Source: Flavobacterium sp. 9R (GTDB taxonomy: Bacteria; Bacteroidota; Bacteroidia; Flavobacteriales; Flavobacteriaceae). Taken from it: DNA of 64,000 bases. Shown piece after piece: positions 1 through 64,000 of the stretch (position 1 is the stretch's first letter; each line of letters opens with the position of its first letter). The notes beneath the pieces were generated by a model that saw only the letters and a list, made by a program, of their open reading frames with translations, was not told the DNA's origin and did no database searches. Where the stretch lies: the NCBI RefSeq assembly GCF_902506345.1, contig NZ_LR733413.1, forward strand, positions 1,273,445-1,337,444, read 5' to 3'. The translations under genes and the position numbers were made by a program.

Positions 1-780
1 CATATTCTTCCAGAAGATCTTCCTTTGAATATTGTTTATGAAGATGCTGCTTTGTTATTGGTGAATAAAGATCCAGGAATGGTGGTACATCCTGGTCACG
101 GCAATTATACTGGTACTTTAGTGAATGCCTTGGCACATCATTTTGATAATTTGCCAATGAATAGTAGCGAGCGTCCTGGATTGGTGCATCGCATTGATAA
201 AGATACTTCAGGATTGTTAGTAGTTGCAAAAACAGAAGCAGCTATGACACATTTGGCAAAACAATTTGAGGCCAAAACTACAGAGCGTGAATATATTGCT
301 TTGGTTTGGGGAAATGTTGTTGCTGAAAGTGGAACCATAGAAGGAAACCTAGCACGTCACTTAAAAGATAGAATGCAAATGGCTGTTTTTGATGATCCAG
401 AAATTGGAAAACCAGCTATTACTCATTATAAAGTGTTGGAACGTTTTGGTTACGTTACTTTGATTTCTTGTCAGTTAGAAACAGGAAGAACTCACCAGAT
501 TAGAGCACATATGAAACATATTGGGCATCCGTTGTTTAATGATGAACGTTATGGAGGGCATTTGATACTAAAAGGTACAACGTTTACAAAATACAAGCAG
601 TTTATAGAAAATTGCTTTAAAGCCTTACCGAGACAAGCTTTGCATGCTAAAACATTAGGTTTTGTACATCCTACTACAGGAGAAATGATGCGTTTCGACA
701 CAGAAATACCAGCAGATTTTCAGGATTGTATTGATAGATGGCGCAATTACTGCAAGACGCACGAAACTAGCGAAGAATAA
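1..780 (+). CDS. rluD: RluD-type 23S rRNA pseudouridine synthase, 5'-truncated by the window
   Basis: RNA pseudouridine synthase of the RluA/RluD family, which converts uridines in 23S rRNA (RluD acts on helix 69) to pseudouridine in the cytoplasm. The frame is open from base 1 (residues HILPEDLP before the first internal TTG), so the true start and the S4-like N-terminal region lie outside the window; I do not accept TTG 25 as the start. Family landmarks seen are HRIDKDTSGLL with the catalytic Asp (bases ~187-219), TGRTHQIRAHMKHIGHPL in the middle, and the C-terminal HAKTLGFVHP block. The gene ends at TAA 780 and is followed at once by a bidirectional terminator. RluD rather than another RluA paralogue is inferred from the overall pattern. 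Confidence 0.88.
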   Translation, partial: HILPEDLPLNIVYEDAALLLVNKDPGMVVHPGHGNYTGTLVNALAHHFDNLPMNSSERPGLVHRIDKDTSGLLVVAKTEAAMTHLAKQFEAKTTEREYIALVWGNVVAESGTIEGNLARHLKDRMQMAVFDDPEIGKPAITHYKVLERFGYVTLISCQLETGRTHQIRAHMKHIGHPLFNDERYGGHLILKGTTFTKYKQFIENCFKALPRQALHAKTLGFVHPTTGEMMRFDTEIPADFQDCIDRWRNYCKTHETSEE

Positions 781-785
781 TAAAG

Positions 786-820
786 AAAAAGGACTTGTAG
801 TTTAAATACAAGTCCTTTTT
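786..820. terminator. Bidirectional intrinsic terminator between rluD and the DUF1398 gene
   Basis: A 14-bp perfect stem (786-799 with 807-820, arms AAAAAGGACTTGTA and its complement) with a 7-nt loop and T-runs on both strands. It sits between two convergent genes, so it can end transcription from both sides. Confidence 0.85.
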
Positions 821-823
821 CTT

Positions 824-1213
824 TTAAAGAGGTATTTTCTCGATCAGAATACTGTTTTGGTTTTTGTCGAGATAGGTACAGGTTTTTTCGATGATGTTTA
901 CGGTCCATTGTGCGATTCCGCATTGAGCAGCTTGATGGCAAAAAGTCAAATAATCGGTTTGACCTTCTTGATGCATTACTAAAAACTCTATAAATCGTTC
1001 TTTATTTGCGGAAGTAGCTACTGCCAAAGTATCATAGGTTTCTGTTGCAGTTGTTCTGTAGTTGTTACTGCCAAAATATTCTACATGACCATCGGCAACA
1101 AAAGTATCATAACCTATAACTCCCAAATTGATTAAATCTTGAATGTACTTTGGGAAATCGGCACCTGATTTTACTTTATTATGCGCTTCTTTAATCTGAG
1201 CTATTGTAAACAT
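824..1213 (-). CDS. DUF1398 family protein
   Basis: A 129-residue cytoplasmic protein with no signal peptide or membrane segment. The sequence pattern (N-terminal KSGADFPKYIQDL, then GVIGYDTFVADGHVEYFG) matches the DUF1398 family as I know it, whose members are sometimes called phage-envelope-like; no function is established. The length is normal for the family. It is transcribed after the thioesterase-like gene, whose stop lies 12 nt upstream of this ATG, so the two probably form one transcript ending at the shared terminator at 786-820. The assignment rests on remembered family pattern, so the name is moderately sure and the function is unknown. Confidence 0.7.
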   Translation of the reverse strand: MFTIAQIKEAHNKVKSGADFPKYIQDLINLGVIGYDTFVADGHVEYFGSNNYRTTATETYDTLAVATSANKERFIEFLVMHQEGQTDYLTFCHQAAQCGIAQWTVNIIEKTCTYLDKNQNSILIEKIPL

Positions 1214-1225
1214 AGACGGTATTGT

Positions 1226-1660
1226 TTAAAGTGAAATAAAATCGGAAGTTTTTGGAAATGAATTCAATGCATCAACAACAATTTGAGGAGTGGGTTGGGC
1301 TAATTTTCTTAATTTGGTATCTATCCAAGCACCATCTACGGTTATAGTCGCACACAAAACCTCGTCTCGGTAAAATTCATGTACGATAGACCAGCGTGAA
1401 GCATCGGGTTTCATTTTTGCAATTTTCGTTTGCATAACAATGGTATCCGAAAGGTTAATCTCTTTTCTAAAAACACATTCTTCTCTAAATAAAACAGGAC
1501 CAAAATGTTCGGTTTTCATCACTCGCAACGTTAGACCTAATTCTTCTAAAATTTCAATACGATGTTGTGCGCCAAAATCATAATACGCACTGTGTCGCAT
1601 ATGAAAATTGGGATCTAAATCGGACCAACGAAAAGAGAGTTGTTTGCTAAATGTAGCCAT
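1226..1660 (-). CDS. Acyl-CoA thioesterase-like hotdog protein (4HBT type)
   Basis: A ~144-residue single-hotdog protein of the 4-hydroxybenzoyl-CoA/acyl-CoA thioesterase type, which hydrolyses acyl-CoA thioesters in the cytoplasm. The N-terminal motif RWSDLDPNFHMRHSAYYDF carries the Asp and His typical of this family, and the rest shows alternating beta strands (VLFREECVFRKEI, SRWSIVHEFYRDE). The open frame extends upstream to 1693, but the start chosen is ATG 1660 (MATFSKQL): the extra 11 residues are not family-like, and a -7 promoter element lies at 1691-1698, inside that extension. The substrate cannot be told. It is probably co-transcribed with the DUF1398 gene 12 nt downstream. Confidence 0.78.
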   Translation of the reverse strand: MATFSKQLSFRWSDLDPNFHMRHSAYYDFGAQHRIEILEELGLTLRVMKTEHFGPVLFREECVFRKEINLSDTIVMQTKIAKMKPDASRWSIVHEFYRDEVLCATITVDGAWIDTKLRKLAQPTPQIVVDALNSFPKTSDFISL

Positions 1661-1690
1661 AAGTATGTTTTTTTCTTTTGTAATGAGGGG

Positions 1691-1698
1691 CAAAATTA
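1691..1698 (-). promoter_or_regulatory. Candidate -7 element (TAATTTTG) for the thioesterase/DUF1398 pair
   Basis: On the minus strand this reads TAATTTTG, a match to the Bacteroidota TAnnTTTG box, 30 nt upstream of ATG 1660. I see no clear TTG at the expected spacing, so this is a partial match only. Confidence 0.4.
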
Positions 1699-1850
1699 CG
1701 AATATATGTGGTTTTTTGGGGAGAAAGAATTTGGATTAACAGAAAGTTGTGTTTTTTACTTTAATCTGTTTTTGTGGTATTTTTTTAACTTGTTGGAAAT
1801 AGGGATATTGATTGCTCTACTTTAAAATTGTGAATATCTATTTGAATAAT

Positions 1851-1883
1851 TTGTTCTTTTATTTGCGTTAAAATCTATCTTTG
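1851..1883 (+). promoter_or_regulatory. Candidate Bacteroidota promoter for the DUF4494 gene
   Basis: TATCTTTG at 1876-1883 matches the -7 consensus TAnnTTTG. A TTG at 1851-1853 lies 22 nt upstream, within the accepted 17-23 nt spacing. The ATG follows 19 nt downstream at 1903. Confidence 0.55.
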
Positions 1884-1902
1884 GCTCCCTAAAAAAATCA
1901 CA

Positions 1903-2463
1903 ATGAGCACAATTTGGTACGAATGCAAAATAAAGTATAGAAAAACTGATGAAACAGGTGGGCAAAAGATTACCACTGAACCCTATTTGGTTGACGCTTT
2001 ATCTTATACGGAGGCCGAAAAAAGAATCAATGAAGAAATGGCAGCTTACATCAGTGAAGAATTCAAAATTACCAACATAAAAGTAGGGAATTACGCTGAA
2101 ATCCATCCGTTTGAGAATGCTGATCGCTGGTTCAAATCGAAAGTTTCATTATTGGCTTTTGATGAAGAAAGTGGTAAAGAACGTAAATCGAATATGTATC
2201 TTTTGGTGCAAGCCAATGATGTTAGAGAAGCTTTTGATAATACGCTGATTGCGATGAAAAATACAATGGGAGAATATACTATCCCTGCAATTTCAGAATC
2301 ACCAATTGTAGATGTCTTTCCTTATTTTAGTGGAGATGAGGATGAAGCAGAAGCACTAGAACGATTCAATGCACTTAAAGCATCTACGGTACCTACCTAT
2401 GATACTTCTGCTTTAGAAGCTGAAGATTTGGTTGCCGAATTAGCAGAGACTAATGATAACTAA
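1903..2463 (+). CDS. DUF4494 domain-containing protein
   Basis: A 186-residue soluble protein matching the Bacteroidota DUF4494 family: the N-terminal WYECKIKYRKTDETG, the middle IHPFENADRWFKSKVSLLAFDEESGKERKS and the SPIVDVFPYF near residue 150 are its recognisable stretches. The function of the family is unknown. The C-terminal ~40 residues are acidic and Ala/Glu-rich, probably flexible. It stands alone on the plus strand with its own promoter-like element at 1851-1883 and a strong terminator at 2541-2570. There is nothing to suggest transfer. Confidence 0.8.
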   Translation: MSTIWYECKIKYRKTDETGGQKITTEPYLVDALSYTEAEKRINEEMAAYISEEFKITNIKVGNYAEIHPFENADRWFKSKVSLLAFDEESGKERKSNMYLLVQANDVREAFDNTLIAMKNTMGEYTIPAISESPIVDVFPYFSGDEDEAEALERFNALKASTVPTYDTSALEAEDLVAELAETNDN

Positions 2464-2540
2464 TAATACAGTAGCTTTTCATTTGCTTCAATTTTTTTAT
2501 GTATCGCTATTTCAGGACTAAATAGTTAAAAGCAAAAAAA

Positions 2541-2570
2541 AAACATCTCAAGTTTGAGATGTTTTTTTTT
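2541..2570. terminator. Bidirectional intrinsic terminator
   Basis: The stem AAACATCTC with its complement GAGATGTTT (arms 2541-2551 and 2554-2564, the innermost bases forming the loop) is flanked by an A-run and a T-run. It lies between the convergent DUF4494 and TonB-receptor genes and serves both. Confidence 0.85.
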
Positions 2571-2582
2571 CTTCTTTTTTCT

Positions 2583-5258
2583 CTAAAAATTAAAACCTAA
2601 TCTAGCATAGTAGTAGGCTCCACTAAAACCCATTTGTACGGCATCCCAGTAGCCACCAGCTTCCACCCAGTCATCTTGTTGATCTGGATAGATGTTGAAA
2701 AGGTTGTTGGCACCAATGCTTAATTTGGTATGTTTTTGTAATTGAAAACCTAAGGTCAAATCCGTAACGATTTTTGCGCCATAAGTATCTGTTGCTGCTT
2801 TAATTTGTTCTGCGAAAGAACCATAACCCGCCACATCTTCATACATTTGATAATCTAGCAGTTTAACTTCGCTGAATCTTGTAAAAGCCAAACCAGCATT
2901 AAACCATTTTCTGTCATAATTCAGGTTTAATCCAAATTTATTGTCAGGTGCTGAGGCTAGTAAAAAGGCTTTTTCTCTTTCGCCAAAGAAAATTTCTTTG
3001 TCTAAACTACCATTTTTTACTTTATCAATTTTCATATTGTTGATGTTTCCAACTAATGAAGCTGAGAAAGAATTGTCATTGATTTTCTTTTTCCAAGATA
3101 AAACAACGTCCAAACCAGTAGTTTTAGTGTCTACACCGTTAATGAAGAATTGCGCTTCATCAACTCCCAAATTAAAACTAGATGCATCAAAATAACCGGT
3201 AAGTACAATTCTGTCTTTTACATTGATTAAATAACCATCTACTGTCGCTGTAAAATCTCCAAAAGTAGCGGTAAAACCCAAAGAGCCATTCAATGCTTTT
3301 TCTTCGTTTAACTTATTAATTCCAAAAGCTTTGGTTACTGGGCTATTGTTTGGTGAAAGTAAAATTTCTGAAGCCCCACTTGAAGAGAAATTAGTAAAAC
3401 GCAAGTTATAATACACTTGTGCCAAAGAAGGTGCACGGAAACCAGTACTTATAGAACCTCTAAAATTGATGTTTTTAGATGCTTTTATTCTTGTAGAAAA
3501 TTTACCGTTTAGAGTACTTCCAAAGTCACTGTAGTTTTCAAAACGCAAGGCGCCGCTTATTAGAAAATTTTCGGTTACGTCTAATTCGCTATCGGCATAA
3601 AGGGATAAATTGGTTCTATTTTTATCAACTTCGTTTTTAGGACTATAGCCAGGGAATCCTTGAGAACCACCAGGTCTTGCTTCTCCAGAAATAGGGTCGA
3701 TTGGAGCAAATTGCGATGTAGGATCAGTAATAGGTAATCCGTTGGTGTCATATGTTGCATAAGAACCTTCCTCTCCTGCAAAAATGTTGAATTTTTCTGT
3801 TCTGTATTCTGCACCAAAGGCTAAGTTCATTCCACTCAAAACTGAATCATAATTTTTGGAGAAATCAAAATTCATAGTATTTTGAATAAGGCTATGTCCA
3901 CCTGCATCGAATTCGGTAGGAGAGGCTTCCTCTAACGAAGCATTAATGGTTCCTTTTACATAATAATGGAAAAGATTTTTTCCATAAGTATTACTGATGT
4001 CGATTTTCCAACCGCTAGCTGTTTTGGTTCTAAAACCAGCAGCAAAAGAATTGTCTACAATGTTTGAAGTGATTCTTGGGGTATACCCTCCAGGATAAAT
4101 AGTTTCAACTACTCGTTCGCCATCGTTTCTGGTAAAAGCATAAGCATCGGTATCTCTAAAGTTACGTCCTCCAAAAGCATAAAACTCTGAATTTTCTGAA
4201 ACCGGAATGGCTAAATTTCCAAATAAATTGAAACCTTGTATTTCGGCTTCGCCAAATCCTTTTCTGAAGTCAAAACCAGGACGCAAGGTTTTATTTTTAC
4301 TCAAATATTCTGTAGTAAAATTGGCGTATCCACCTTTTTCTCCTATTGAAAGACCATAATTGGCAGCGATTTTTACTGAACCACCGTCAAAATTCTGATC
4401 TTTTCCAAAGCTATTTCCGTTTCCATTTTGATCCAATCTAAAACCTTTGGTGTTGGCAGTTCCATTAGGGAAATCTCCTTGGGCATTTGTATTATAAGCA
4501 CCATAAGTAATCATTCCAGTTACTTCATCAACATTGTCGTTAAGTACGATATTAATCACTCCAGCAATAGCATCAGAGCCATATTGCGCTGCGGCACCAT
4601 CTCTAAGGATTTCTATTCTTTTGATAGAAGCAGCTGGAATGGCATTTAAATCGGTTCCAGTATTTCCTCTACCACGAGTACCAAAAAGATTGATCAATGA
4701 CGATTGATGACGTCGTTTTCCGTTGATTAAAACCAAGGTTTGATCAGGTCCTAATCCTCTGAGCGATGCTGGATCTACGTGGTCAGCTCCGTCGGATCCG
4801 GATTGTTTATTGGCATTAAAGGAAGGGGCTACATATTGAAGAAGTTCATTGATTTCTAATTTTCCACTTTGAGTAGTCACATCTTTTACACTAATGATGT
4901 CGATGGGAACTGCTGAATTGACAACGGTTCGTTTAGAGTTTCTTGAACCTACCACCTGAACTTCTTGCAATTCTTGTCCATTATCGTTAGTTAATGTAAT
5001 GCTGAGTTCATCTCCCGATGGTGTTTTGGTAGTTGTTTTGTATCCTACGTAACTAAAAATCAATACTCCATTTGCAGAAATTTTGATTTTATACTTTCCG
5101 TCAAAATCAGTTGAAACTCCGTTTGAAGTTCCTTTTTCGATTACATTGACTCCAGGTATTGGGTTACCCTCGGCATCTTTTATGGTACCAGTAACTTCTC
5201 TTTGGGCAAAAGAGATAAAGGAGCAAAGTAAAAAAAATAGTAAAGTTATTCTTTTCAT
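2583..5258 (-). CDS. TonB-dependent outer-membrane receptor
   Basis: An 891-residue outer-membrane transporter driven by TonB. It has a signal peptide (residues 1-19, MKRITLLFFLLCSFISFAQ) and a CarboxypepD_reg-like beta-sandwich (about 20-105, starting REVTGTIKDAEGNPIPGVNV). The plug follows (about 115-240, with LRGLGPDQTLVLINGKRR and IEILRDGAAAQYGSDAIAGVINI), then a 22-strand-type barrel ending in the terminal aromatic FNF. No SusD partner or substrate enzyme sits beside it, so it is not a SusCD locus and the substrate (siderophore, vitamin or other) cannot be inferred. It is monocistronic, with a terminator at 2541-2570 and a 236-bp spacer upstream in which I see no clear promoter match or regulator site. 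Confidence 0.93.
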   Translation of the reverse strand: MKRITLLFFLLCSFISFAQREVTGTIKDAEGNPIPGVNVIEKGTSNGVSTDFDGKYKIKISANGVLIFSYVGYKTTTKTPSGDELSITLTNDNGQELQEVQVVGSRNSKRTVVNSAVPIDIISVKDVTTQSGKLEINELLQYVAPSFNANKQSGSDGADHVDPASLRGLGPDQTLVLINGKRRHQSSLINLFGTRGRGNTGTDLNAIPAASIKRIEILRDGAAAQYGSDAIAGVINIVLNDNVDEVTGMITYGAYNTNAQGDFPNGTANTKGFRLDQNGNGNSFGKDQNFDGGSVKIAANYGLSIGEKGGYANFTTEYLSKNKTLRPGFDFRKGFGEAEIQGFNLFGNLAIPVSENSEFYAFGGRNFRDTDAYAFTRNDGERVVETIYPGGYTPRITSNIVDNSFAAGFRTKTASGWKIDISNTYGKNLFHYYVKGTINASLEEASPTEFDAGGHSLIQNTMNFDFSKNYDSVLSGMNLAFGAEYRTEKFNIFAGEEGSYATYDTNGLPITDPTSQFAPIDPISGEARPGGSQGFPGYSPKNEVDKNRTNLSLYADSELDVTENFLISGALRFENYSDFGSTLNGKFSTRIKASKNINFRGSISTGFRAPSLAQVYYNLRFTNFSSSGASEILLSPNNSPVTKAFGINKLNEEKALNGSLGFTATFGDFTATVDGYLINVKDRIVLTGYFDASSFNLGVDEAQFFINGVDTKTTGLDVVLSWKKKINDNSFSASLVGNINNMKIDKVKNGSLDKEIFFGEREKAFLLASAPDNKFGLNLNYDRKWFNAGLAFTRFSEVKLLDYQMYEDVAGYGSFAEQIKAATDTYGAKIVTDLTLGFQLQKHTKLSIGANNLFNIYPDQQDDWVEAGGYWDAVQMGFSGAYYYARLGFNF

Positions 5259-5440
5259 AAATTTTCAGTTAAGTTAGTATTTTATCTTTTTATAAAAGTA
5301 TTAAAATAAATGTTAACTCGTTTAATTTTATTTACTTAAATTTTATTTTTGATGATTACTATTTAATGTTTCTTTGTTTTTTTAGATAATAATTCAATGA
5401 ATGATTGCTGTTCTTGTATTGCTTTATTTGGTTGAAGTGT

Positions 5441-5482
5441 CTTTTATAGCCCAATTTTTAAGTTAAAATTGAGCTATAAAAG
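5441..5482 (-). terminator. Hairpin downstream of the distal porP/sprF-like gene
   Basis: The arms CTTTTATAGC and GCTATAAAAG, extended by CAATTTT/AAAATTG with one bulged base, form a long hairpin just past the stop at 5495. The U-tract on the minus strand is weak, so its termination strength is uncertain. Confidence 0.5.
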
Positions 5483-5494
5483 CATTTAATTTTA

Positions 5495-6475
5495 TTAATT
5501 GACCGCAGGACAAAAACAATCGTAGCGTAGTTTTTTGCAAAAAACATCCAATCCGAGAGTGATTTGATGAAAACCACCGCTAGCAAATTGTATGTTACCC
5601 ACAAAGGATGTATAAGTATAGGCAAACATTACATTTTTATAATTAACACCTAGAATTGGAATAAGGTTCTGCAGTTTTTGGCTGTTATTCGTACCGTAAG
5701 TGGCACCATCTAGGCTTCTTCTGTATGAAATGCCTCCCCACAATATACCTTCATTTAACTTTTTATATAGTTTTAAATTAATATCGACAAAACTCTCTTG
5801 GGTTTTTTCCACCAATTGAAATAAAACGGAAGGCTCTACTTGTAATAGTTCCGTTTCACCAAAGATATAACCTGTGGAAAAAAGATATTTTCTAAGATTA
5901 TCGGATTCAATATCGGTATACAATTGTCTTTGATTGGCAACAATATTTTTTATTGTTGCGTGGGTATAGAAATTATTATATTGATAGGATAAACCCACGT
6001 CAAGATTAAAATAGGAATCCTTTAATTGTGCACCAGCTTGGGTAATAGGGTCAAAGATGGGACTAAATTTGGTCTCGTCAAGACTACTTTGAATGATACC
6101 AGCATTCATTCCAAATGATAATTGATTCAATTCTGGACCGCTTTCATTGAGTGGTAGGTGATGGGCATAGGTTAGTTTTAATCCTTTTTGGGAATGGTAT
6201 CCATTTCTATCATTAAAAACGATTGCACCAATCCCTGAACGTTCACCAACTCCCATATTAAAACTAAGTGTTTGTAATCTTGGCGATTCTGGTTGTGAAG
6301 TCCATTGTTGTCTACTTGTAAGTCTAATTTTTGCACAATTAGAACTTCCAGCCATTGATGGGTGCAGTAAGTAATAGTTGTCTGAGAGGTAATCACTGTA
6401 GACAGCAATTCCCTCTTGTGCAATTGTTAGTTGAGTTAGTAAGAGTACTAGTGGTAATATGAATTTTAATTTCAT
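5495..6475 (-). CDS. PorP/SprF family type IX secretion membrane protein (partner of adhesin B)
   Basis: A 326-residue outer-membrane beta-barrel of the PorP/SprF family. In F. johnsoniae SprF is needed for the adhesin SprB to reach the surface, and type B sorting-domain cargo usually works with a cognate PorP/SprF-like protein encoded beside it. Seen here: a signal peptide (residues 1-19, ending TIAQ), the early SDYLSDNYYLLHPSMAGSS block typical of the family (compare YNMSVFNPAYAGS in the other copy), then repeated amphipathic strands. It starts 44 nt after the stop of adhesin B and is the last gene of the locus. It is clearly divergent from the other PorP at 16479-17399, which fits a dedicated partner for each adhesin. 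Confidence 0.88.
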   Translation of the reverse strand: MKLKFILPLVLLLTQLTIAQEGIAVYSDYLSDNYYLLHPSMAGSSNCAKIRLTSRQQWTSQPESPRLQTLSFNMGVGERSGIGAIVFNDRNGYHSQKGLKLTYAHHLPLNESGPELNQLSFGMNAGIIQSSLDETKFSPIFDPITQAGAQLKDSYFNLDVGLSYQYNNFYTHATIKNIVANQRQLYTDIESDNLRKYLFSTGYIFGETELLQVEPSVLFQLVEKTQESFVDINLKLYKKLNEGILWGGISYRRSLDGATYGTNNSQKLQNLIPILGVNYKNVMFAYTYTSFVGNIQFASGGFHQITLGLDVFCKKLRYDCFCPAVN

Positions 6476-6519
6476 TGTATTTTTGAGGAGTTAAATTTGT
6501 CAATTTTTGTTTTTTGAGT

Positions 6520-9500
6520 TTATCGTTTCAGCGAAAAGTGAGATTTAAACTCAACCATTTTACCATTTTCTTCAAAGATTACTTTGAACCAATAGTCAGT
6601 AGCAGGAAGGTCATTTCGATTGTAAGTTCCATCCCAGCCATTACCTTGAGGTCTAATTTCGTTTAAGAGTTTTCCGAATCTATCAAAGATGTATATCACA
6701 GCATTAGGTTGGTTTGATAGGTCACTAATATTCCAAGTATCATTATAACCGTCTCCGTTTGGTGTGAAGAAGTTAGGGAAATCAAGAGCATAAGCGTCCA
6801 AAATAGTTTCTTGACAACCGTCTAAATCTCTAATTGTTATTTGATGTGGACCAGGAGTTACTCCATTGAATATAGGTGACAATTGTATCTCTCCTTGGTC
6901 TAATTGATACGAATAATCTTCAACATTGCCATTGCTAACACTAACTGTGAACATTTGTTCTTTTGAAAAAGAACGTGTAAGAATGTACGAAGCATTGGCA
7001 GATTGAGATGATTTAACTTCAATTTTTACTTCTTTTGAACTACAACCTGTAAGCGTGTTGGTGGCAATAAGGGAATAACTACCCGCTTTATTCGCCACTA
7101 AAGTTGCGTTTTGTTCAAGAGGTAACACAGTACCATTAAAACTCCATTGGTAGGTATAACCAGTAGTTGGTAATGTGGAATCAATGATGTAATCCCTAAT
7201 TGTAGCGCCAGAAATAGGGTCAACACATATGATTCCGTCGACAGGTTTAGGTAGCACTTGTGGATTAATTGTAATTGTAATGGCTTCTATGGCCGTGCAT
7301 TTAGATGCCGATACTATATTTGTTATTCTTGCGTAAACCATATAGCTAAAAGGGATAGCGCTCAAATAGCTTGATGGATTTGGTATTGGATTATTATTTA
7401 ATTGAGCGTCATTTAAACTTGTAAAATATGTAATTTGATAATTGCTTACAGGGTTTGTTCCTAGAAGTATGGTGTTAAATGCTGTCAAATTTAATGTCAT
7501 TTTTCCATCATTAGTGTCATCTGTATCACAGAAACTACTTTGAGCATTGGTAACACTAGTAGTTGCCGCTCCCTCTTCGACAATCAATTGCAAACTATTA
7601 GAGGTGCTGGAACAGTTTGTAATCAAATTGTCTATTCTAACGTAAATGTTTTGACTAAATGCAGTTGTATTAGTATACAAATTGGAAAGAGGGTTTGTAT
7701 TATTGATTGCATTTACTTGGCTATCAAAATAGCTGATTTTATAGTCGTTAGGGTTGCTAACGGTATTCAACATCTCTACTGTTTTGTTTGAAAAGTCAAA
7801 AGTCATGAATCCATCAGTATTGGGCTCACAGAGTACATAATTAGAGACATTGTTAAAGCCTGGCAATAAATTCACTTTTAGAGGAAGTGTAACTACAGTT
7901 GCACATTTGATATCATTTGGATTAGCAGGTGATGTACTTACTCTTACATAAATGTTTTGATTTACTGTCGTGTTGGTAAATTGGCTAGGGTTACTAATTC
8001 TATTGGATGTATTCCCGCTATCGGCATCAATTTTATTAGTATAGTATTCAAGTACAAGACTCATATCACCATTTTTGATTTCGTTTTGAGCTAAAGTCAA
8101 ATCAAAAGTTGCGATACCTAAATTGTTAGTACTACTATCACATAATTGCAATGTAGTAGGAGTAGTGTTTGGTTTTGGTAAAGGCATAACTCTCAAAGTA
8201 AGTGTCGTATAACTAGTACAATTGGTTGTAGTATTTGTCACACTTACAAAAAGGGTTTGTGAATTGATTGTATTCGCAAAACTTGTAATATTTGTTATCG
8301 GATTGGCGTTAGCAATTGCTTCTGATTGTAAACGAAAGAATTGAACTTTTAAACTAGTATTTCCACCAGTAATTTCATTGATTTTTGTTGTCAAATCAAA
8401 AAGCTCAATCTCATTTCCAGAGGCATCATCGCACAACATATATTCTGTAGGCAAAATTGCTGTAGGTAAAGCAATAACATTAATTGTAAAACTTGTTACA
8501 TCAAAGCATCCAAGTGTATTGTGAGTGACTCTCGCAAATACTGTTTCAGAGTTAGGGATTGTGTTGGTGTAGTTAGAAGCATTACTTATTGCATTGGTAT
8601 TATTTATGGCATCTGTACTATTTTTGAAATAGGCAACAGTATGCGTACTAGCATTATTTACTCCTAGTATTTGTGAATCTAGTGACCTTAAATTAAAAGT
8701 CATAAAGCCGTCTTGATTATCATCACATAGTTCATATGGTTTTGCCAAAAGAGTAGCAAGAGGCTTGGCATTGACTTTTAATTGTAGCGTTGTCAATGCG
8801 TAACAAGTAGTACTATTAGAACTCACTCTCACATATAGCGTTTGATTATCTTTTACATTGTTATTATACAAACCAGTATACGCAAATACATTATTGATAG
8901 CATTTTGCTGTGTTTCATGAAAACTAATGGTTACTCCTGTAGAGGAGTTTATTTCATTTAACAAAGTTGTGTTGCTTAAATCAAATATTCCAAAACCATC
9001 ATTATTGTCATCACAAATAGTAAGGGCATTTGGTTGATTAGCCAATGGTTGTGTGTTTATGGTTACATTAACAGGTTTTATGTCTGTGCATATTGTACTT
9101 GAACCAACAGTACTTTTGATATAGTAAGTACCAGAAGCAGCTATAGCATTAGGATTTGTTAGCGGAATGCTAGCTGCGGCATCGTTCCAATAGGTAATTG
9201 TACCTCCGCCAGTTGCCGTGAAGGCTGTTGTAATATCTACTGTTGCAGGAGCACAAACCGCTGCTGGACTAGTAACAGTAACTACAGGCTGAGGTTGCAC
9301 AGTTATAGTGTAGGTCATAATTGGACCTGTACAAGGACCAAGTTGTTCTGCATACACTTGTATAGTTGCTGTAATTGCACTATTGGTGTTGTTTAATGCG
9401 GTAAAACTTGGGATGTTTCCAATTCCAGAAAGTGCTGGGGCTCCAATAGTATTGGTCATACTCCAATGGTACTTGGTATTAATCAGGTCTACAGGAGTAC

Positions 9501-12500
9501 TGCTAAAGGTTTGTTGCGGAATACTTGCTCCCGAACAAACTACAAGATTCGCCATTGGCGTTACAACAGGATTATTACAAGGAAGCGCATTGCAGATTCC
9601 AGATGTTGCAGGTTGTACGCAATTACTGCCCGTAGGTGCAAGTGTTAGTTGTACGGCATCATTTGGAAGCAAACCAGGAATAGTTAAAGTTGTTGCAGTT
9701 GCTGCTAAAGTTCCACTAGGTCCAGCAATTCCGTTAATTGTGGAAGCGTATGAAAACCCTGTAGCATCAGATATCGAATTCCAATTGAAAGTAACACTAT
9801 TCAAAGTTGCAGTACCACAAGCGATTGTTATTACTTCGGTTGGTCTGATGGTTACAATAACAGGTTTTATGTCTGTGCATGTTGTACTTGAACCAACCGT
9901 GCTTTTGATATAATAAGTTCCAGAAGCGGCTACAGCATTAGGATTTGTTAGCGGAATACTAGCTGCTGCATCGTTCCAATAGCTAATGGTCCCTCCGCCA
10001 GTTGCCGTGAAAGCTGTAGTAATATCTACTGTTGCAGGAGCGCAAACCGCTGCTGGATTAGTAACAGTAATTATAGGCTGAGGTTGCACGGTGATAGTGT
10101 AGGTCATAATTGGACCTGTACAAGGACCAAGTTGTTCTGCATACACTTGTATAGTTGCGGTAATTGCACTATTGGTGTTGTTTAATGCGGTAAAACTTGG
10201 GATGTTTCCAATTCCAGAAAGTGCTGAGGCTCCAATACTATTGGTCATACTCCAATGGTATTTTGTGTTAATCAAGTCTAAAGGAGTACTGCTAAAGCTT
10301 TGTTGCGGAATACTTGCTCCCGAACAAACGACAAGATTTACCATTGGCGTTACAACAGGATTATTACAAGGAAGCGCATTGCAGATTCCAGATGTTGCAG
10401 GTTGTACACAATTACTGCCCGTAGGGGTTAGTTTTAGTTGTACGGCATCATTTGGAAGTAAACCAGGAATAGTTAAAGTTGTTGCAGTTGCTGCTAAAGT
10501 TCCACTAGGTCCAGCAATTCCGTTAATTGTAGAGGAGTATGAAAATCCTGTAGCATCAGATATGGAATTCCAATTGAAAGTAACACTATTCAAAGTTGCA
10601 GTACCACAAGCGATTGTTATTACTTCAGTTGGTCTGATGGTCACAATAACAGGTTTTATTTCTGTACAGGTTGTACTTGTGCCAACAGTACTTTTGATAT
10701 AATAAGTGCCAGAAGCAGCTATAGCATTTGGATTTGTTAGCGGAATACTAGCTACAGCATCTCTCCAATAGCTAATTGTACCTCCTCCAGTTGCCGTGAA
10801 GGCTGTTGTAATATCTACTGTTGTAGGAGCACAAACTGCTGCTGGAGTAGTAATAGTAACTACAGGCAGAGGTTGCACGGTGATGGTGTAGGTTGTTGCT
10901 GGACCAGTACATGCTCCTTGAGAAGCTGTAACTGTTATTGTTCCCACAATTGGGGAATTTGTTGTGTTGTTAGCTACAAATGAAGGAATGTTACCCGTTC
11001 CAGTTGCTGATGCATTCCCGATGTTATTGGTTATAGTCCAATTAAAGGTTGTTGTTGGGTCTATTGGTGTACTCGTAAATGCTTGAATTGGAATCGTATC
11101 ACCTGAACAAACGACAGTATTAGAGATGGCGTCAACTGTTGGGAGAGGACAAACCAATGTAAAACAAGGCGCTGAAGTTACAGCTTGAACACAATTACTT
11201 CCTGTTGGAGTTAATGTTAATTGCACTGCATCACCTGGAGATAATCCTGATATAGTAAGACTTGTTGCAGTGGCAATAAGCGTTCCGCTACTACCAGCAG
11301 CCCCATTTACTGTGGTTGTGTAGGTAAAACCAATGCAATCGGTTATGGCATTCCAATTAAAGCTTACACTATTCATGGTGCTGGTTCCGCAAGATATAGC
11401 GATTGTTTCTGTCGGTCTTATAGTAACTACTACTGGTTTTATATCGTAACAGATTCCTCCAACAATACTTTTGATGTAGTAGGTACCCGAGCTTGTTATT
11501 GAGTTGGGTGTTAATAAAGGCGTTGAGGCTGCTGCATTGGTCCAATAAGAAAGTGTGCCACCACCAGTACTTCCAGCTGTTATCGATGCAGCTGTTAGGT
11601 CTATCGTTGTGGGAGAACAAACGGGATTTGGATTTGTAATTACTAAAACAGGAGTTATCGGTTGGTTGTTTATTCCAACAATTGTTGCAGGACTAATACA
11701 ACCTGTTGCGTTCTTCGCTGTAACAGAATAACTACCTGAAGCTAATCCTGAGAAAATACCGCTAGTGTTGCTATAATCAGATCCGTCAATAGAATAAGTA
11801 AGCCCAGCGACAGTTGTAACCGTGATTTCTCCCGCATTAGCATTTGTACAAGTTGGATGTGCACTAGCAACAGCACTTGGCTGTGCAGCAGAACTGATAG
11901 AAGGAACGTTTAGTAAAATGACAGGTGATAAACAATCATTACTATCTTTTATTACTAATGTGTGATCTCCAGAGGCTAAGCCTGAGTAGTTAAGTGTAGC
12001 TGTAAAGATTGAACCATCAAAACTATAAGTAAATCCAGATGTTCCTCCTGTTACTGCACCTAATGAAATAGAACCATTGCTGTTTCCGCAAGTAGCAGGG
12101 GCTATTGTTGACGCTATTGCAGTAGGACCACTTGGAATTAGGGCAATGTATGCTGTCACTGTACCCGAGCTACATGATGTCGTAATTAATTTGGCTTCTA
12201 AAGTGTGAGGGCCAGGGATTAAATTGGAGTAGGTAGTTGCAGATGTAAATGTACCTCCATCTAGACTAAATTGGTAATCAGTTAAAGGTGTTGGACCAGT
12301 AATTACAAGGGTGCCAGAAGGAGTGGAGCAAGTGGGTTCTGTTTTTGTAAAAGTTGGAATTGCAGGTAATGAATTAACTGTAGCTACAACAGCGGTTCGG
12401 CTATTTGTACTACAACCATTATCAACAGCGTCAACATAATAGGTTGTTGTTGTGCTCAAAGAAGGAGTTGTAAAAGTAGATCCGGTAGCAATAGCACTTC

Positions 12501-14538
12501 CACCAGTAGCATTGGTGTACCATTGAACACTACCACTGCTTGCGATTGCTTGAAGTAGTAGGGTACCATTCCCACATCGGCTGTTGTTTTGTGTACTTGT
12601 TATTGTTGGAACAGGTTTTATAACGATTGTATAAGTAGAGGATCCAGCAGTGGTGCATAAAGTCGCATCGGCGTTTACAGCGTAGGTTACCACGTAAGTT
12701 CCGGCAGTTGAATTGGCTAAATCAATTTCACCTGTAGTGCTATTAATAGCTAATCCTGAAGTTGAGCTAAAATTCCCTCCTGTTTTAAATCCTGTTGCGA
12801 GAATAGGTAGTGGATTGGCTTCATTTTGACAGATTGGTGTCGTGTAGCTAAAACTCGTAATAGGTGAAGTTCCTCCAACAGTCAAAGTTATAGAGGCAGT
12901 TAGTAGACAAGATTTATTAATTGGAGTTTGAGCGATTAATGCAATATCATCTATGGCAAAATCGTTTCCAGCACTTAATGTATTCGTATCTATAATTTTT
13001 ATAGTTGCCAAACTTACTCCTCCAGAATTCCATATTCCTTTAAGTTCTGTCCAGCCTCCACCAACAGTTGAACCATCACTTGCCGCGCCAACATTTGTTG
13101 CTGATGTTGGACTAATGGTTATGGGGATGTCATTTACAGTTACCTTAAAAGTTGCATAGTTTGAGTTAATTAAGTTTTGTGCCCAAAAAGAAAAATTATA
13201 GGCTGTTGATGGGTTAACCGTTACAGTTTGTGACCAAACCACACTTGTCCCATCAGTAGCTCCATCACAAACTAGCATGTTTCCAGTACCAGATGTGTGG
13301 TCTGTATATTTTCCAAATTTAGAATACCATTGAGAAGGATCACTTTTGATACCATAAGCAATTTGAGCTCCTAGCGGATTAACGGTATAAAAACCATATT
13401 CTGAAGAAAATCCGTTATTGAAATTCTCAAAATCACCATTGGTTATCAAATTTGAAGGAGTTAATGTAGAGTTTATTGTAGAACTAACGTTATAAGTGGT
13501 GGTTGTGGTAGGATTGACCGTAATCATATTTGATGTACTGCTTGGATTTCCACCAATGTTGGCTGTCCAAGTATAAGGTGCAATTCCGCCAGTTGCAGTA
13601 AGATTGACTGAGTTTCCCGAAAGAATACATCCTGTTGAAGAAGAAGAAATTGTAACAGGTGTAGGCTCTGTCAGGGTGATAACTGAGGTACTAATCGTTT
13701 TAGGTGTACTGTCAGAATCTATTACAGTTGCGGTATAGGTACCTCCTGTAAGACCTGTAAATATTCCAGTTGTATTGGTTGCTGTAGCTGTTCCGCTAAG
13801 TTGATAAGTATAAGGTTGAATTCCTCCAGCGCCATAAGCGATAATTGCTCCATCACTTGCAGCAATACACGATGGATTAGTTTTAGAACTAGAAATTGCA
13901 ATAGGTAGTGGAGGTCCAAATAAACTTATGTCATCAATGGCAAAATCATTTCCTCCACCTCCAGCACCTACGGTCGATAATTCAATACGAACCCACTGTG
14001 TAGTTGAAGGAGTTATTGTAAAACTAACTTTATTCCAGCCAGCAGGAAGCGTATTTAAATCAATTGTACTGGAGCTACAGCTTGAACAACCACTAGGATT
14101 AAATCGAATGGTAGCTTTAGGGTTTCCTGAAATAGCTACATTGGCAATCCAAAAACTAAAAACATAGGCTTGTCCTGCTAAGAGTTGTCTATCGGGATTT
14201 TGTTTCCAAAAAATTTCATTACTGTCTCCATCTACAACCATCATATTTCCTGTGCCGTTCCCATTTGTGTGGTCTTTAATAGAAATAAAATTTGTTGTAT
14301 TGACACTAAAGGCATCATTAGTTATAGCATACTCTCTAGGTACACTATTGCCTTGATTGTAATTAATTTGATTATAATTACTTTGATAACCAACTGCTGG
14401 TGGTTTTGGTACACTTGCATTGAAGGTTCCAAAATTACCATTGGTTATTAAATTTTGAGCGAACAAGTTAGAAGTACTCCCTATACCTAATAGTAGCAAA
14501 AGGAATAGGGGATAGTTTTTTTTAAAAAGTTGCAACAT
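6520..14538 (-). CDS. Giant SprB-like surface adhesin B with type B T9SS sorting domain
   Basis: A 2672-residue secreted protein. Order of parts: signal peptide (about 1-27, ending LFAQ); two similar jelly-roll-like modules beginning LITNGNFG and LITNGDFE (about 28-215 and 365-545), which resemble carbohydrate-binding modules; SprB-type short repeats (PSCIAASDGAIIAYGAGG and similar); Ig-like modules; three ~263-residue PKD/Ig tandem units (about 1032-1821). These are followed by a run of ~100-residue modules each opening with a version of LCDDNNDGFGIFDL (about 1830-2480), and finally the gliding-motility C-terminal domain (last ~85 residues, NFFTPNGDGYNDTW to HFSLKR). That last domain is the type B sorting signal for T9SS export and surface attachment. 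A role in gliding or adhesion is inferred from family and context. Confidence 0.9.
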   Translation of the reverse strand: MLQLFKKNYPLFLLLLLGIGSTSNLFAQNLITNGNFGTFNASVPKPPAVGYQSNYNQINYNQGNSVPREYAITNDAFSVNTTNFISIKDHTNGNGTGNMMVVDGDSNEIFWKQNPDRQLLAGQAYVFSFWIANVAISGNPKATIRFNPSGCSSCSSSTIDLNTLPAGWNKVSFTITPSTTQWVRIELSTVGAGGGGNDFAIDDISLFGPPLPIAISSSKTNPSCIAASDGAIIAYGAGGIQPYTYQLSGTATATNTTGIFTGLTGGTYTATVIDSDSTPKTISTSVITLTEPTPVTISSSSTGCILSGNSVNLTATGGIAPYTWTANIGGNPSSTSNMITVNPTTTTTYNVSSTINSTLTPSNLITNGDFENFNNGFSSEYGFYTVNPLGAQIAYGIKSDPSQWYSKFGKYTDHTSGTGNMLVCDGATDGTSVVWSQTVTVNPSTAYNFSFWAQNLINSNYATFKVTVNDIPITISPTSATNVGAASDGSTVGGGWTELKGIWNSGGVSLATIKIIDTNTLSAGNDFAIDDIALIAQTPINKSCLLTASITLTVGGTSPITSFSYTTPICQNEANPLPILATGFKTGGNFSSTSGLAINSTTGEIDLANSTAGTYVVTYAVNADATLCTTAGSSTYTIVIKPVPTITSTQNNSRCGNGTLLLQAIASSGSVQWYTNATGGSAIATGSTFTTPSLSTTTTYYVDAVDNGCSTNSRTAVVATVNSLPAIPTFTKTEPTCSTPSGTLVITGPTPLTDYQFSLDGGTFTSATTYSNLIPGPHTLEAKLITTSCSSGTVTAYIALIPSGPTAIASTIAPATCGNSNGSISLGAVTGGTSGFTYSFDGSIFTATLNYSGLASGDHTLVIKDSNDCLSPVILLNVPSISSAAQPSAVASAHPTCTNANAGEITVTTVAGLTYSIDGSDYSNTSGIFSGLASGSYSVTAKNATGCISPATIVGINNQPITPVLVITNPNPVCSPTTIDLTAASITAGSTGGGTLSYWTNAAASTPLLTPNSITSSGTYYIKSIVGGICYDIKPVVVTIRPTETIAISCGTSTMNSVSFNWNAITDCIGFTYTTTVNGAAGSSGTLIATATSLTISGLSPGDAVQLTLTPTGSNCVQAVTSAPCFTLVCPLPTVDAISNTVVCSGDTIPIQAFTSTPIDPTTTFNWTITNNIGNASATGTGNIPSFVANNTTNSPIVGTITVTASQGACTGPATTYTITVQPLPVVTITTPAAVCAPTTVDITTAFTATGGGTISYWRDAVASIPLTNPNAIAASGTYYIKSTVGTSTTCTEIKPVIVTIRPTEVITIACGTATLNSVTFNWNSISDATGFSYSSTINGIAGPSGTLAATATTLTIPGLLPNDAVQLKLTPTGSNCVQPATSGICNALPCNNPVVTPMVNLVVCSGASIPQQSFSSTPLDLINTKYHWSMTNSIGASALSGIGNIPSFTALNNTNSAITATIQVYAEQLGPCTGPIMTYTITVQPQPIITVTNPAAVCAPATVDITTAFTATGGGTISYWNDAAASIPLTNPNAVAASGTYYIKSTVGSSTTCTDIKPVIVTIRPTEVITIACGTATLNSVTFNWNSISDATGFSYASTINGIAGPSGTLAATATTLTIPGLLPNDAVQLTLAPTGSNCVQPATSGICNALPCNNPVVTPMANLVVCSGASIPQQTFSSTPVDLINTKYHWSMTNTIGAPALSGIGNIPSFTALNNTNSAITATIQVYAEQLGPCTGPIMTYTITVQPQPVVTVTSPAAVCAPATVDITTAFTATGGGTITYWNDAAASIPLTNPNAIAASGTYYIKSTVGSSTICTDIKPVNVTINTQPLANQPNALTICDDNNDGFGIFDLSNTTLLNEINSSTGVTISFHETQQNAINNVFAYTGLYNNNVKDNQTLYVRVSSNSTTCYALTTLQLKVNAKPLATLLAKPYELCDDNQDGFMTFNLRSLDSQILGVNNASTHTVAYFKNSTDAINNTNAISNASNYTNTIPNSETVFARVTHNTLGCFDVTSFTINVIALPTAILPTEYMLCDDASGNEIELFDLTTKINEITGGNTSLKVQFFRLQSEAIANANPITNITSFANTINSQTLFVSVTNTTTNCTSYTTLTLRVMPLPKPNTTPTTLQLCDSSTNNLGIATFDLTLAQNEIKNGDMSLVLEYYTNKIDADSGNTSNRISNPSQFTNTTVNQNIYVRVSTSPANPNDIKCATVVTLPLKVNLLPGFNNVSNYVLCEPNTDGFMTFDFSNKTVEMLNTVSNPNDYKISYFDSQVNAINNTNPLSNLYTNTTAFSQNIYVRIDNLITNCSSTSNSLQLIVEEGAATTSVTNAQSSFCDTDDTNDGKMTLNLTAFNTILLGTNPVSNYQITYFTSLNDAQLNNNPIPNPSSYLSAIPFSYMVYARITNIVSASKCTAIEAITITINPQVLPKPVDGIICVDPISGATIRDYIIDSTLPTTGYTYQWSFNGTVLPLEQNATLVANKAGSYSLIATNTLTGCSSKEVKIEVKSSQSANASYILTRSFSKEQMFTVSVSNGNVEDYSYQLDQGEIQLSPIFNGVTPGPHQITIRDLDGCQETILDAYALDFPNFFTPNGDGYNDTWNISDLSNQPNAVIYIFDRFGKLLNEIRPQGNGWDGTYNRNDLPATDYWFKVIFEENGKMVEFKSHFSLKR
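9076..11442 (-). repeat. Three 789-bp tandem units inside adhesin B
   Basis: The same sequence recurs at 9079, 9868, 10657 and 11445, an exact 789-bp (263-residue) period. The two units at 9076-9864 and 9865-10653 are near-identical in DNA, and the third (10654-11442) is more diverged. Each unit encodes a PKD-like segment plus an Ig-like segment with conserved paired cysteines. The frame is kept across all units. Confidence 0.85.
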
Positions 14539-14600
14539 GGTGGTTAGTTATTATAGAATTAAAATTTGGGGTAGTATGGTTTAAATGATTTCGTTTTTGG

Positions 14601-16469
14601 TTAGTCCTTTACGATAAGAAATTCTGAACGTCGATTTTGGATGTGTTCTTCCTCGGTACATTGATCACCGCAGTTTATTTTAGGTTCAGATTCGCCGAAT
14701 CCTTTCCCAGATATTCTAGTAGTACTAATCCCTTTTGACAAGATGTAGTTTACAGTAGATTGAACTCTTTTTTCAGACAGATTCATATTGTACTTCGAAG
14801 TCCCTTTGCTATCTGTATGTGCTCTAATAAAAATTTTCATAGCCACATTTTGATTCATTATGTAAACTAGTTTATCTAAGATTGTTTTTGATTGTTTTGT
14901 GATTTCATATTTATTGAACTCAAACAAAATTGGGTTAAAGTGGATTTCTGTGTCGGTAACCACTACTTCTGCAATTGGTTCAATAGGGATAGTAATTCTT
15001 AAATTAGGATCAACAGTTGGGGCAATAGCGACCTGCTTAGTAACAAAGCCGTCTTTGAAAATTTTTAGATAAGGTTTTTTTTCACAAGCGATTCTAAACT
15101 CAATCCATCCATTTTTGTCAGATTGCAAAGTGGTTATTGGGTTCTCGTTGGTATCGGTTACGATCACTTTTGCATTACTTAGGGGTTGATTCGTAGAAGC
15201 ATCTGTAAGAACAGCAGCATAATAATTGGTACAATCTGGTATACAAGAATAAATGTTGTCATTTCCCTCTCTATTGCTTGATAAATAGCCAATTTTTCGG
15301 TTGTAAAAAGTAGAGAAAGCAAAGTCATCTTTGGAACTGTTTACAGGTATTCCTAAATTTTCGGCCTCACTTTCATTGTTCAAATCTAACTTGTAAATAT
15401 CTAGCCCACCTAGTCCTAGTCTTCCATTCGAAGCAAAATAGAGTAAATTGTTTTCATCAATAAAAGGGAAGGATTCGTCTCCTTCAGTATTGATTCTTGG
15501 ACCTAAATTTTCGGGTTTACCATACGTTCCGTCTGCATTAATAGTTACTTTCCATATATCATTTCCACCAATTCCTCCGGGCATATTTGAAGAAAAGTAT
15601 ACTATTGTATTGATAGAGTTAACACTTGGGTTACTTACTGAATAAAGTTTACTATTAAAAGGCAATGGTTTTGCGTTTTTCCAAATACCATTATCATTGG
15701 TGGCTGTAAATAATTGAACTTGACCACTTTTTAACTTTTTGTTTTTGATTTTGTCAAATTGATTGACCGTGAAACTTTCACTAGAGAAATAGATGTTTTT
15801 TCCGTTTTTAGTTATTGTAATAGGCCCTTCATGAAAGGTACTATTTAGCTCTTTTACAGGTACAGGTTGAGAAAATACAGTGTCATTTTTTCTGATACTA
15901 GAAAAAATATCTAAATAAGGTTCTTCATTCCAACCGTATTTTTTGTTTTGTTCTATTCTACTGCTCACAAAGTAGAAAGTACTGTCTGTAAGAAAACCTC
16001 CAAAATCACTTCGATCGGAATTAATATTAATCTTTTTTACAGTGTATTTCTTTTGTTGGTTTAGTAATGCTTCAGTATAGTTGTCCTTTTTATGAAAAGT
16101 TGTACTTCTGCTATCAGATGAATATTTTAATGCAAATTTTTTCATCTCTGCATTGGCTTTTTCATATTTTTTATTGGAACGTAAGCAATCGATATAGTTA
16201 AAATGTGTGGCTTTGTCTTTAATAACTTCGTAAGATAATTTATAATATTTTTCGGCTTCTTCTGTATTAGAAGTATAGTAATAGCAATTGGCTAATTGAA
16301 GCATACCAGCCGTATTTTTTGAAGAAACATCAATACATTTTGAAAGTAATTCTATTGCTTTGGTGTATTCTAATCTTTCAATTAAATCTGATGCGGAGCA
16401 ACTACTCTTTTGTGCAGTCATTGCGTTGTAGGTCAAAAGAAAGAAGAATATAATGAGGAGTTTTTTCAT
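14601..16469 (-). CDS. OmpA-family protein with TPR, PD40 and carboxypeptidase-regulatory-like domains
   Basis: A 622-residue envelope protein anchored to peptidoglycan. Seen in order: a signal peptide (1-19), TPR-like helices (about 25-120, LLQLANCYYYTSNTEEAEKYYKLSYE type), WD40-like PD40 repeats (about 210-400, such as VYFSSNMPGGIGGNDIWKV and LYFASNGRLGLGGLDIYKL), a beta-sandwich resembling CarboxypepD_reg (about 410-490), and an OmpA C-terminal domain (about 515-622, with IRAHTDSKGTSKYNMNLSEKR). This architecture is shared with T9SS/gliding proteins such as PorE and with OmpA proteins beside SprB-like genes. It starts 9 nt after the stop of the upstream porP-like gene and lies between the two adhesin modules, suggesting it ties both to the cell wall. 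Confidence 0.9.
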   Translation of the reverse strand: MKKLLIIFFFLLTYNAMTAQKSSCSASDLIERLEYTKAIELLSKCIDVSSKNTAGMLQLANCYYYTSNTEEAEKYYKLSYEVIKDKATHFNYIDCLRSNKKYEKANAEMKKFALKYSSDSRSTTFHKKDNYTEALLNQQKKYTVKKININSDRSDFGGFLTDSTFYFVSSRIEQNKKYGWNEEPYLDIFSSIRKNDTVFSQPVPVKELNSTFHEGPITITKNGKNIYFSSESFTVNQFDKIKNKKLKSGQVQLFTATNDNGIWKNAKPLPFNSKLYSVSNPSVNSINTIVYFSSNMPGGIGGNDIWKVTINADGTYGKPENLGPRINTEGDESFPFIDENNLLYFASNGRLGLGGLDIYKLDLNNESEAENLGIPVNSSKDDFAFSTFYNRKIGYLSSNREGNDNIYSCIPDCTNYYAAVLTDASTNQPLSNAKVIVTDTNENPITTLQSDKNGWIEFRIACEKKPYLKIFKDGFVTKQVAIAPTVDPNLRITIPIEPIAEVVVTDTEIHFNPILFEFNKYEITKQSKTILDKLVYIMNQNVAMKIFIRAHTDSKGTSKYNMNLSEKRVQSTVNYILSKGISTTRISGKGFGESEPKINCGDQCTEEEHIQNRRSEFLIVKD

Positions 16470-16478
16470 AATTAATAA

Positions 16479-17399
16479 TTAAAAAAAGCGAGGAGATCTA
16501 GAAACTTTTTTATAGTTGATCAAATCAAACAATAGGATAATTTCGTGAGATGCGTTTGTGGTATAGTTTAGATTTGAAATAATACTATCATAAGCATAGC
16601 CAATTCTTAATTGAGGTGTAATATTGATATTAACCATTCCACCAAAACTATCTTGTTTGCGATAGGTTAACCCAAACTCTACTTGATTATTATATAAAAA
16701 ATTAGTCGATACATCATATGAAACGGGCGCTCCAAAGGAAGATTTTACCATAGCAAAAGGTTTGAATTTCCAATCACTATTTAAATCAAAAACATAACCT
16801 CCTGTAATGAAATAATGACTAACTTCTGTGCCGTAACTCTCGCCATTGTAGTCAAAATGAGGAGTTTTTAAGATGTTTGGAATAGAAATACCAAAGTAAT
16901 AATGGTCTGTGTAAAAGAAAACGCCAGTACCAAAATTTAAGGACGTTTTATTGATATCTCTACCAAAAATACCTTCGTTAGGATCGGGTAGTGTAGAAGC
17001 AATTTGTGAGAACAAGTCAACACTATGAAATGTAGCTCCTGTCTTCATCCCTACAGCTATCTTCATGGATTCATTCAATTGAAGTGTATAGGATAAATCT
17101 GCATATATGTTTTTTTCGGAGATTGGTCCTAATTTGTCGCTAACTATAGAAAGGCCAGCTCCCAAATTTTTTCCCACAGGCTGATGGCCAAAAACAGAAA
17201 ATGTGGTTGGAGCATCTTCAATATTGACCCATTGTTTTCTATATAAAATCCCCATCGACAAGTCCTCTTTGGATCCCGCATAAGCAGGGTTAAATACACT
17301 CATATTGTACATGTACTGAGTGTAATGAGGATCTTGTTGAGTCCATCCATTTGTGAAAAAACCTAATGTAAACAACAATGAGAGTGCTATTTTATTCAT
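16479..17399 (-). CDS. PorP/SprF family type IX secretion membrane protein (partner of adhesin A)
   Basis: A ~306-residue outer-membrane barrel of the PorP/SprF family. The mature N-terminus QQDPHYTQYMYNMSVFNPAYAGSKEDLS is the family hallmark. The frame is open up to 17465, but the start chosen is ATG 17399, because MNKIALSLLFTLGFFTNGWTQ is a normal signal peptide and the upstream 22 residues would run into the adhesin A stop codon at 17419. With this start the spacer to adhesin A is 19 nt, and the OmpA gene follows 9 nt after the stop. Its place directly behind adhesin A repeats the adhesin B/PorP arrangement and suggests that it is the export partner of adhesin A. Confidence 0.9.
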   Translation of the reverse strand: MNKIALSLLFTLGFFTNGWTQQDPHYTQYMYNMSVFNPAYAGSKEDLSMGILYRKQWVNIEDAPTTFSVFGHQPVGKNLGAGLSIVSDKLGPISEKNIYADLSYTLQLNESMKIAVGMKTGATFHSVDLFSQIASTLPDPNEGIFGRDINKTSLNFGTGVFFYTDHYYFGISIPNILKTPHFDYNGESYGTEVSHYFITGGYVFDLNSDWKFKPFAMVKSSFGAPVSYDVSTNFLYNNQVEFGLTYRKQDSFGGMVNINITPQLRIGYAYDSIISNLNYTTNASHEIILLFDLINYKKVSRSPRFF

Positions 17400-17418
17400 T
17401 ACTTTCTTATTGTTTTTA

Positions 17419-20400
17419 TTATTTTTTAGTAACATAAATCCATCCAGTTTTTGAGGTTTCATCATTAAATGTTATGATGTAGTAATACGTTCCATCAGGA
17501 AGAGATGTACCATCATTGGTTTGACCCCTCCATTCGTTTTTATAGTCTTTCTTGTGATATACTTCAACTCCATATCTGTTGAAAATACTAATGTTTTTTA
17601 CTGAAAAAGTGGAAAGGTCAAAGTATTCATTAGAGCCATTTCCGTCAGGTGAAATCCCTTTTTGTATATCACAAAAAATAGAAGATAGGCTGATGGTTTG
17701 ACTAGTTTCGCATCCTGTTGCGGTATTGGCTACTTTGGCAGTAAATTCAAGTGGATAAATAGAATCATCTATCGCACCAATAGTTTTGGTTACGTTCAAT
17801 TTTGCATCATTTCCGACACTGTTTTGGTTCTTGTCTATCCACGTAATTTCAACTTGGTTTAAAGAGAAACTGTTGTTAAGAGGAATAATTTCTACTATAA
17901 ACTCATTTTTAAAGCAATATGATTTTAGTTCAAAAGCAATAGTTTTTGGAATCGGATTGATAACAATCTCTTCAGTATTTATCATACACGTAATGCTATT
18001 GCTATTTCTAATACTTGTTTGGTATTTTCCAGGTTGAAGATTATCAAATACTGGGTTTGTTTGATAACTACCGCCGATGCTATATTCCATACCTGTTTGT
18101 TGAGAAAATTCAATTTTTCCGAAAGGGAGATTACAAGTAGGTTGTGTAATGTCAATTGTTGCTGCATTAGGATAAAGTGGAACAACGGGTATAATTGCTT
18201 CAATAGAGGCTTGAGATACGCATTGATTAGCGGTTTTAACTTTAAAATTATAGCTAACACCTGCTGTTAAATTCTCAAATTTATAGGTTGCACCCGTTCC
18301 TAAAACAGATGCGCCACTAGAAGGTATAATTTCCCAATTGCCATTTGGTAATCCAGTAAGGATAACACTTCCAGTAGTTTTAGCACAAGTTGGAGCTTCT
18401 ATTGCACTAACTATTGGCGTAGACGCAGATTCAATTATTATGTCTACTTTAAGCCTATTATTGCTTTGACATACAATTGGGTTGATAGACTCCTCAACCG
18501 CATAATAAGAGTTCCCATTAAGTAAAGCAGTATCATTTGGCAATAGATTTCCTCCAATCAAACTATCATACCATTTTATATTTGACAAAGGATTCGATTT
18601 TGTGATAGCAATACTGTTGAATGTTGGGTTTTGTTCTATACAAAAAAGCTGAGTAGTTGCATTTGTTGTTGGTGTTGGTGGAGATAGAATTGTAACATTT
18701 ACTTCAAATCTTTCAACGCTTTCACAGATGCCAATTGTTTGTGTAGCATAATATTTTCCTCCATCTATTAGAACGAAATCATCGCTTAAAATCGTGTTGT
18801 TGTTGTCATACCATTTTATGTTTACCCCACTTGTTACTATTAAGTCTTTTATTTTTGGTAGGGAAGAACTACAAAAAAACTGGTTTGAATTTCCATCAGG
18901 TTTTGAAGGAGCATCGATATTTACTTTGACTAAAGTTCTGGGATTGCTTTCGCAAAATATGGGGCTATTGGTATAGGTTGCAGCATAATAAACTGTACCG
19001 TTTACTAATTTTTCTGTAGTCGATAAAGGGGTTGTGCTGTTAGTTGTTAAATACCAATTGACAGTATTAGAGTTAGTAACTCGATTGGTTAAACTTGTAA
19101 TAGTAGCATTTTCAGAAGCGCAAAAAGATTCTTCATTTTTTATTATTGGACTTATTGGTTGATTGATGATTACCGAAACACTTAATCGATTAACACTTTC
19201 ACAAGCGGATAGGGTTTGAGACGCATAATAAGTAGTACCATTTACTAGTGCAGTTGTCGGATCAAGAGGAGTTCCACCACTCGGATTGGTATACCAAAGT
19301 ATAGAAGTTCCAGAGGCTATTAAGTCACTAATGGTTCCGCTATTGCAAACGATTTGATTGCCTGAACCACTAGGAGCAGGCGTTTTTGTGATGGTTACTG
19401 CTACAGCAAATCGGCTAACACTTTCACAAGCTAATCCATTAGTTGCAGTTTGTGTTGCGTAATAAGTAGCGTCGGTAAGTGGAGTAGTATTTACTAAAGG
19501 AGTTGTGCTTGTTGGTGAATTGTACCATTTTATGTTCGTACCACTGGCTACTAAATTAGCAATAGTTGGTGCATCAATTTGACAGAAAGTTTGATTTGCC
19601 GCACCGCTAGGAGCAGCAATACCTTCTATGGTTAGGGTAACGGCTATTCTTGTGGTACTTGTACAATTGGTAGTGGTATTTCTTGCTTCCACATAATACG
19701 TATAATTTCCAGCGGCAGTTACGGTAGGTGTAAAATTCAAGGCATTAGTCAAAAACGGAGAGCCACCAGTTTGTGTTGTATACCAATCAGCGGTTTCTTG
19801 CGCAGCTACACTCACACTTAGCGTTGGATTATTTTGTCCTTCGCAAATAGTTTGATTAGTACCTGCAATTGGAGTAGCAACAATTGGACAGCTACAATCA
19901 GGTGCAGTAATTGGTATCACTTCATTGCATCCACCAGCAACATTGGCATTGATAGTAATGTTGGTTCCAGCAGGAATATTAGTAATACCCGAAGCGCTTA
20001 CGGTACCTACATTTGGAACAACGCTAATGTTTGTTCCCGCAGTGGCATTAAAAGTAACCGAGTAGGTAAGTAGGTTAGCAGCACAAGTTGTATTGGTAAT
20101 AGTAAGTAGCGGAGCAGCTTTAATTTCAAGTGCAACAGGAGTTCTTGCTGTACTAGTACAAGAATTGCTATTGTTTTGAGCATAAAAAGTAGTGGAGCCA
20201 ATACTATTCCAAGAAGGAGAAGCAATTAGGTTACCTCCAGTTGGTGCATCATACCAAGTAATAGTTCCACCATCTGGTGAAGTTGCTACTGGAATAAGAG
20301 TTTGAATCGGATTGGTTTGACACAGGGACTGATTCCCAGTAGATAGTGGTAAAGCAGGATTGGTTATGGTTACTGCAAGTGCGTATCTAGTATTACTTTC

Positions 20401-23400
20401 ACAAGAGTTTACGGTTTGAGAAGCATAGTAAGTTGTGCCATTCACTAGAGCTGTAGTTGAGTTAAGAGGACTTCCTCCAGTTGCATTAGTGTACCAAAGG
20501 ATTGAAGTACCAGAGGCTATTAAGTCATTAATGGTTCCGCTATTACAAATCACTTGACTGCCTGACCCACTAGGAGCAGGAGTTTTTGTGATGGTTACTG
20601 CTACAGCAAATCGGCTAACACTTTCACAACCTAATCCGCTAGTTGCAGTTTGTGTTGCATAATAAGTAGCATCAGTAAGTGGAGTGCTAGTGGCTAATGG
20701 AGTTGTGCTTGTTGGTGAATTGTACCATTTTATGTTCGAACCACTAGCTGCTAAATTAGCAATAGTTGGTGCATCAATTTGACAGAAAGTTTGATTTGCC
20801 GCACCGCTAGGAGCAGCAATACCTTCTATGGTTAGGGTAATGGCTATTCTTGTGGTACTAGTACAGTTGGTAGTGGTGTTTCTTGCTTCAACATAATACG
20901 TGTAAGTCCCAGCGGCAGTTACAGTAGGTGTAAAATTCAAAGCATTACTCAAGAATGGGGTTCCACCACTTTGTGTTGTATACCAATCTGCGGTTTCTTG
21001 CGCGGCTACGCTTACACTTAGTGTTGGATTATTTTGTCCCTCGCAAATAGTTTGATTAGTACCTGCAATTGGAGTAGCAACAATTGGACAACTACAATTA
21101 GGTGCAGTAATTGTTATCACTTCATTACATCCACCAGCAACATTGGCATTAATTGTAATGTTAGTTCCAGCAGGAATATCAGTGATGGTAGATGCACTTA
21201 CGGTACCTACATTTGGAACAATGCTGATGTTTGTTCCTACAGCGGCATTAAAAGTAACCGTGTAGGTAAGTAAGCTAGGAGCACAAACTTTATTGGTAAT
21301 AGTTAGTAGCGGAGCAGCTTTAATTTCAAGCGCGACAGGAGTTCTTGCTGTACTAGTACAAGAATTGCTATTGTTTTGAGCATAAAAAGTAGTGGAGCCA
21401 ATACTATTCCAAGAAGGAGAAGCAATTAGGTTGCCTCCAGTTGGTGCATCATACCAAGTAATAGTTCCACCATCTGGTGAAGTTGCTACTGGAATAAGAG
21501 TTTGAATCGGATTGGTTTGACACACGGACTGATTTCCAGCAGATAGTGGTAAAGCAGGGTCTGTTATGGTTACGGCAAGTGGATATCTATTACTGCTTTC
21601 ACAAGCGGATAGGGTTTGCGAAGCATAATAAGTAGTACCATTTACTAGAGCCGTAGTTGGGTTAAGAGGACTTCCTCCAGTTGCATTAGCGTACCAAAGG
21701 ATTGAAGTTCCAGAGGCTATTAAGTCACTAATGGTTCCGCTATTGCAGACGATTTGATTGCCTGAACCACTAGGAGCAGGCGTTTTTGTGATGGTTACTG
21801 CTACAGCAAATCGGTTAACACTTTCACAACCTAATCCATTAGTTGCAGTTTGTGTTGCATAATAAGTTGCATCAGTAAGTGGAGTAGTATTTACTAAAGG
21901 AGTTGTGCTTGTTGGTGAATTGTACCATTTTATGTTCGTGCCACTGGCTACTAAATTAGCAATAGTTGGTGCATCAATTTGACAGAAAGTTTGATTTGCC
22001 GTACCGCTAGGAGCAGCAATACCTTCTATGGTTAGTGTAACAGCTACTCTTGTTGTACTAGTACAGTTGGTAGTGGTGTTTCTTGCTTCAACATAATACG
22101 TGTAAGTCCCAGCGGCAGTTACGGTAGGTGTAAAATTCAAAGCATTAGTCAAAAACGGAGTGCCACCAGTTTGTGTTGTATACCAATCAGCGGTTTCTTG
22201 TGCGGCTACACTCACACTTAGCGTTGGATTATTTTGTCCTTCGCAAATAGTTTGGTTGGCACTTGCACTAGGAGTAGCAACAATTGGACAGCTACAATCA
22301 GGTGCAGTAATTGGTATCACTTCATTGCATCCGCCAGCAACATTGGCATTGATAGTAATATTAGTTCCGGCAGGAATATTAGTAATACCCGAAGCGCTTA
22401 CGGTACCTACATTTGGAACAACGCTAATGTTTGTTCCTACAGCGGCATTAAAAGTAACCGAGTAGGTAAGTAGGTTAGGAGCACAAGTTGTATTGGTAAT
22501 AGTTAGTAGCGGGGCAGCTTTAATTTCAAGCGCAACAGGAGTTCTTGCTGTACTAGTACAAGAATTGCTGTTGTTTTGAGCATAAAAAGTTGTTGACCCT
22601 ATGCTATTCCAAGAAGGCGAAGCAATAAGATTACCTCCAGTTGGTGCATCATACCAAGTAATAGTTCCACCATCTGGTGAAGTTGCTACTGGAATAAGGG
22701 TTTGAATCGGATTGGTTTGACACACGGACTGATTTCCAGCAGATAGTGGTAAAGCAGGGTCTGTTATGGTTACGGCAAGCGGATATCTATTACTGCTTTC
22801 ACAAGAGTTTACGGTTTGAGAAGCATAGTAAGTTGTGCCATTCACTAGAGCTGTAGTTGGGTTAAGAGGGCTTCCTCCACTCGGATTGACATACCAACGG
22901 ATGGCAGTTCCAGAGGCTATTAAGTCACTAATGGTTCCGCTATTGCAAACGATTTGATTGCCTGAACCACTAGGAACAGGCGTTTTTGTGATGGTTACTA
23001 TTGTACTGGCTCTATTGGTGCTCTCACAACTTATGGCGCTATTCAAAGTTTGTGATGCATAGTAAGTGCCATCAGTAAGATCTGAAGTAGGATCAAGAGC
23101 TATGCCACCTGTACTTTGCAAATACCATTTTACATTAGTTCCTGTGGCTATTAAGTCGGATACTTTAGCAGTGTTGCAAAATGTTTGCGTTGCATTTGTG
23201 ATAGGTACTGATGGATCTAGCACTGTAACACTTACTGGAGTACGTGTTGTGCTTACGCAAAGTGTAGCTGAGCCAGTTTGTTCAGCATAATAAGTCTGTG
23301 AGCTTAATGCTGTAGTACTGTTTAGTGCTGTGCCGCCAGTACTGTTTAAAAACCATTGTACAGCATTACCAGTAACCATCAAATTAGCTACTGTAGGCTG

Positions 23401-25092
23401 GTCAATTTTACAAAACGTTTGATTGGCATCTGCTACAGGTGGATTGGTAAGATTAAAAACAGCAGTTATATCTGCACTTGATGATTGACATTGCCCATTG
23501 GAAATAGTCCAAGTGAAAACATATGTTCCAGGTAAACTTACAGTTGCGGTTGAGTTTGGAGAACTACTATCTTCAAAGGTTACAGTTCCTGGCCCAGTTT
23601 TTAAAGTCCAAATTCCTACTCCAGAAAGTGGTGTGTTCGCTCCCAAAGGATTTGAAGTTAAGCTACATAATGATTGATTTGGTCCTGTCGTAGCAACGGT
23701 TGGAGCAGCGGCCATTGGCATACTTATGCTAGCAGAGGAGTAGCAAGGAGTCATCGCTGAAGCGCTTACTATCACTGGGTTTGGAGTTTCATTATTGTAG
23801 TTTACGGCATTTCGTCCAAAATCAATTGTTTTAGTTAGTTCTGGACTTAAGAAGGAGTTGGTAACGTTGTAATTACTTACGTCATTATCTTGCATTGTAA
23901 AAGCAAAAAACTTGATATCATTTCCAGTATATCCAAGTTGGGATTTTAATAGTTCTATTTCAAAACCATTGCTATAATCTGTTATTCCAGTATTGTTTTT
24001 GTTAACACCCATAACAGCAGAAGGAACACCTGTTGCAGCTGTTCCTAAATAGGTTTTTATGGAGTTTGGATTTTTTAACTCGATGATATCCGCATAATAA
24101 TTGGTTTCTCCAATATCTGTTGCAATAGCTAGACAGTAGTCTGCTTCAAAATAACTATCAAAGGTGCTTGGATTGTTATTGAAAAAATTATAGGCTCTAA
24201 CAGAGGGGAGTGAACCGTTTTCGTCTCCGTAATTCGAGACGTTAAATCCTCCGGGTTTAGTATCCAAGAAAACTAAAACTCTTCGATAGTTTATTAATTT
24301 ACCTGTGATACCAAATACTAGTTTGTCCTCTGTTGGTGTAATGCGTAATGAGTTAATGTAGCCATTTATTGCATTAGTAGACAATGCAGCACTTTGAGTG
24401 TTGTCTTCATATCTTCCGGTTCCCCAAGCATTTTCATTGATAACGCCATCGTAGGTAACAGCATATCTTGTGCGAACGGTTACGGTTTGATTATTAGTTA
24501 TAGTAGTAGTGGTAAAAGTTCTATTTGTAGAAAATGCTTGACGCACGGTTCCATCAACAGAAAACTCAAAAACATCTCCGCCTCCAATTGCATTAAAAGT
24601 AAGTGATGTTCCCTCACAGATTGGATTTGTGGAATTACTTGCTGGGGTAACACTTAGTGTCACGCTAGGCGGTTGGTTTTGTATGATGGCCACAACAGGA
24701 ACTCTTGTACTAGTATCTGTGGTTGATTTAGCTTGTACGTAATACGTAGTTGTTACTGTTAAAAGGGGAGTAGTGAAAGCAGGTCCTGTAGCAATGGGTG
24801 TAGTTGCATTTTGTGAAGTAAACCATTCTACAGTTTCGCCACTGCTTACAGTTGCTGTCAAGGTTACACTTCCTGGGCCGCAACTACTCCCTCCTGTAAC
24901 AGTAGGAGGAAGTAGAAGAAGCGCTTTTTTGGGGGCAAAAAAGGGGGTTGGGTCGTATTTGTAAGGTGTAGGTTTTTTGTTAAGTTGAACTACCAATAAT
25001 TTTGGAGAGGTGTTTCTTTTTGTTGGCTTTCCTTCGGTTGTAAAAGCCAATAAAAAATGAAATACCAAAAATAATAGTAGTTTATTTTTCAT
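17419..25092 (-). CDS. Giant surface adhesin A with Ig-like repeats and type B T9SS sorting domain
   Basis: A 2557-residue secreted protein. Order of parts: signal peptide (about 1-21); an Ig-like module; a domain at about 215-430 (YDGVINENAWG to FLDTKPGGFNVSNYG) that resembles family 9 carbohydrate-binding modules. A very long stack of ~80-residue Ig-like modules follows (the CHU-associated Ig_7 kind, each with SGTxIxWYxxxxGGxPLxxTTxLxxGTTYYASQT and a Cys pair). Three complete ~400-residue near-identical super-units lie at about residues 765-1965. The last ~80 residues (QKGISPDGNGSNEYFDLS to WIYVTKK) are the gliding-motility C-terminal domain, the type B sorting signal. It is the first gene of the minus-strand locus. 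A role as adhesin or gliding adhesin is inferred, not shown. Confidence 0.9.
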   Translation of the reverse strand: MKNKLLLFLVFHFLLAFTTEGKPTKRNTSPKLLVVQLNKKPTPYKYDPTPFFAPKKALLLLPPTVTGGSSCGPGSVTLTATVSSGETVEWFTSQNATTPIATGPAFTTPLLTVTTTYYVQAKSTTDTSTRVPVVAIIQNQPPSVTLSVTPASNSTNPICEGTSLTFNAIGGGDVFEFSVDGTVRQAFSTNRTFTTTTITNNQTVTVRTRYAVTYDGVINENAWGTGRYEDNTQSAALSTNAINGYINSLRITPTEDKLVFGITGKLINYRRVLVFLDTKPGGFNVSNYGDENGSLPSVRAYNFFNNNPSTFDSYFEADYCLAIATDIGETNYYADIIELKNPNSIKTYLGTAATGVPSAVMGVNKNNTGITDYSNGFEIELLKSQLGYTGNDIKFFAFTMQDNDVSNYNVTNSFLSPELTKTIDFGRNAVNYNNETPNPVIVSASAMTPCYSSASISMPMAAAPTVATTGPNQSLCSLTSNPLGANTPLSGVGIWTLKTGPGTVTFEDSSSPNSTATVSLPGTYVFTWTISNGQCQSSSADITAVFNLTNPPVADANQTFCKIDQPTVANLMVTGNAVQWFLNSTGGTALNSTTALSSQTYYAEQTGSATLCVSTTRTPVSVTVLDPSVPITNATQTFCNTAKVSDLIATGTNVKWYLQSTGGIALDPTSDLTDGTYYASQTLNSAISCESTNRASTIVTITKTPVPSGSGNQIVCNSGTISDLIASGTAIRWYVNPSGGSPLNPTTALVNGTTYYASQTVNSCESSNRYPLAVTITDPALPLSAGNQSVCQTNPIQTLIPVATSPDGGTITWYDAPTGGNLIASPSWNSIGSTTFYAQNNSNSCTSTARTPVALEIKAAPLLTITNTTCAPNLLTYSVTFNAAVGTNISVVPNVGTVSASGITNIPAGTNITINANVAGGCNEVIPITAPDCSCPIVATPSASANQTICEGQNNPTLSVSVAAQETADWYTTQTGGTPFLTNALNFTPTVTAAGTYTYYVEARNTTTNCTSTTRVAVTLTIEGIAAPSGTANQTFCQIDAPTIANLVASGTNIKWYNSPTSTTPLVNTTPLTDATYYATQTATNGLGCESVNRFAVAVTITKTPAPSGSGNQIVCNSGTISDLIASGTSILWYANATGGSPLNPTTALVNGTTYYASQTLSACESSNRYPLAVTITDPALPLSAGNQSVCQTNPIQTLIPVATSPDGGTITWYDAPTGGNLIASPSWNSIGSTTFYAQNNSNSCTSTARTPVALEIKAAPLLTITNKVCAPSLLTYTVTFNAAVGTNISIVPNVGTVSASTITDIPAGTNITINANVAGGCNEVITITAPNCSCPIVATPIAGTNQTICEGQNNPTLSVSVAAQETADWYTTQSGGTPFLSNALNFTPTVTAAGTYTYYVEARNTTTNCTSTTRIAITLTIEGIAAPSGAANQTFCQIDAPTIANLAASGSNIKWYNSPTSTTPLATSTPLTDATYYATQTATSGLGCESVSRFAVAVTITKTPAPSGSGSQVICNSGTINDLIASGTSILWYTNATGGSPLNSTTALVNGTTYYASQTVNSCESNTRYALAVTITNPALPLSTGNQSLCQTNPIQTLIPVATSPDGGTITWYDAPTGGNLIASPSWNSIGSTTFYAQNNSNSCTSTARTPVALEIKAAPLLTITNTTCAANLLTYSVTFNATAGTNISVVPNVGTVSASGITNIPAGTNITINANVAGGCNEVIPITAPDCSCPIVATPIAGTNQTICEGQNNPTLSVSVAAQETADWYTTQTGGSPFLTNALNFTPTVTAAGNYTYYVEARNTTTNCTSTTRIAVTLTIEGIAAPSGAANQTFCQIDAPTIANLVASGTNIKWYNSPTSTTPLVNTTPLTDATYYATQTATNGLACESVSRFAVAVTITKTPAPSGSGNQIVCNSGTISDLIASGTSILWYTNPSGGTPLDPTTALVNGTTYYASQTLSACESVNRLSVSVIINQPISPIIKNEESFCASENATITSLTNRVTNSNTVNWYLTTNSTTPLSTTEKLVNGTVYYAATYTNSPIFCESNPRTLVKVNIDAPSKPDGNSNQFFCSSSLPKIKDLIVTSGVNIKWYDNNNTILSDDFVLIDGGKYYATQTIGICESVERFEVNVTILSPPTPTTNATTQLFCIEQNPTFNSIAITKSNPLSNIKWYDSLIGGNLLPNDTALLNGNSYYAVEESINPIVCQSNNRLKVDIIIESASTPIVSAIEAPTCAKTTGSVILTGLPNGNWEIIPSSGASVLGTGATYKFENLTAGVSYNFKVKTANQCVSQASIEAIIPVVPLYPNAATIDITQPTCNLPFGKIEFSQQTGMEYSIGGSYQTNPVFDNLQPGKYQTSIRNSNSITCMINTEEIVINPIPKTIAFELKSYCFKNEFIVEIIPLNNSFSLNQVEITWIDKNQNSVGNDAKLNVTKTIGAIDDSIYPLEFTAKVANTATGCETSQTISLSSIFCDIQKGISPDGNGSNEYFDLSTFSVKNISIFNRYGVEVYHKKDYKNEWRGQTNDGTSLPDGTYYYIITFNDETSKTGWIYVTKK
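19193..22996 (-). repeat. 1200-bp tandem super-repeat inside adhesin A (three units plus a partial fourth)
   Basis: Matching anchors occur at 19193, 20393, 21593 and 22793, an exact 1200-bp (400-residue) period. Each unit holds several Ig-like modules and stays in frame. DNA identity between units is very high over hundreds of bases. At one anchor the copies alternate between two sequence types: copies 1 and 3 read acaagcggatagggttt, copies 2 and 4 read acaagagtttacggttt. Confidence 0.9.
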
Positions 25093-25659
25093 AAATGTAT
25101 TTTTTGAATTAAAAAATTAGGGATAATATATTTTGGTCTAAAGTATAAAATAATTGTACTTTGAAAAATGCATTTTATCATACGAAGACGTTTTCGTGAC
25201 ACTATAACGTTGTAGTCTTCTTTTTTTTTGATAACTTTTTTTTAACACTAAAAAAGCTTTTTTTTAATGTTTCATATGCAACAAATCGGTTTATTTTATT
25301 TAAAAAAGTCTAAAATAAAATAACAGAATAATCTCAAAAAGTTATATTTTAATGACAATGCTCTTGTTGAGCCACTTAATGTTGCTGTTTTGTCTTTTTT
25401 TGTGGAATTTCATTAATAATTTGTCACCTATGAGATGACTTTTTTAAAATGACTAAATGAAATTTTATGTACATCTGAATGTTGTACCAAAAAGTTATCT
25501 TTTTTGACTTTTTAACTAAAAACAAGTAGAAATACTTAGGAGGAAGTTGGATTATTGGAGAGGAAATGCAACGGATAGAAAGTATAGCTGTATCTTGAAG
25601 AGCAGTATTCCTCTAAAAAGCTTTATATATGATATTTGTAATTAGTAGCGGCTATGTTT
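25093..25659. other. AT-rich spacer between divergent adhesin A and ychF
   Basis: A 567-bp non-coding stretch upstream of both divergent transcripts. It must hold the promoter of the ~19.6-kb adhesin locus, but I could not find a convincing TAnnTTTG box on the minus strand. A GAAGAC...GTCTTC pair at 25184-25220 is followed by a T-run on the plus strand, which might be a weak hairpin. No gene was seen. Confidence 0.5.
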
Positions 25660-25687
25660 TTGGCTAACCATATAAAATGTATATTTG
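25660..25687 (+). promoter_or_regulatory. Bacteroidota promoter of ychF
   Basis: TTG at 25660-25662, a 17-nt spacer, then TATATTTG at 25680-25687: a full match to TTG-N17-23-TAnnTTTG. The ATG is 57 nt further on. Confidence 0.7.
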
Positions 25688-25744
25688 CAGTCACAAAAAA
25701 AATATACGAACTGTTGATCATCGATCGACCGAAAATAAAATAGA

Positions 25745-26839
25745 ATGAAAGCAGGAATTGTAGGGTTACCAAATGTTGGAAAATCAACATTGTTCAATTG
25801 TTTATCAAATGCAAAAGCGCAAAGTGCCAACTTTCCTTTTTGTACTATCGAACCTAATATTGGTGTGGTAAACGTTCCCGATCCAAGGATTAATAAATTG
25901 GAAGAATTGGTTAAACCTGAGCGTGTACAAATGGCTACGGTTGATATCGTAGATATTGCTGGTTTAGTAAAAGGTGCTAGTAAAGGGGAAGGATTAGGAA
26001 ATCAATTTTTAGGTAACATTAGAGAATGTAATGCCATTATTCACGTTTTACGTTGTTTTGATAATGATAATATTGTACACGTAGATGGAAATGTAAACCC
26101 AATTCGTGACAAAGAAACTATTGATATTGAGTTGCAGTTGAAAGATTTAGAAACGGTTGAAAAACGTTTAGAAAAAGTAAATCGTGCTGCTAAAACAGGA
26201 AATAAAGAGGCACAAACTGAAAAAGCCTTGTTGGACCGAATTAGAGAAGCCTTGTTGCAAGCAAAATCTGCTCGTACCATAACGCCACAAAGTAATGATG
26301 AAGAAGTATTGATGGAATCGTTTCAATTGATTACAACAAAACCTGTATTGTATGTATGTAATGTTGACGAAAGTTCTGCTGTAAGTGGAAATAAATATGT
26401 GGACCAAGTTCGTGAATTAGTTAAAGACGAAGATGCTGAAGTTATCATACTTTCTGTTGGAGCTGAGGCTGATATTACCGAATTAGAAAGCTATGAAGAG
26501 CGTCAGGTTTTTCTTGAAGATATGGGATTAGAAGAGCCAGGAGCTTCTGTCTTGATTCGTGCAGCTTATAAGTTATTGAAACAACAAACTTATTTTACAG
26601 CTGGTGTGAAAGAAGTTCGTGCGTGGACGATAAACATTGGTGCAACCGCTCCTCAAGCTGCAGGTGTAATCCATACCGATTTTGAAAAAGGTTTTATTCG
26701 TGCAGAAGTAATATCTTATGAGGATTACGTACAATACGGATCAGAGGCTAAGGCCAAAGAAGCTGGGAAATTTAAAGTAGAAGGAAAAGAATACATTGTT
26801 AAAGATGGTGATGTAATGCATTTCCGTTTTAATGTATAA
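25745..26839 (+). CDS. ychF: Ribosome-binding ATPase YchF/OLA1
   Basis: A 364-residue cytoplasmic Obg-family P-loop protein that binds ribosomes and in this family prefers ATP over GTP. Seen: G1 loop GLPNVGKSTLFN (about residues 7-18), the family signature NFPFCTIEPNIGVV, switch II VDIAGLVKGASKGEGLGNQFL, the NVDE motif (about 205) in place of the NKxD that gives GTP specificity, a coiled-coil insertion around 120-150, and a C-terminal TGS domain with GVKEVRAWTINIGATAPQAAGVIHTDFEKGFIRAE. The length is exactly that of the family. It stands alone with its own promoter (25660-25687) and a strong terminator (26919-26956). Confidence 0.97.
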   Translation: MKAGIVGLPNVGKSTLFNCLSNAKAQSANFPFCTIEPNIGVVNVPDPRINKLEELVKPERVQMATVDIVDIAGLVKGASKGEGLGNQFLGNIRECNAIIHVLRCFDNDNIVHVDGNVNPIRDKETIDIELQLKDLETVEKRLEKVNRAAKTGNKEAQTEKALLDRIREALLQAKSARTITPQSNDEEVLMESFQLITTKPVLYVCNVDESSAVSGNKYVDQVRELVKDEDAEVIILSVGAEADITELESYEERQVFLEDMGLEEPGASVLIRAAYKLLKQQTYFTAGVKEVRAWTINIGATAPQAAGVIHTDFEKGFIRAEVISYEDYVQYGSEAKAKEAGKFKVEGKEYIVKDGDVMHFRFNV

Positions 26840-26918
26840 GTTAAGTAGATTGCTCATTCAAATCTTAACTACCTAATTTTGGTCTTTTTGATTTCAATTG
26901 AATATCTCTAAATAATAA

Positions 26919-26960
26919 AAAGTGGAATTACAACTTCAAAATTGTAATTCCACTTTTTTT
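26919..26960. terminator. Bidirectional intrinsic terminator after ychF
   Basis: A 15-bp stem (26919-26933 with 26942-26956, arm AAAGTGGAATTACAA) with an 8-nt loop and T-runs on both strands. It serves ychF and the convergent SRPBCC gene. Confidence 0.9.
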
Positions 26961-27021
26961 ATAGCGTTATGCCAAAGCCTTTTTGTTTTTTTTCTAATTG
27001 AATTTTTATTCGGGCTTTTTT

Positions 27022-27453
27022 TTACATCGTTTTAAGTTCTCTCTCTAATCTGTCGAAGTTCTCTTCGTTTTTAGGTTCAACGAACTTTCGCATTTTCTCA
27101 CATTCTTCGATGGTATCGAAAATCATTCTAAATGTTATTTGCGTTTTGTTTTCTTCTAATTTTTCAAACGCTATTTCCATATCAAATAATGGTTGTGATT
27201 TTCGCTTCCAGCTTACCAGTTGATTTGGTAAAACTGATGTAAAGACAGATGAATTTTCATAGTTCCCTTTTTCCGGACCCTGCATAGTAAGTATCCAATT
27301 CCCACCAGGTCTCAAATCAAACGCATGTATTGTGTTTGTAAAGCCTTCTGGTCCCCACCAATTTTTTAAATGATTTGGATTTTCGAAAGCTTGATAGACC
27401 TTTTCTACTGGCGAGTTTAAAATTCTAGAACTTACAATTTCACGATTTTTCAT
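27022..27453 (-). CDS. SRPBCC (AHSA1/START-like) domain protein
   Basis: A 143-residue soluble protein of the AHSA1-like branch of the SRPBCC superfamily, helix-grip folds that bind hydrophobic ligands. The N-terminal SSRILNSPVEKVYQAFENPNHLKNWWGPEGFTNT and the following FDLRPGGNWILTMQGPEKGNYENSSVF are the conserved family blocks. The length is normal. No partner gene sits beside it; ArsR-type regulators often accompany this family but none is seen here. Ligand and role are unknown. Confidence 0.85.
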   Translation of the reverse strand: MKNREIVSSRILNSPVEKVYQAFENPNHLKNWWGPEGFTNTIHAFDLRPGGNWILTMQGPEKGNYENSSVFTSVLPNQLVSWKRKSQPLFDMEIAFEKLEENKTQITFRMIFDTIEECEKMRKFVEPKNEENFDRLERELKTM

Positions 27454-27610
27454 TGCATCTACTATGGGTTAATTGGTAACGATACTACAATTGTTTTGAG
27501 ACTAAAGTATAATATATTATTTAGTTATCAGTGAACATCATAAATACAAAACCATATTTTAATTAAGTCAATGGTTCAAATCCGTTGTATCTACTTATGG
27601 TAATTGGCTT

Positions 27611-28120
27611 TTATTTACATCTTTTTCTCAAATCAGCAATTTCCTTTGCTAAATCAGCCTTTGCTCTTTCTTTCCAAGCGATGCTTTCCTTTTCAATTTG
27701 AGATTTTGATGCATTTGAAGGCAATGGTTTTGGTGGTTTTGTTACAGAAAAAATATGTTCAGGATTTTTAAAACTTCTAGTTAATCCACAAACACTTACT
27801 TTAATGGTATTTCCTGAGTACGAAGTTCCATAAATCAGCCATTTTCCAACTTCATCTATTACTGGACCGCATAATTTGTTGTATACTCCTCTAAACACTT
27901 TTCCAATTTTTGCTCCCTTAAACGATTCAATAACTTTGACTTCAAAAGTGTGATTTTTAGTGTCAATTTTTAAAATTTCTCCGATAAAAATATACTTTGA
28001 ATTCCTAAACTCTCTATTTTGAATTTCTTTTAAATCTTTAGAATCTCTACAATCGCAAGCAATTGATTGATTGGAAATCATACAAAATAGAAAAAATGCT
28101 ATTAAAATCCGTGTTCTCAT
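27611..28120 (-). CDS. Secreted Cys-x-Cys protein resembling the TIMP/NTR fold (copy 1)
   Basis: A 169-residue exported protein. The signal peptide (1-21) would be cut so that the mature protein begins exactly with Cys-Asp-Cys. Mature cysteines fall at about positions 1, 3, 63 and 90, close to the 1, 3, 70, 99 spacing that forms the two N-terminal disulfides of animal TIMPs, and a YIFIGEILKID...VIESFKG pattern precedes the third Cys. The C-terminal ~45 residues are lysine-rich and helical. It shares the cysteine spacing and the FxGxxxxI...E.FKG...WL layout with the protein at 28268-29038, so the two are paralogues. The TIMP/NTR comparison is my inference from spacing; inhibition of a protease is unproven. 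Confidence 0.6.
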   Translation of the reverse strand: MRTRILIAFFLFCMISNQSIACDCRDSKDLKEIQNREFRNSKYIFIGEILKIDTKNHTFEVKVIESFKGAKIGKVFRGVYNKLCGPVIDEVGKWLIYGTSYSGNTIKVSVCGLTRSFKNPEHIFSVTKPPKPLPSNASKSQIEKESIAWKERAKADLAKEIADLRKRCK

Positions 28121-28267
28121 TTTTTAAGTTTGTAGCTAATGTTATTTACTTCAGTGGATATGGCACTCGACCACTAGAAAGGTGGTAAATCAAGTGACCA
28201 AAATAGTTAATCAATTTTAAATTAAATCTTATCCTCAAATTGATTTTTGCTTGTAGAATTTTTTGTA

Positions 28268-29038
28268 TTACAAATCAATTTCACTCATAAAACTTTCATT
28301 TTTATTGTCGTTTTTGTAGTACACATAGGCAACATAAATTTTAGTTTTTTTAGTTATTTTTTTTATTTTTTCATTGCCAATTATAAAGTTATTAGATAAA
28401 CATTTTAAAATTGCTTTTGATAAATCAGCATTATCAAATTCTTTTAAAGCTTTGACTTTTTTTATTTTCAATTTAGTATTAACCTTAATTTCATAAAGGG
28501 CTGTATTATCATTTACTTCAAAACCTTTAAAATCGCTTTCACATTTTTTTGAGCGAAGAAGCCACAAGCCATTTTCATTAAAATCAGTAACTTTATTTTC
28601 TTTTAAAATAGTAAGAATTGATAATTGTCTTTGAATGGATTGATTTTGATATTTTTGAGCATTTGGATATTCATTTTCATCAAAATTCCTGTCTATCTGT
28701 TTTGAGCCTGAGCAAAAACCGAAACTTAATTTTCCATTATAGGTATCAGCAAAAACTAACCAAGTTGAGTTTTCTGGAACATTAAATGCACAAGAACTAT
28801 TAATTGCGTACAATATCTTAATTGTTTGTCGTTTTTCTCCTTTATAGAGCTCTAATATTTCAATTTCAGCGTCTTGGTAATCAAAATCATTTTCAATAGT
28901 GGTGATTTTTACTATTTTGACCTTTGCAACAAATTCAGATTTTTGAAATCTCTCAATTAATGTTTCGATTCCACAAACGCAACTAAAAGCGTAATTTGAA
29001 AAGAAATAAAACAAAATAATTAAAACTATTTTTTTCAT
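28268..29038 (-). CDS. Secreted Cys-x-Cys protein resembling the TIMP/NTR fold (copy 2, with C-terminal extension)
   Basis: A 256-residue exported protein. The signal peptide (1-19, ending NYAFS) leaves a mature N-terminus of Cys-Val-Cys. Mature cysteines at about 1, 3, 64 and 90 match the paralogue at 27611-28120 almost exactly, with the common pattern FVAKVKIVKI...EILELYKGEK...SSC...STWLVFAD...GFCSGS. Beyond residue ~130 comes a second region of ~100 residues (NGLWLLRSKKCESDFKGFEVNDNTALYEIKVNTKLKIKKVKAL) absent from copy 1, of unknown fold, which resembles periplasmic TonB C-terminal-like repeats only faintly. The gene is very AT-rich. TIMP/NTR similarity is inferred. Confidence 0.58.
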   Translation of the reverse strand: MKKIVLIILFYFFSNYAFSCVCGIETLIERFQKSEFVAKVKIVKITTIENDFDYQDAEIEILELYKGEKRQTIKILYAINSSCAFNVPENSTWLVFADTYNGKLSFGFCSGSKQIDRNFDENEYPNAQKYQNQSIQRQLSILTILKENKVTDFNENGLWLLRSKKCESDFKGFEVNDNTALYEIKVNTKLKIKKVKALKEFDNADLSKAILKCLSNNFIIGNEKIKKITKKTKIYVAYVYYKNDNKNESFMSEIDL

Positions 29039-29143
29039 AAATTTATTTTAACGGTGATTTTCTTCGTTGCGAAAACTGCTTTACTTTGCGGATTTTATAC
29101 TTTTTTTTCAAAAACATAAAAATACTAAATGTCTATCGATTTT

Positions 29144-29243
29144 TATCGTGTTTGCGGAGTATAACCTAATTAAAAATAGCTAGAATTCGGAGACATTCTC
29201 GCAGTATGCTTTACCAGTTTTTAATCTTCGATGAGCGAGATAA
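29144..29243. repeat. Palindromic dispersed element, copy A
   Basis: The sequence TCGTGTTTGCGGAG...AATTAAAAATAGC...CGGAGAC.TTC.CGCAG recurs at 31018-31118 and in part at 31782-31865. It lies in the 285-bp spacer between the copy 2 Cys-x-Cys gene and the YgjV-like gene. Its core can fold as a hairpin. Confidence 0.7.
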
Positions 29244-29323
29244 TCTATATTTTTAAAAATATTGTGAATCGTTTTGAAAAACCTTGATAATGAGTAAATT
29301 TAGTTCTTAAAAAAGGATACGTT

Positions 29324-29560
29324 ATGGATATGTCTTTTACTGATTGGGTAGGTTATTTGGGGTCATTTGTTTTGATGGTTTCATTTTTGATGAAAAATAT
29401 CACCACCTTGAGGATTATCAATTCTGCAGGATGTTTTTTGTTTGTGATTTATGGTTTTATGTTGGGTTTTTCTTGGCCCGTTATCATTACCAATGCTTTT
29501 ATTCTTGGGGTGAATATTTTTTATTTGACAAGAAAAAAAATCGAAAAAACAGCTCCGTGA
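29324..29560 (+). CDS. Small inner-membrane protein, YgjV-like
   Basis: A 78-residue protein with three hydrophobic stretches (about 8-24, 31-47 and 49-68) and a basic C-terminus (RKKIEK). The opening FTDWVGYLGSFVLMVSFLMKNITTLRIINSAGCFLFVIYGF is typical of the YgjV-like inner-membrane family, whose function is unknown. It is one of the few plus-strand genes in this accessory region and stands alone. The homologue name rests on remembered pattern; membrane location is clear. Confidence 0.7.
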   Translation: MDMSFTDWVGYLGSFVLMVSFLMKNITTLRIINSAGCFLFVIYGFMLGFSWPVIITNAFILGVNIFYLTRKKIEKTAP

Positions 29561-29685
29561 AGTTTTTTTGATTGTTTCTTTTTTTGACCTACGAATTGAT
29601 TCGAGTGTCTTGATTTATGACCTAAAAAAACACCAAAAAAGCGCAAAGGTCTTTTTTGGTATTTTTACAGTTTTTAAAAACAATC

Positions 29686-30807
29686 TTATTTTACATCATA
29701 TCGAAGAATCTTGGCGTGAGTGTAAAAATTCATGGGAAAAGCGGTGTATTTATTTTGATCACCAGTTTCTTTTGGAGTTATGGTCACTCTTCTTGATTCG
29801 TATTTTCCTTTCCAAGTACTATGGTTAAAGTATGTACTAAACATATTGTAAAAGGTATTTTGAATGGCATAGGAGGGATCATCAAACTCTCTTTTTTTAG
29901 GGAATTCTTTCATAAAATTGATTCCGTCACTATCTTTTTCTTGCGTAAAATATTGGTAAACATTGTTTTTATTAACGTCATCGGCATGAGTATAGCCCAT
30001 ATTATGGATCACTTCGTGTGCCATCATTGCCCCAATGTTTAACCCTACACCATAATCAAACCACTCAAAGTTGTTGTAATCTAGATTATCCAATAACTTA
30101 TCCATACTGATATGTCGGTTAAAAGTATTACAGGTTTGCCGATCCCATAATTTTGGGGTAAATCCACTTGGAATCGAAGCATCTGTGGCTTCAATTCTTA
30201 CAGGTGGAGCGTTTCTCACCATTCCGTGCCAGCTCATAGCTTGGTTTTTATCAATTGTAAGTTCAAGGTTGATTCTATTGAATCCTTCTCGGAGGATTAT
30301 TAACAGTTCGCGGGTATCGACCAATCGGCCTCTATCGGCTATAAGATAATCGCCTAATACTTGTGCAAACATTTTGGTATGAATGATGTATCTCAAAAAG
30401 TTCATCGATCGGCTGAGTGATTCTTGTACTTCAACGGGAACCTCAATTCTTTCGGAAGACCAAGTAGTCGCGCCCAATTCTTTTACTGGGATTTTACTAG
30501 GAATATACAAATTCACTGGCCAAAAATTTGGGTCTTCGAATCTGGCTTTGTCTGCAGCGGTCATATCCGCAGGATTATCAGGAAAATAGGTTAGCGTATT
30601 GAGGAATTTTTCATAGTGAATATCTGCAATGGCAACTTTTGCAATGACAGAATCTCTTCGTGTCGCTGCGTTTTTTAAATCTAAGGTCAAGGCAGAAAGA
30701 TTTCCTATGTTTTTTACAGGATCTACTACGTGTACTACTTCATCTTTGCTACAGGCGCTCAAGAGTAGGCACGCACAAATTGGCAAGAGGTAATTTTTTT
30801 TTCTCAT
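29686..30807 (-). CDS. Zinc metallopeptidase lipoprotein (metzincin-type motif)
   Basis: A 373-residue lipoprotein with a lipobox (residues 1-20, LLLSAC then SKDE), so it is anchored in an envelope membrane, facing the periplasm or the surface. The motif HEVIHNMGYTH at about residues 263-273 fits HExxHxxGxxH, the extended zinc site of metzincins, with the acid catalyst Glu present. A Met is seen about 50 residues later (NTFYNMFSTYF) that could serve as the Met-turn. The remainder is not recognised. No propeptide was identified. The gene lies 0.65-2 kb from two secreted Cys-x-Cys proteins that resemble metalloproteinase inhibitors. The substrate is unknown. Confidence 0.8.
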   Translation of the reverse strand: MRKKNYLLPICACLLLSACSKDEVVHVVDPVKNIGNLSALTLDLKNAATRRDSVIAKVAIADIHYEKFLNTLTYFPDNPADMTAADKARFEDPNFWPVNLYIPSKIPVKELGATTWSSERIEVPVEVQESLSRSMNFLRYIIHTKMFAQVLGDYLIADRGRLVDTRELLIILREGFNRINLELTIDKNQAMSWHGMVRNAPPVRIEATDASIPSGFTPKLWDRQTCNTFNRHISMDKLLDNLDYNNFEWFDYGVGLNIGAMMAHEVIHNMGYTHADDVNKNNVYQYFTQEKDSDGINFMKEFPKKREFDDPSYAIQNTFYNMFSTYFNHSTWKGKYESRRVTITPKETGDQNKYTAFPMNFYTHAKILRYDVK

Positions 30808-31127
30808 AAGGGATTCGAATTAGGTTATAGGTAGATTATAAGGGGGAATTTAAAAATGGATGTAGGTATTTAAAACATAACGGTTTGGATAATAAAAATA
30901 GGTAGGCGCTATTTCGGGTGATTAGTATAGGTGCATTTCTGTGCTAAAATACCAAAACCATTCGCTTTATGCATTATTTTTCTTCTATTTTTTTAGGAAA
31001 AATTGGGTGAGACTTTAATCGTGTTTGCGGAGGACAAACTGATTAAAAATAGCGCGAAGTCAGAGACGTTCGCGCAGCATAATTTAATGGTTTGTTTGCT
31101 TCGAGAAGCTTCGGGAAAGCCAATTAC
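30808..31127. other. 320-bp spacer holding copy B of the palindromic element
   Basis: Apart from the repeat at 31018-31118 the spacer is AT-rich and I see no gene or clear promoter. Confidence 0.5.
31018..31118. repeat. Palindromic dispersed element, copy B
   Basis: The copy best able to fold: GCGCGAAGTC (31052-31061) faces GACGTTCGCGC (31065-31075) to give a hairpin with one bulge, and outer segments around ACAAAC and GGTTTGTTTG extend it. It matches copy A over about 100 bp with substitutions. Confidence 0.7.
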
Positions 31128-31754
31128 TTAAATCTGGTGTGGGTTGGGAGCAGCACTTTCATTTTCAATAATTTTGTTGAGTTTCGGCTGGATTATCCAT
31201 ATTCCAATTGGGTAAAACCAAATCATAAAAAACTCTCCTGCAAAATCAGAAAAACTCACTTGACGCTGTAATTCAACCGTTTTGTATGTTTTGGCTACAA
31301 AATATAATGAATAGAAAATACAAAACATTGAAAACAAATGTAAGGGTATAATAATTACAACAAGGCTCATAATTAGTTCAACGGCTGGAGGTGTTTCGTT
31401 TTCCATCATTCCGCTCGCAGACACACTAAAAATTATTGAAAGAAGGATGATATATAGCAACGGAATGAAAAAAAATATTTTAAATTTTTTGGTTTTCATT
31501 TTTACATTTTCGGGAACTTTACTCTGAAGTCCAATGCCCACAGACCAAAACCAACCAAATTGTGTTGCCACAATAAGAATCATAATTATTGGAAAAAACA
31601 TAAAGTAATTAAATAGCAATGAAACATCAGGATTATTACCACTGCCGATATTTGCAAACATAGTTATCATCAGCACGATTTGAAAAAGCATTGGTATTCC
31701 AAAAGTTAGTAAGAATAATTGCCAATGCTTTGCTTTTAAGAATTTTTCAGTCAT
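31128..31754 (-). CDS. Multi-pass membrane protein of unknown function
   Basis: A 208-residue protein with five likely membrane segments (about residues 13-35, 46-72, 92-114, 126-160 and 172-188) separated by short loops; the third loop is basic (KMKTKKFK). No catalytic motif or family is recognised. It lies between copies B and C of the palindromic element, as an isolated gene whose neighbours share its strand but are separated by >100 bp. Codon use is AT-rich like the surrounding accessory genes. No function is proposed. Confidence 0.65.
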   Translation of the reverse strand: MTEKFLKAKHWQLFLLTFGIPMLFQIVLMITMFANIGSGNNPDVSLLFNYFMFFPIIMILIVATQFGWFWSVGIGLQSKVPENVKMKTKKFKIFFFIPLLYIILLSIIFSVSASGMMENETPPAVELIMSLVVIIIPLHLFSMFCIFYSLYFVAKTYKTVELQRQVSFSDFAGEFFMIWFYPIGIWIIQPKLNKIIENESAAPNPHQI

Positions 31755-31781
31755 AGTCTTTATTATGTATAGTTTTTGGTT

Positions 31782-31865
31782 GCTGCTGAAGTTGTAGCAC
31801 TAAAGTGGAGACGTTCGTGCAGTATACTTCAGCGGATTGTATTCTTCGAAGAGTAGGGAGCGGGA
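31782..31865. repeat. Palindromic dispersed element, copy C (partial)
   Basis: Shares GTGGAGACGTTCGTGCAGTA and the trailing TTCTTCGAAGAG part with copies A and B but lacks the left half. It lies between the membrane protein and the KTSC gene. Confidence 0.55.
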
Positions 31866-31868
31866 GGT

Positions 31869-32147
31869 TTATTTATACTGCTCACCTTTATAGCCACTTT
31901 TTAGAACTAACATATTAAATGTTGCCCCAAATGATGGTTTACCCTCACTTTTACTAATAACTTCTTTATTTAAAATTCTTTCAAAAATTTCATATGGTAA
32001 ATTAGAAAATTTATAACCGTTACCTTTTTTAAATTCTATATACATATCTACTCCATCATGAGCAATTCTGTCAATATTGTCTGAATCAGACCCAATTTCT
32101 TGCCATTCTAAATCCATAATTATTTCTTTTATTATTTTTGCATCCAA
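31869..32147 (-). CDS. KTSC-like small protein, third gene of the SIR2-HerA operon
   Basis: A 92-residue soluble protein. The stretch SDNIDRIAHDGVDMYIEFKKGNGYKFSNLPYEIFERILNKEVISKSEGKPSFGATF follows the pattern of the KTSC domain (a small beta-rich domain, often in phage or nucleic-acid contexts). The first ATG (32147) overlaps the end of herA by 16 nt. An internal ATG at 32117 (MDLEWQEIG) would remove the overlap and starts nearer the conserved part, so the true start is open. Overlap or near-contact with herA implies co-expression. Its place suggests an accessory or immunity/regulatory role in the putative defence system, which is inference only. Confidence 0.68.
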   Translation of the reverse strand: MDAKIIKEIIMDLEWQEIGSDSDNIDRIAHDGVDMYIEFKKGNGYKFSNLPYEIFERILNKEVISKSEGKPSFGATFNMLVLKSGYKGEQYK

Positions 32148-33895
32148 CGTATTATTGTTTCACTATAACTTAATTCTTTTGGTTTTTCTTGATTCCATGC
32201 TCCAATTTTTGAAGCAAAGTTTATGTTTTTAACAGTTTCTAATAATGGTATTTTTACTTTCATGGGTATTTTCATTGACTCGCCTATTACAAATGCATCA
32301 CCATTACCTAATGAAGGCAAAGATTTTAGGAACATAGAAAAATTGTTTGGAGCAAAACTTATAATTTTTGACTGATCTTCACTATTAGTTAAACGAAGAG
32401 CAATAAAGGTGCTAACTTGAGATATAATGGTATTAGGAATCTCAACAGGTCTTTGAGAAATTATCATTGCTCCCAAGCCAAACTTTCTTCCTTCTTTCAT
32501 TATTCGTTCGACAGCATTCTGAGAAAAACTATTCTGAGTTCCAGAATTTAAATAACGATGTGCTTCTTCGTAACAAATAAGTAACGGTCTGCCTTCAAAT
32601 TTATTAGCGTCAATTTTTAAAGTATAATAAACGGAGTCAAATAGTAAGTTTGAAAGTACCCCAATAACCACATCTAAAATATTATATGGTATTCCGCTTA
32701 GATTCAATACACTTATTTGTTTGTCATTTTCAATCCAAGATGCAATTAATTCTGCTATGCTTTTATCTCCTTTTATATATTCATCATTACCAAATACAAA
32801 CTTGAAATCTTCATTACGTAATAAATTCTCTATATTATCTGCTATGTTTTTATATTGAACTTCATTTGACTTAAATGGTCTATTTGCTCCCATAGAATAA
32901 GGCTCAAATTGAGGTTTAATCAATTTTTCAGCATCTCCACTTAAAGGATTTCCATCTTCGTCTTTTAAGTATGCGAAGTCACCAAATTCTCTTGTAGCTT
33001 TGTCAAATGTACCATAACCTCTATTGTAAAACTCAAACCAAATATTTTTGATATTAAAAGGAATTGGAGAATTAATATTTATATCTGCAATTTTTATATT
33101 TTTCTTGAGTTCAAGATCTCCATCAATAAATGCTTTTTTCATTTGAAGAATTCTATCCCTAAATATATCTATGATTGAAGAAGAAGTTAAACTGTTCCCA
33201 AGTCCAAACAACTTACAAAGAGTATCAAAATTAAGCATCCAATATGGTATTACTAATTTTTTTGCAGGGTCATAAATGGAGAATTCATTTGCATTGTCAC
33301 CAAGATATTTCATATATTCACCATGAATATCAATCATTACAACCCTAGAATTTTTATATTCTGTTGTTATATTATTTAATAGATAAGCAACAGTATTTGA
33401 TTTACCACTACCTGTACTACCTACTATAAGTGAATGTTTGAGTACAAATTCATTAAGATTTAAATAAACAGGTAGACTATTAGAAAAATAATTTTTCCCA
33501 ACTTCAATTGGAAATTTGACATCTGATTTAAAAATAACATTTATATCGTCTTCATCAATCAAAAAAACACAATCGGCAATACTTGGTGTTATTTTAGCTC
33601 CACTTTCAAATTCACCTTTTAAATTTTTAAATCCAAGTAATGAGACATTAATCACTTTCTTATTGATTGCAATATCACCTGTTTGCATATAAGTTGAAAA
33701 AGATTCAACAACGCAATAAACACAAGAAAGGCCGTTAATAATTTTTACAAAACTACCAACCTGACCAATACGATACAAAGTTCCATTAAGAATTATATTA
33801 TAATTGTCTAGTTCATTGCTGACTTCAACTATAACTCTATCAGTGTTAACTTCTATAACGTGACCAATTTTGCCGCTATTTGTGATATTTAACAT
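32132..33895 (-). CDS. HerA-like hexameric ATPase/translocase (SIR2-HerA defence partner)
   Basis: A 587-residue ATPase of the HerA/DUF87 branch of the FtsK-HerA superfamily. Residues 1-~100 form a HAS-barrel-like beta domain. Walker A is GSTGSGKSNT at 159-168, followed by VVMIDIHGEY (about 184-193) as in HerA proteins. Walker B with its Glu is LLICYEEAHRYL (about 435-446), and the sensor region is MKEGRKFGLGAMIISQRPVEIP (about 465-486). The length is normal. Its ATG overlaps the stop of the SIR2 gene as TAATG (33893-33897), a sign of translational coupling. In known SIR2-HerA antiphage systems HerA assembles with the SIR2 NADase; I infer the same here. The DNA is much more AT-rich than the next gene, glgA, as usual for defence islands. 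Confidence 0.9.
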   Translation of the reverse strand: MLNITNSGKIGHVIEVNTDRVIVEVSNELDNYNIILNGTLYRIGQVGSFVKIINGLSCVYCVVESFSTYMQTGDIAINKKVINVSLLGFKNLKGEFESGAKITPSIADCVFLIDEDDINVIFKSDVKFPIEVGKNYFSNSLPVYLNLNEFVLKHSLIVGSTGSGKSNTVAYLLNNITTEYKNSRVVMIDIHGEYMKYLGDNANEFSIYDPAKKLVIPYWMLNFDTLCKLFGLGNSLTSSSIIDIFRDRILQMKKAFIDGDLELKKNIKIADININSPIPFNIKNIWFEFYNRGYGTFDKATREFGDFAYLKDEDGNPLSGDAEKLIKPQFEPYSMGANRPFKSNEVQYKNIADNIENLLRNEDFKFVFGNDEYIKGDKSIAELIASWIENDKQISVLNLSGIPYNILDVVIGVLSNLLFDSVYYTLKIDANKFEGRPLLICYEEAHRYLNSGTQNSFSQNAVERIMKEGRKFGLGAMIISQRPVEIPNTIISQVSTFIALRLTNSEDQSKIISFAPNNFSMFLKSLPSLGNGDAFVIGESMKIPMKVKIPLLETVKNINFASKIGAWNQEKPKELSYSETIIRWMQK

Positions 33896-34938
33896 TATGG
33901 TTCAGGTATTGTGTTAGGTTCGGGAGCAATTGGTTTTGAAAAAGTAATCTCATCAATCAAAGAGATTAAATTATTAAAATCACCTATGTTAGAAGTACTA
34001 TGAAAAATACTTTCTCTTCGATTAGAATATTTTTTCTTATCAGTATAAATAGAAAAGTTTGGATAACTACCTAACAAACTTATTCCTTGTTTAAAAGTGG
34101 TATCATCATAAGCAAAAGCAATAACTGATAAACGATGATTATTATTAAGCCCATTAACAATAACTTCATTTATATGGTCATCACCAAAAGAATATCCCAA
34201 TACAAAAACAATTTTTTCTTTATCGATGAGATATTTGCGTAGTCTATCCAAATAGGAAATATATGGAGCTTTCCTAGATGATAAGTACTTATCCATTGAT
34301 GGGTATATCAAAAGATTTTCTGATGAATTACCTATATTATTATCAATATATATTTTATCATTTATATCTTTTACAAAGTTCAAAGATCCATGTAATTTCC
34401 ATAGTTTAATCCAGCTTTGCTTAACATAAACTCCTTGAAAATCTTCAACTGAATCTGTTATGAAAAAGGGCTTTACATTTCCAATAAAACCGCTAAAATA
34501 TGGTAGACTTGCTTTTTCAAGTGCTTTTTCAACTAGTAAATCATAATTAAGAGTAAAGATCTCTTTTTCGTAATCTCGATTTATGAAATTCAACCAAAGA
34601 ACTAATTTATAAAAATTTTCGGTATCAGTTTCAATTGACAATTCGTCAAAAATAATTTTCTTTATAGTCTTTTCAATTTCAAGGATATCACTTTCCTTTA
34701 AGCCATTAAATTCTTTACCTGTTTTTAGTAAAACTCTTAACTGCTGTGTTTTGTTCAGTATATTTTCAACAGTATCCTTTTCGTCTAACATGTTAATGAA
34801 GTTAACATTAGTAATGTCTTTTAATACTAGTTTAGTTATATCTTGAATATTGGGTAGTCCACATGCTTTAGATACCCCAGCTCCTAATAAAAGACCTATT
34901 TGTTTAGGAGTAGCTAGAATTTCTTTTAAATTTTCCAT
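33895..34938 (-). CDS. SIR2-family protein, putative NADase effector of a SIR2-HerA system
   Basis: A 347-residue SIR2-like protein. The NAD-binding motif LLLGAGVSKACGLP lies at 16-29, TLNYD at 129-133 carries the conserved Asn131, and KLHGSLN at 181-187 carries the catalytic-type His183. LGYSFGDDHINEVI at 247-260 is the usual C-terminal SIR2 block. All key residues for NAD hydrolysis are present. In bacterial defence systems such domains deplete NAD after infection, and the fused or paired HerA controls or assembles them. The stop overlaps the herA start by one base. Upstream (34939-35061) there is no recognised promoter. The fold and partner are strongly supported; defence activity is inferred from the gene pair. 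Confidence 0.88.
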   Translation of the reverse strand: MENLKEILATPKQIGLLLGAGVSKACGLPNIQDITKLVLKDITNVNFINMLDEKDTVENILNKTQQLRVLLKTGKEFNGLKESDILEIEKTIKKIIFDELSIETDTENFYKLVLWLNFINRDYEKEIFTLNYDLLVEKALEKASLPYFSGFIGNVKPFFITDSVEDFQGVYVKQSWIKLWKLHGSLNFVKDINDKIYIDNNIGNSSENLLIYPSMDKYLSSRKAPYISYLDRLRKYLIDKEKIVFVLGYSFGDDHINEVIVNGLNNNHRLSVIAFAYDDTTFKQGISLLGSYPNFSIYTDKKKYSNRRESIFHSTSNIGDFNNLISLIDEITFSKPIAPEPNTIPEP

Positions 34939-35291
34939 GTTCTTATAAAATGATAGATGTTGAGTTTTCGTTATCCTTGCCTTCTAGAGAGTATAGAGTG
35001 GCCACTTTTTTTAGACTATTATTTTTTTTGGTTTTATTCTCTTTGGTCTTGAGTTTTTGTCATTCCAAATATATCCTTTTTCCTGCTAAAAATATAAATA
35101 TTTTCTGAAATATTCATTGCTAATTTGTCGATTACGGTTTGTTGTGGTGGTGCTGTTAACTCCTGTGATTGCCCGCGTGAGGGATAGCAGCTGGCTACCA
35201 AAGTAGCGCGTATAGCCCGACCGCAGGAACGCAAAGGGGCGAATAACACCTTTGCTATTCGCCCCTTTGTGGTACTGGGGTCACGCCCCAA
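34939..35291. other. Spacer upstream of SIR2-HerA, mostly occupied by an inverted repeat
   Basis: Bases 34939-35061 are AT-rich with no clear TAnnTTTG box on the minus strand. The rest is the repeat listed at 35062-35292. No gene was seen; the reading frame crossing it encodes only repeat sequence. Confidence 0.5.
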
Positions 35292-35292
35292 T
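35062..35292. repeat. ~230-bp dispersed repeat, copy 1 (inverted relative to 44629-44842)
   Basis: The reverse complement of this stretch matches 44629-44842 almost throughout. Shared parts are the GGGGCGTGACCCC end, a 13-bp hairpin AAAGGGGCGAATA/TATTCGCCCCTTT (35233-35268), GCGGTCGGGCTAT, CTATCCCTCACGCGG and the AT-rich tail with ATATTTCAGAAAAT. The hairpin end abuts the stop of glgA, so it may also act as its transcription end. Confidence 0.85.
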
Positions 35293-36518
35293 TATGCTTT
35301 TTCTTTTTCGAAACGGTCAATGACTTCTTGGTAATAGGCCAAGGTGGTTTTGGCGATAGAAGCCCAACTGAATTGGTTGAGTACGCGTTCGCGACCGGCT
35401 TTTCCCATTTGGTTGGCCAAGGCTTCGTTGTCGAGCAAGAGATTGACTTTGGTGGCAAAATCTTGTTGGAAGGCTTGGGGATTGGCGGGGTTAAAATCGG
35501 TTCGGGAAACGGGGGCAAGGGGCACCAAAAATCCGGTTTGTCCTTCGACGATGATTTCGGGTATGCCTCCTACGGCGCTTCCTACTACGGGTGTTTCGCA
35601 GGACATCGCCTCGAGATTGATGATGCCAAAGGGTTCGTATAGCGAGGGGCAGGCGAAAACGCGGGCGTGGCTGTAAAGCACTTTTACTTTTTCTCTTGGG
35701 AGCATTTCGGAGATGAGGATGACGCCTTCGCGGGTGGCTTTTAGCTCGGCGATGAGTTGTTCGGTTTCGGCGGCGATTTCGGGGGTATCGGGGGCGCCTG
35801 CACACAATACGATTTGGCAATTGGCATTGAAATGTTGTGCCGCAGCGATGAGTTGCGAAATGCCTTTTTGGCGCGTGATGCGACCCACAAATAGCACAAA
35901 CGGAATGTTGGGGTCGATGCCTAATTCGGTCAACAAGGCATCATCAAAAGTGGGTTGGTAAAAATCAGGGTCTATGCCGTTGTGAATCACCGTAACTTTT
36001 TCGGGCGCTACGTCATAGGCTTCGATGACATCGGTTTTCATTTGTTCGCTTACGGCAATCACTCCATCGGCAGAGGCATAGGCGTGTTGCTCTAACCAAC
36101 GCGACAGGAAATAACCGTTGCCGAGTTGCTCGACCTTCCAAGGACGGTGGGTTTCGAGACTGTGGGTGGTCAAAATGAGCGGTACTTGTAGCAGTTCGCG
36201 TGTAAATACACCTGCTAAATGGGTGTACCAAGTGTGGCAGTGCACAATGTCGGCCTCGGGCGTGGCTTGTGCCATCTCGACATTTTTACTCAGGTTATGA
36301 AACATTTTGATGTGCTCATTGCTTGGGTCTTCCATTTTGGTCAAGCTGGAGGTGATGCCTTGCACGTGCATATTTTGGGTGGTTTCGGATTGTGCCCCAA
36401 AACAACGGACTTCTACTTGGGCGAGTTTGGCCAGTTCTTGGCTTAAAAAATCGATATGTACTCCCGCACCACCATAAATGTGCGGAGGAAATTCATTACT
36501 GTAAAGGGCTATTTTCAT
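35292..36518 (-). CDS. glgA: Glycogen synthase, actinobacterial-type GT4 glycosyltransferase
   Basis: A 408-residue cytoplasmic glycosyltransferase with GT-B fold that adds glucose from a nucleotide sugar to a growing alpha-1,4-glucan. Seen: N-terminal SNEFPPHIYGGAGVHIDFLSQELAKL (the GGAGVH loop of the glycogen synthase type), HCHTWYTHLAGVF (about 90-103), VIHNGIDPDFYQP, LFVGRITRQKGISQLI, and the nucleotide-sugar site ACPSLYEPFGIINLEAMSCETPVVGSAVGGIPEII (about 295-330). The length fits the shorter GT4 class rather than the ~480-residue GT5 GlgA. The gene is visibly richer in G+C than its neighbours (one sampled line is 36/60 G+C). No other glycogen gene is beside it. Another GT4 alpha-glucosyltransferase is possible. 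Confidence 0.82.
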   Translation of the reverse strand: MKIALYSNEFPPHIYGGAGVHIDFLSQELAKLAQVEVRCFGAQSETTQNMHVQGITSSLTKMEDPSNEHIKMFHNLSKNVEMAQATPEADIVHCHTWYTHLAGVFTRELLQVPLILTTHSLETHRPWKVEQLGNGYFLSRWLEQHAYASADGVIAVSEQMKTDVIEAYDVAPEKVTVIHNGIDPDFYQPTFDDALLTELGIDPNIPFVLFVGRITRQKGISQLIAAAQHFNANCQIVLCAGAPDTPEIAAETEQLIAELKATREGVILISEMLPREKVKVLYSHARVFACPSLYEPFGIINLEAMSCETPVVGSAVGGIPEIIVEGQTGFLVPLAPVSRTDFNPANPQAFQQDFATKVNLLLDNEALANQMGKAGRERVLNQFSWASIAKTTLAYYQEVIDRFEKEKA

Positions 36519-36762
36519 ACGAAGATTTTTAGAGAAGTAAAAAAGCTTTGTTTTTTGTCTTTATAAAACTATAAAATTTAAGTGAGAAAGTAGCCGTGAA
36601 TTTGATGATAATTTGAAACGGAATCGACTTAATTTGTAGTATTTATGAATTTTTGTACCAATAATTATTTTTGCGGCAATTTGATGGCTGAGTGCAGGCT
36701 AAAACTATAGTACTTAAATCAGCCCTATAATTTGATTGGAAGAATTTTGATAAAAAAAAATT

Positions 36763-36905
36763 AACCACATAGGTCCATAGATTAATAGCAAACAAGTAAA
36801 GAATATATAGAAATAGTACTATTTTACACATAGAATGTCTATATGAATAGTAAGACGTCTATTTCTTTCTATTTAAAATCTAGAAATTCTATGCTTCTAT
36901 GTGGT
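36763..36905. repeat. MITE-like element with CCACATAG...CTATGTGG ends, copy 1
   Basis: 143 bp with terminal inverted repeats (ACCACATAG at the left, CTATGTGGT at the right) and an internal core ATAGAAATAG.ACTATTTT.CACATAG...ACGTCTATTTC shared with copies at 36942-37053, 42212-42355 and 43349-43416. No reading frame was seen. Confidence 0.8.
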
Positions 36906-36941
36906 AAAAAATAATTTCACCCAACGAGTATTAAAGTAAAT

Positions 36942-37053
36942 CAACATAGAATAAATAGAAATAGCACTATTTTTCACATAGCTCATCTATATGAAGAGTA
37001 AAACGTCTATTTCTTTCTATTTAAAATCTACAAATTCTATGCTTCTATGTGGT
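36942..37053. repeat. MITE-like CCACATAG element, copy 2
   Basis: 112 bp. It matches copy 1 nearly base for base from AATAGAAATAG to CTATGTGGTAAAAAATAATTT, but its left end is shortened (starts at AACATAGA). Confidence 0.8.
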
Positions 37054-37117
37054 AAAAAATAATTTTGCTTGGCGGTTTTTTTGTAAAAAAAATAAATAAG
37101 AAAGGGCTTTTTTTGGG

Positions 37118-37150
37118 AAAAAAAAAGCCGCTTCTTTTCAGAAACGGCTT
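37118..37150 (-). terminator. Intrinsic terminator of the BNR-repeat gene
   Basis: On the minus strand AAGCCGTTTCTG...AAGCGGCTT (37135-37150 core) forms a stem followed by a long T-run, 17 nt past the stop at 37168. Confidence 0.85.
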
Positions 37151-37167
37151 GGATTTTAGTTTGTTCT

Positions 37168-40100
37168 TTATTTTTTATCCTCAATCACTATGGCAGGAAT
37201 CTGCTTTTGTTGGATAAAGGCATTGAATTCGGGTACTTTGACCGTGGCAATTTCATTGACTTTTGCTACGGCTATATCAATTTTTTTAGCCAAATCATCG
37301 TATACTTCATAAGCGCCTTTGGTTGGTTTGGTGTCTCCTGAAGAAACATTTGAACCCAATCCCGCCATTTTATCGTTTAGCATAATAGGGTAGGCCAGAA
37401 CGTCTTGTGGGGCTTTGGCTTTAGGCTGCATCAAAGTAGCTTCGAGTTCCTCTAAAGATTTGATGGTAGGCTCGGTCATTTTTTTCATCTCTTTGACCAT
37501 AACCGAATCTTTCACTGCTCCAACATATCCATTGATTTGTCCTTTAATCTTGCGGATTTTGTTGATGGCCAAGTGCGCTTCGTTTACTTTTTTGTTTACT
37601 TTTTGGTGGAATTCGAATTGTTCTTTCAAGTCGGCATCGGTTCCTTCGGCTCTTGGGTCTTTTTTGATGTCAAAGGTTTGCTCCCCGATGATTTTTTTGT
37701 CTTCGATAAAACGAACTTTGTACGTGCCCGGAAGTACTTTGGCACCCACTCCAGAACCAGCCCACATTACATTAGTGCCTTCCACTTCGGTAGCATTTGG
37801 ATAACGCATATTCCAAACAAATACGTTCATTCCGGCTTTGTTAGGCACATAACCTGCTTTTTCTTTCTCAGTGTCTTGGTGGAATTCTTTGGCTACTTTT
37901 TGTGGTTCGCCTTTGGTATTTTTAACCGAAGAATACTTGATGATGCTTTCGTTTTTGTCGTTCAAGAATTCGAGTTCCAATTCTTTGGTGGCTTTTGTTT
38001 TTTGATAGAAACGTACGATTACACCATTAGGAGCATTGGTTCCAGATGATTGGGTATTGCTTTGACGACCTTGTGTTCTGTAGGCGGTTCTTGGTTGGAA
38101 AAGGTGTTTTTCGTTAGTTACCTTTTTGTCCATTATTTCGTGTAAAGGCGTAATGTCATCCAAAATCCAGAAAGCACGTCCGTGTGTCGCCACAACCAAA
38201 TCTTTATCGCGTTTGTGAATTTGCAAATCACGAATAGGTGTAAGAGGTAAATTCAAGTTCAGTTTTTCCCAAGTGTCCCCATCGTTGAAGGAAACATAAA
38301 TACCTCTTTCGGTTCCAGCATACAAAAGGCCAGGTTTGTTAGGGTCTTCGCGTAGCACTCTACAATATTCATCAGCAGGAATTCCAGCGGTGATTTTCTT
38401 CCAAGTTTTTCCGTAATCTGTGGTTTTGAAAAGGTAAGGAGCACGGTCGCCATACATGTATTTATTGGCAGCTACATAAGCTTTTCCTTTGGTATGTTCC
38501 GAAGTGTGAATTATGCTTATCAAAGAGAATTCGGGTAACATTGAAGTCGGAATGTTGACTTTGTCCCAGCTTGCTCCATTGTTCTTAGAAACATGAATAT
38601 AACCATCGTCAGAGCCTGTCCAAAGCACCCCTTGTTCCGTTGGCGCTTCTGAAAAAGTAAAAATAGTAGCATAGACTTCGGCTCCCGTTTGGTCTTTGGT
38701 GATTGGGCCTCCAGTGTCTCCAGTGGTTTTTGGGTCATTTCGGGTTAAGTCTGGGCTTATGGCAGTAAAGGAATGGCCTCCGTCTTCTGTAACCAACACA
38801 TATTGCGAGGTCACATACATTCTTTTGGGATTATGCGGAGAAAAAACGATAGGGTAAGTCCATTGAAAACGGTGTTTTTTGGCTTTTGCTGGTGAACCAA
38901 TGTTGGATTCAGGATAAGGAGAAATATCTTGTCCTTGTTTGGTTCTCGAATTGTATTTACTCAACTGTCCATCATATTCACCGCCATAGGTAAGGTCAGA
39001 ATTGGTAGGGTCGGCTTGAATGTATCCAGCTTCACCACCGGCAACAGGAAACCAATCTTCTCTGTCAATACTGGAACCATTGGTTCTAGAAGGAATTCTA
39101 ATAGAGGAATTGTCTTGTTGTGCACCATAAATGTTATACGGAAAATCATTGTCTAAGGATACGTGGTAAAATTGACTCGTTGGAATGTCAATATCCGAAA
39201 AATTGGCACCACCGTTAAAGGTGATTTCAGCCCCTCCATCATCTCCAATAATGAAGTTCTCTGGGTTTTTCGGATTAATCCACACATCATGTGTATCGCC
39301 ATGTTGTACAGGTATCTTTTTGAAGTTTTTTCCACCGTCAGAGGATTTCCAAGCGTCTACATTCAACACTATCAAACCGTCTTCATTTTTTGGTTCGGCT
39401 TGTAAATTCATATAGTACCAAGGGCGTTGCCATAAGTTTTTGTCTTCGTTGATGAGTGACCAATGTTCACCGGCATCATCAGAACGGTACAGTCCACCTT
39501 TGTCGTTTTCTACTAAAGCATACAAACGGTTGGAGTTTACAGGTGAAACGGCGATTCCAATTTTACCCAAAAGCCCTACTGGCATTCCGGGTTTGGTACT
39601 TAAGTTGTTCCAAGTGTCACCACCATCGGTAGATTTGAAAAGACCAGATTCTGTTCCTCCAGAAGACATAGAATGTCCATTTCTGTAGGCTTCCCAAAGT
39701 GTCGCATAAATCACTCTTGGATTATTTGTATCGATACGCACGACCATTCCGCCGGTTTTGTCATTTTTAGACAATACCAGTTTCCAGTTTTTTCCACCAT
39801 CGGTACTGCGATAAATACCGCGCTCTGGATTGGAATGAAACGGATTACCCATTGCGGCTACAAAAACAATATCGGGATTGCTAGGATGCACTTCGATGTT
39901 TCCGATAGCATCGGCTTTGTCGAGTCCAATTTTGCTCCAGTTTTTACCGGCATTTACAGATTTGTACATACCGTCTCCAAAGGAGATATTAGAGCGCATA
40001 TCAGCTTCTCCCATCCCAACATACACCACATTTGGGTCTGAAGGTGCGACTGTAATTGCTCCCACAGAGGAAGAAGTAAAAGTGCTATCAGAAACGGCTA

Positions 40101-40386
40101 GCCATTCGTTGCCACCATCGGTGGTTTTCCAAACACCACCACCAGTAGCTCCAAAGTAATACGTTAAAGGTTGGTCTGCGTGACCTGCTACTGCCAATGA
40201 GCGACCTGCTCTAAACGGACCAATGTTACGCCATTTTAATCCATTGAAGTAAGCAGTGTTACCAGAAGAAACCGCTGTTTTGTCCTTTTTCTTGGCGGTA
40301 TTTTGTGCTTCTATTGAAAGCGAGGGAAGTAAACAAAAGCTTAAGAGCAGTGCACTTAAGCGAAAGATTGTTTTTTGGTTTTCCAT
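37168..40386 (-). CDS. Exported BNR/sortilin-type beta-propeller protein (glycosyl-hydrolase-like)
   Basis: A 1072-residue exported protein with a signal peptide (about 1-27, ending SIEAQ). Most of the chain (about 50-760) is made of BNR/Asp-box repeats typical of VPS10/sortilin and sialidase-like propellers, such as GGGVWKTTDGGNEW, GMYKSVNAGKNW, GIYRSTDGGKNW, GLFKSTDGGDTW, GLYRSDDAGEHW and YLFKTTDYGKTW. Past the propellers lies a ~300-residue region with a beta-sandwich part (FVWNMRYPNATEVEGTNVMW) and a helical part. Homologues are often called glycosyl hydrolases, but I see no catalytic residues that would prove it. There is no C-terminal T9SS signal. It is followed by a strong terminator; upstream is an adenosine deaminase gene on the same strand 129 bp away. 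Confidence 0.85.
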   Translation of the reverse strand: MENQKTIFRLSALLLSFCLLPSLSIEAQNTAKKKDKTAVSSGNTAYFNGLKWRNIGPFRAGRSLAVAGHADQPLTYYFGATGGGVWKTTDGGNEWLAVSDSTFTSSSVGAITVAPSDPNVVYVGMGEADMRSNISFGDGMYKSVNAGKNWSKIGLDKADAIGNIEVHPSNPDIVFVAAMGNPFHSNPERGIYRSTDGGKNWKLVLSKNDKTGGMVVRIDTNNPRVIYATLWEAYRNGHSMSSGGTESGLFKSTDGGDTWNNLSTKPGMPVGLLGKIGIAVSPVNSNRLYALVENDKGGLYRSDDAGEHWSLINEDKNLWQRPWYYMNLQAEPKNEDGLIVLNVDAWKSSDGGKNFKKIPVQHGDTHDVWINPKNPENFIIGDDGGAEITFNGGANFSDIDIPTSQFYHVSLDNDFPYNIYGAQQDNSSIRIPSRTNGSSIDREDWFPVAGGEAGYIQADPTNSDLTYGGEYDGQLSKYNSRTKQGQDISPYPESNIGSPAKAKKHRFQWTYPIVFSPHNPKRMYVTSQYVLVTEDGGHSFTAISPDLTRNDPKTTGDTGGPITKDQTGAEVYATIFTFSEAPTEQGVLWTGSDDGYIHVSKNNGASWDKVNIPTSMLPEFSLISIIHTSEHTKGKAYVAANKYMYGDRAPYLFKTTDYGKTWKKITAGIPADEYCRVLREDPNKPGLLYAGTERGIYVSFNDGDTWEKLNLNLPLTPIRDLQIHKRDKDLVVATHGRAFWILDDITPLHEIMDKKVTNEKHLFQPRTAYRTQGRQSNTQSSGTNAPNGVIVRFYQKTKATKELELEFLNDKNESIIKYSSVKNTKGEPQKVAKEFHQDTEKEKAGYVPNKAGMNVFVWNMRYPNATEVEGTNVMWAGSGVGAKVLPGTYKVRFIEDKKIIGEQTFDIKKDPRAEGTDADLKEQFEFHQKVNKKVNEAHLAINKIRKIKGQINGYVGAVKDSVMVKEMKKMTEPTIKSLEELEATLMQPKAKAPQDVLAYPIMLNDKMAGLGSNVSSGDTKPTKGAYEVYDDLAKKIDIAVAKVNEIATVKVPEFNAFIQQKQIPAIVIEDKK

Positions 40387-40515
40387 AAATTTATTTGATT
40401 TTAGAAAGTAATAGTCTCTAAAATTAAATAAATTCTTTCTTTTATTGTATTTTCTTTATGGATTTTTGAAATAGCACAGTTGCGATTTCATTATAACTCC
40501 TAAATTGTCTAGAGT

Positions 40516-41934
40516 TTATTGTTGCCTAAATTGTGCTTCGAATTTTTTAAATCGGTAATCCAAATCGTCTAGTAATTGTTCTTTTACTTTAGACGCTTCG
40601 ATAAAACTAAAACGGATGCTGTTGTACACATATTCCTTGATGTCTTTGTAGCTTACTTGTGGGTATCTTTTGGCCAAAAGCACATATTGTTCGGTGAGAT
40701 TGGTTCTTAAAATACCAGCATCGTCCGTACTAATTACGATGGGAACACCAAATTCTTTGTACAAACTAAACGGATGACGATTCTCTTTCACTTTCAGGAT
40801 AAACTCGTTACTAGTCAAATTGATTTCGATAGCGATTTTGTTTTTCGCCATATAGCGTAGTAACTCGTAGTTGTTTTTTTCGTAGGCCAAATCTACCCCG
40901 TGTCCAATTCTGTTCGCGCCTGCAGTGTAGACAGCAGAGTTGATGTGCCAAGTCAATTCTTCGGGTTGCACCAATCCAAGGGTCAATTCGCCCGCGTGCA
41001 TACTGTATTTTACTTTTGGGAATTTGCTGTGACAGTATTTATATAGCAACATATGCAATTCATAATCTTTCATTGCAGTAGCGCCATCTTCTGGGGAAAC
41101 GATATTCACGCCATCGATTAGTGGACTGTTATCAGCTGAAATAAAAGCAATTACTAAATTCTTAAACAAATCTACCGGCTCCATAAAGCGCAACACAAAA
41201 TTTTGATAACGCATAGTAAATTGAGTGTCATCAATCTTGAGGTCGTTATGCATTTTGACAACAAAATTGGTGTTGAAATTAGCAGCGTATTTTGCGGCCT
41301 CTCTTTTGTTGAAAGTAGCAAACAATTGGTCCAGTGCTTTGAAAACAGCTTTTTCGTCTTTTTTGGCGACCAAGCTTCGGAGTTCTTCGTTATAAGGAGC
41401 CAAATCCTCGGTATTCATATCACACGGAATCGTTGATAATTGGGTTTCGATATAACTCACTTGTTCTTTGATAGCTCTATTTTTAAGTTCCAAAAGGCCT
41501 TGTTCAAAAGTTCCTCCAATGGTCGCTTGGAATTTTCCGAAGGATTCAAAAAACTGTTTATCAGAAGGGTAACTTATGCCGTTGAAGTCTTTGATAGACC
41601 ATTTTTCGATGATTTTTTGTTGATATAAGGGTAATGCTCCATTTTTCTGAATCATTTCAAAAGATTCCCAAATTCCATCGGTGCCTCGTTGGGGTTGTAC
41701 TTCTAAAGTCTCTAAATTGAGGTAAAAATTATTTTTGATGGCGTAGGCTATTAGCGGTTCAGCATAAACAGAGCCAGAATAGTGGTGGTGCAAATCGCCT
41801 CCTTTGGGCATTTGAGAAAAGAAAGCCGTAAGTTGGGCTTCGTTATTTCGGATGTTATCAAAATAAGTTTCAGCGTTTTGAGCCGTTCCAAATGCAGTAC
41901 TTAAAAGAAGTAAAAAGAGCGAAAATTTATTCAT
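40516..41934 (-). CDS. Exported adenosine deaminase
   Basis: A 472-residue amidohydrolase of the adenosine deaminase family, converting adenosine to inosine. Metal and catalytic motifs are all present: GGDLHHHYSGS (about 46-56), YSMHAGE (about 313-319, His and Glu), NRIGHGVDL (about 340-348) and ISTDDAGI (about 400-407). Unlike the ~340-residue cytoplasmic enzymes it has a signal peptide (1-18, MNKFSLFLLLLSTAFGTA) and an N-terminal extension like the secreted ADA growth-factor class, so it acts in the periplasm or outside, probably in nucleoside salvage. It is read alone; a TACTTTTG box lies upstream at 41963-41970. Confidence 0.92.
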   Translation of the reverse strand: MNKFSLFLLLLSTAFGTAQNAETYFDNIRNNEAQLTAFFSQMPKGGDLHHHYSGSVYAEPLIAYAIKNNFYLNLETLEVQPQRGTDGIWESFEMIQKNGALPLYQQKIIEKWSIKDFNGISYPSDKQFFESFGKFQATIGGTFEQGLLELKNRAIKEQVSYIETQLSTIPCDMNTEDLAPYNEELRSLVAKKDEKAVFKALDQLFATFNKREAAKYAANFNTNFVVKMHNDLKIDDTQFTMRYQNFVLRFMEPVDLFKNLVIAFISADNSPLIDGVNIVSPEDGATAMKDYELHMLLYKYCHSKFPKVKYSMHAGELTLGLVQPEELTWHINSAVYTAGANRIGHGVDLAYEKNNYELLRYMAKNKIAIEINLTSNEFILKVKENRHPFSLYKEFGVPIVISTDDAGILRTNLTEQYVLLAKRYPQVSYKDIKEYVYNSIRFSFIEASKVKEQLLDDLDYRFKKFEAQFRQQ

Positions 41935-41962
41935 ACTTTTTAGATTTAGTCGATTTGGGGTG

Positions 41963-41970
41963 CAAAAGTA
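41963..41970 (-). promoter_or_regulatory. Candidate -7 element (TACTTTTG) for the adenosine deaminase gene
   Basis: A perfect TAnnTTTG match on the minus strand, 28 nt upstream of the ATG. No TTG at 17-23 nt was found. Confidence 0.45.
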
Positions 41971-42211
41971 GTTAAAAAAGCTCAGTTTTCAGCCGTATTC
42001 GTTAAAATACCAAGGATTTACTTTTGAAAAGGGAAATACGAAGTACACGAATTAGCAGAAAGTACAGCTGTTTTAGGGATGTTTTTTTGAAATAGAAAAT
42101 CAGTAATAATCTGTTTTATCCGTTGGATTTTTGGTTTAATTAAAAAGTAAAAAGTCAGTTTTATTCGAATTCAATATTTTTTACCAATCGCTTGAATAAA
42201 ATTGAAAAAAT

Positions 42212-42355
42212 AACCACATAGAATCATAGATAAAAGCAAATTTGAAAAGGAATGAAATAGAAATAGCACTATTTCACACATAGTAGACTATGTGAAAAGT
42301 AAAACGTCTAATTTTTCTTTTATGACACTTTAAAATTCTATGTTTCTATGTGGTT
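42212..42355. repeat. MITE-like CCACATAG element, copy 3
   Basis: 144 bp, AACCACATAG at the left and CTATGTGGTT at the right, with the same core as copy 1 (ATAGAAATAGCACTATTTCACACATAG...AAAACGTCTA). It is the copy with the best-kept terminal inverted repeats. Confidence 0.8.
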
Positions 42356-42399
42356 TAAAAAAAAAAAACATCTCTATTTAAGTCATTTTAGTACTGCTT

Positions 42400-42442
42400 A
42401 AAAATCCGTTCTAATCCGTTTCATCCGTTTCATCCGTGGCTA
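42400..42442. repeat. ATCCGTTTTAATC repeat, copy 1 (short)
   Basis: AAAATCCGTTCTAATCCG followed by TTTCATCC twice and GTGGCTA; it matches the longer copies at 43295-43345 and 43464-43512. Confidence 0.65.
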
Positions 42443-42472
42443 AAATAAGGGTAGACAAAGCCTTTTTTCAAA

Positions 42473-43245
42473 CTACAAAATTCCCAAGCCCAACAGTACA
42501 GCAAACACCATAAGTAGCAGCGCTACGAGCAATTGAATGCTTTTTAAGGTCACTTTTTCTAACAGTCTATTGCCAATAAAAGCCCCCAAAAAAGCCGAAA
42601 GCGTGGCACAAATCACCAAGGGATAAGCAATATTTTCGGAATTTCGCGACCAGTTTTGTACATAGACACCCATTCTCGAAAGGTCAATCAAACAAGCAAT
42701 AACGACGCCTGTTCCGATGTAAGATTCTTTTGTTAGTCCTGCTCTAATCAAGAAGGCAGCACGCAAAGCGCCTTGCATACCCGATAATCCTCCAAAAAAG
42801 CCACTCAATACTCCGCCCAAGGCAAGTATTTTTTATCAAAAGTAAGTTGCGACCAACTTGGAATAATTTCAAACATAGCAAAAAATAGCAAAATAAGACC
42901 AATACAGAGTTTAATAGGCAAAAGCGTAAAGGTATGGCTCCCGAGCGTGTAACTGCCAATTGGCTGAATAGTATTTAAAAAAGAGAGCAGATACGCCCCC
43001 ACAAAGGCAAAAAGAATAGCCGGAATTCCAAAAGCCAGCAAGGCTTGTTTGTTGGCTTTTTGTCCCAACAAGAAAAGTTTAAAAATATTATTCAAAAAAT
43101 GCACGATAGCGGTTAATAAGATGGCCATTTCGATAGGGAAAAACAAACCAAAAACAGGCACTAGCAAGGTTCCCAAACCAAAACCCGAGAACAAAGTCAA
43201 TCCCGAACCCAAAAACGCCACCAAACAAATCAAAAAATAATCCAT
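42473..43245 (-). pseudogene. TauE/SafE-type sulfite exporter family permease, broken by a one-base frameshift
   Basis: A membrane permease of the TauE/SafE (DUF81) family, which exports sulfur-containing organic acids. Codons 1-142 (43245-42820) give the N-terminal half with its GSGLTLFSGFGLGTLLVPVFGL segment, and codons from 42820 down to 42473 in the next frame give LGGVLSGFFGGLSGMQGALRAAF and four more membrane segments. Joined, they make a normal 257-residue protein. The frames overlap by one base at CCTTGGGC (about 42815-42822), so a single missing base explains the break. It could be a real null allele, a sequencing error, or less likely a -1 ribosomal slip. A Met stands where this family usually has His in GGLSGxQGALR. 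Confidence 0.8.
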
Positions 43246-43294
43246 AGCTTTTATATTGAAAGCCTCAAAAATACAGATTCTACCATTTCGATGA

Positions 43295-43345
43295 TTAAAA
43301 ATCCGTTTTAATCTGTTTCATCCGTCGCATCCGTGGCTAGTCAAC
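43295..43345. repeat. ATCCGTTTTAATC repeat, copy 2
   Basis: AAAAATCCGTTTTAATCTG followed by TTTCATCCGTCGCATCC and GTGGCTAGTCAAC, repeated 168 bp further on with few changes. Confidence 0.75.
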
Positions 43346-43348
43346 GTT

Positions 43349-43416
43349 AACTATGTGAATAGTAAAAACGTCTATTTCATTCTTTTAAAACTTTGCATTC
43401 TATGGTTCTATGTGGT
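43349..43416. repeat. MITE-like CCACATAG element, copy 4 (right half)
   Basis: Starts at AACTATGTGAATAGTAAAAACG and ends with CTATGGTTCTATGTGGT. It equals the right half of copies 1-3; the left half seems to be replaced by the ATCCGTT repeat. Confidence 0.7.
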
Positions 43417-43463
43417 ATTAAAAAAATTTCTCCTAATGAAACAATTTATGAAAAGTACTTCTA

Positions 43464-43512
43464 TTAAAATCCGTTTTAATCTGTTGCATCCGTCGCATCC
43501 GTGGCTAGTCAA
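43464..43512. repeat. ATCCGTTTTAATC repeat, copy 3
   Basis: Matches copy 2 nearly base for base and is again followed by AACATTAACTATGTGAACAG, so the composite unit (43295-43370) was duplicated as a whole. Confidence 0.75.
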
Positions 43513-43694
43513 CATTAACTATGTGAACAGTAAAATGTCTGATTCGATTCCTTTCCATTCAATGATAATTTTTGTTTATGTTAAGTTTTGAATGCATTTT
43601 TATAATGACTAGATTTCAATCCTGTGGATTAGCAAATGTTATGCAGTTATTAAACAAATCAATGCTAGGCTTCGGAAATCTAAAATTCAAATTG

Positions 43695-43702
43695 TATTTT
43701 TG
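43695..43702 (+). promoter_or_regulatory. Candidate -7 element (TATTTTTG) of yaaA
   Basis: A TAnnTTTG match 20 nt upstream of the ATG; no clear TTG partner at the usual distance. Confidence 0.4.
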
Positions 43703-43722
43703 AAAACAAAGAAAAGTCATAT

Positions 43723-44481
43723 ATGAAAATTGTTATATCGCCAGCAAAGTCCTTAAATTTCGAGAAAGAATTACCCGTTGAAACTTTTACACAGCCTGCT
43801 TTTTTAAAGCAATCCAAAATCGTGCACGCCGAATTGCAACTCAAAACGCCCAAAGAACTAGCTAGCCTGATGTCGATTTCGGATAAATTGGCCGACTTGA
43901 ATTGGCAACGCAACAAAGACTGGAAAACCCCATTCAAACCCACCAATGCCCGTCCTGCGGTGTACGCTTTCGACGGCGATGTTTACACTGGTTTAGACGC
44001 CTACACGCTCTCCGAAGACCAATTACCCTTGTTACAAGACCGCTTGCGCATCCTTTCGGGTTTGTACGGATTGCTTAAACCCTTAGATTTGATTCAGCCG
44101 TACCGCTTAGAAATGGGAACCAAAATGCCCGTAGGCGAGAGCCAAAACTTATACCAATTCTGGAAAACCACCTTAACCCAAGCGTTGAACAAAGAACTCA
44201 AAAAAGACGAACTGTTTGTCAATTTGGCGAGCAACGAATATTTTTCTGCCGTAGATGCCAAGGCGCTCAAAGTGCCCGTAATCACGCCCGAGTTCAAAGA
44301 TTACAAAGATGGAAAACTAAAAATGATTAGTTTTTTTGCCAAAAAAGCCCGCGGAATGATGGTGCGCTACATCCTCGACACCCAAGCAGAAACCATCGAT
44401 GATTTGAAAGGCTTCAATTACGAGGGCTATGCCTTTGATGCTAATTTAACTAAAGGCAACCAACTCGTTTTTACCCGATAA
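43723..44481 (+). CDS. yaaA: Peroxide stress protein YaaA (DUF328)
   Basis: A 252-residue cytoplasmic DNA-binding protein. E. coli YaaA lowers free iron under H2O2 stress and so limits Fenton damage. The start MKIVISPAKSLNFEKELP is the family signature. Other conserved blocks are RPAVYAFDGDVYTGLDAYTL (about 67-86), RILSGLYGLLKPLDLIQPYRLEMGTKMP (about 106-133), LVNLASNEYFSAVDA (about 165-180) and KKARGMMVRYIL (about 208-220). The length is that of the family. The gene is richer in G+C (a sampled line is 29/60) than the accessory genes downstream. It is alone on its strand here, with repeats on both sides. Confidence 0.95.
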   Translation: MKIVISPAKSLNFEKELPVETFTQPAFLKQSKIVHAELQLKTPKELASLMSISDKLADLNWQRNKDWKTPFKPTNARPAVYAFDGDVYTGLDAYTLSEDQLPLLQDRLRILSGLYGLLKPLDLIQPYRLEMGTKMPVGESQNLYQFWKTTLTQALNKELKKDELFVNLASNEYFSAVDAKALKVPVITPEFKDYKDGKLKMISFFAKKARGMMVRYILDTQAETIDDLKGFNYEGYAFDANLTKGNQLVFTR

Positions 44482-45069
44482 AAGCATCGCTAAACTCAGC
44501 TTGGCGGCAGTTACTTCTATGGCCTTATTTACCTTATAGGGTTTTTGAAATCACGATGAACTTCAATCAAAAACTTTAGATTACTTATAGGTTTAAGTAG
44601 TCTTCGTTTCAAAATCTGTTTCAAAATAATTGGGGCGTGACCCCATCCACCCAAAGGGGCGAATAGCAAACGTGTTATTCGCCCCTTTGTCTGGCTGCGG
44701 TCGGGCTATCCATACTACTTCGGTAGTTTATTCCTATCCCTCACGCGGCAATCACGGGAGTTTAAGGTGCCAAAAGCGTAAATAATATTTCAGAAAATTT
44801 TTATGTTTTTAGTAAGGAAAAGAATATATTTGGGATAATAAAGACGCTAATTTATAAATGATTACTTTAAAATATGAGGTATAATAGGTTAAAGTGTAGC
44901 GTGTATAAAAAAGTTACCGGTTATTATTTCAATGAAACTTAAAACAAACTGGTCGACCTAAAATATTTTATTATATTACATTTACTTTATTTAATATTTT
45001 TGATTTATAAATAACATATAACTAATGTTAAATGCCCAAAATGAACACTAAAAATAAAAAATTAAAATA
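44482..45069. other. 588-bp spacer holding copy 2 of the inverted repeat
   Basis: 44482-44628 shows nothing recognisable, 44629-44842 is the dispersed repeat, and 44843-45069 is very AT-rich leader sequence of the small membrane protein with no clear promoter match. Confidence 0.55.
44629..44842. repeat. ~210-bp dispersed repeat, copy 2 (inverted relative to 35062-35292)
   Basis: Starts ATTGGGGCGTGACCCC and holds the same 13-bp hairpin (44653-44688), GCGGTCGGGCTAT, CTATCCCTCACGCGG and the AT-rich tail as copy 1, on the opposite strand. With copy 1 it brackets glgA to yaaA. Confidence 0.85.
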
Positions 45070-45288
45070 ATGAACAAACTATTAAAGAAAATTACAGCAT
45101 ATTCATTAATCATAATAGTTGGATTTGCTGCCGTCACAACACTATTGGACTGTTTCAATTTGAAGAAAGAAGATGGTTTTTGGATTTACTTTGGATCTGG
45201 AAATGCCTCTGCTTCAAACACACCAATTTTCTTTGGTTTAATATTAATTGGTGCTTGTTATTTATTGGTAAATAGCGATAAAGAATAG
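45070..45288 (+). CDS. Small two-helix membrane protein of unknown function
   Basis: A 72-residue protein with two hydrophobic helices (about residues 10-27 and 52-67) joined by a polar loop with the sequence LKKEDGFWIYFGSGNASASNTP. I do not recognise it. The start ATG follows an A-rich leader as in real Flavobacterium genes, and the sequence is compositionally plausible for an inner-membrane protein. It is the first gene after the inverted repeat, at the edge of a second accessory patch, 130 bp before an AlbA_2-domain gene on the same strand. Nothing points to a function. Confidence 0.5.
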   Translation: MNKLLKKITAYSLIIIVGFAAVTTLLDCFNLKKEDGFWIYFGSGNASASNTPIFFGLILIGACYLLVNSDKE

Positions 45289-45418
45289 AACACTCCTAAC
45301 ACTTGCTAAATATTATGGCTCGTTTTTCGATAAGTTACTCGTTTATTTTCCATTTGCGCTACAAGCTCAAGCAAGGAAACATTATTTGCTATTTTTAAAT
45401 AATTAAAACTCATTAAGC

Positions 45419-46444
45419 ATGATTCATTTTTCACAAATATATTTTGCGAAAAACTTAGACGATTTAGTAATCACTGATATTAAAGGATATTTTGATACTG
45501 CGAAAGAGGAGTCTGATAAAATTGAATTTAAATCCTTCCACCCCTATTTTGGAAGTTTAAATAAGAACTTAGAAGGTGTAATCCGTGGGATTTGTGCATT
45601 CTTGAATTCAGAAGGAGGTATATTAATATGGGGTGCACCACTAGGTATTAAAAATGAAAATCAAACTTTATTTCAGGGAGCATTGTCATTGGTTGACCAA
45701 TTATTGGATAAAGATTCGTTAATTAGCAAAGTTTCAGATTCTATTTCTCCACTTCCAATTGGTGTCAATGTGAAAATTATTGAGGAAAGTGGCAATTATT
45801 TGTATGTTTTTGAAATCCAAAAGAGTATATATTCCCCACATCAATATAAAAATACATATTGGGCAAGGCTTGATGGTCAAACTAAACCTGCTCCACATTA
45901 TTTGATTGAAGCTCTATTTAAAAAAATTTCGTTTCCTAATATTGAAGCTTTTATAAATTTAGATCGTTTTGGAAATTATCCAGATGGACGTAATTTCTTA
46001 GATATATCAATCCTCCTATTCAATTTTTCCGAACTGCAAAATGAGTACGATATCACATATAGAGTAATTAGTTCTGCAATATTTGAAGGAGCAACTTCAG
46101 CAAATCCTCTTACTAGACAGAATTACGATTTAGCAGGGCATCAGTTCAAAAGTGACTCAATCAAAATTTTACATTTTGGAGCGCCAGAAATAACTTATCA
46201 AAAGATACTTTTTAATATTGGTGATTTAAATAAAGGTGAAATTGATTTGGTATTATTTTTTGGAGGACGACAGTCGCCTCTTAAATTTTCAGAATATAAA
46301 CTTAATTTCAATGTTCATGGCAATGTTGCTGAAAATCCTGCAGTTCTAATTGCTACAAAAAAAGAAAATATTTTCTCTTCAGATAAACAAAAAAATCTTA
46401 GCATGACTAGAGAAAATTTATTGGATAAATTATTGAAAAGGTGA
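45419..46444 (+). CDS. AlbA_2 (Schlafen-type) domain protein
   Basis: A 341-residue soluble protein. The N-terminal part carries the AlbA_2/Schlafen core: EESDKIEFKSFHPYF (about 29-43, with the conserved ExKxS-like element), IRGICAFLNSEGGILIWGAP (about 58-77), then ISPLPIGVNVKIIEESGNYLYVFEIQKS and PHQYKNTYWARLDGQTKPA, which are typical. Such domains bind nucleic acid, and in Schlafen relatives some cleave RNA; many bacterial versions sit in mobile or defence contexts. The C-terminal ~170 residues are mostly beta strands of unknown family. The next gene (46505) is 60 bp downstream on the same strand and may be its partner. Confidence 0.72.
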   Translation: MIHFSQIYFAKNLDDLVITDIKGYFDTAKEESDKIEFKSFHPYFGSLNKNLEGVIRGICAFLNSEGGILIWGAPLGIKNENQTLFQGALSLVDQLLDKDSLISKVSDSISPLPIGVNVKIIEESGNYLYVFEIQKSIYSPHQYKNTYWARLDGQTKPAPHYLIEALFKKISFPNIEAFINLDRFGNYPDGRNFLDISILLFNFSELQNEYDITYRVISSAIFEGATSANPLTRQNYDLAGHQFKSDSIKILHFGAPEITYQKILFNIGDLNKGEIDLVLFFGGRQSPLKFSEYKLNFNVHGNVAENPAVLIATKKENIFSSDKQKNLSMTRENLLDKLLKR

Positions 46445-46504
46445 AAATTTAATTGCAATTAAACTTTATTAGTAACCCTCTTACTTTAAAAAAACAATTT
46501 TAAA

Positions 46505-46996
46505 ATGAGTCACTTTACAAAAAAACATGAATTACTAGGAATTCTTTACGATGATTCTATGGAAGAAGGAGTTAGAATAAATAGAATGCGTCCAACTGAA
46601 ATTGCTCAGAGAATGAAAATTACTGTTTTAACTGCTTCTATTCTCATTATATTTCTCAAATCACGAAATCATCTTAGAACATCACTCATTGATGTTGATA
46701 ATAATGGAATAGAATACAACACACTATATGAAATTACTCCTGATGGTATGATCGCCCACTCTTTTGGTTATTATCGAAGTGAATGGATAAACTATATAAA
46801 AGAAAACATTAAAGACGTATTTACAGTTCTTACTCCAATACTTTCATTAGTTGTTGCAATAGTTGCAATTGTGTTTTCGAATAATGATGAGTTAGAAAAA
46901 AAAGTAGACACTATTTATGAAAAAATTCAAAAAATAGAGAGTATTAATGTTGCTAAAAAAAATGATAATGTCAAATACCAGAATATTAAAAAGTAA
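46505..46996 (+). CDS. Putative HTH-membrane protein of unknown function
   Basis: A 163-residue protein in three parts: an N-terminal helical region that looks like a winged-helix start (MRPTEIAQRMKITVLTASILIIFLKSRNHLRTS, about 23-58), one membrane segment (VFTVLTPILSLVVAIVAIVFS, about 104-124), and a C-terminal coiled-coil-like tail (NDELEKKVDTIYEKIQKIESI). I do not recognise a family. It lies 60 bp after the AlbA_2 gene on the same strand, and the two may form a unit with a nucleic-acid-binding protein and a membrane-tethered one. Function is not proposed. Confidence 0.55.
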   Translation: MSHFTKKHELLGILYDDSMEEGVRINRMRPTEIAQRMKITVLTASILIIFLKSRNHLRTSLIDVDNNGIEYNTLYEITPDGMIAHSFGYYRSEWINYIKENIKDVFTVLTPILSLVVAIVAIVFSNNDELEKKVDTIYEKIQKIESINVAKKNDNVKYQNIKK

Positions 46997-47181
46997 AATA
47001 TAGCTAATATTTGGCAGTACAGTAAAACTATTAAACAATTCAAGCATTTAACTGACAAGTAAGTTGATTTTGTATTTGGTTCCCGAAGTTTAGGGATAGC
47101 AAATCCGAATAATGGGCTTAATTTAGCACCAAACCACTGTAGTAGCGGAACATTATGAGCAACCAAATCAAAATCCGTAAA

Positions 47182-47721
47182 ATGAGAACTAAAATAATAT
47201 TACTATCTTTTTTTCTTTTTTTCGTAAGTTGTCAGCAGAGTAAAACCGAATCTAATATTCAGAGAAAATTTTCGATTGAAGATTTTGCCAATTACAATTT
47301 TAAACTTTTAACAACAGATTATGAATTTGATTTAAAGTCAAGAAATTTTAAAATCGCCTTTTATAAATTCTCTCACAAAGTAAAATTGAGTAATCAGGAG
47401 GAAAATCAAATTGTACAATTATTTTTTAAAAACAACATTGATAAGCTTGGGAAAGATATTTTAGTACAAGATTCAAATGAACCTATGATAATACCAAGTT
47501 TTGGAGATTCTTTTTATATTTATAAAAATAACAATCAAAAAACATTTATCAGGATTATTGATGGTGAATATAAGGAACTGGAAAAACTGACAAATTCCGA
47601 GAAAAATATTCTAAAGTTTAGAAATGGACTTTTTAAAATTTTAGAAAATAATTCTGATTTTAAAATATGCCTAGATACACTAAAATCTGTAAGGATACAT
47701 GATAAGCGATTATTTTTATAG
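47182..47721 (+). CDS. Lipoprotein of unknown function
   Basis: A ~179-residue lipoprotein. The open frame begins at ATG 47155, but the start chosen is ATG 47182, because MRTKIILLSFFLFFVSCQQSK is a proper lipoprotein signal with Cys at position 17, while the extra nine residues are hydrophilic. The mature chain is charged (many Lys, Glu, Asn, with YNFKLLTTDYEFDLKSRNFKIAF) and shows no family I recognise. It is isolated between spacers and very AT-rich. The preceding spacer (46997-47181) shows no promoter match. Confidence 0.6.
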   Translation: MRTKIILLSFFLFFVSCQQSKTESNIQRKFSIEDFANYNFKLLTTDYEFDLKSRNFKIAFYKFSHKVKLSNQEENQIVQLFFKNNIDKLGKDILVQDSNEPMIIPSFGDSFYIYKNNNQKTFIRIIDGEYKELEKLTNSEKNILKFRNGLFKILENNSDFKICLDTLKSVRIHDKRLFL

Positions 47722-47852
47722 TACTTGGTTGTACATAACAGCTACGACAAAGGATTTGGTAATATTATTAATGGAAAATTGGAAGATTTGGTAAACCCTA
47801 AAATTAGTTCCAACCCTTGCAAAAATAAACGCAATAGTATAATCTCAACAAA

Positions 47853-48311
47853 ATGAAAAAACGTAACACCCTACTTTTGATGCTATTTTTTACTACGATA
47901 GCATTTGCTCAAGGTTCCATTGAAACCCATAAAAAACAGTTTCAAAATTTAGTACAAGAATCGTTTGACGAAATATGGTCAAAATTAGAAGCTAAAAACA
48001 TTGAGAAATACTATACCAAAGATTTCCTGCTTTTGGAACACGGAGAAGTTTGGAATAACGATACCATTGCAACCTATTTGAATAAAGCCAAACTCAAATT
48101 GCCCATTCCAAAGCGAGTAAACAAAATTGAAATTATTGATGTCAAAGTTACCAACAAAACCGCTTGGGTGGCTTATCACAACTATGCAACCATTTCCATT
48201 GACGATAAAATCATTCGAAAATTGCATTGGCTAGAAAGCGCCACAGCCATTTTAACCGACAAAGGTTGGAAGTTTGATATGCTGCACTCCACGCGTGTTA
48301 AAAGCGAATAA
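47853..48311 (+). CDS. Exported NTF2-like protein (DUF4440/SnoaL type)
   Basis: A 152-residue exported protein with signal peptide (1-19, ending AFAQ) and an NTF2-like alpha-beta cone fold. The arrangement of one long helix followed by KNIEKYYTKDFLLLEHGEVWNNDTIATYLNKA, then VNKIEIIDVKVTNKTAWVAYHNYATISIDDKIIRKLHWLESATAILTDKGWKFDMLHSTRV, is typical of DUF4440/SnoaL-like proteins. Ligand and reaction are unknown. It ends just before the bidirectional terminator shared with the MFS gene, and its codon use is nearer to core genes than the preceding AT-rich genes. Confidence 0.78.
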   Translation: MKKRNTLLLMLFFTTIAFAQGSIETHKKQFQNLVQESFDEIWSKLEAKNIEKYYTKDFLLLEHGEVWNNDTIATYLNKAKLKLPIPKRVNKIEIIDVKVTNKTAWVAYHNYATISIDDKIIRKLHWLESATAILTDKGWKFDMLHSTRVKSE

Positions 48312-48341
48312 AAAAGCTAAAGACTATAGAATTATTAAACC

Positions 48342-48376
48342 AAAAAGCCGATTTCAGTACTAGAAATTGGCTTTTT
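48342..48376. terminator. Bidirectional intrinsic terminator
   Basis: A stem of 14 bp (48342-48355 with 48363-48376, AAAAAGCCGATTTC and GAAATTGGCTTTTT, one G-T pair), 7-nt loop, T-runs on both sides, between the convergent NTF2-like and MFS genes. Confidence 0.88.
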
Positions 48377-48378
48377 TA

Positions 48379-49962
48379 TTAATGCATCGCATCGGCGGGA
48401 TTGATTTTGTTTTTCCCTTTTTTGACTAAAAGAATGAACGGAATGCAAAACAAGAACAGATACCCCAAATACAAAAATATATCCGAAAAAGTGAGTACTG
48501 CGGCTTGTTGGGTCACCATCATTTCAAGAGTTTTATAGGCTTTTGCTAAGGCTTCGTTCATAGCATATCCTTTAGACATAAATCCCATTTGCAATTGGTG
48601 CACTCGCTGTTGTACTTCAAATGAAGTATTATCTAAATAACCAATCATATTTACGCGGTGTTCTTGATTGATACGAGCGATATAAGTGGTGATGATAGCA
48701 ATTCCAAATGAACCACCCAATTGACGCATCATTCCTGTAAAGGCTGCTCCTTCACCAATATGTTTTCCAGTTAAGGTAGACAACGATAGGGTAGTGATGG
48801 GAACAAACAAAAGTCCTAATCCTACACCTCTCAAAATTAACGGCCAATACATATGCTCTTCTCCAGAATCGGGTGTGATGACTAAATGCATCCAATACGT
48901 AAAGGCAAAAAAGACAAAAAATCCAGCGGCAACCAAATACGTTTGTGGGATTCCTTTTTGAATCATTTTACCAATAAAAGGCATCATAATTCCTGTTGTT
49001 ATCGAACTTGGAATTAATAACAATCCAGCATCAGTAGCACTCCATCCTAAAATCGATTGGGTATAAATAGGAATGATAAATGTAGAACCGTATAAACCAA
49101 AACCAAGAATAAAACACATAATGGTTCCAATTCTTAAATTGGAGTCTTTGAGTACTCTAAGATTAACTATCGGATGTTCGTAGGTGAGTTCTCGCCAAAT
49201 AAAGAAAAGCAAACCAAAGAACGAAACAATACTTAAAGCTACAATAAGAGAATCGTTGAACCAATCGTCTTGTTGTCCGTGTTCCAAAACAAATTGTAAA
49301 GAACCAATAAATGCCGATAGAAAAAAGATACCTAACCAATCGACTTGATTGGCCTTTAATTTAACGCCGTATTTTGGACTTTTTATAAAGGAAAGCGTAA
49401 GCAATGCCGCAATAATCCCAATAGGAATATTGATGTAAAAGATAAACGGCCACGAGAATCGGTCAACAATATAACCTCCCAATGGTGGCCCTAAGGTTGG
49501 ACCTACGATTACGCCCATACCATAAATAGCCTGCGCCATACCGCGTTTTGCCAAAGGATAACTCTCGGTAACAATCGTTTGTGCGGTTACCAAAAGAGCT
49601 CCACCGCCCAATCCTTGAATGAAACGAAAAGCCACCAATTCCCATATATTGGTTGCATTTCCACACAAAAAAGAGGAAACAGTAAATATAATAATGGATA
49701 CCGCAAAATAGTTGCGTCGGCCAAATTGTTGCGACAACCAACTGGTCATTGGGATGATAATTACGTTAGCAATGGCATAGGCTGTAATTACCCAAGCCAC
49801 ATCAGTAAGTGTAGCTCCCAAACTACCTCGCATATTGTTGAGCGCAACGTTGACAATCGTCGTGTCAACTACTTCAAGCATCGCACACAGCACACAAGTA
49901 ATGGTAATTATTACTCGTCTAAAACCGTACTCAACTAAATCGTCCGCTTCTGTTTGTACCAT
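48379..49962 (-). CDS. DHA2-family MFS drug exporter (EmrB/QacA type)
   Basis: A 527-residue inner-membrane proton antiporter with 14 membrane segments, of the EmrB/QacA subfamily. Conserved parts seen are LEVVDTTIVNVALNNMRGSLGATLTDVAWVITAYAIANVIIIPMTSWLSQQFGRR (first segments and motif A, about 27-80), GGGALLVTAQTIVTESYPLAKRGMAQAIYGMGVIVGPTLGPPLGGYIVDRFSWPFIFYINIPIG (motif C, about 118-180), and RQLGGSFGIAIITTYIARI in the C-half. It is the last gene of a TetR-TolC-HlyD-MFS operon and would work with the upstream fusion protein and outer-membrane channel as a three-part efflux pump. A 137-bp spacer with an 18-bp inverted repeat separates it from the fusion-protein gene. Confidence 0.93.
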   Translation of the reverse strand: MVQTEADDLVEYGFRRVIITITCVLCAMLEVVDTTIVNVALNNMRGSLGATLTDVAWVITAYAIANVIIIPMTSWLSQQFGRRNYFAVSIIIFTVSSFLCGNATNIWELVAFRFIQGLGGGALLVTAQTIVTESYPLAKRGMAQAIYGMGVIVGPTLGPPLGGYIVDRFSWPFIFYINIPIGIIAALLTLSFIKSPKYGVKLKANQVDWLGIFFLSAFIGSLQFVLEHGQQDDWFNDSLIVALSIVSFFGLLFFIWRELTYEHPIVNLRVLKDSNLRIGTIMCFILGFGLYGSTFIIPIYTQSILGWSATDAGLLLIPSSITTGIMMPFIGKMIQKGIPQTYLVAAGFFVFFAFTYWMHLVITPDSGEEHMYWPLILRGVGLGLLFVPITTLSLSTLTGKHIGEGAAFTGMMRQLGGSFGIAIITTYIARINQEHRVNMIGYLDNTSFEVQQRVHQLQMGFMSKGYAMNEALAKAYKTLEMMVTQQAAVLTFSDIFLYLGYLFLFCIPFILLVKKGKNKINPADAMH

Positions 49963-50003
49963 TTTTGTAGTTCTTAGTTTTTTTAGTGATTAGCTTTTAG
50001 TCC

Positions 50004-50085
50004 TTAGTGATTAGTAATTAGTGAATAGTGCGTGGCGAAGAGTCCTTAATAGTCTGCCTGCTAACAGCTAATTACTAATCACTAA
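50004..50085. repeat. Intra-operon hairpin spacer (18-bp perfect arms)
   Basis: TTAGTGATTAGTAATTAG (50004-50021) is exactly complementary to 50068-50085, with a 46-nt loop. It lies inside the spacer between the HlyD and MFS genes, without a T-run, so it is an inserted or built-up microrepeat rather than a terminator. Confidence 0.8.
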
Positions 50086-50099
50086 TTACTAACAGCTAT

Positions 50100-51179
50100 T
50101 TATTTCAAATGAACGTCTACTTCGACATTCATTCCTGGACGCAAAAGTTTGATTTTATTGGCATCATTAGCTTTGCTTAAGCTAATTTTTACAGGTAAAC
50201 GTTGAATGGTTTTTACAAAGTTTCCAGTAGCATTGTCTGGTGGTAACAAAGAGAATCTTGAACCAGTAGCTGGAGAAAAGGAAGTAATAGCTCCTACAAA
50301 TTCATAGTCTGGGTAAGCATCAACTTTCATCGTCACTTTTTGACCAATCACCATTTTGTTCAATTGGGTTTCTTTAAAATTTGCCACAACCCAAGCTTCA
50401 TCATTATTGATTACATAAAATAACGACTGTCCAGCTTGTACCAATTGTCCCGGTTGTATGTCAATTTTAGACACTTGACCATCTATTGCTGCAGTAACAA
50501 CAGTGTAAGTTAAATTTAATTTGGCAGCATCTAGCACAGCTTGAGTTCTTTTGATATTAGCAGCAGCAACTTCTGTTTGTTTGTTCGAAACTTTTGATTT
50601 GGCTTCAATCACTGATTTCTGAAAAGAACTGGCGCGTTGTTGTTGTTGTAACACTCTCAATTGACTTTCAGCTTCTTGTTTAGTTGCCAAAGCCTGTTCG
50701 TATTGTTGTTTGGTAATTGTATGATTCTTGTATAAGTTTTCGTAACGAGCAAAATCACTAGTAGCTCTTCCAAGCCTGATTTTTGCCGATTCGATGTTGC
50801 CTCCTGCAGAAAGTACATTGGCTTCAGAAACCGAAATACTTGCTAAAGCACTTCCAATATCCGCTTTGGCTACTTCAAAACCACCTTCAGCACCAATCAA
50901 CGCCGCTTTGGCCTCTTCAATTTTAACCTGAAAATCTTTTTTGTCTATCGTAAATAAAGTATCTCCTTTTTTTACAAAGTCATTGTCTTTTACATATACT
51001 TTGCTAATATAACCAGGGACTCTTGGAATTATTGGAGTCATGTTTTTCTCAATTTGAGCATCATCTGTTTCTTCATGCGATTGTGCATGATTGTATTTGT
51101 AAATACCATAAATACTGCCGAGTACTAACAATGATACTGTAATAATTAGGAACTTTATATTTGTTTTTTTCTTTTCCAT
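50100..51179 (-). CDS. HlyD/EmrA-type membrane fusion protein
   Basis: A 359-residue periplasmic adaptor. It has one N-terminal membrane anchor (about 8-26, IKFLIITVSLLVLGSIYGIYKY), then a biotinyl-lipoyl-like half (TPIIPRVPGYISKVYVKDNDFVKKGDTLFTID), a long alpha-hairpin (about 95-215, Ala/Gln-rich with KQQYEQALATKQEAESQLRVLQQQQR), the second lipoyl half (LTYTVVTAAIDGQVSKIDIQPGQLVQAGQSLFYVI), and a beta-barrel ending GMNVEVDVHL. It connects the MFS pump to the TolC-type channel. The ATG is 11 nt after the TolC stop, so both are read together. Confidence 0.92.
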   Translation of the reverse strand: MEKKKTNIKFLIITVSLLVLGSIYGIYKYNHAQSHEETDDAQIEKNMTPIIPRVPGYISKVYVKDNDFVKKGDTLFTIDKKDFQVKIEEAKAALIGAEGGFEVAKADIGSALASISVSEANVLSAGGNIESAKIRLGRATSDFARYENLYKNHTITKQQYEQALATKQEAESQLRVLQQQQRASSFQKSVIEAKSKVSNKQTEVAAANIKRTQAVLDAAKLNLTYTVVTAAIDGQVSKIDIQPGQLVQAGQSLFYVINNDEAWVVANFKETQLNKMVIGQKVTMKVDAYPDYEFVGAITSFSPATGSRFSLLPPDNATGNFVKTIQRLPVKISLSKANDANKIKLLRPGMNVEVDVHLK

Positions 51180-51190
51180 GGGACTGGTAC

Positions 51191-52516
51191 TTATATTTTT
51201 GATGGGTTGAAAGTTGAGGTTAATTGCCCGGTTACCGATAGTAATTCGTAATATTTTTGAATGATATTGGCTTTGCCTAAGGCTTTATTGATTTTGGCGG
51301 TAAGTTGATCTACATCGGCTTCTAGTAAATCGTTGGTATTCGAAAGACCATTATCGTATTTGTCTTTTACGATTCGATAATTTTCAGAAGCTTGGTCTAT
51401 GGCTTCCGCATAAACAAGATCTTGTTTGATGGCTAATTGGTAATCTTCGATGGCTTTTTGTACCTGTACTTTGATGTAATCGGTCAAAATAGCTTCAGCG
51501 TTTTGTACTTCCATTGCCTTGCTTTCAGCAACTTTAACCAAAACATCATTTTTGAGTAAACTAGTAAAGTCATAGGAAATACCAACACCAATGTTCATTG
51601 CGTTTTGTACACTAACCACATTGTGTAATTCAAGTGCGGTGTAACCTCCTAGTATTGCTATTGAAGGGAAATAAGCACTTCTAGCAATTTTGATATTCGA
51701 TTGGCTGGCTTTTGATTGAAAACGAAGGGCTTCTAAATCCTTTCTGTTTTCTAAAGCTGGCGTCTCATCTGAAGGGACATTGTTCATTTGAAAATTGACA
51801 AAATCACTTTCTTTGATTTCAATTTGAGTATTCGTATCCAATTTAAGGAGATTGACCAAATAAAAGTTTACGATATTCAAATTGTTTGTTGCTTCGTCTA
51901 TTGCGAGTTGTATTTTAGAAACTTGCAATTGTGATTTTAGTAAATCATTGCGTGGAATAATACCGTTTTTCTCCAAATCGATAAAATCAACTACGCGTTG
52001 TTTGGCACGTTTTTGATTTTCTTTGAGAATTTCGATTGTCTTTTGCGCTTTGTACAAGCTAGCATAATAATTAACGACTTTTAGGGCAATCTCTTCTTTA
52101 GATTGAACCGCATTGGCAGTTTCTGCTAAATAAAGATTGTCGTGCAAGGCAATATTATTTTGAATTTTGAAACCTGCAAAAACAGGTACACTGGCCGTAA
52201 CTTGCCCCAGCATTAAACGATCTACAGGACCAGCTGCTAAGCCGCTTCCACCTGAACTGGATTTCATATCAATTTTGGCACTAGTTAGGTGCTGGTATTG
52301 ACCTGAGAGTTTTAGATCAGGATATTGATTGTTTTTGCTGGCTTGTAGCTCGTATTTTTTGGTAGCTACTTTTGAAGTAGCAAGGGATATTTCGTTACTC
52401 TTGGTCCAAGCCAATTGTACAGCATCTTCTAGCTTAAGATGTGTTTTTTCTTGAGCGCTTACCGTCGAAGTTCCCCAACACAAAATCCCAAAGACAAATA
52501 GTGGGCTAATTTTCAT
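51191..52516 (-). CDS. TolC-family outer-membrane efflux channel
   Basis: A 441-residue outer-membrane efflux protein with a signal peptide (1-21, ending VSAQ) and the two-fold repeat of long helices typical of TolC (LKLEDAVQLAWTKSNEISLATSKVATKKYELQASKNNQYPDLKLSGQYQ at the start of repeat 1, ALRFQSKASQSNIKIARSAYFPSIAILGGY at the start of repeat 2, and NDLLEADVDQLTAKINKALGKANIIQKYYELLSVTGQL near the end). Its start overlaps the TetR stop by 11 nt and it is followed by the HlyD gene after 11 nt, so it is translationally linked on both sides. It provides the outer-membrane exit of the pump. Confidence 0.93.
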   Translation of the reverse strand: MKISPLFVFGILCWGTSTVSAQEKTHLKLEDAVQLAWTKSNEISLATSKVATKKYELQASKNNQYPDLKLSGQYQHLTSAKIDMKSSSGGSGLAAGPVDRLMLGQVTASVPVFAGFKIQNNIALHDNLYLAETANAVQSKEEIALKVVNYYASLYKAQKTIEILKENQKRAKQRVVDFIDLEKNGIIPRNDLLKSQLQVSKIQLAIDEATNNLNIVNFYLVNLLKLDTNTQIEIKESDFVNFQMNNVPSDETPALENRKDLEALRFQSKASQSNIKIARSAYFPSIAILGGYTALELHNVVSVQNAMNIGVGISYDFTSLLKNDVLVKVAESKAMEVQNAEAILTDYIKVQVQKAIEDYQLAIKQDLVYAEAIDQASENYRIVKDKYDNGLSNTNDLLEADVDQLTAKINKALGKANIIQKYYELLSVTGQLTSTFNPSKI

Positions 52517-53132
52517 AAATCAAAAGGGCTTTAATTGTTTGTTGTATATGCTTAGTCAAGTTCGTCTTGATATAATTGTTGTACAAGGCTTCTGTAGTCA
52601 AGTTCAATAGATTTTCGAAGTAGGTTTTATTCATATGAAAATGAAAAAAAGTTCCCAAAATGGTAGGTGTAATTAGGGGAATAATGATGTCTTTTCTAAA
52701 AACCCCTTTTCGTTGTCCTTCTTCAATAATGGATTCTAAGTATTTGAGATTGCCTTTTCTGAACTCTGTAAAGGCTTGTAGATTTTGTTCTCTTTTTTTG
52801 GACGAGAGTTCAAAATGTAAAATGCGATAGATTCCCTTGTTGTTATTGATGCGGTTAATATAAATTTCAATCAATTTATTTACCTTTTCAATAGGTTCAA
52901 GATCTTCTTCTAGTAAAAGTTCGAGTTGGGTTTTAATATCTGTAGTTCGATAAACAATAAGCGACTGCAGTAATCGTTCTTTTGATCCAAAGTAATAGGA
53001 TATCATAGCAACATTGATTTTTGCTACTTTAGAAATATCCCTAATTGAAGTGCCATCAAATCCTTTTTCGGCAAAAAGAGTTTCAGCTACTTCAAGTATT
53101 TGGATTTGTTTTTCGGTAAATTCGGTTTTCAA
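52506..53132 (-). CDS. TetR/AcrR-family repressor of the efflux operon
   Basis: A 208-residue dimeric repressor. The N-terminal HTH is plain: KQIQILEVAETLFAEKGFDGTSIRDISKVAKINVAMISYYFGSKERLLQSLI (about 8-60). The C-terminal ~140 residues form the helical ligand-binding part, which is not conserved. The start used is TTG 53132: the only upstream triplets before an in-frame TAA give no ATG, and AAGG lies just before it. It is the first gene of its own operon. Two tandem 16-bp palindromes lie 25-57 nt upstream of the start (53157-53189), so autorepression of the pump operon is likely, lifted by a drug-like ligand. Confidence 0.9.
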   Translation of the reverse strand: MKTEFTEKQIQILEVAETLFAEKGFDGTSIRDISKVAKINVAMISYYFGSKERLLQSLIVYRTTDIKTQLELLLEEDLEPIEKVNKLIEIYINRINNNKGIYRILHFELSSKKREQNLQAFTEFRKGNLKYLESIIEEGQRKGVFRKDIIIPLITPTILGTFFHFHMNKTYFENLLNLTTEALYNNYIKTNLTKHIQQTIKALLIYEN

Positions 53133-53156
53133 TACCTTGATTTTTGTTAAACAAAA

Positions 53157-53189
53157 TTAAACAACTGTTTAAATTAAACAATTGTTTAA
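53157..53189. promoter_or_regulatory. Tandem palindromic operators of the TetR/efflux operon
   Basis: TTAAACAACTGTTTAA (53157-53172, one central mismatch) and TTAAACAATTGTTTAA (53174-53189, perfect palindrome) lie 17 bp centre to centre, just upstream of the TetR start. Two adjacent 16-bp sites of this type are as expected for two TetR dimers. Binding is inferred from position and symmetry. Confidence 0.75.
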
Positions 53190-53229
53190 TTTTTATTTAA
53201 CATAGTATTAACAAAATCAAAGAAATCGA

Positions 53230-53703
53230 TTATTGTTGGCGAATCGGAATCCATATTTGTTCTTCCGAATTTGGATCTCCATTTTTGTATTTTTCGCCCA
53301 ATAGTTCAAAATGAGGGCGATGATCCAAAATATAGGTAGAGTTAGGTAGCCACTCCGTAAAAATTTGCTGAAAAATTGCTGTGTCTATTCCTTTGTGTTC
53401 AAAAACGGCATAAAGACCAGTGGGTAGGATAAAGGACTCCATATCGTTGGGGATATTTTCAAAAGTATCCACAGCTACAGCCGCCCATTTTACAAAAGAC
53501 TTAGCGGGATTAAAATTTTCAAAATAATCTGTGCTGTAGTTTTGAACCGAATAAAAATCGTTGTCTACTCTGTTGGTAATGCCTTTTCGCTTTGGCATAA
53601 AATCCTGCCAAAGCGCTTGAGTTTGATTGTCAATTAACGACATACTTCTTTTTTTACCAACCAATTTGGTTTCTGGTAAAGTAACAAGAGTTGGCTTTAG
53701 CAT
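53230..53703 (-). CDS. GyrI-like/AraC effector-binding-domain protein
   Basis: A ~157-residue soluble protein of the GyrI-like (AraC effector-binding) superfamily, small-molecule-binding folds built from two beta-alpha repeats. The pattern LVTLPETKLVGKKRSMS...TQALWQDFMPKRKGI...YSVQNYS...FVKWAAVAVDTFENIPNDMESFILPTGLYAVFEHKG...IFTEWLPNSTYILDHRPHFELLGEKY fits. The start chosen is ATG 53703, giving a 7-nt overlap (ATGCTAA) with the stop of the GNAT gene and so translational coupling; the frame-first ATG at 53724 would lie deeper inside that gene. Ligand unknown. It is the last gene of the strand run that begins with the trp operon. Confidence 0.8.
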   Translation of the reverse strand: MLKPTLVTLPETKLVGKKRSMSLIDNQTQALWQDFMPKRKGITNRVDNDFYSVQNYSTDYFENFNPAKSFVKWAAVAVDTFENIPNDMESFILPTGLYAVFEHKGIDTAIFQQIFTEWLPNSTYILDHRPHFELLGEKYKNGDPNSEEQIWIPIRQQ

Positions 53704-54149
53704 TGATTTTCTTTTTTTAGACACACACTTGTAGCTACCCCTTCATAAGGGCCATAATTGGGAATAATGTGGTAACCTAATTTTTTGTATAATGTGATAG
53801 CTATAGGGTTATTAGTGCCGGTTTCGAGTACATAACTGTTGTATTGTAGTTCGTTGGCCCATTGCTCAAGTTCTGCTATAATATGATGCGCTACTTGTTT
53901 GCCTCGGAAAGATGCGACTACAAACATTCGCTTGATTTCAACACTTTTTTCGTCAAATGCTTTAAAAGCACCACAGCCTATGGCTTCATCTTCATAATAA
54001 GCTACGACCACATTCTTGATGTGATCCGTTTTGTTATGTTGGGCATAAAAATCGTGATCTTCATCGTCTTTAGACCGTAAAAATTCATCCAAAAGCAAGA
54101 CTAGCTTTTGAAAATCAGAATCGTTGGATGTGGTTCTTTTTAGTAGCAT
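53697..54149 (-). CDS. GNAT-family N-acetyltransferase
   Basis: A 150-residue acetyltransferase. The acetyl-CoA-binding core is visible as VEIKRMFVVASFRGKQVAHHIIAELEQWANELQYNSYVLETGTNNPIAITLYKKLGYHIIPNYGPY (about 70-135), with FRGKQVAHH in the place of the R/Q-x-x-G-x-G/A loop. The substrate is unknown. The gene starts 12 nt after trpA and overlaps the GyrI-like gene at its end, so it is probably read with the tail of the trp operon; a tie to tryptophan metabolism is not implied. Confidence 0.88.
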   Translation of the reverse strand: MLLKRTTSNDSDFQKLVLLLDEFLRSKDDEDHDFYAQHNKTDHIKNVVVAYYEDEAIGCGAFKAFDEKSVEIKRMFVVASFRGKQVAHHIIAELEQWANELQYNSYVLETGTNNPIAITLYKKLGYHIIPNYGPYEGVATSVCLKKENQC

Positions 54150-54161
54150 TTTAATGACTAG

Positions 54162-54923
54162 TTATCGAATGGATTCCACGAATGCTTTGATGTTAGCAGT
54201 TCCATTTTCTTTTAAATAAGTAATAAAGGCACTTCCAATAATGGCTCCTTTGGCAAATTGAGTAGCTTGTTGGAAAGTTTCGGCATTGTTGATTCCGAAG
54301 CCGATAACTTGAGGATTTTTCAAATTCATTTGAGCGATGCGTTGGAAATACGCTTCTTGTGTGTTTCCAAATCCTGCACTGGAACCTGTTACACTAGCCG
54401 AGCTTACCATATAAATAAAACCATCCGAAACACTATCGATAAAATGGATGCGTTCGTCTGAAGTTTGTGGCGTGATTAAAAAGATGTTTTTTAAACCGTA
54501 TTTTTCAAAAATTGCTTTGTATTCGTCAGCATACACATCTACAGGTAAATCAGGAATAATCAATCCATCGATTCCTATTTCGGCGCACGTAGCACAGAAC
54601 TTTTCCACACCATACTGTAGCATCGGATTAAAGTATCCCATAATCACTAAAGGAATGTTGACTGTTTTTCGAATGTCTTTTAGTTGGTCAAACAATACTT
54701 GAGTGGTCATTCCGTTGTGCAAGGCTTGCGTTGAACTCGCCTGAATGGTCGGACCATCTGCCAAAGGATCACTAAATGGCAATCCGATTTCGATCATATC
54801 GACGCCATTTTTTTCTAAATCTTGAATGATTTGAACGGTATCATTCAGGTTAGGATAGCCCGCAGAAAAATAGATGGACAATATTTTTTTATCTTCTTGT
54901 AATTTTTGATTGATTCTGTTCAT
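54162..54923 (-). CDS. trpA: Tryptophan synthase alpha chain
   Basis: A 253-residue TIM-barrel enzyme that splits indole-3-glycerol phosphate to indole and glyceraldehyde-3-phosphate, passing indole to TrpB in the alpha2-beta2 complex. Catalytic Glu lies in GVDMIEIGLPFSDPLADGPTIQAS (about 35-58) and Asp in GLIIPDLPVDVYADEY (about 120-135). The phosphate loop is VSSASVTGSSAGFG and FGINNAETFQQ. The length is slightly short but normal for Bacteroidota. It lies at the end of the trp operon, separated from the trpF-trpB fusion by the AIG2-like gene and a repeat-filled 299-bp spacer. Confidence 0.96.
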   Translation of the reverse strand: MNRINQKLQEDKKILSIYFSAGYPNLNDTVQIIQDLEKNGVDMIEIGLPFSDPLADGPTIQASSTQALHNGMTTQVLFDQLKDIRKTVNIPLVIMGYFNPMLQYGVEKFCATCAEIGIDGLIIPDLPVDVYADEYKAIFEKYGLKNIFLITPQTSDERIHFIDSVSDGFIYMVSSASVTGSSAGFGNTQEAYFQRIAQMNLKNPQVIGFGINNAETFQQATQFAKGAIIGSAFITYLKENGTANIKAFVESIR

Positions 54924-55222
54924 AATTTATTCTTTCTATCTAAAATTCTATGTTTTTTGGTCTCAAATCTAATGCAAGCGAGACTTTTTAGTTAAGTTTA
55001 AAATTGTATTTACCTCAAATTGCCATTTTAAAATGTTAGCCACGAAAAACACAAATTGGCACTAAATCATCAATTTTGAAGTTGAATTGCACTAATTATA
55101 CAGTTCTTAAGGATTCGTGGAATAATAGAAATGTTCTGAATTAGTGTTTATCCGTGTAATTTGTGGCGGATATTTTAAAAGTAAATACCTTAAAATTTGC
55201 GAATTTGCGGTTGTTTTTTTGT
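54924..55222. other. 299-bp spacer before trpA with an inverted-repeat element
   Basis: Filled mostly by the element at 55038-55168. No gene or promoter was recognised; trpA is probably still read from upstream. Confidence 0.5.
55038..55168. repeat. Palindromic element (GCCACGAAAAACACAAATT ... TTTGTGGC ends)
   Basis: The left end TTAGCCACGAAAAACACAA and the right end (reverse complement CGCCACAAATTACACGGA) are imperfect inverted repeats around a ~80-bp centre. It is of a separate type from the CCACATAG element. Confidence 0.55.
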
Positions 55223-55543
55223 CTACACCACCAAACTATAAGCCCAAGCCTTTTGGTTGGATTGCAAAACTACTTCTACACGTTTATAATGCTTTCCTTC
55301 GTAGAGGTCGGCTTGGCGAAGATCATTGGTCGTCACGTCATACACAATACCCTGAATGGTATCTTCAGGATTTTCGGTTTCAACGATGATGGGGTAGTTG
55401 ATTAAACCAAATTCTTCTTCGATTTGGATTTCTTTGACACGATAGCCCAAAAGCGTTTCTGGGGTTCCTTTGAGTGTTCTTCCAAAAAGATCTTCTTGCA
55501 CCTCGGGATGCTGTAATGTTCCGTATGTAAATAATTTTTGCAT
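55223..55543 (-). CDS. AIG2/gamma-glutamylcyclotransferase-like protein
   Basis: A 106-residue protein of the AIG2/GGCT-like fold. The N-terminal LFTYGTLQHPEVQEDLFGRTLKG contains the YGTL substrate-loop motif, and the middle EDTIQGIVYDVTTNDLRQADLYEGKHYKRVEVVLQSNQKAWAYSLV holds the Glu (LYEG) that acts as base in active members. The substrate is unknown, perhaps gamma-glutamyl amine compounds. It lies between trpF-trpB and trpA, in the same direction, with a REP-like repeat on its upstream side (55585-55678), so it is an insertion in the middle of the trp operon. Confidence 0.85.
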   Translation of the reverse strand: MQKLFTYGTLQHPEVQEDLFGRTLKGTPETLLGYRVKEIQIEEEFGLINYPIIVETENPEDTIQGIVYDVTTNDLRQADLYEGKHYKRVEVVLQSNQKAWAYSLVV

Positions 55544-55584
55544 AGTACTTTGGTGTTGATGACTACTTCATTTCTGGTGATGCA

Positions 55585-55678
55585 GGGTTTGCGTTAGGGA
55601 TGGGAGCGGCATCCTCTAGGGGCGGGGTTCGCCCCTAGAGATATAGCGTACAGCCCGACCCTTGTGGTAACGCCCTAC
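55585..55678. repeat. REP-like hairpin element behind trpB
   Basis: The core CTCTAGGGGCG / CGCCCCTAGAG (55614-55624 with 55630-55640, 5-nt loop) is flanked by TAGGGATGGGAGCGGCAT and ATATAGCGTACAGCCCGACC. The flanks resemble the AGGGATAGCAGCTGGC and GTATAGCCCGACC parts of the repeat at 35062-35292. Confidence 0.7.
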
Positions 55679-57495
55679 TACAATTTAAAGTAGTCAATAT
55701 ACGTATTTAAATCTTTATCTCCTCGTCCTGAAAGGCTAATCACGACAATATCTGAGGGTTTGAATTGTTTTTGTTTGAAAATAGCCAAGGCGTGCGAGGT
55801 TTCGATGGCGGGAATGATGCCTTCTAATTTACACAATTCGAGTCCAAACTCCATAGCATCATCATCGGTAACGGAATAGAATTCGGCACGACCAGATTCA
55901 GCCAAATGGGCGTGCATAGGTCCCACACCCGGATAATCTAGGCCAGCCGAGATTGAGTAGGGCTCCGTAATTTGACCATCTGGGGTTTGCATCAACAGGG
56001 TTTTGCAACCGTGAATGATTCCCATTTTTCCTAGTTTGCTCGTAGCGGCACTATGTCCTGAATCGACACCTTTTCCAGCAGCTTCTACGGCAATAATGCC
56101 GACTTCTTCTTGGTCTAAGAAATGGTAAAATGTCCCAGCAGCATTACTTCCGCCACCAATACAAGCTACGACATAGTCTGGGTTTTCGCGACCTTCTTTT
56201 TCGTTTAATTGCCATTTGATTTCTTCGGAAATGACACTCTGAAAACGGGTAACCATATCAGGATAAGGGTGAGGTCCAATGGCGGAACCAATGATGTAAT
56301 GCGTGTCTACGGGATTGTTAATCCAATCGCGGATGGCTTCGTTAGTAGCGTCTTTGAGGGTACGAGAACCTGATAAGGCTGGACGTACGGTAGCACCCAA
56401 CATTTTCATTCGAGCCACATTAGGTGCTTGACGAGCAATGTCGATTTCGCCCATATAAACGATGCATTCTAATCCCATTAAGGCGCAAACGGTAGCGGTG
56501 GCCACACCGTGTTGCCCCGCACCTGTTTCGGCGATGATGCGTTTTTTGCCTAATTTTTTGGCGACTAAAATTTGTCCAATCGTGTTGTTGATTTTGTGTG
56601 CACCCGTATGGTTGAGGTCTTCTCTTTTTAAGTAGACTTTGGTATTGTATTTTTCAGACAATCGCTTCGCAAAATACAATGGGCTTGGACGCCCAACATA
56701 ATCTTTTAATAGCTGGTTGAATTCTTCTTTAAAATCGGGTGTAGCTGTAATGTCCAAATAGTTTTGGCGCAATTCTTCTACATTAGGATATAACATTTCT
56801 GGAATGTAGGCTCCTCCAAACTGACCATAATAGCCTTTTTCGTTTACGTTGTATGACATTTTTTTATTTTTTTTACGTAGGGACAATTCGCGAATTGTCC
56901 TTACAAGATTGATGTTTTTTAATCCAGGTTCTATTTCAAATTTACTATTCACGTCTATGGCGTAAAGAGGTAAATGGGTGTTCAAAATTTCGTTTACTGC
57001 TGCTATTTCGTCAATTCCGATGCCTCCACTAAGGAAAAATGGTTTAGAGGAAGGATACTTTTGTAAAATGGTCCAATCAAAAGTGGTTCCGTTGCCTCCG
57101 GGTAATTTGCCTTTGGTATCAAAAAGAAAGAAATCACAAACAGGCTCGTAGGGTTTTAATAGGTTAAAATCAAAGGTTTCATCTGCTGAGAATACTTTTA
57201 TGATTTCGACACTAGTCCCTAATTTATTTTTTAATTCCAAACAAAAAGATGCCGATTCTTGTCCGTGTAACTGTACGGCTTGTAAATCGTATTGGGCTAC
57301 TTTGTCTAGGATGCTATCACTTTTTTCGTTGACAAAAACTCCCACTTTTTTGATAGATTTGGGTAAGTCAGGCATAGGTCCTTCAAAATAACGAGCCGAC
57401 TTTTTCCAAAAGATAAATCCTATATAATCGGGTAGGAGGGCTGCTACTTCGAGTATGTTATCAGGGTATTTCATACCGCAGATTTTAAGTTTCAT
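55678..57495 (-). CDS. trpF-trpB: TrpF-TrpB fusion: phosphoribosylanthranilate isomerase plus tryptophan synthase beta chain
   Basis: A 605-residue two-enzyme protein. Residues 1-~200 are TrpF, a TIM barrel that isomerises phosphoribosylanthranilate: catalytic Cys in [13 protein letters not shown] and Asp in [19 protein letters not shown]. Residues 213-605 are a complete 393-residue TrpB starting at an internal Met (ATG 56859); its PLP Lys is in [13 protein letters not shown] (fusion Lys301) and the phosphate loop is [12 protein letters not shown]. The linker [15 protein letters not shown] is encoded by a 28-bp palindrome (56877-56904) and an A-rich run, and no stop separates the parts. TrpB can still start at its own ATG. 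It lies between trpC and the AIG2-like gene. Confidence 0.9.
56877..56904. repeat. Palindrome forming the TrpF-TrpB linker
   Basis: GGACAATTCGCGAATTGTCC (56881-56900) is a perfect 20-bp palindrome, extended to 28 bp by GTA...TAC with one G-T pair. It encodes [10 protein letters not shown] in the minus strand. It is like the short REP palindromes seen in Flavobacterium spacers. Confidence 0.85.
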
Positions 57496-57499
57496 TGTT

Positions 57500-57600
57500 T
57501 TTAGCTTTTAGCTTTTGGCTTTTAGCCATTAGCAGTTAATGGTTTGGAAATATGGAGTTGTTAATAGTTAGCTAAAAGCTAATTGCCAATTGCTAATAGC
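57500..57600. repeat. Microrepeat hairpin spacer between trpC and trpF-trpB
   Basis: TAGCTTTTAGCTTTTGGCTTTTAGCCATTAGC on one side and GTTAGCTAAAAGCTAATTGCCAATTGCTAATAGC on the other form a long imperfect hairpin. It reaches into the last codons of trpC (LLAIGN then stop), so the trpC C-terminus is partly made of repeat sequence. Confidence 0.7.
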
Positions 57601-58373
57601 TCTTCAATAAATTTTGTGGCAGCTTCGCCTGCGTTATCTGTTTTCATAAAGTTTTCTCCAATCAAAAAGCCTTGGTATCCGTAGGGTTTTAATTCTTGAA
57701 TCGCCTCAACAGTCGAAATGCCACTTTCGGATACTTTGACAAAATCATTTGGAATTTTGGAGGCTAATTCTTTGCTAAAATCCAAACTCACTTCGAAGGT
57801 TTTGAGGTTGCGATTGTTTACTCCAATCATATCCAGTGTGGGCATAATCGATTTTTCTAATTCTTCTAAATTATGCACTTCAAGCAAAACTTCTAGTCCT
57901 AAACTTTTAGCAAATTGGGATAACGATTGAATTTCTTCACGAGTTAAAACTGCTGCGATGAGTAGGATTAAATCGGCTCCGTGGGCTTTGGCTTCTAGGA
58001 TTTGGTATTCATCGACTATAAATTCTTTTCGCAAAAGCGGAATATTTACCGAGGCTCTTGCTAAGAGTAAGTCATCTAGCGAACCCCCGAAATATTTGCC
58101 GTCGGTTAGTACAGAAATGCCGCAAGCTCCTGCATTTTCGTAGCCTTTTACTACTTCTTCAACCGTAAAATTATTGTTGATGATGGATTTGGAAGGGGAA
58201 CGACGTTTGTGTTCGGCAATAATTCCAGAAGGACTTTCTTTTAATTTTTGGCTAAGAGAAATCGTCTGTTTTTCAAAAAATACAGAAGCTTCCAATTGCG
58301 AAACGGGAATGATGGATTTCTTGAGAAGGACTTCTCTTTTTTTATCGATGATGATTTTATCTAGGATGTTCAT
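57579..58373 (-). CDS. trpC: Indole-3-glycerol-phosphate synthase
   Basis: A 264-residue TIM-barrel enzyme that closes the indole ring, turning carboxyphenylamino-deoxyribulose phosphate into indole-3-glycerol phosphate. Signature parts seen: IIAEHKRRSPSKSIINN (about 52-68, catalytic Lys), GISVLTDGKYFGGSLDDLLLAR (about 85-106), LLRKEFIVDEYQILEAKAHGADLILLIAAVL (about 113-143), MIGVNNRNLKTFEVSL and KVSESGIST with the conserved Glu and Ser. It is monofunctional here, unlike the TrpC-TrpF fusions of enterobacteria. It lies between trpD and the trpF-trpB fusion, with hairpin-type spacers on both sides. Confidence 0.96.
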   Translation of the reverse strand: MNILDKIIIDKKREVLLKKSIIPVSQLEASVFFEKQTISLSQKLKESPSGIIAEHKRRSPSKSIINNNFTVEEVVKGYENAGACGISVLTDGKYFGGSLDDLLLARASVNIPLLRKEFIVDEYQILEAKAHGADLILLIAAVLTREEIQSLSQFAKSLGLEVLLEVHNLEELEKSIMPTLDMIGVNNRNLKTFEVSLDFSKELASKIPNDFVKVSESGISTVEAIQELKPYGYQGFLIGENFMKTDNAGEAATKFIEELLAIGN

Positions 58374-58398
58374 TAATTTTTTGTTTAAAGTTTTCTTT

Positions 58399-58447
58399 GT
58401 TTAAGGTTTAAAGTTGTGGACTATTTCAACCACTTTAAACCTTAAAC
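58399..58447. repeat. 15-bp inverted repeat in the trpD-trpC spacer
   Basis: GTTTAAGGTTTAAAG (58399-58413) is complementary to 58433-58447. No T-run follows on the coding strand, so it is not a clear terminator. Confidence 0.75.
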
Positions 58448-58460
58448 TTTTAAACTATTT

Positions 58461-59453
58461 TTAGTTACTTAACTCTTTTAGTTTGTTCAAAGCTACCAAG
58501 CCTTTGCCAGATAGCAAACTTTCTTTCGCTATTTGAAATCCTTCTAAAGGAGTGCATTGGGTAACGGTTGCAATGGCCATAGCAGCATTGGCACAAACCA
58601 CATTGTTTTGAGCTTCCGTTCCTTTTCCTGAAAGAATAGTATGGAACATAGTTGCTGATTCTTCAATGGTTTTTCCGCCTTCGATTTCGTTTTGAGACAA
58701 AAGAGACACACCAAAATCAGTCGGATGCAACATACCTTCCATTGTTTTGGTAATTGTTTTGGTTGGACACGTCAATGAAATCTCATCGTAGCCATCGAGT
58801 GCGTGCAGGATAGTAAAATTCACCTCGGTGTTTTGATACAAATAGCCATACATTCTGGCTAATTCTAAATTAAAAACCCCAACCAATTGATTTTTGGGAA
58901 AGGAAGGATTGACCATCGGCCCCAACATATTAAAAAAGGTTTTTACCGCCAGTTCTTTTCGTATGGGTCCTACATTTTTCATTGCAGGATGAAAAAGAGG
59001 TGCGTGCAACACGCAAATACCCGCTTGGTCAATACATTTTTCTAAAAATGAGGCGTCGTTACTAAACTGGACTCCCATTTTTTCGAGTACATTACTGGAA
59101 CCAGAAATAGAAGACACGCCGTAATTGCCGTGTTTGGCAACTTTAATTCCTGCTCCCGCTGCAACAAAGGAAGCTAAAGTGGAGATGTTAAAGGTGTCTT
59201 TTCCATCGCCTCCTGTACCACATAAATCAATGGCATTGTAGACGGATAAATCAACTTTGATACACAAATCCAATAATGCTTCTCTGAAACCAGCTAACTC
59301 GTCTATGCTAATGCTGCGCATCATATAAACAGTCAAAAAAGAGGCAATTTGACTAGGATTATAACTTCCGTTGGATATATTAATCAATACATTTTTTGCT
59401 TCTTCTTTAGAGAGCATTTCGTGATTGATGAGTCTGTTTAATATGTTTTTCAT
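58461..59453 (-). CDS. trpD: Anthranilate phosphoribosyltransferase
   Basis: A 330-residue enzyme joining anthranilate and PRPP to phosphoribosylanthranilate. Motifs: LCGTGGDGKDTFNIST (PRPP-binding Gly loop, about 78-93), KHGNYGVSSISGSSNVLEKMGV (about 108-130), FHPAMKNVGPIRKELAVKTFFNMLGPMVNP (about 157-186) and GYDEISLT with the metal-binding acidic residues. It is separate from trpG, as usual in this phylum. It follows trpG by 87 bp and precedes trpC by 87 bp. Confidence 0.96.
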   Translation of the reverse strand: MKNILNRLINHEMLSKEEAKNVLINISNGSYNPSQIASFLTVYMMRSISIDELAGFREALLDLCIKVDLSVYNAIDLCGTGGDGKDTFNISTLASFVAAGAGIKVAKHGNYGVSSISGSSNVLEKMGVQFSNDASFLEKCIDQAGICVLHAPLFHPAMKNVGPIRKELAVKTFFNMLGPMVNPSFPKNQLVGVFNLELARMYGYLYQNTEVNFTILHALDGYDEISLTCPTKTITKTMEGMLHPTDFGVSLLSQNEIEGGKTIEESATMFHTILSGKGTEAQNNVVCANAAMAIATVTQCTPLEGFQIAKESLLSGKGLVALNKLKELSN

Positions 59454-59540
59454 TTTTATGAAATACTAAGTTTGTAAATAACTAAGATTCTTAGTTTTGT
59501 TTTCAAAAAGGACTGTTTACTTAATACCGAAAACTGAGCA

Positions 59541-60107
59541 CTAATTTTTTACCCAATTCTCTAACATTTTTTTTCCGTCAGGAGTCAATACACTTTCGGG
59601 GTGAAATTGTACGCCGCGAACATCATAGGTTTTATGACGCAAAGACATCACTTGACCGTTTTCGTCTATGGATGTGATTTCTAAAACATCCGGGACATTC
59701 GCATCGACCACCCAAGAATGGTAGCGCCCCACTTCGAATGTCGGTTCTAATCCGTCAAAAAGAAGTTCGTCATTTACAATCGTTTTTACCGTTGTAGCTA
59801 CCCCGTGATACACTTTGTCTAAATTGGACAAAGTACCGCCGTAGACTTCTCCAATGGCTTGTTGACCAAGGCATACTCCAAAAATGCTTTTGGTGGGACC
59901 GTATTTTTGAATCACTGCTTTGAGCAAGCCTGCTTCGTCGGGGATACCTGGTCCTGGCGATAATAAAATTTTGTCGAAATGAGCGATTTCATCCAAATCA
60001 AATTCATCGTTTCGGTACACCGTTACTTCACAATCTAAATCTTCTAAATAATGTACTAAGTTGTACGTGAAGCTATCGTAATTGTCTATGACTAGTATTT
60101 TTTTCAT
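59541..60107 (-). CDS. trpG: Anthranilate synthase component II (glutamine amidotransferase)
   Basis: A 188-residue class-I glutamine amidotransferase supplying ammonia to TrpE (and perhaps to aminodeoxychorismate synthase). The catalytic triad is visible: Cys in FGVCLGQQAIGEVYGG (Cys79), and His and Glu in GVQFHPESVLTP (about 169-180). Other parts are DNYDSFTYNLVHYLEDL and LLSPGPGIPDEAG. It starts 9 nt after the stop of the lipoprotein gene that separates it from trpE, so they are transcribed together. Confidence 0.95.
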   Translation of the reverse strand: MKKILVIDNYDSFTYNLVHYLEDLDCEVTVYRNDEFDLDEIAHFDKILLSPGPGIPDEAGLLKAVIQKYGPTKSIFGVCLGQQAIGEVYGGTLSNLDKVYHGVATTVKTIVNDELLFDGLEPTFEVGRYHSWVVDANVPDVLEITSIDENGQVMSLRHKTYDVRGVQFHPESVLTPDGKKMLENWVKN

Positions 60108-60116
60108 ATTGTTTGA

Positions 60117-60575
60117 TTATTTTTCTCGAACGTATTTTTCGATTATGATTTGGTCTACACCAAGTTTTTCAATTTTTTCGATTCCTTTTTGTGTTAAAGT
60201 GTCATTTTGAACTTTTACTACAAAATCAAATTTGTTGTTTTCCCATTCTCTAAGTGAAAAGTATTCTAGATTTTCAGTGTAAAGACTATCTTTTAAAGTA
60301 TACTTTCCTCCTCCAGCAAAATAGACTGCTGCACTGTCTTTTCCATTATTCAAATCATGGTTGAAGAAAGAAAAATGAGTGCCATTAATTATTTTTATCA
60401 TCTTCGTTTTGGGATTGAAGGTTGAAAAAGTACTGTCTTTTATAATTTTAATTGCCGATACGAGTCGCCAAGTGCCTTCAATGCCATTATTTTTCTTTGC
60501 CTTTTCTTGTTTTTCAGCAAGATTACAAGCTGTAAAAAGGACAATCATTAGTAAGCAACTGATTGTTGTTTTCAT
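60117..60575 (-). CDS. Lipocalin-like lipoprotein inserted between trpE and trpG
   Basis: A 152-residue lipoprotein with a short signal (1-16) and lipobox LFTAC then NLAEKQ. The mature part begins IEGTWRLVSAIKI and goes on as FNPKTKMIKIINGTHFSFF...GGGKYTLKDSLYTENLEYFSL...FDFVVKVQNDTLTQKGIEK, the layout of small lipocalin-like proteins (such as DUF4488-type) of Bacteroidota. No enzyme activity is expected. It starts 17 nt after the trpE stop and ends 9 nt before trpG, so it is fully inside the operon. Its tie to tryptophan synthesis is unknown; it may be a chance insertion or envelope ligand binder. Confidence 0.75.
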   Translation of the reverse strand: MKTTISCLLMIVLFTACNLAEKQEKAKKNNGIEGTWRLVSAIKIIKDSTFSTFNPKTKMIKIINGTHFSFFNHDLNNGKDSAAVYFAGGGKYTLKDSLYTENLEYFSLREWENNKFDFVVKVQNDTLTQKGIEKIEKLGVDQIIIEKYVREK

Positions 60576-60592
60576 ATTTTTAATTTTAATGT

Positions 60593-61993
60593 TTAAATCG
60601 TCTCTGCCAAATCCAATGCGGTATTTAAGGCTCTAAGTTTGTTATAAACTTCTTGCATTTCGCTTTCTTCATCAGAGCTTGCTACGATTCCTGCACCTGC
60701 TTGTGAATGCAATTGATGGTTTTTGCTCAAGAAAGTTCGAATCATAATTGCGTGATTAAAATTGCCTTCAAAATCCATAAAACCTATGGCACCTCCATAA
60801 AAAGCACGATTGGTTTTTTCATACTCTTCAATCAATTGCATAGCTCTATGTTTTGGAGCGCCACTCAACGTTCCAGCAGGGAAGGTGTCTGCGACCACTT
60901 GTAACGTTAGGGCTTTTTCGTGTAAATACCCTGTAACTTTGGAAACTAAATGGATAACATGGGAGAAAAATTGCACCTCACGGTATCTTTCTACTTGAAC
61001 GTCATGTCCGTTGCGACTTAAATCATTTCTGGCTAAATCTACAAGCATCACATGTTCACTATTCTCTTTTTTATCTTCAGAAAGAGCTTTGGCTAAAACA
61101 GCATCTTTTTCATCATCGCCTGTTCGTTTGAATGTTCCTGCGATAGGGTGAATTTCGGCTTTTCTGTTTTTTACAATAATCTGAGCTTCCGGAGAAGAAC
61201 CGAATAATTTGAAATCACCATAGTCAAAAAAGAATAAATAGGGGGAAGGGTTAATGCTTCGCAAAGCACGATACACATTAAATTCATCGCCTTTGAAACC
61301 TTGTGTAAAACGTCGTGATAAAACCAATTGAAAAACATCGCCACGGAAACAATGTTTTTTGGCTAATGCCACATTGTGTTTGAATTCTTCATCTGTAAGG
61401 TTCGAAAAACCTTCGCCTTCTTTTGAGAATTTATACGAAGCAATGTTTCGAGATTGCAAGAGTTGTTCGATTTCAGAAATATTATTTTTTCCATCCAAAC
61501 TATGACAAAAAATATAGGCTTCGTTTTTGAAATGATTGATGGCTATGATGTTTTGGTATACCGCATAATATACATCTGGGATAGTCGTGCTGTTTTCTTT
61601 TTTTGCAATACTTACTTTTTCGAAATAGCGAACAGCATCATAAGCAATGTAACCAAATAGCCCGTTATTTATGAATTTAAAATCATTTTTCTTGGATTCA
61701 AATTGACTTGAAAAGTTCTGAATAATCTCAGGTATTTTGGTAGAAGAATCTATGTTAATAGTTTCTGAAGTTCCATCTGGATAATTCTTAGTGATGATTT
61801 CGTTTTCTATTTTAAAAGAAGCAATAGGATTGCAGCAAATGTAGGAGAAACTGTTATCGTTTCCATGATAATCACTACTTTCCAATAATAAACTGTTAGG
61901 GAATTTATCTCTAATTTTTAAATAAACACTAACGGGTGTAATGGTGTCGGCAAGGATTTGCTTGTAATGGGTATTTAATAAATAGGCTTTCAT
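60593..61993 (-). CDS. trpE: Anthranilate synthase component I
   Basis: A 466-residue chorismate-utilising enzyme that forms anthranilate with TrpG, the first and regulated step to tryptophan. The N-terminal LLLESSDYHGNDNSFSY (about 34-50) contains the LLES motif that binds feedback tryptophan. The catalytic part shows AKKHCFRGDVFQLVLSRRF, YLFFFDYGDFKLFGSSPE, HPIAGTFKRTGDDEKDA, SEHVMLVDLARNDLSRNG and TFPAGTLSGAPKHRAM, then GGAIGFMDFEGNFNHAIMIRT. It is the first structural gene of the trp operon and stands 53 nt behind an attenuator (62046-62078), so it is under both feedback and transcription attenuation. Confidence 0.97.
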   Translation of the reverse strand: MKAYLLNTHYKQILADTITPVSVYLKIRDKFPNSLLLESSDYHGNDNSFSYICCNPIASFKIENEIITKNYPDGTSETINIDSSTKIPEIIQNFSSQFESKKNDFKFINNGLFGYIAYDAVRYFEKVSIAKKENSTTIPDVYYAVYQNIIAINHFKNEAYIFCHSLDGKNNISEIEQLLQSRNIASYKFSKEGEGFSNLTDEEFKHNVALAKKHCFRGDVFQLVLSRRFTQGFKGDEFNVYRALRSINPSPYLFFFDYGDFKLFGSSPEAQIIVKNRKAEIHPIAGTFKRTGDDEKDAVLAKALSEDKKENSEHVMLVDLARNDLSRNGHDVQVERYREVQFFSHVIHLVSKVTGYLHEKALTLQVVADTFPAGTLSGAPKHRAMQLIEEYEKTNRAFYGGAIGFMDFEGNFNHAIMIRTFLSKNHQLHSQAGAGIVASSDEESEMQEVYNKLRALNTALDLAETI

Positions 61994-62045
61994 ATCTTTT
62001 TAATTAAGACTTTTAGTTGTTGGTTTTTTACTGAAAACAAGGCAA

Positions 62046-62078
62046 TAAAAAAAGGCTTGTCGTGATGACAAGCCTTTT
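62046..62078 (-). terminator. trp attenuator terminator hairpin
   Basis: A 12-bp perfect stem (62050-62061 with 62067-62078) and 5-nt loop, followed on the minus strand by a run of seven T (62047-62053). It lies 53 nt upstream of the trpE ATG and 38 nt behind the leader-peptide stop. No gene ends before it other than the leader, so its job is to stop transcription ahead of trpE. Confidence 0.9.
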
Positions 62079-62122
62079 ATTTATAATAGTTCAAATAATA
62101 CTATAGGAGCTTTGTTCACGAC
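62059..62122 (-). promoter_or_regulatory. Alternative antiterminator pairing of the trp leader
   Basis: On the minus strand GTCGTGAACAAAGC (62122-62109), which covers the leader stop codon, can pair with GCTTGTCATCACGAC (62073-62059), which overlaps the 5' arm, loop and part of the 3' arm of the terminator. Core pairs are GTCG/CGAC with GTG/CAC, and GC/GC with AA/TT, plus a small internal loop. Forming it would block the terminator. The fold is by hand, not computed. Confidence 0.7.
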
Positions 62123-62172
62123 GTTTGACGTAAAGAATTCCACCACCAAGTATTGTTTGTTATTGTTCTCAT
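62116..62172 (-). CDS. trpL: trp operon leader peptide with three consecutive Trp codons
   Basis: An 18-residue reading frame, MRTITNNTWWWNSLRQTS, then TGA. Three TGG codons stand side by side at codons 9-11 (62140-62148). It starts about 10 nt behind the predicted transcription start and is followed by the antiterminator and terminator elements. As in the E. coli trp leader, a ribosome stalled at Trp codons when charged tRNA-Trp is low would leave the segment at the stop codon free to pair with the terminator 5' arm, so trpE is read. With enough Trp the ribosome covers that segment and the terminator forms. The peptide itself needs no function. Confidence 0.9.
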   Translation of the reverse strand: MRTITNNTWWWNSLRQTS

Positions 62173-62188
62173 ATTTTTTTTTGTTGAG

Positions 62189-62218
62189 CAAATATATAAA
62201 GGAATTTGAACTAATCAA
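62189..62218 (-). promoter_or_regulatory. Promoter of the trp operon
   Basis: On the minus strand TTG (62218-62216), a 19-nt spacer, then TATATTTG (62196-62189): a full match to the Bacteroidota consensus. Transcription would start near 62183, giving a leader of ~135 nt down to the attenuator. Confidence 0.8.
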
Positions 62219-62293
62219 AAGTAAAAGATAAAAAATAAAGTATTTTTTTATTGTTTTTTGTTAGATTTCAAACACTTACTAGTGTTTTTTTAA

Positions 62294-63586
62294 TTATCGA
62301 TTGTTTACTAGTATAGCACTTTGTTTTTTTCTAAAATCTGGGTTGTTTTTCAAATCTATTGAAGTAAACAAGTCAATAATTGGAGTTGTTGCAATTTCAA
62401 ATTCCATTGAAGCTGGGTCTGGCCAGTATTTTAGTTTTCCATTATAGCTTTGTTCTTCGCTCACTAAGTTTTCTTTACAACGGTTTACAATGATGTTTTT
62501 TAAATTGATTTTAGCGAAATTTTCTGGAGATAATGTTATTTTTTCACCTAATAATACAAAAGGTGCAAATCCAGAAACAATACTATTTGTAAAAGTCAAA
62601 TTGCAGTTTTCTTTAAGGTAGATAGCTTCACGAACCAATCCTTGATTATTTTCTTCAATATTTACAAATGTAATATTGTTGGCTTTTACATTCGTAAGCT
62701 TTTTAGCCATATCTGCATTTTCTTGTTTGTCATACGAATCAATTTCAAAACATCTTGAATTTCCTGAACCAGATGAAAAAGGGTGACGAATTGCAATACT
62801 ATTATTTAGTGTTGCTTGAGTTCCTTCTGAGAAGTCAAAATCATCGTCATCATTTCTAAAAGAAATTACGTTATTCATAGCTACTTCACCGCCAGTTATT
62901 TGATAAGCATCTCCATTTGAGTAGCTAACTTGAATATGGCTCAAGGCTGTTTTTTTTCCAACACCAGCTAAGATAAGGGCATTGATTTCTTTTGAACCGT
63001 TTATTTTTTTTCCAGCAAATTCAATGCGAACATACTTTAAACTTCCAGAATTATCTTCTGGTTTATCACCGCCATAGGTAGCTTTTGTAGTATCAAGATT
63101 GAAATCTGTTAAAATATGCTTGTTGTCTTTGTTAATTTTATTTACGGGTGCATTGCCTAGGATGATGATGCCACCCCAGTTTCCTGGTTTTCTTACTGTA
63201 GCTGCTTTTTCAGAAGTAAAAACAATTGGTGCTTTTTCTGTCCCTTCGGCAATAAGTTTGGACCCTTGAGTAATGATTAAGGTTCCACAATAGTCGATAT
63301 CTCCTACACCTCCTCTGATTACAGTACCTGGTTCAATTGTAAGTGTAGCATTATTGGTCACATACACTCTGTTGTTTAGAAGGTAGGTTTTGGTACTTAC
63401 TAGTTTGGTGTCTTTGTTGATAATGTCTGGCAATACCTCATTGGTTTCTGGGTATTCTGCTGTTGCAGGTTTAAAATTGGTCCAATTGTTCATCCAATTA
63501 GAGTCTCCATAAATACCATTACTTTTTTGCGCAAACAAAGATAAACTGAACGCGATGCAAATAATTACTAAAGATTTTTGTTTCAT
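62294..63586 (-). CDS. Exported beta-helix-like surface protein of unknown function
   Basis: A ~430-residue exported protein. The start chosen is ATG 63586, because MKQKSLVIICIAFSLSLFAQ is a clean signal peptide; the frame-first ATG at 63619 adds eleven basic residues. The chain has the look of a right-handed parallel beta-helix: short repeated turns such as NNATLTIEPGTVIRGG, GTLIITQGSKLIAEGTEKAPIVFTS, GNWGGIIILGNAPVNK, LKYVRIEFAGKKI and LSHIQVSYSNGDAYQITGG (about 85-260). Similar proteins in Bacteroidota are annotated as hypothetical or pectate-lyase-like; no catalytic residues are recognised, and no C-terminal sorting domain is seen. It is read alone, away from the trp operon, in the same direction. 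Confidence 0.72.
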   Translation of the reverse strand: MKQKSLVIICIAFSLSLFAQKSNGIYGDSNWMNNWTNFKPATAEYPETNEVLPDIINKDTKLVSTKTYLLNNRVYVTNNATLTIEPGTVIRGGVGDIDYCGTLIITQGSKLIAEGTEKAPIVFTSEKAATVRKPGNWGGIIILGNAPVNKINKDNKHILTDFNLDTTKATYGGDKPEDNSGSLKYVRIEFAGKKINGSKEINALILAGVGKKTALSHIQVSYSNGDAYQITGGEVAMNNVISFRNDDDDFDFSEGTQATLNNSIAIRHPFSSGSGNSRCFEIDSYDKQENADMAKKLTNVKANNITFVNIEENNQGLVREAIYLKENCNLTFTNSIVSGFAPFVLLGEKITLSPENFAKINLKNIIVNRCKENLVSEEQSYNGKLKYWPDPASMEFEIATTPIIDLFTSIDLKNNPDFRKKQSAILVNNR

Positions 63587-63779
63587 TTTTATTGTTTTAA
63601 AGTGGGGCTTTACTTTCATTTTGGTTAACTTAAAAACTAAAGTAATAAAATAAAATTATAATAATGAAAACTTAACACTTTAAAACGAATAAATGTTGAT
63701 TTTGGAATAATTATCCTCTTTTTTATTAAAGAAAATAATTAATATGCATTAAAAATAAAAAAAATCCAATTGCTTAGAC

Positions 63780-64000
63780 TGCCCCCAAAAAGTTAGACAC
63801 TATTTGGGGGTATTTTTATGGAAAGAAAAGTCAGATATGATGCTTCATTTAAACTTGAATGCGTAAAATTAGTATTAGAAAAACATTATTCGTGCAATTA
63901 TGTTTCTAAACAAAAAGGTCTAAATGAGTCTAACATTCGTAAATGGGTTCGATTTTATAAGCAATATGGCAGTATTGGTTTGCTGCCAAGAAAAAACCAA
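63780..64000 (+). mobile_element. Left end of an IS3-family (IS150-like) insertion sequence, cut by the window
   Basis: The end TGCCCCCAAAAAGTTAGACA at 63780-63799 has the form of an IS3-family terminal inverted repeat (starting TG), and a transposase frame begins 38 bp inside. CCCCCAAA (63782-63789) and TTTGGGGG (63803-63810) can fold over the end, as in ISs that shield their transposase start from outside transcription. The right end is beyond the window. Confidence 0.8.
63818..64000 (+). CDS. IS3-family transposase OrfA, 3'-truncated by the window
   Basis: The first 61 codons are visible, starting at ATG 63818. The N-terminal RYDASFKLECVKLVLEKHYSCNYVSKQKGLNESNIRKWVRFYKQYGSIGLLPR is the helix-turn-helix of IS3/IS150-group OrfA (helix-turn-helix 28-like), which binds the IS ends. 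The usual OrfA is ~170 residues with a -1 frameshift to OrfB, neither of which can be checked here. The frame is intact as far as seen. Confidence 0.85.
   Translation, partial: MERKVRYDASFKLECVKLVLEKHYSCNYVSKQKGLNESNIRKWVRFYKQYGSIGLLPRKNQ

Follow-up and report, generated by a model that had tools for sequence, protein, structure and literature searches.

The Bacteroid-trp attenuator upstream of Flavobacterium trpE, with covariation support for its antiterminator

The minus-strand leader of trpE in Flavobacterium sp. 9R is very probably a ribosome-mediated transcription attenuator of the trp operon of the Bacteroid-trp type (RF01692). Sequence comparison indicates a real and conserved attenuator that is already catalogued, and its antiterminator is now supported by covariation. 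The window, meaning the whole 64,000-nucleotide stretch analyzed, was scanned against 4227 Rfam families, and RF01692 matched at 80.9 bits (gathering score 49, E 1.2e-8) over model positions 1–131 of 131. The novelty implied in the preliminary description of this DNA is not supported, given the Rfam match and a report on the F. psychrophilum trp operon in print. The classical attenuation layout that it proposed is supported: the frame, Trp run, terminator, and antiterminator are kept in relatives, and both pairings covary.

Organization of the trpE leader region

The sequence was re-read, and the coordinates and elements earlier placed at 62046..62218 are correct to the base. The order on the minus strand, 5′ to 3′, is TTTG, TATATTTG, the leader ORF, GTCGTGA over its stop codon, the terminator with its T-run, and trpE. 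The features and the evidence for each are as follows.

62216..62219, minus strand: putative −33 promoter element TTTG (sequence and the published consensus TTTG/TAnnTTTG)
62189..62196, minus strand: putative −7 promoter element TATATTTG (exact TAHHTTTG match)
62067..62192, minus strand: RF01692 Bacteroid-trp match (covariance model, 80.9 bits)
62116..62172, minus strand: leader peptide ORF MRTITNNTWWWNSLRQTS, stop TGA (sequence; WW frame in relatives)
62140..62148, minus strand: three tandem Trp control codons (sequence; alignment columns)
62092..62159, minus strand: predicted 5′ (1:2) hairpin enclosing the Trp codons and holding the antiterminator strand (minimum-energy fold; Rfam pairing region)
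62116..62122, minus strand: antiterminator 5′ strand GTCGTGA, overlapping the leader stop (covariation with 62059–62065; stalled-ribosome fold)
62108..62112, minus strand: predicted second antiterminator segment AAGCT, partner GGCTT at 62070–62074 (folding of its own sequence only)
62059..62074, minus strand: antiterminator 3′ strand GGCTTGTCATCACGAC, common to the terminator (covariation, folding)
62050..62078, minus strand: intrinsic terminator, 12 pairs, loop of 5, T-run 62053–62047 (sequence, hairpin search, relatives)
60593..61993, minus strand: trpE, anthranilate synthase component I, the regulated gene (ORF and Pfam)

As described earlier, the leader has 18 codons, running from the ATG at 62172 to the TGA ending at 62116, with three adjacent Trp codons at positions 9–11 (62148–62140). 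In an alignment of 45 leaders (A2), the columns of the second and third Trp codons are invariant, and the first is at least 90% conserved. We infer that the leader is translated and that the ribosome stalls on its Trp codons. The 12-bp terminator is likewise confirmed, with seven T residues after the hairpin, and its core, GGCTTGTC-N3-9-GACAAGCC, occurs at a single place in the 3.58 Mb genome. The antiterminator over the stop codon also stands, GTCGTGA being complementary to TCACGAC (62065–62059) in the terminator loop and 3′ arm.

The promoter had been called a consensus one, and a σ70 reading of it was not borne out. The σ70 match is 9 of 12 positions, and such sites were rejected as evidence because they are as frequent as in shuffled sequence (7 found, 6.6 expected). 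The sequence instead predicts a promoter of the Bacteroidota type, in which TTTG (62219–62216) and TATATTTG fit the −33 and −7 elements. The consensus TTTG/TAnnTTTG is given in the available text of PMC7366714 and PMC6847099; the same portions describe the −33 motif as absent or hardly seen in F. johnsoniae, and PMC6847099 describes the phylum as being without Shine-Dalgarno sequences. TAHHTTTG lies within 45 nt 5′ of the leader ATG in 95 of 104 rows from relatives (one site counted twice). This promoter would presumably be the one used at the trpE leader.

The trpE ORF matches the Pfam domains Chorismate_bind (255.3 bits) and Anth_synt_I_N (114.7 bits), and further trp genes lie downstream. 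Three other observations concern this cluster. A 152-residue lipoprotein-like ORF without a Pfam match (MKTTISCLLMIVLFTACNLAEKQ..., 60117–60575, minus strand) lies between trpE and the glutamine amidotransferase (trpG) gene. A single 605-codon frame (55678–57495, minus strand) encodes a PRAI (TrpF) domain and, after it, a PALP (TrpB-like) domain; it may represent a trpF-trpB fusion or two genes that no in-frame stop separates. A Flavo-1 RNA (RF01705, 50.8 bits, 55588–55664, plus strand) lies on the opposite strand of the cluster, just beyond where this ORF ends.

Alternative pairings and their conservation

The folding of the leader RNA was compared with and without the segment covered by a ribosome, as the preliminary description had proposed, with a stalled ribosome assumed to cover 10 nt beyond the A-site codon. 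For a stalled ribosome and a polymerase at 62059, the lowest-energy structure is the antiterminator, formed by GUCGUGA with UCACGAC plus AAGCU with GGCUU, at −13.5 kcal/mol whichever of the three Trp codons holds the ribosome. A ribosome at the stop codon gives the terminator (−18 to −19 kcal/mol). When the polymerase has reached 62054, the terminator is the minimum for stalls at Trp codons 1 and 2, and the antiterminator only for the third. In the full RNA, the terminator is the minimum for all three stalls (for the first codon, −22.8 kcal/mol versus −14.7 kcal/mol when the antiterminator is imposed). Once its 3′ arm is out, the terminator is favored at equilibrium, and therefore readthrough must be kinetic. 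The two structures are computed to be mutually exclusive because they share bases 62059–62061 and 62070–62074.

The preliminary description recognized only one competing pair of structures. The terminator/antiterminator pair is upheld, but a third hairpin, 62159–62092, is present in the minimum-energy fold and corresponds to the region that RF01692 pairs. Without a ribosome, this 5′ hairpin and the terminator form together. The long 5′ stem of the Rfam model forms in the leader's own fold, with six positions marked as non-standard pairs in the model alignment. The folding energy of the leader RNA is 4.05 SD below that of dinucleotide shuffles, 1 of 200 of which did as well.

The proposed mechanism follows classical attenuation logic with three competing hairpins. 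Transcription would start near 62184, as predicted from the spacing given in the accessible part of PMC6847099. When charged tRNA-Trp is ample, the ribosome would pass the three Trp codons, reach the UGA at 62118–62116, and cover GUCGUGA; the terminator at 62078–62050 would then form, and a leader RNA of ~138 nt would be released. When charged tRNA-Trp is scarce, the ribosome would stall on the Trp codons and leave GUCGUGA free to pair with UCACGAC (and AAGCU with GGCUU) before the 3′ arm of the terminator emerges. The terminator would thereby be blocked, and trpE and the downstream genes would be transcribed. On a leader without a ribosome, the 5′ hairpin would sequester the antiterminator strand and termination would be the default. 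Readthrough would thus depend on the order of synthesis, and the element would respond to tryptophan through a termination step that presumably depends on charged tRNA-Trp.

The preliminary description staked its reading on conservation of the leader frame and both pairings in relatives, and these are kept. RF01692 matches were found in 208 of 299 genomes of the family, 65 of 101 of the genus, and 7 of 149 of the class (its own genome counted each time), with search filters under which weak matches are lost. For the 101 genus genomes, the positions of RF01692 and PF04715 were compared by eye, by coordinate. All 62 genomes with a PF04715 match of at least 101.8 bits have RF01692 directly upstream on the same contig, compared to none of the 8 genomes with a lower full-length match (83.6–93 bits). 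The remaining 3 of the 65 genomes (G318, G369, and G356) each carry a Trp leader that precedes a trpB-like gene; a full-length PF04715 match is lacking in G369 and G356, and G369 has a second RF01692 match upstream of lysC. The leaders before the trpB-like ORF (L142, L143, and L144 in G369, G356, and G318, respectively) are longer, 26–31 residues, and run through the antiterminator strand.

Of 89 loci, a script recovered both a WW-containing leader and a terminator in 87, which became 85 distinct loci after identical copies were removed. The two failures were L042, which has a WWW leader and a terminator whose two G-U pairs put it below the G-C threshold, and L080, which is of the lysine type. 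The neighborhood of the stop codon was searched for pairing with the terminator loop and 3′ arm. At least six contiguous antiterminator pairs were detected in 82/85 loci, 80/85 at the homologous place (the helix counted in L033 and L085 lies off it), compared to 9.8% of shuffles and 8.2% of displaced slices. L081–L083 have only four pairs. Their stop codon is far downstream, and a rule framed around the stop codon is unfit for them because these 26–31-residue leaders end well past the antiterminator strand.

Covariation was measured on the 45 leaders, picked for diversity with near-identical rows, L081, and L083 left out. The eight antiterminator pairs are formed in 87.1% of cells. Four of the eight change on both sides, a count that one of 500 shuffles reached; for the number of further pair types, 34 of 500 did. 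The covariation score was 0.131 compared to 0.089 for shuffled alignments; none of 500 was as high, and the score was lower at all six slides. Sixteen of the 45 sequences do not form the outermost pair, and 23 of the 41 with letters there do not form the eighth, innermost one, the trpE leader of 9R included. Compensatory changes are seen in L048 (TGTCGCAAT with ATTGCGACA) and in L084, from another family of the class (TCGTAAG with CTTGCGG). The aligned sequences thus argue strongly for antiterminator covariation, and the shuffle figures are not probabilities because shuffling leaves relatedness in place. The terminator covaries as well: all 360 cells of its eight-pair core are paired, and four of the pairs vary on both sides. 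At the five basal pairs of the 5′ stem in the Rfam model, covariation did not exceed that of shuffles in our alignment.

These data bear on three other readings. The trp leader could sense its signal by another route, through uncharged tRNA (T-box), a Trp-binding RNA protein (TRAP), or a riboswitch, any of which could likewise have a terminator placed after the promoter and ahead of trpE. RF01692 and RF01705 were the only families to reach their cut-offs in the window, with none of the T-box or riboswitch type among them, and what is conserved, namely codons held in one frame and a strand lying over the stop codon, is needed by none of these routes; we regard sensing of this sort as very improbable. 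Slightly less credible still is an ordinary terminator of the upstream gene combined with a chance short Trp-rich ORF. A same-strand ORF does end at 62294, 121 nt before the leader ATG, and a Trp triplet alone proves nothing because TGGTGGTGG is found three times on this strand of the window. However, promoter elements lie between that ORF and the leader, the element accompanies trpE in 62/62 genomes of the genus, and the chance ORF is rejected by the conservation of leader frame, Trp codons, terminator, and antiterminator together in relatives. An equally small chance is left to a leader acting mainly on trpE translation or RNA stability, since leader peptides can also work by re-initiation according to the portion of PMC4833913 available, but the T-run terminator and covarying antiterminator point to transcription, and the 122 nt from leader stop to trpE start compares with a re-initiation peak of 11–14 bp in Bacteroidetes in the same text. 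Ribosome-mediated attenuation of transcription remains the best explanation.

Lysine-rich leaders before lysC

Outside the window, a lysine-rich version of the leader is found before lysC. We consider it likely that the Bacteroid-trp attenuator is an exchangeable frame, in which a ribosome-mediated attenuator with lysine codons is homologous to the Trp one and has had its control codons swapped. Read from their sequences, the lysine loci are probably a re-coding of one attenuator frame for another amino acid. The lysine type occurs in eight genomes of the genus sample (L080, L176–L180, L183, and L184) and in the named genomes of Flavobacterium sp. HSC-61S13, Paenimyroides baculatum, P. ummariense, and Chryseobacterium cucumeris (L189, L199, L206, and L214 among the named genomes). 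These loci have the kind of stop-codon segment found at the Trp leaders, ACTTACG-N7-TCGTGA, in which the leader ends LRxxS-stop, and they share the Trp terminator core, CYTGTC...CACGACA. Their leaders mostly contain KKxKK, as in MFISIIKKGKKQYLRPTS, with NKVKK in L176 and RKGKK in L199. The G369 and HSC-61S13 leaders (MNTWIIKKGKKQYLRRTS) retain NTW, comparable to NNTWWW.

A composite pattern that combines the antiterminator strand with the terminator arm and loop matched 153 of 249 genus genomes, and its reversed control had no match. Leaders were read at 104 rows representing 103 sites (G381 appears twice): 96 sites have a WW leader, 7 (8 rows) are lysine-rich, and none is of any other kind. 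Together with L080, this gives the eight lysine genomes. A lysine leader is present in G316. The remaining pattern sites, in the 101-genome sample, overlap RF01692 matches by coordinate, compared by eye, with G666, G679, and G684 left out. No genome of the 249 had two composite-pattern matches, and this pattern revealed no genome with both an intact Trp and an intact Lys version; the Trp version of G318 and G369 falls outside it.

In all eight lysine genomes, the next two ORFs read as an aspartokinase followed by a lysA-like decarboxylase, for which lysC and lysA are our own names. Pfam matches in L178 and L080 are AA_kinase with ACT_9 and two Orn/DAP/Arg decarboxylase domains. A script requiring a lysine-run leader and a terminator passed 3 of 80 aspartokinase loci from named genomes (Flavobacterium sp. 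HSC-61S13, P. baculatum, and C. cucumeris); P. ummariense was recognized by eye. Twelve of the 80 had a terminator by the same script.

The likeness of the lysine loci to the Trp family was compared in several ways. An Rfam scan of seven lysine loci found no family at cut-off. With RF01692 at E up to 5, 4 of 10 loci matched, all below the cut-off of 49: L189 at 46.9 bits and L080 at 46.2 (these two leaders are near-identical), L176 at 36.4, and L179 at 33.5. No match at that limit was detected in L178, L183, L184, L199, L206, or L214. Over the 16 bases before TCGTGA in fixed register, lysine and Trp sequences had an identity of 0.624 compared to 0.26 for column shuffles, in a set of 16 Trp and 10 lysine sequences hand-chosen among those with the shared elements. 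None of 1000 shuffles was as high, and identity was at most 0.377 at ten slides. The best 16-nt match to a Trp leader within ~200 nt did not separate lysine from histidine loci (0.67, n = 11 versus 0.708, n = 25), in a test that takes the best of many places with one query. The pairing gives no independent evidence for the lysine sites because most were picked by the shared pairing elements.

Literature searches of open-licence PMC papers did not find a lysine leader peptide of this kind; the text available from PMC2659441 assigns lysC a riboswitch. Should the lysine version be homologous, the attenuator would have changed its amino acid by swapping a few codons while the RNA switch was kept, and the origin of amino-acid attenuators would become directly testable.

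Leaders for other amino acids were observed in the same genome. A histidine leader, MFAIQLHHHHLHYCTQAMC, with a terminator precedes hisG (L091, G000:C1, upstream of 1164348), and His leaders of this sort are present at 24 of 27 hisG loci of the genus. An Ile/Val-rich leader, MQKHNNTITSIINVIVIITQARGMV, with a terminator precedes ilvD (L092, G000:C1), as do Ile/Val-rich leaders at 10 of the 23 ilvD loci given. Neither of these two loci of its own genome had an Rfam match at cut-off.

Comparison with known systems

The kind, place, and general mechanism of the trpE element are in print, in RF01692 and in PMC2864571, PMC6414381, and PMC9723704. The portions of these papers available to us describe Bacteroid-trp in a table entry as a probable cis-regulatory RNA of Bacteroidetes (PMC2864571, Weinberg et al. 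2010), and a Bacteroid-Trp RNA conserved upstream of the Flavobacterium psychrophilum trp operon that is likened to the E. coli mechanism (PMC6414381, 2019). The corresponding part of the F. psychrophilum transcriptome study (PMC9723704, 2021) presents strong indications of leader-peptide attenuation before operons for amino-acid biosynthesis, and describes structured 5′ elements that precede several genes, pheA and hisG among them. In the sections at hand, the two F. psychrophilum papers (PMC6414381, PMC9723704) give neither the pairing nor a covariation test. The window element resembles RF01692 in being a full-length match upstream of trpE with tandem Trp codons, WWW at 9–11. It differs in extent: the Rfam model ends in GGCUUGUC, the 5′ arm of the terminator, and therefore lacks the terminator 3′ arm and the antiterminator pairing.

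The E. coli trp attenuator has two tandem Trp codons in the 14-codon trpL leader, three competing hairpins, and an attenuated RNA of ~140 nt, and its stop codon is placed so that a terminating ribosome covers the antiterminator strand. The flavobacterial element shares the tandem Trp codons, the three hairpins, the placement of the stop codon, and a similar length of the attenuated RNA (~138 nt predicted). It differs in having three Trp codons rather than two, a promoter of the Bacteroidota type, and a leader of 18 codons, so the earlier statement that this leader is much shorter was wrong. Its antiterminator also draws on the terminator loop and the initial bases of the 3′ arm, besides the 5′ arm. 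Covariation on the antiterminator supports a control of flavobacterial trp genes much like that of E. coli.
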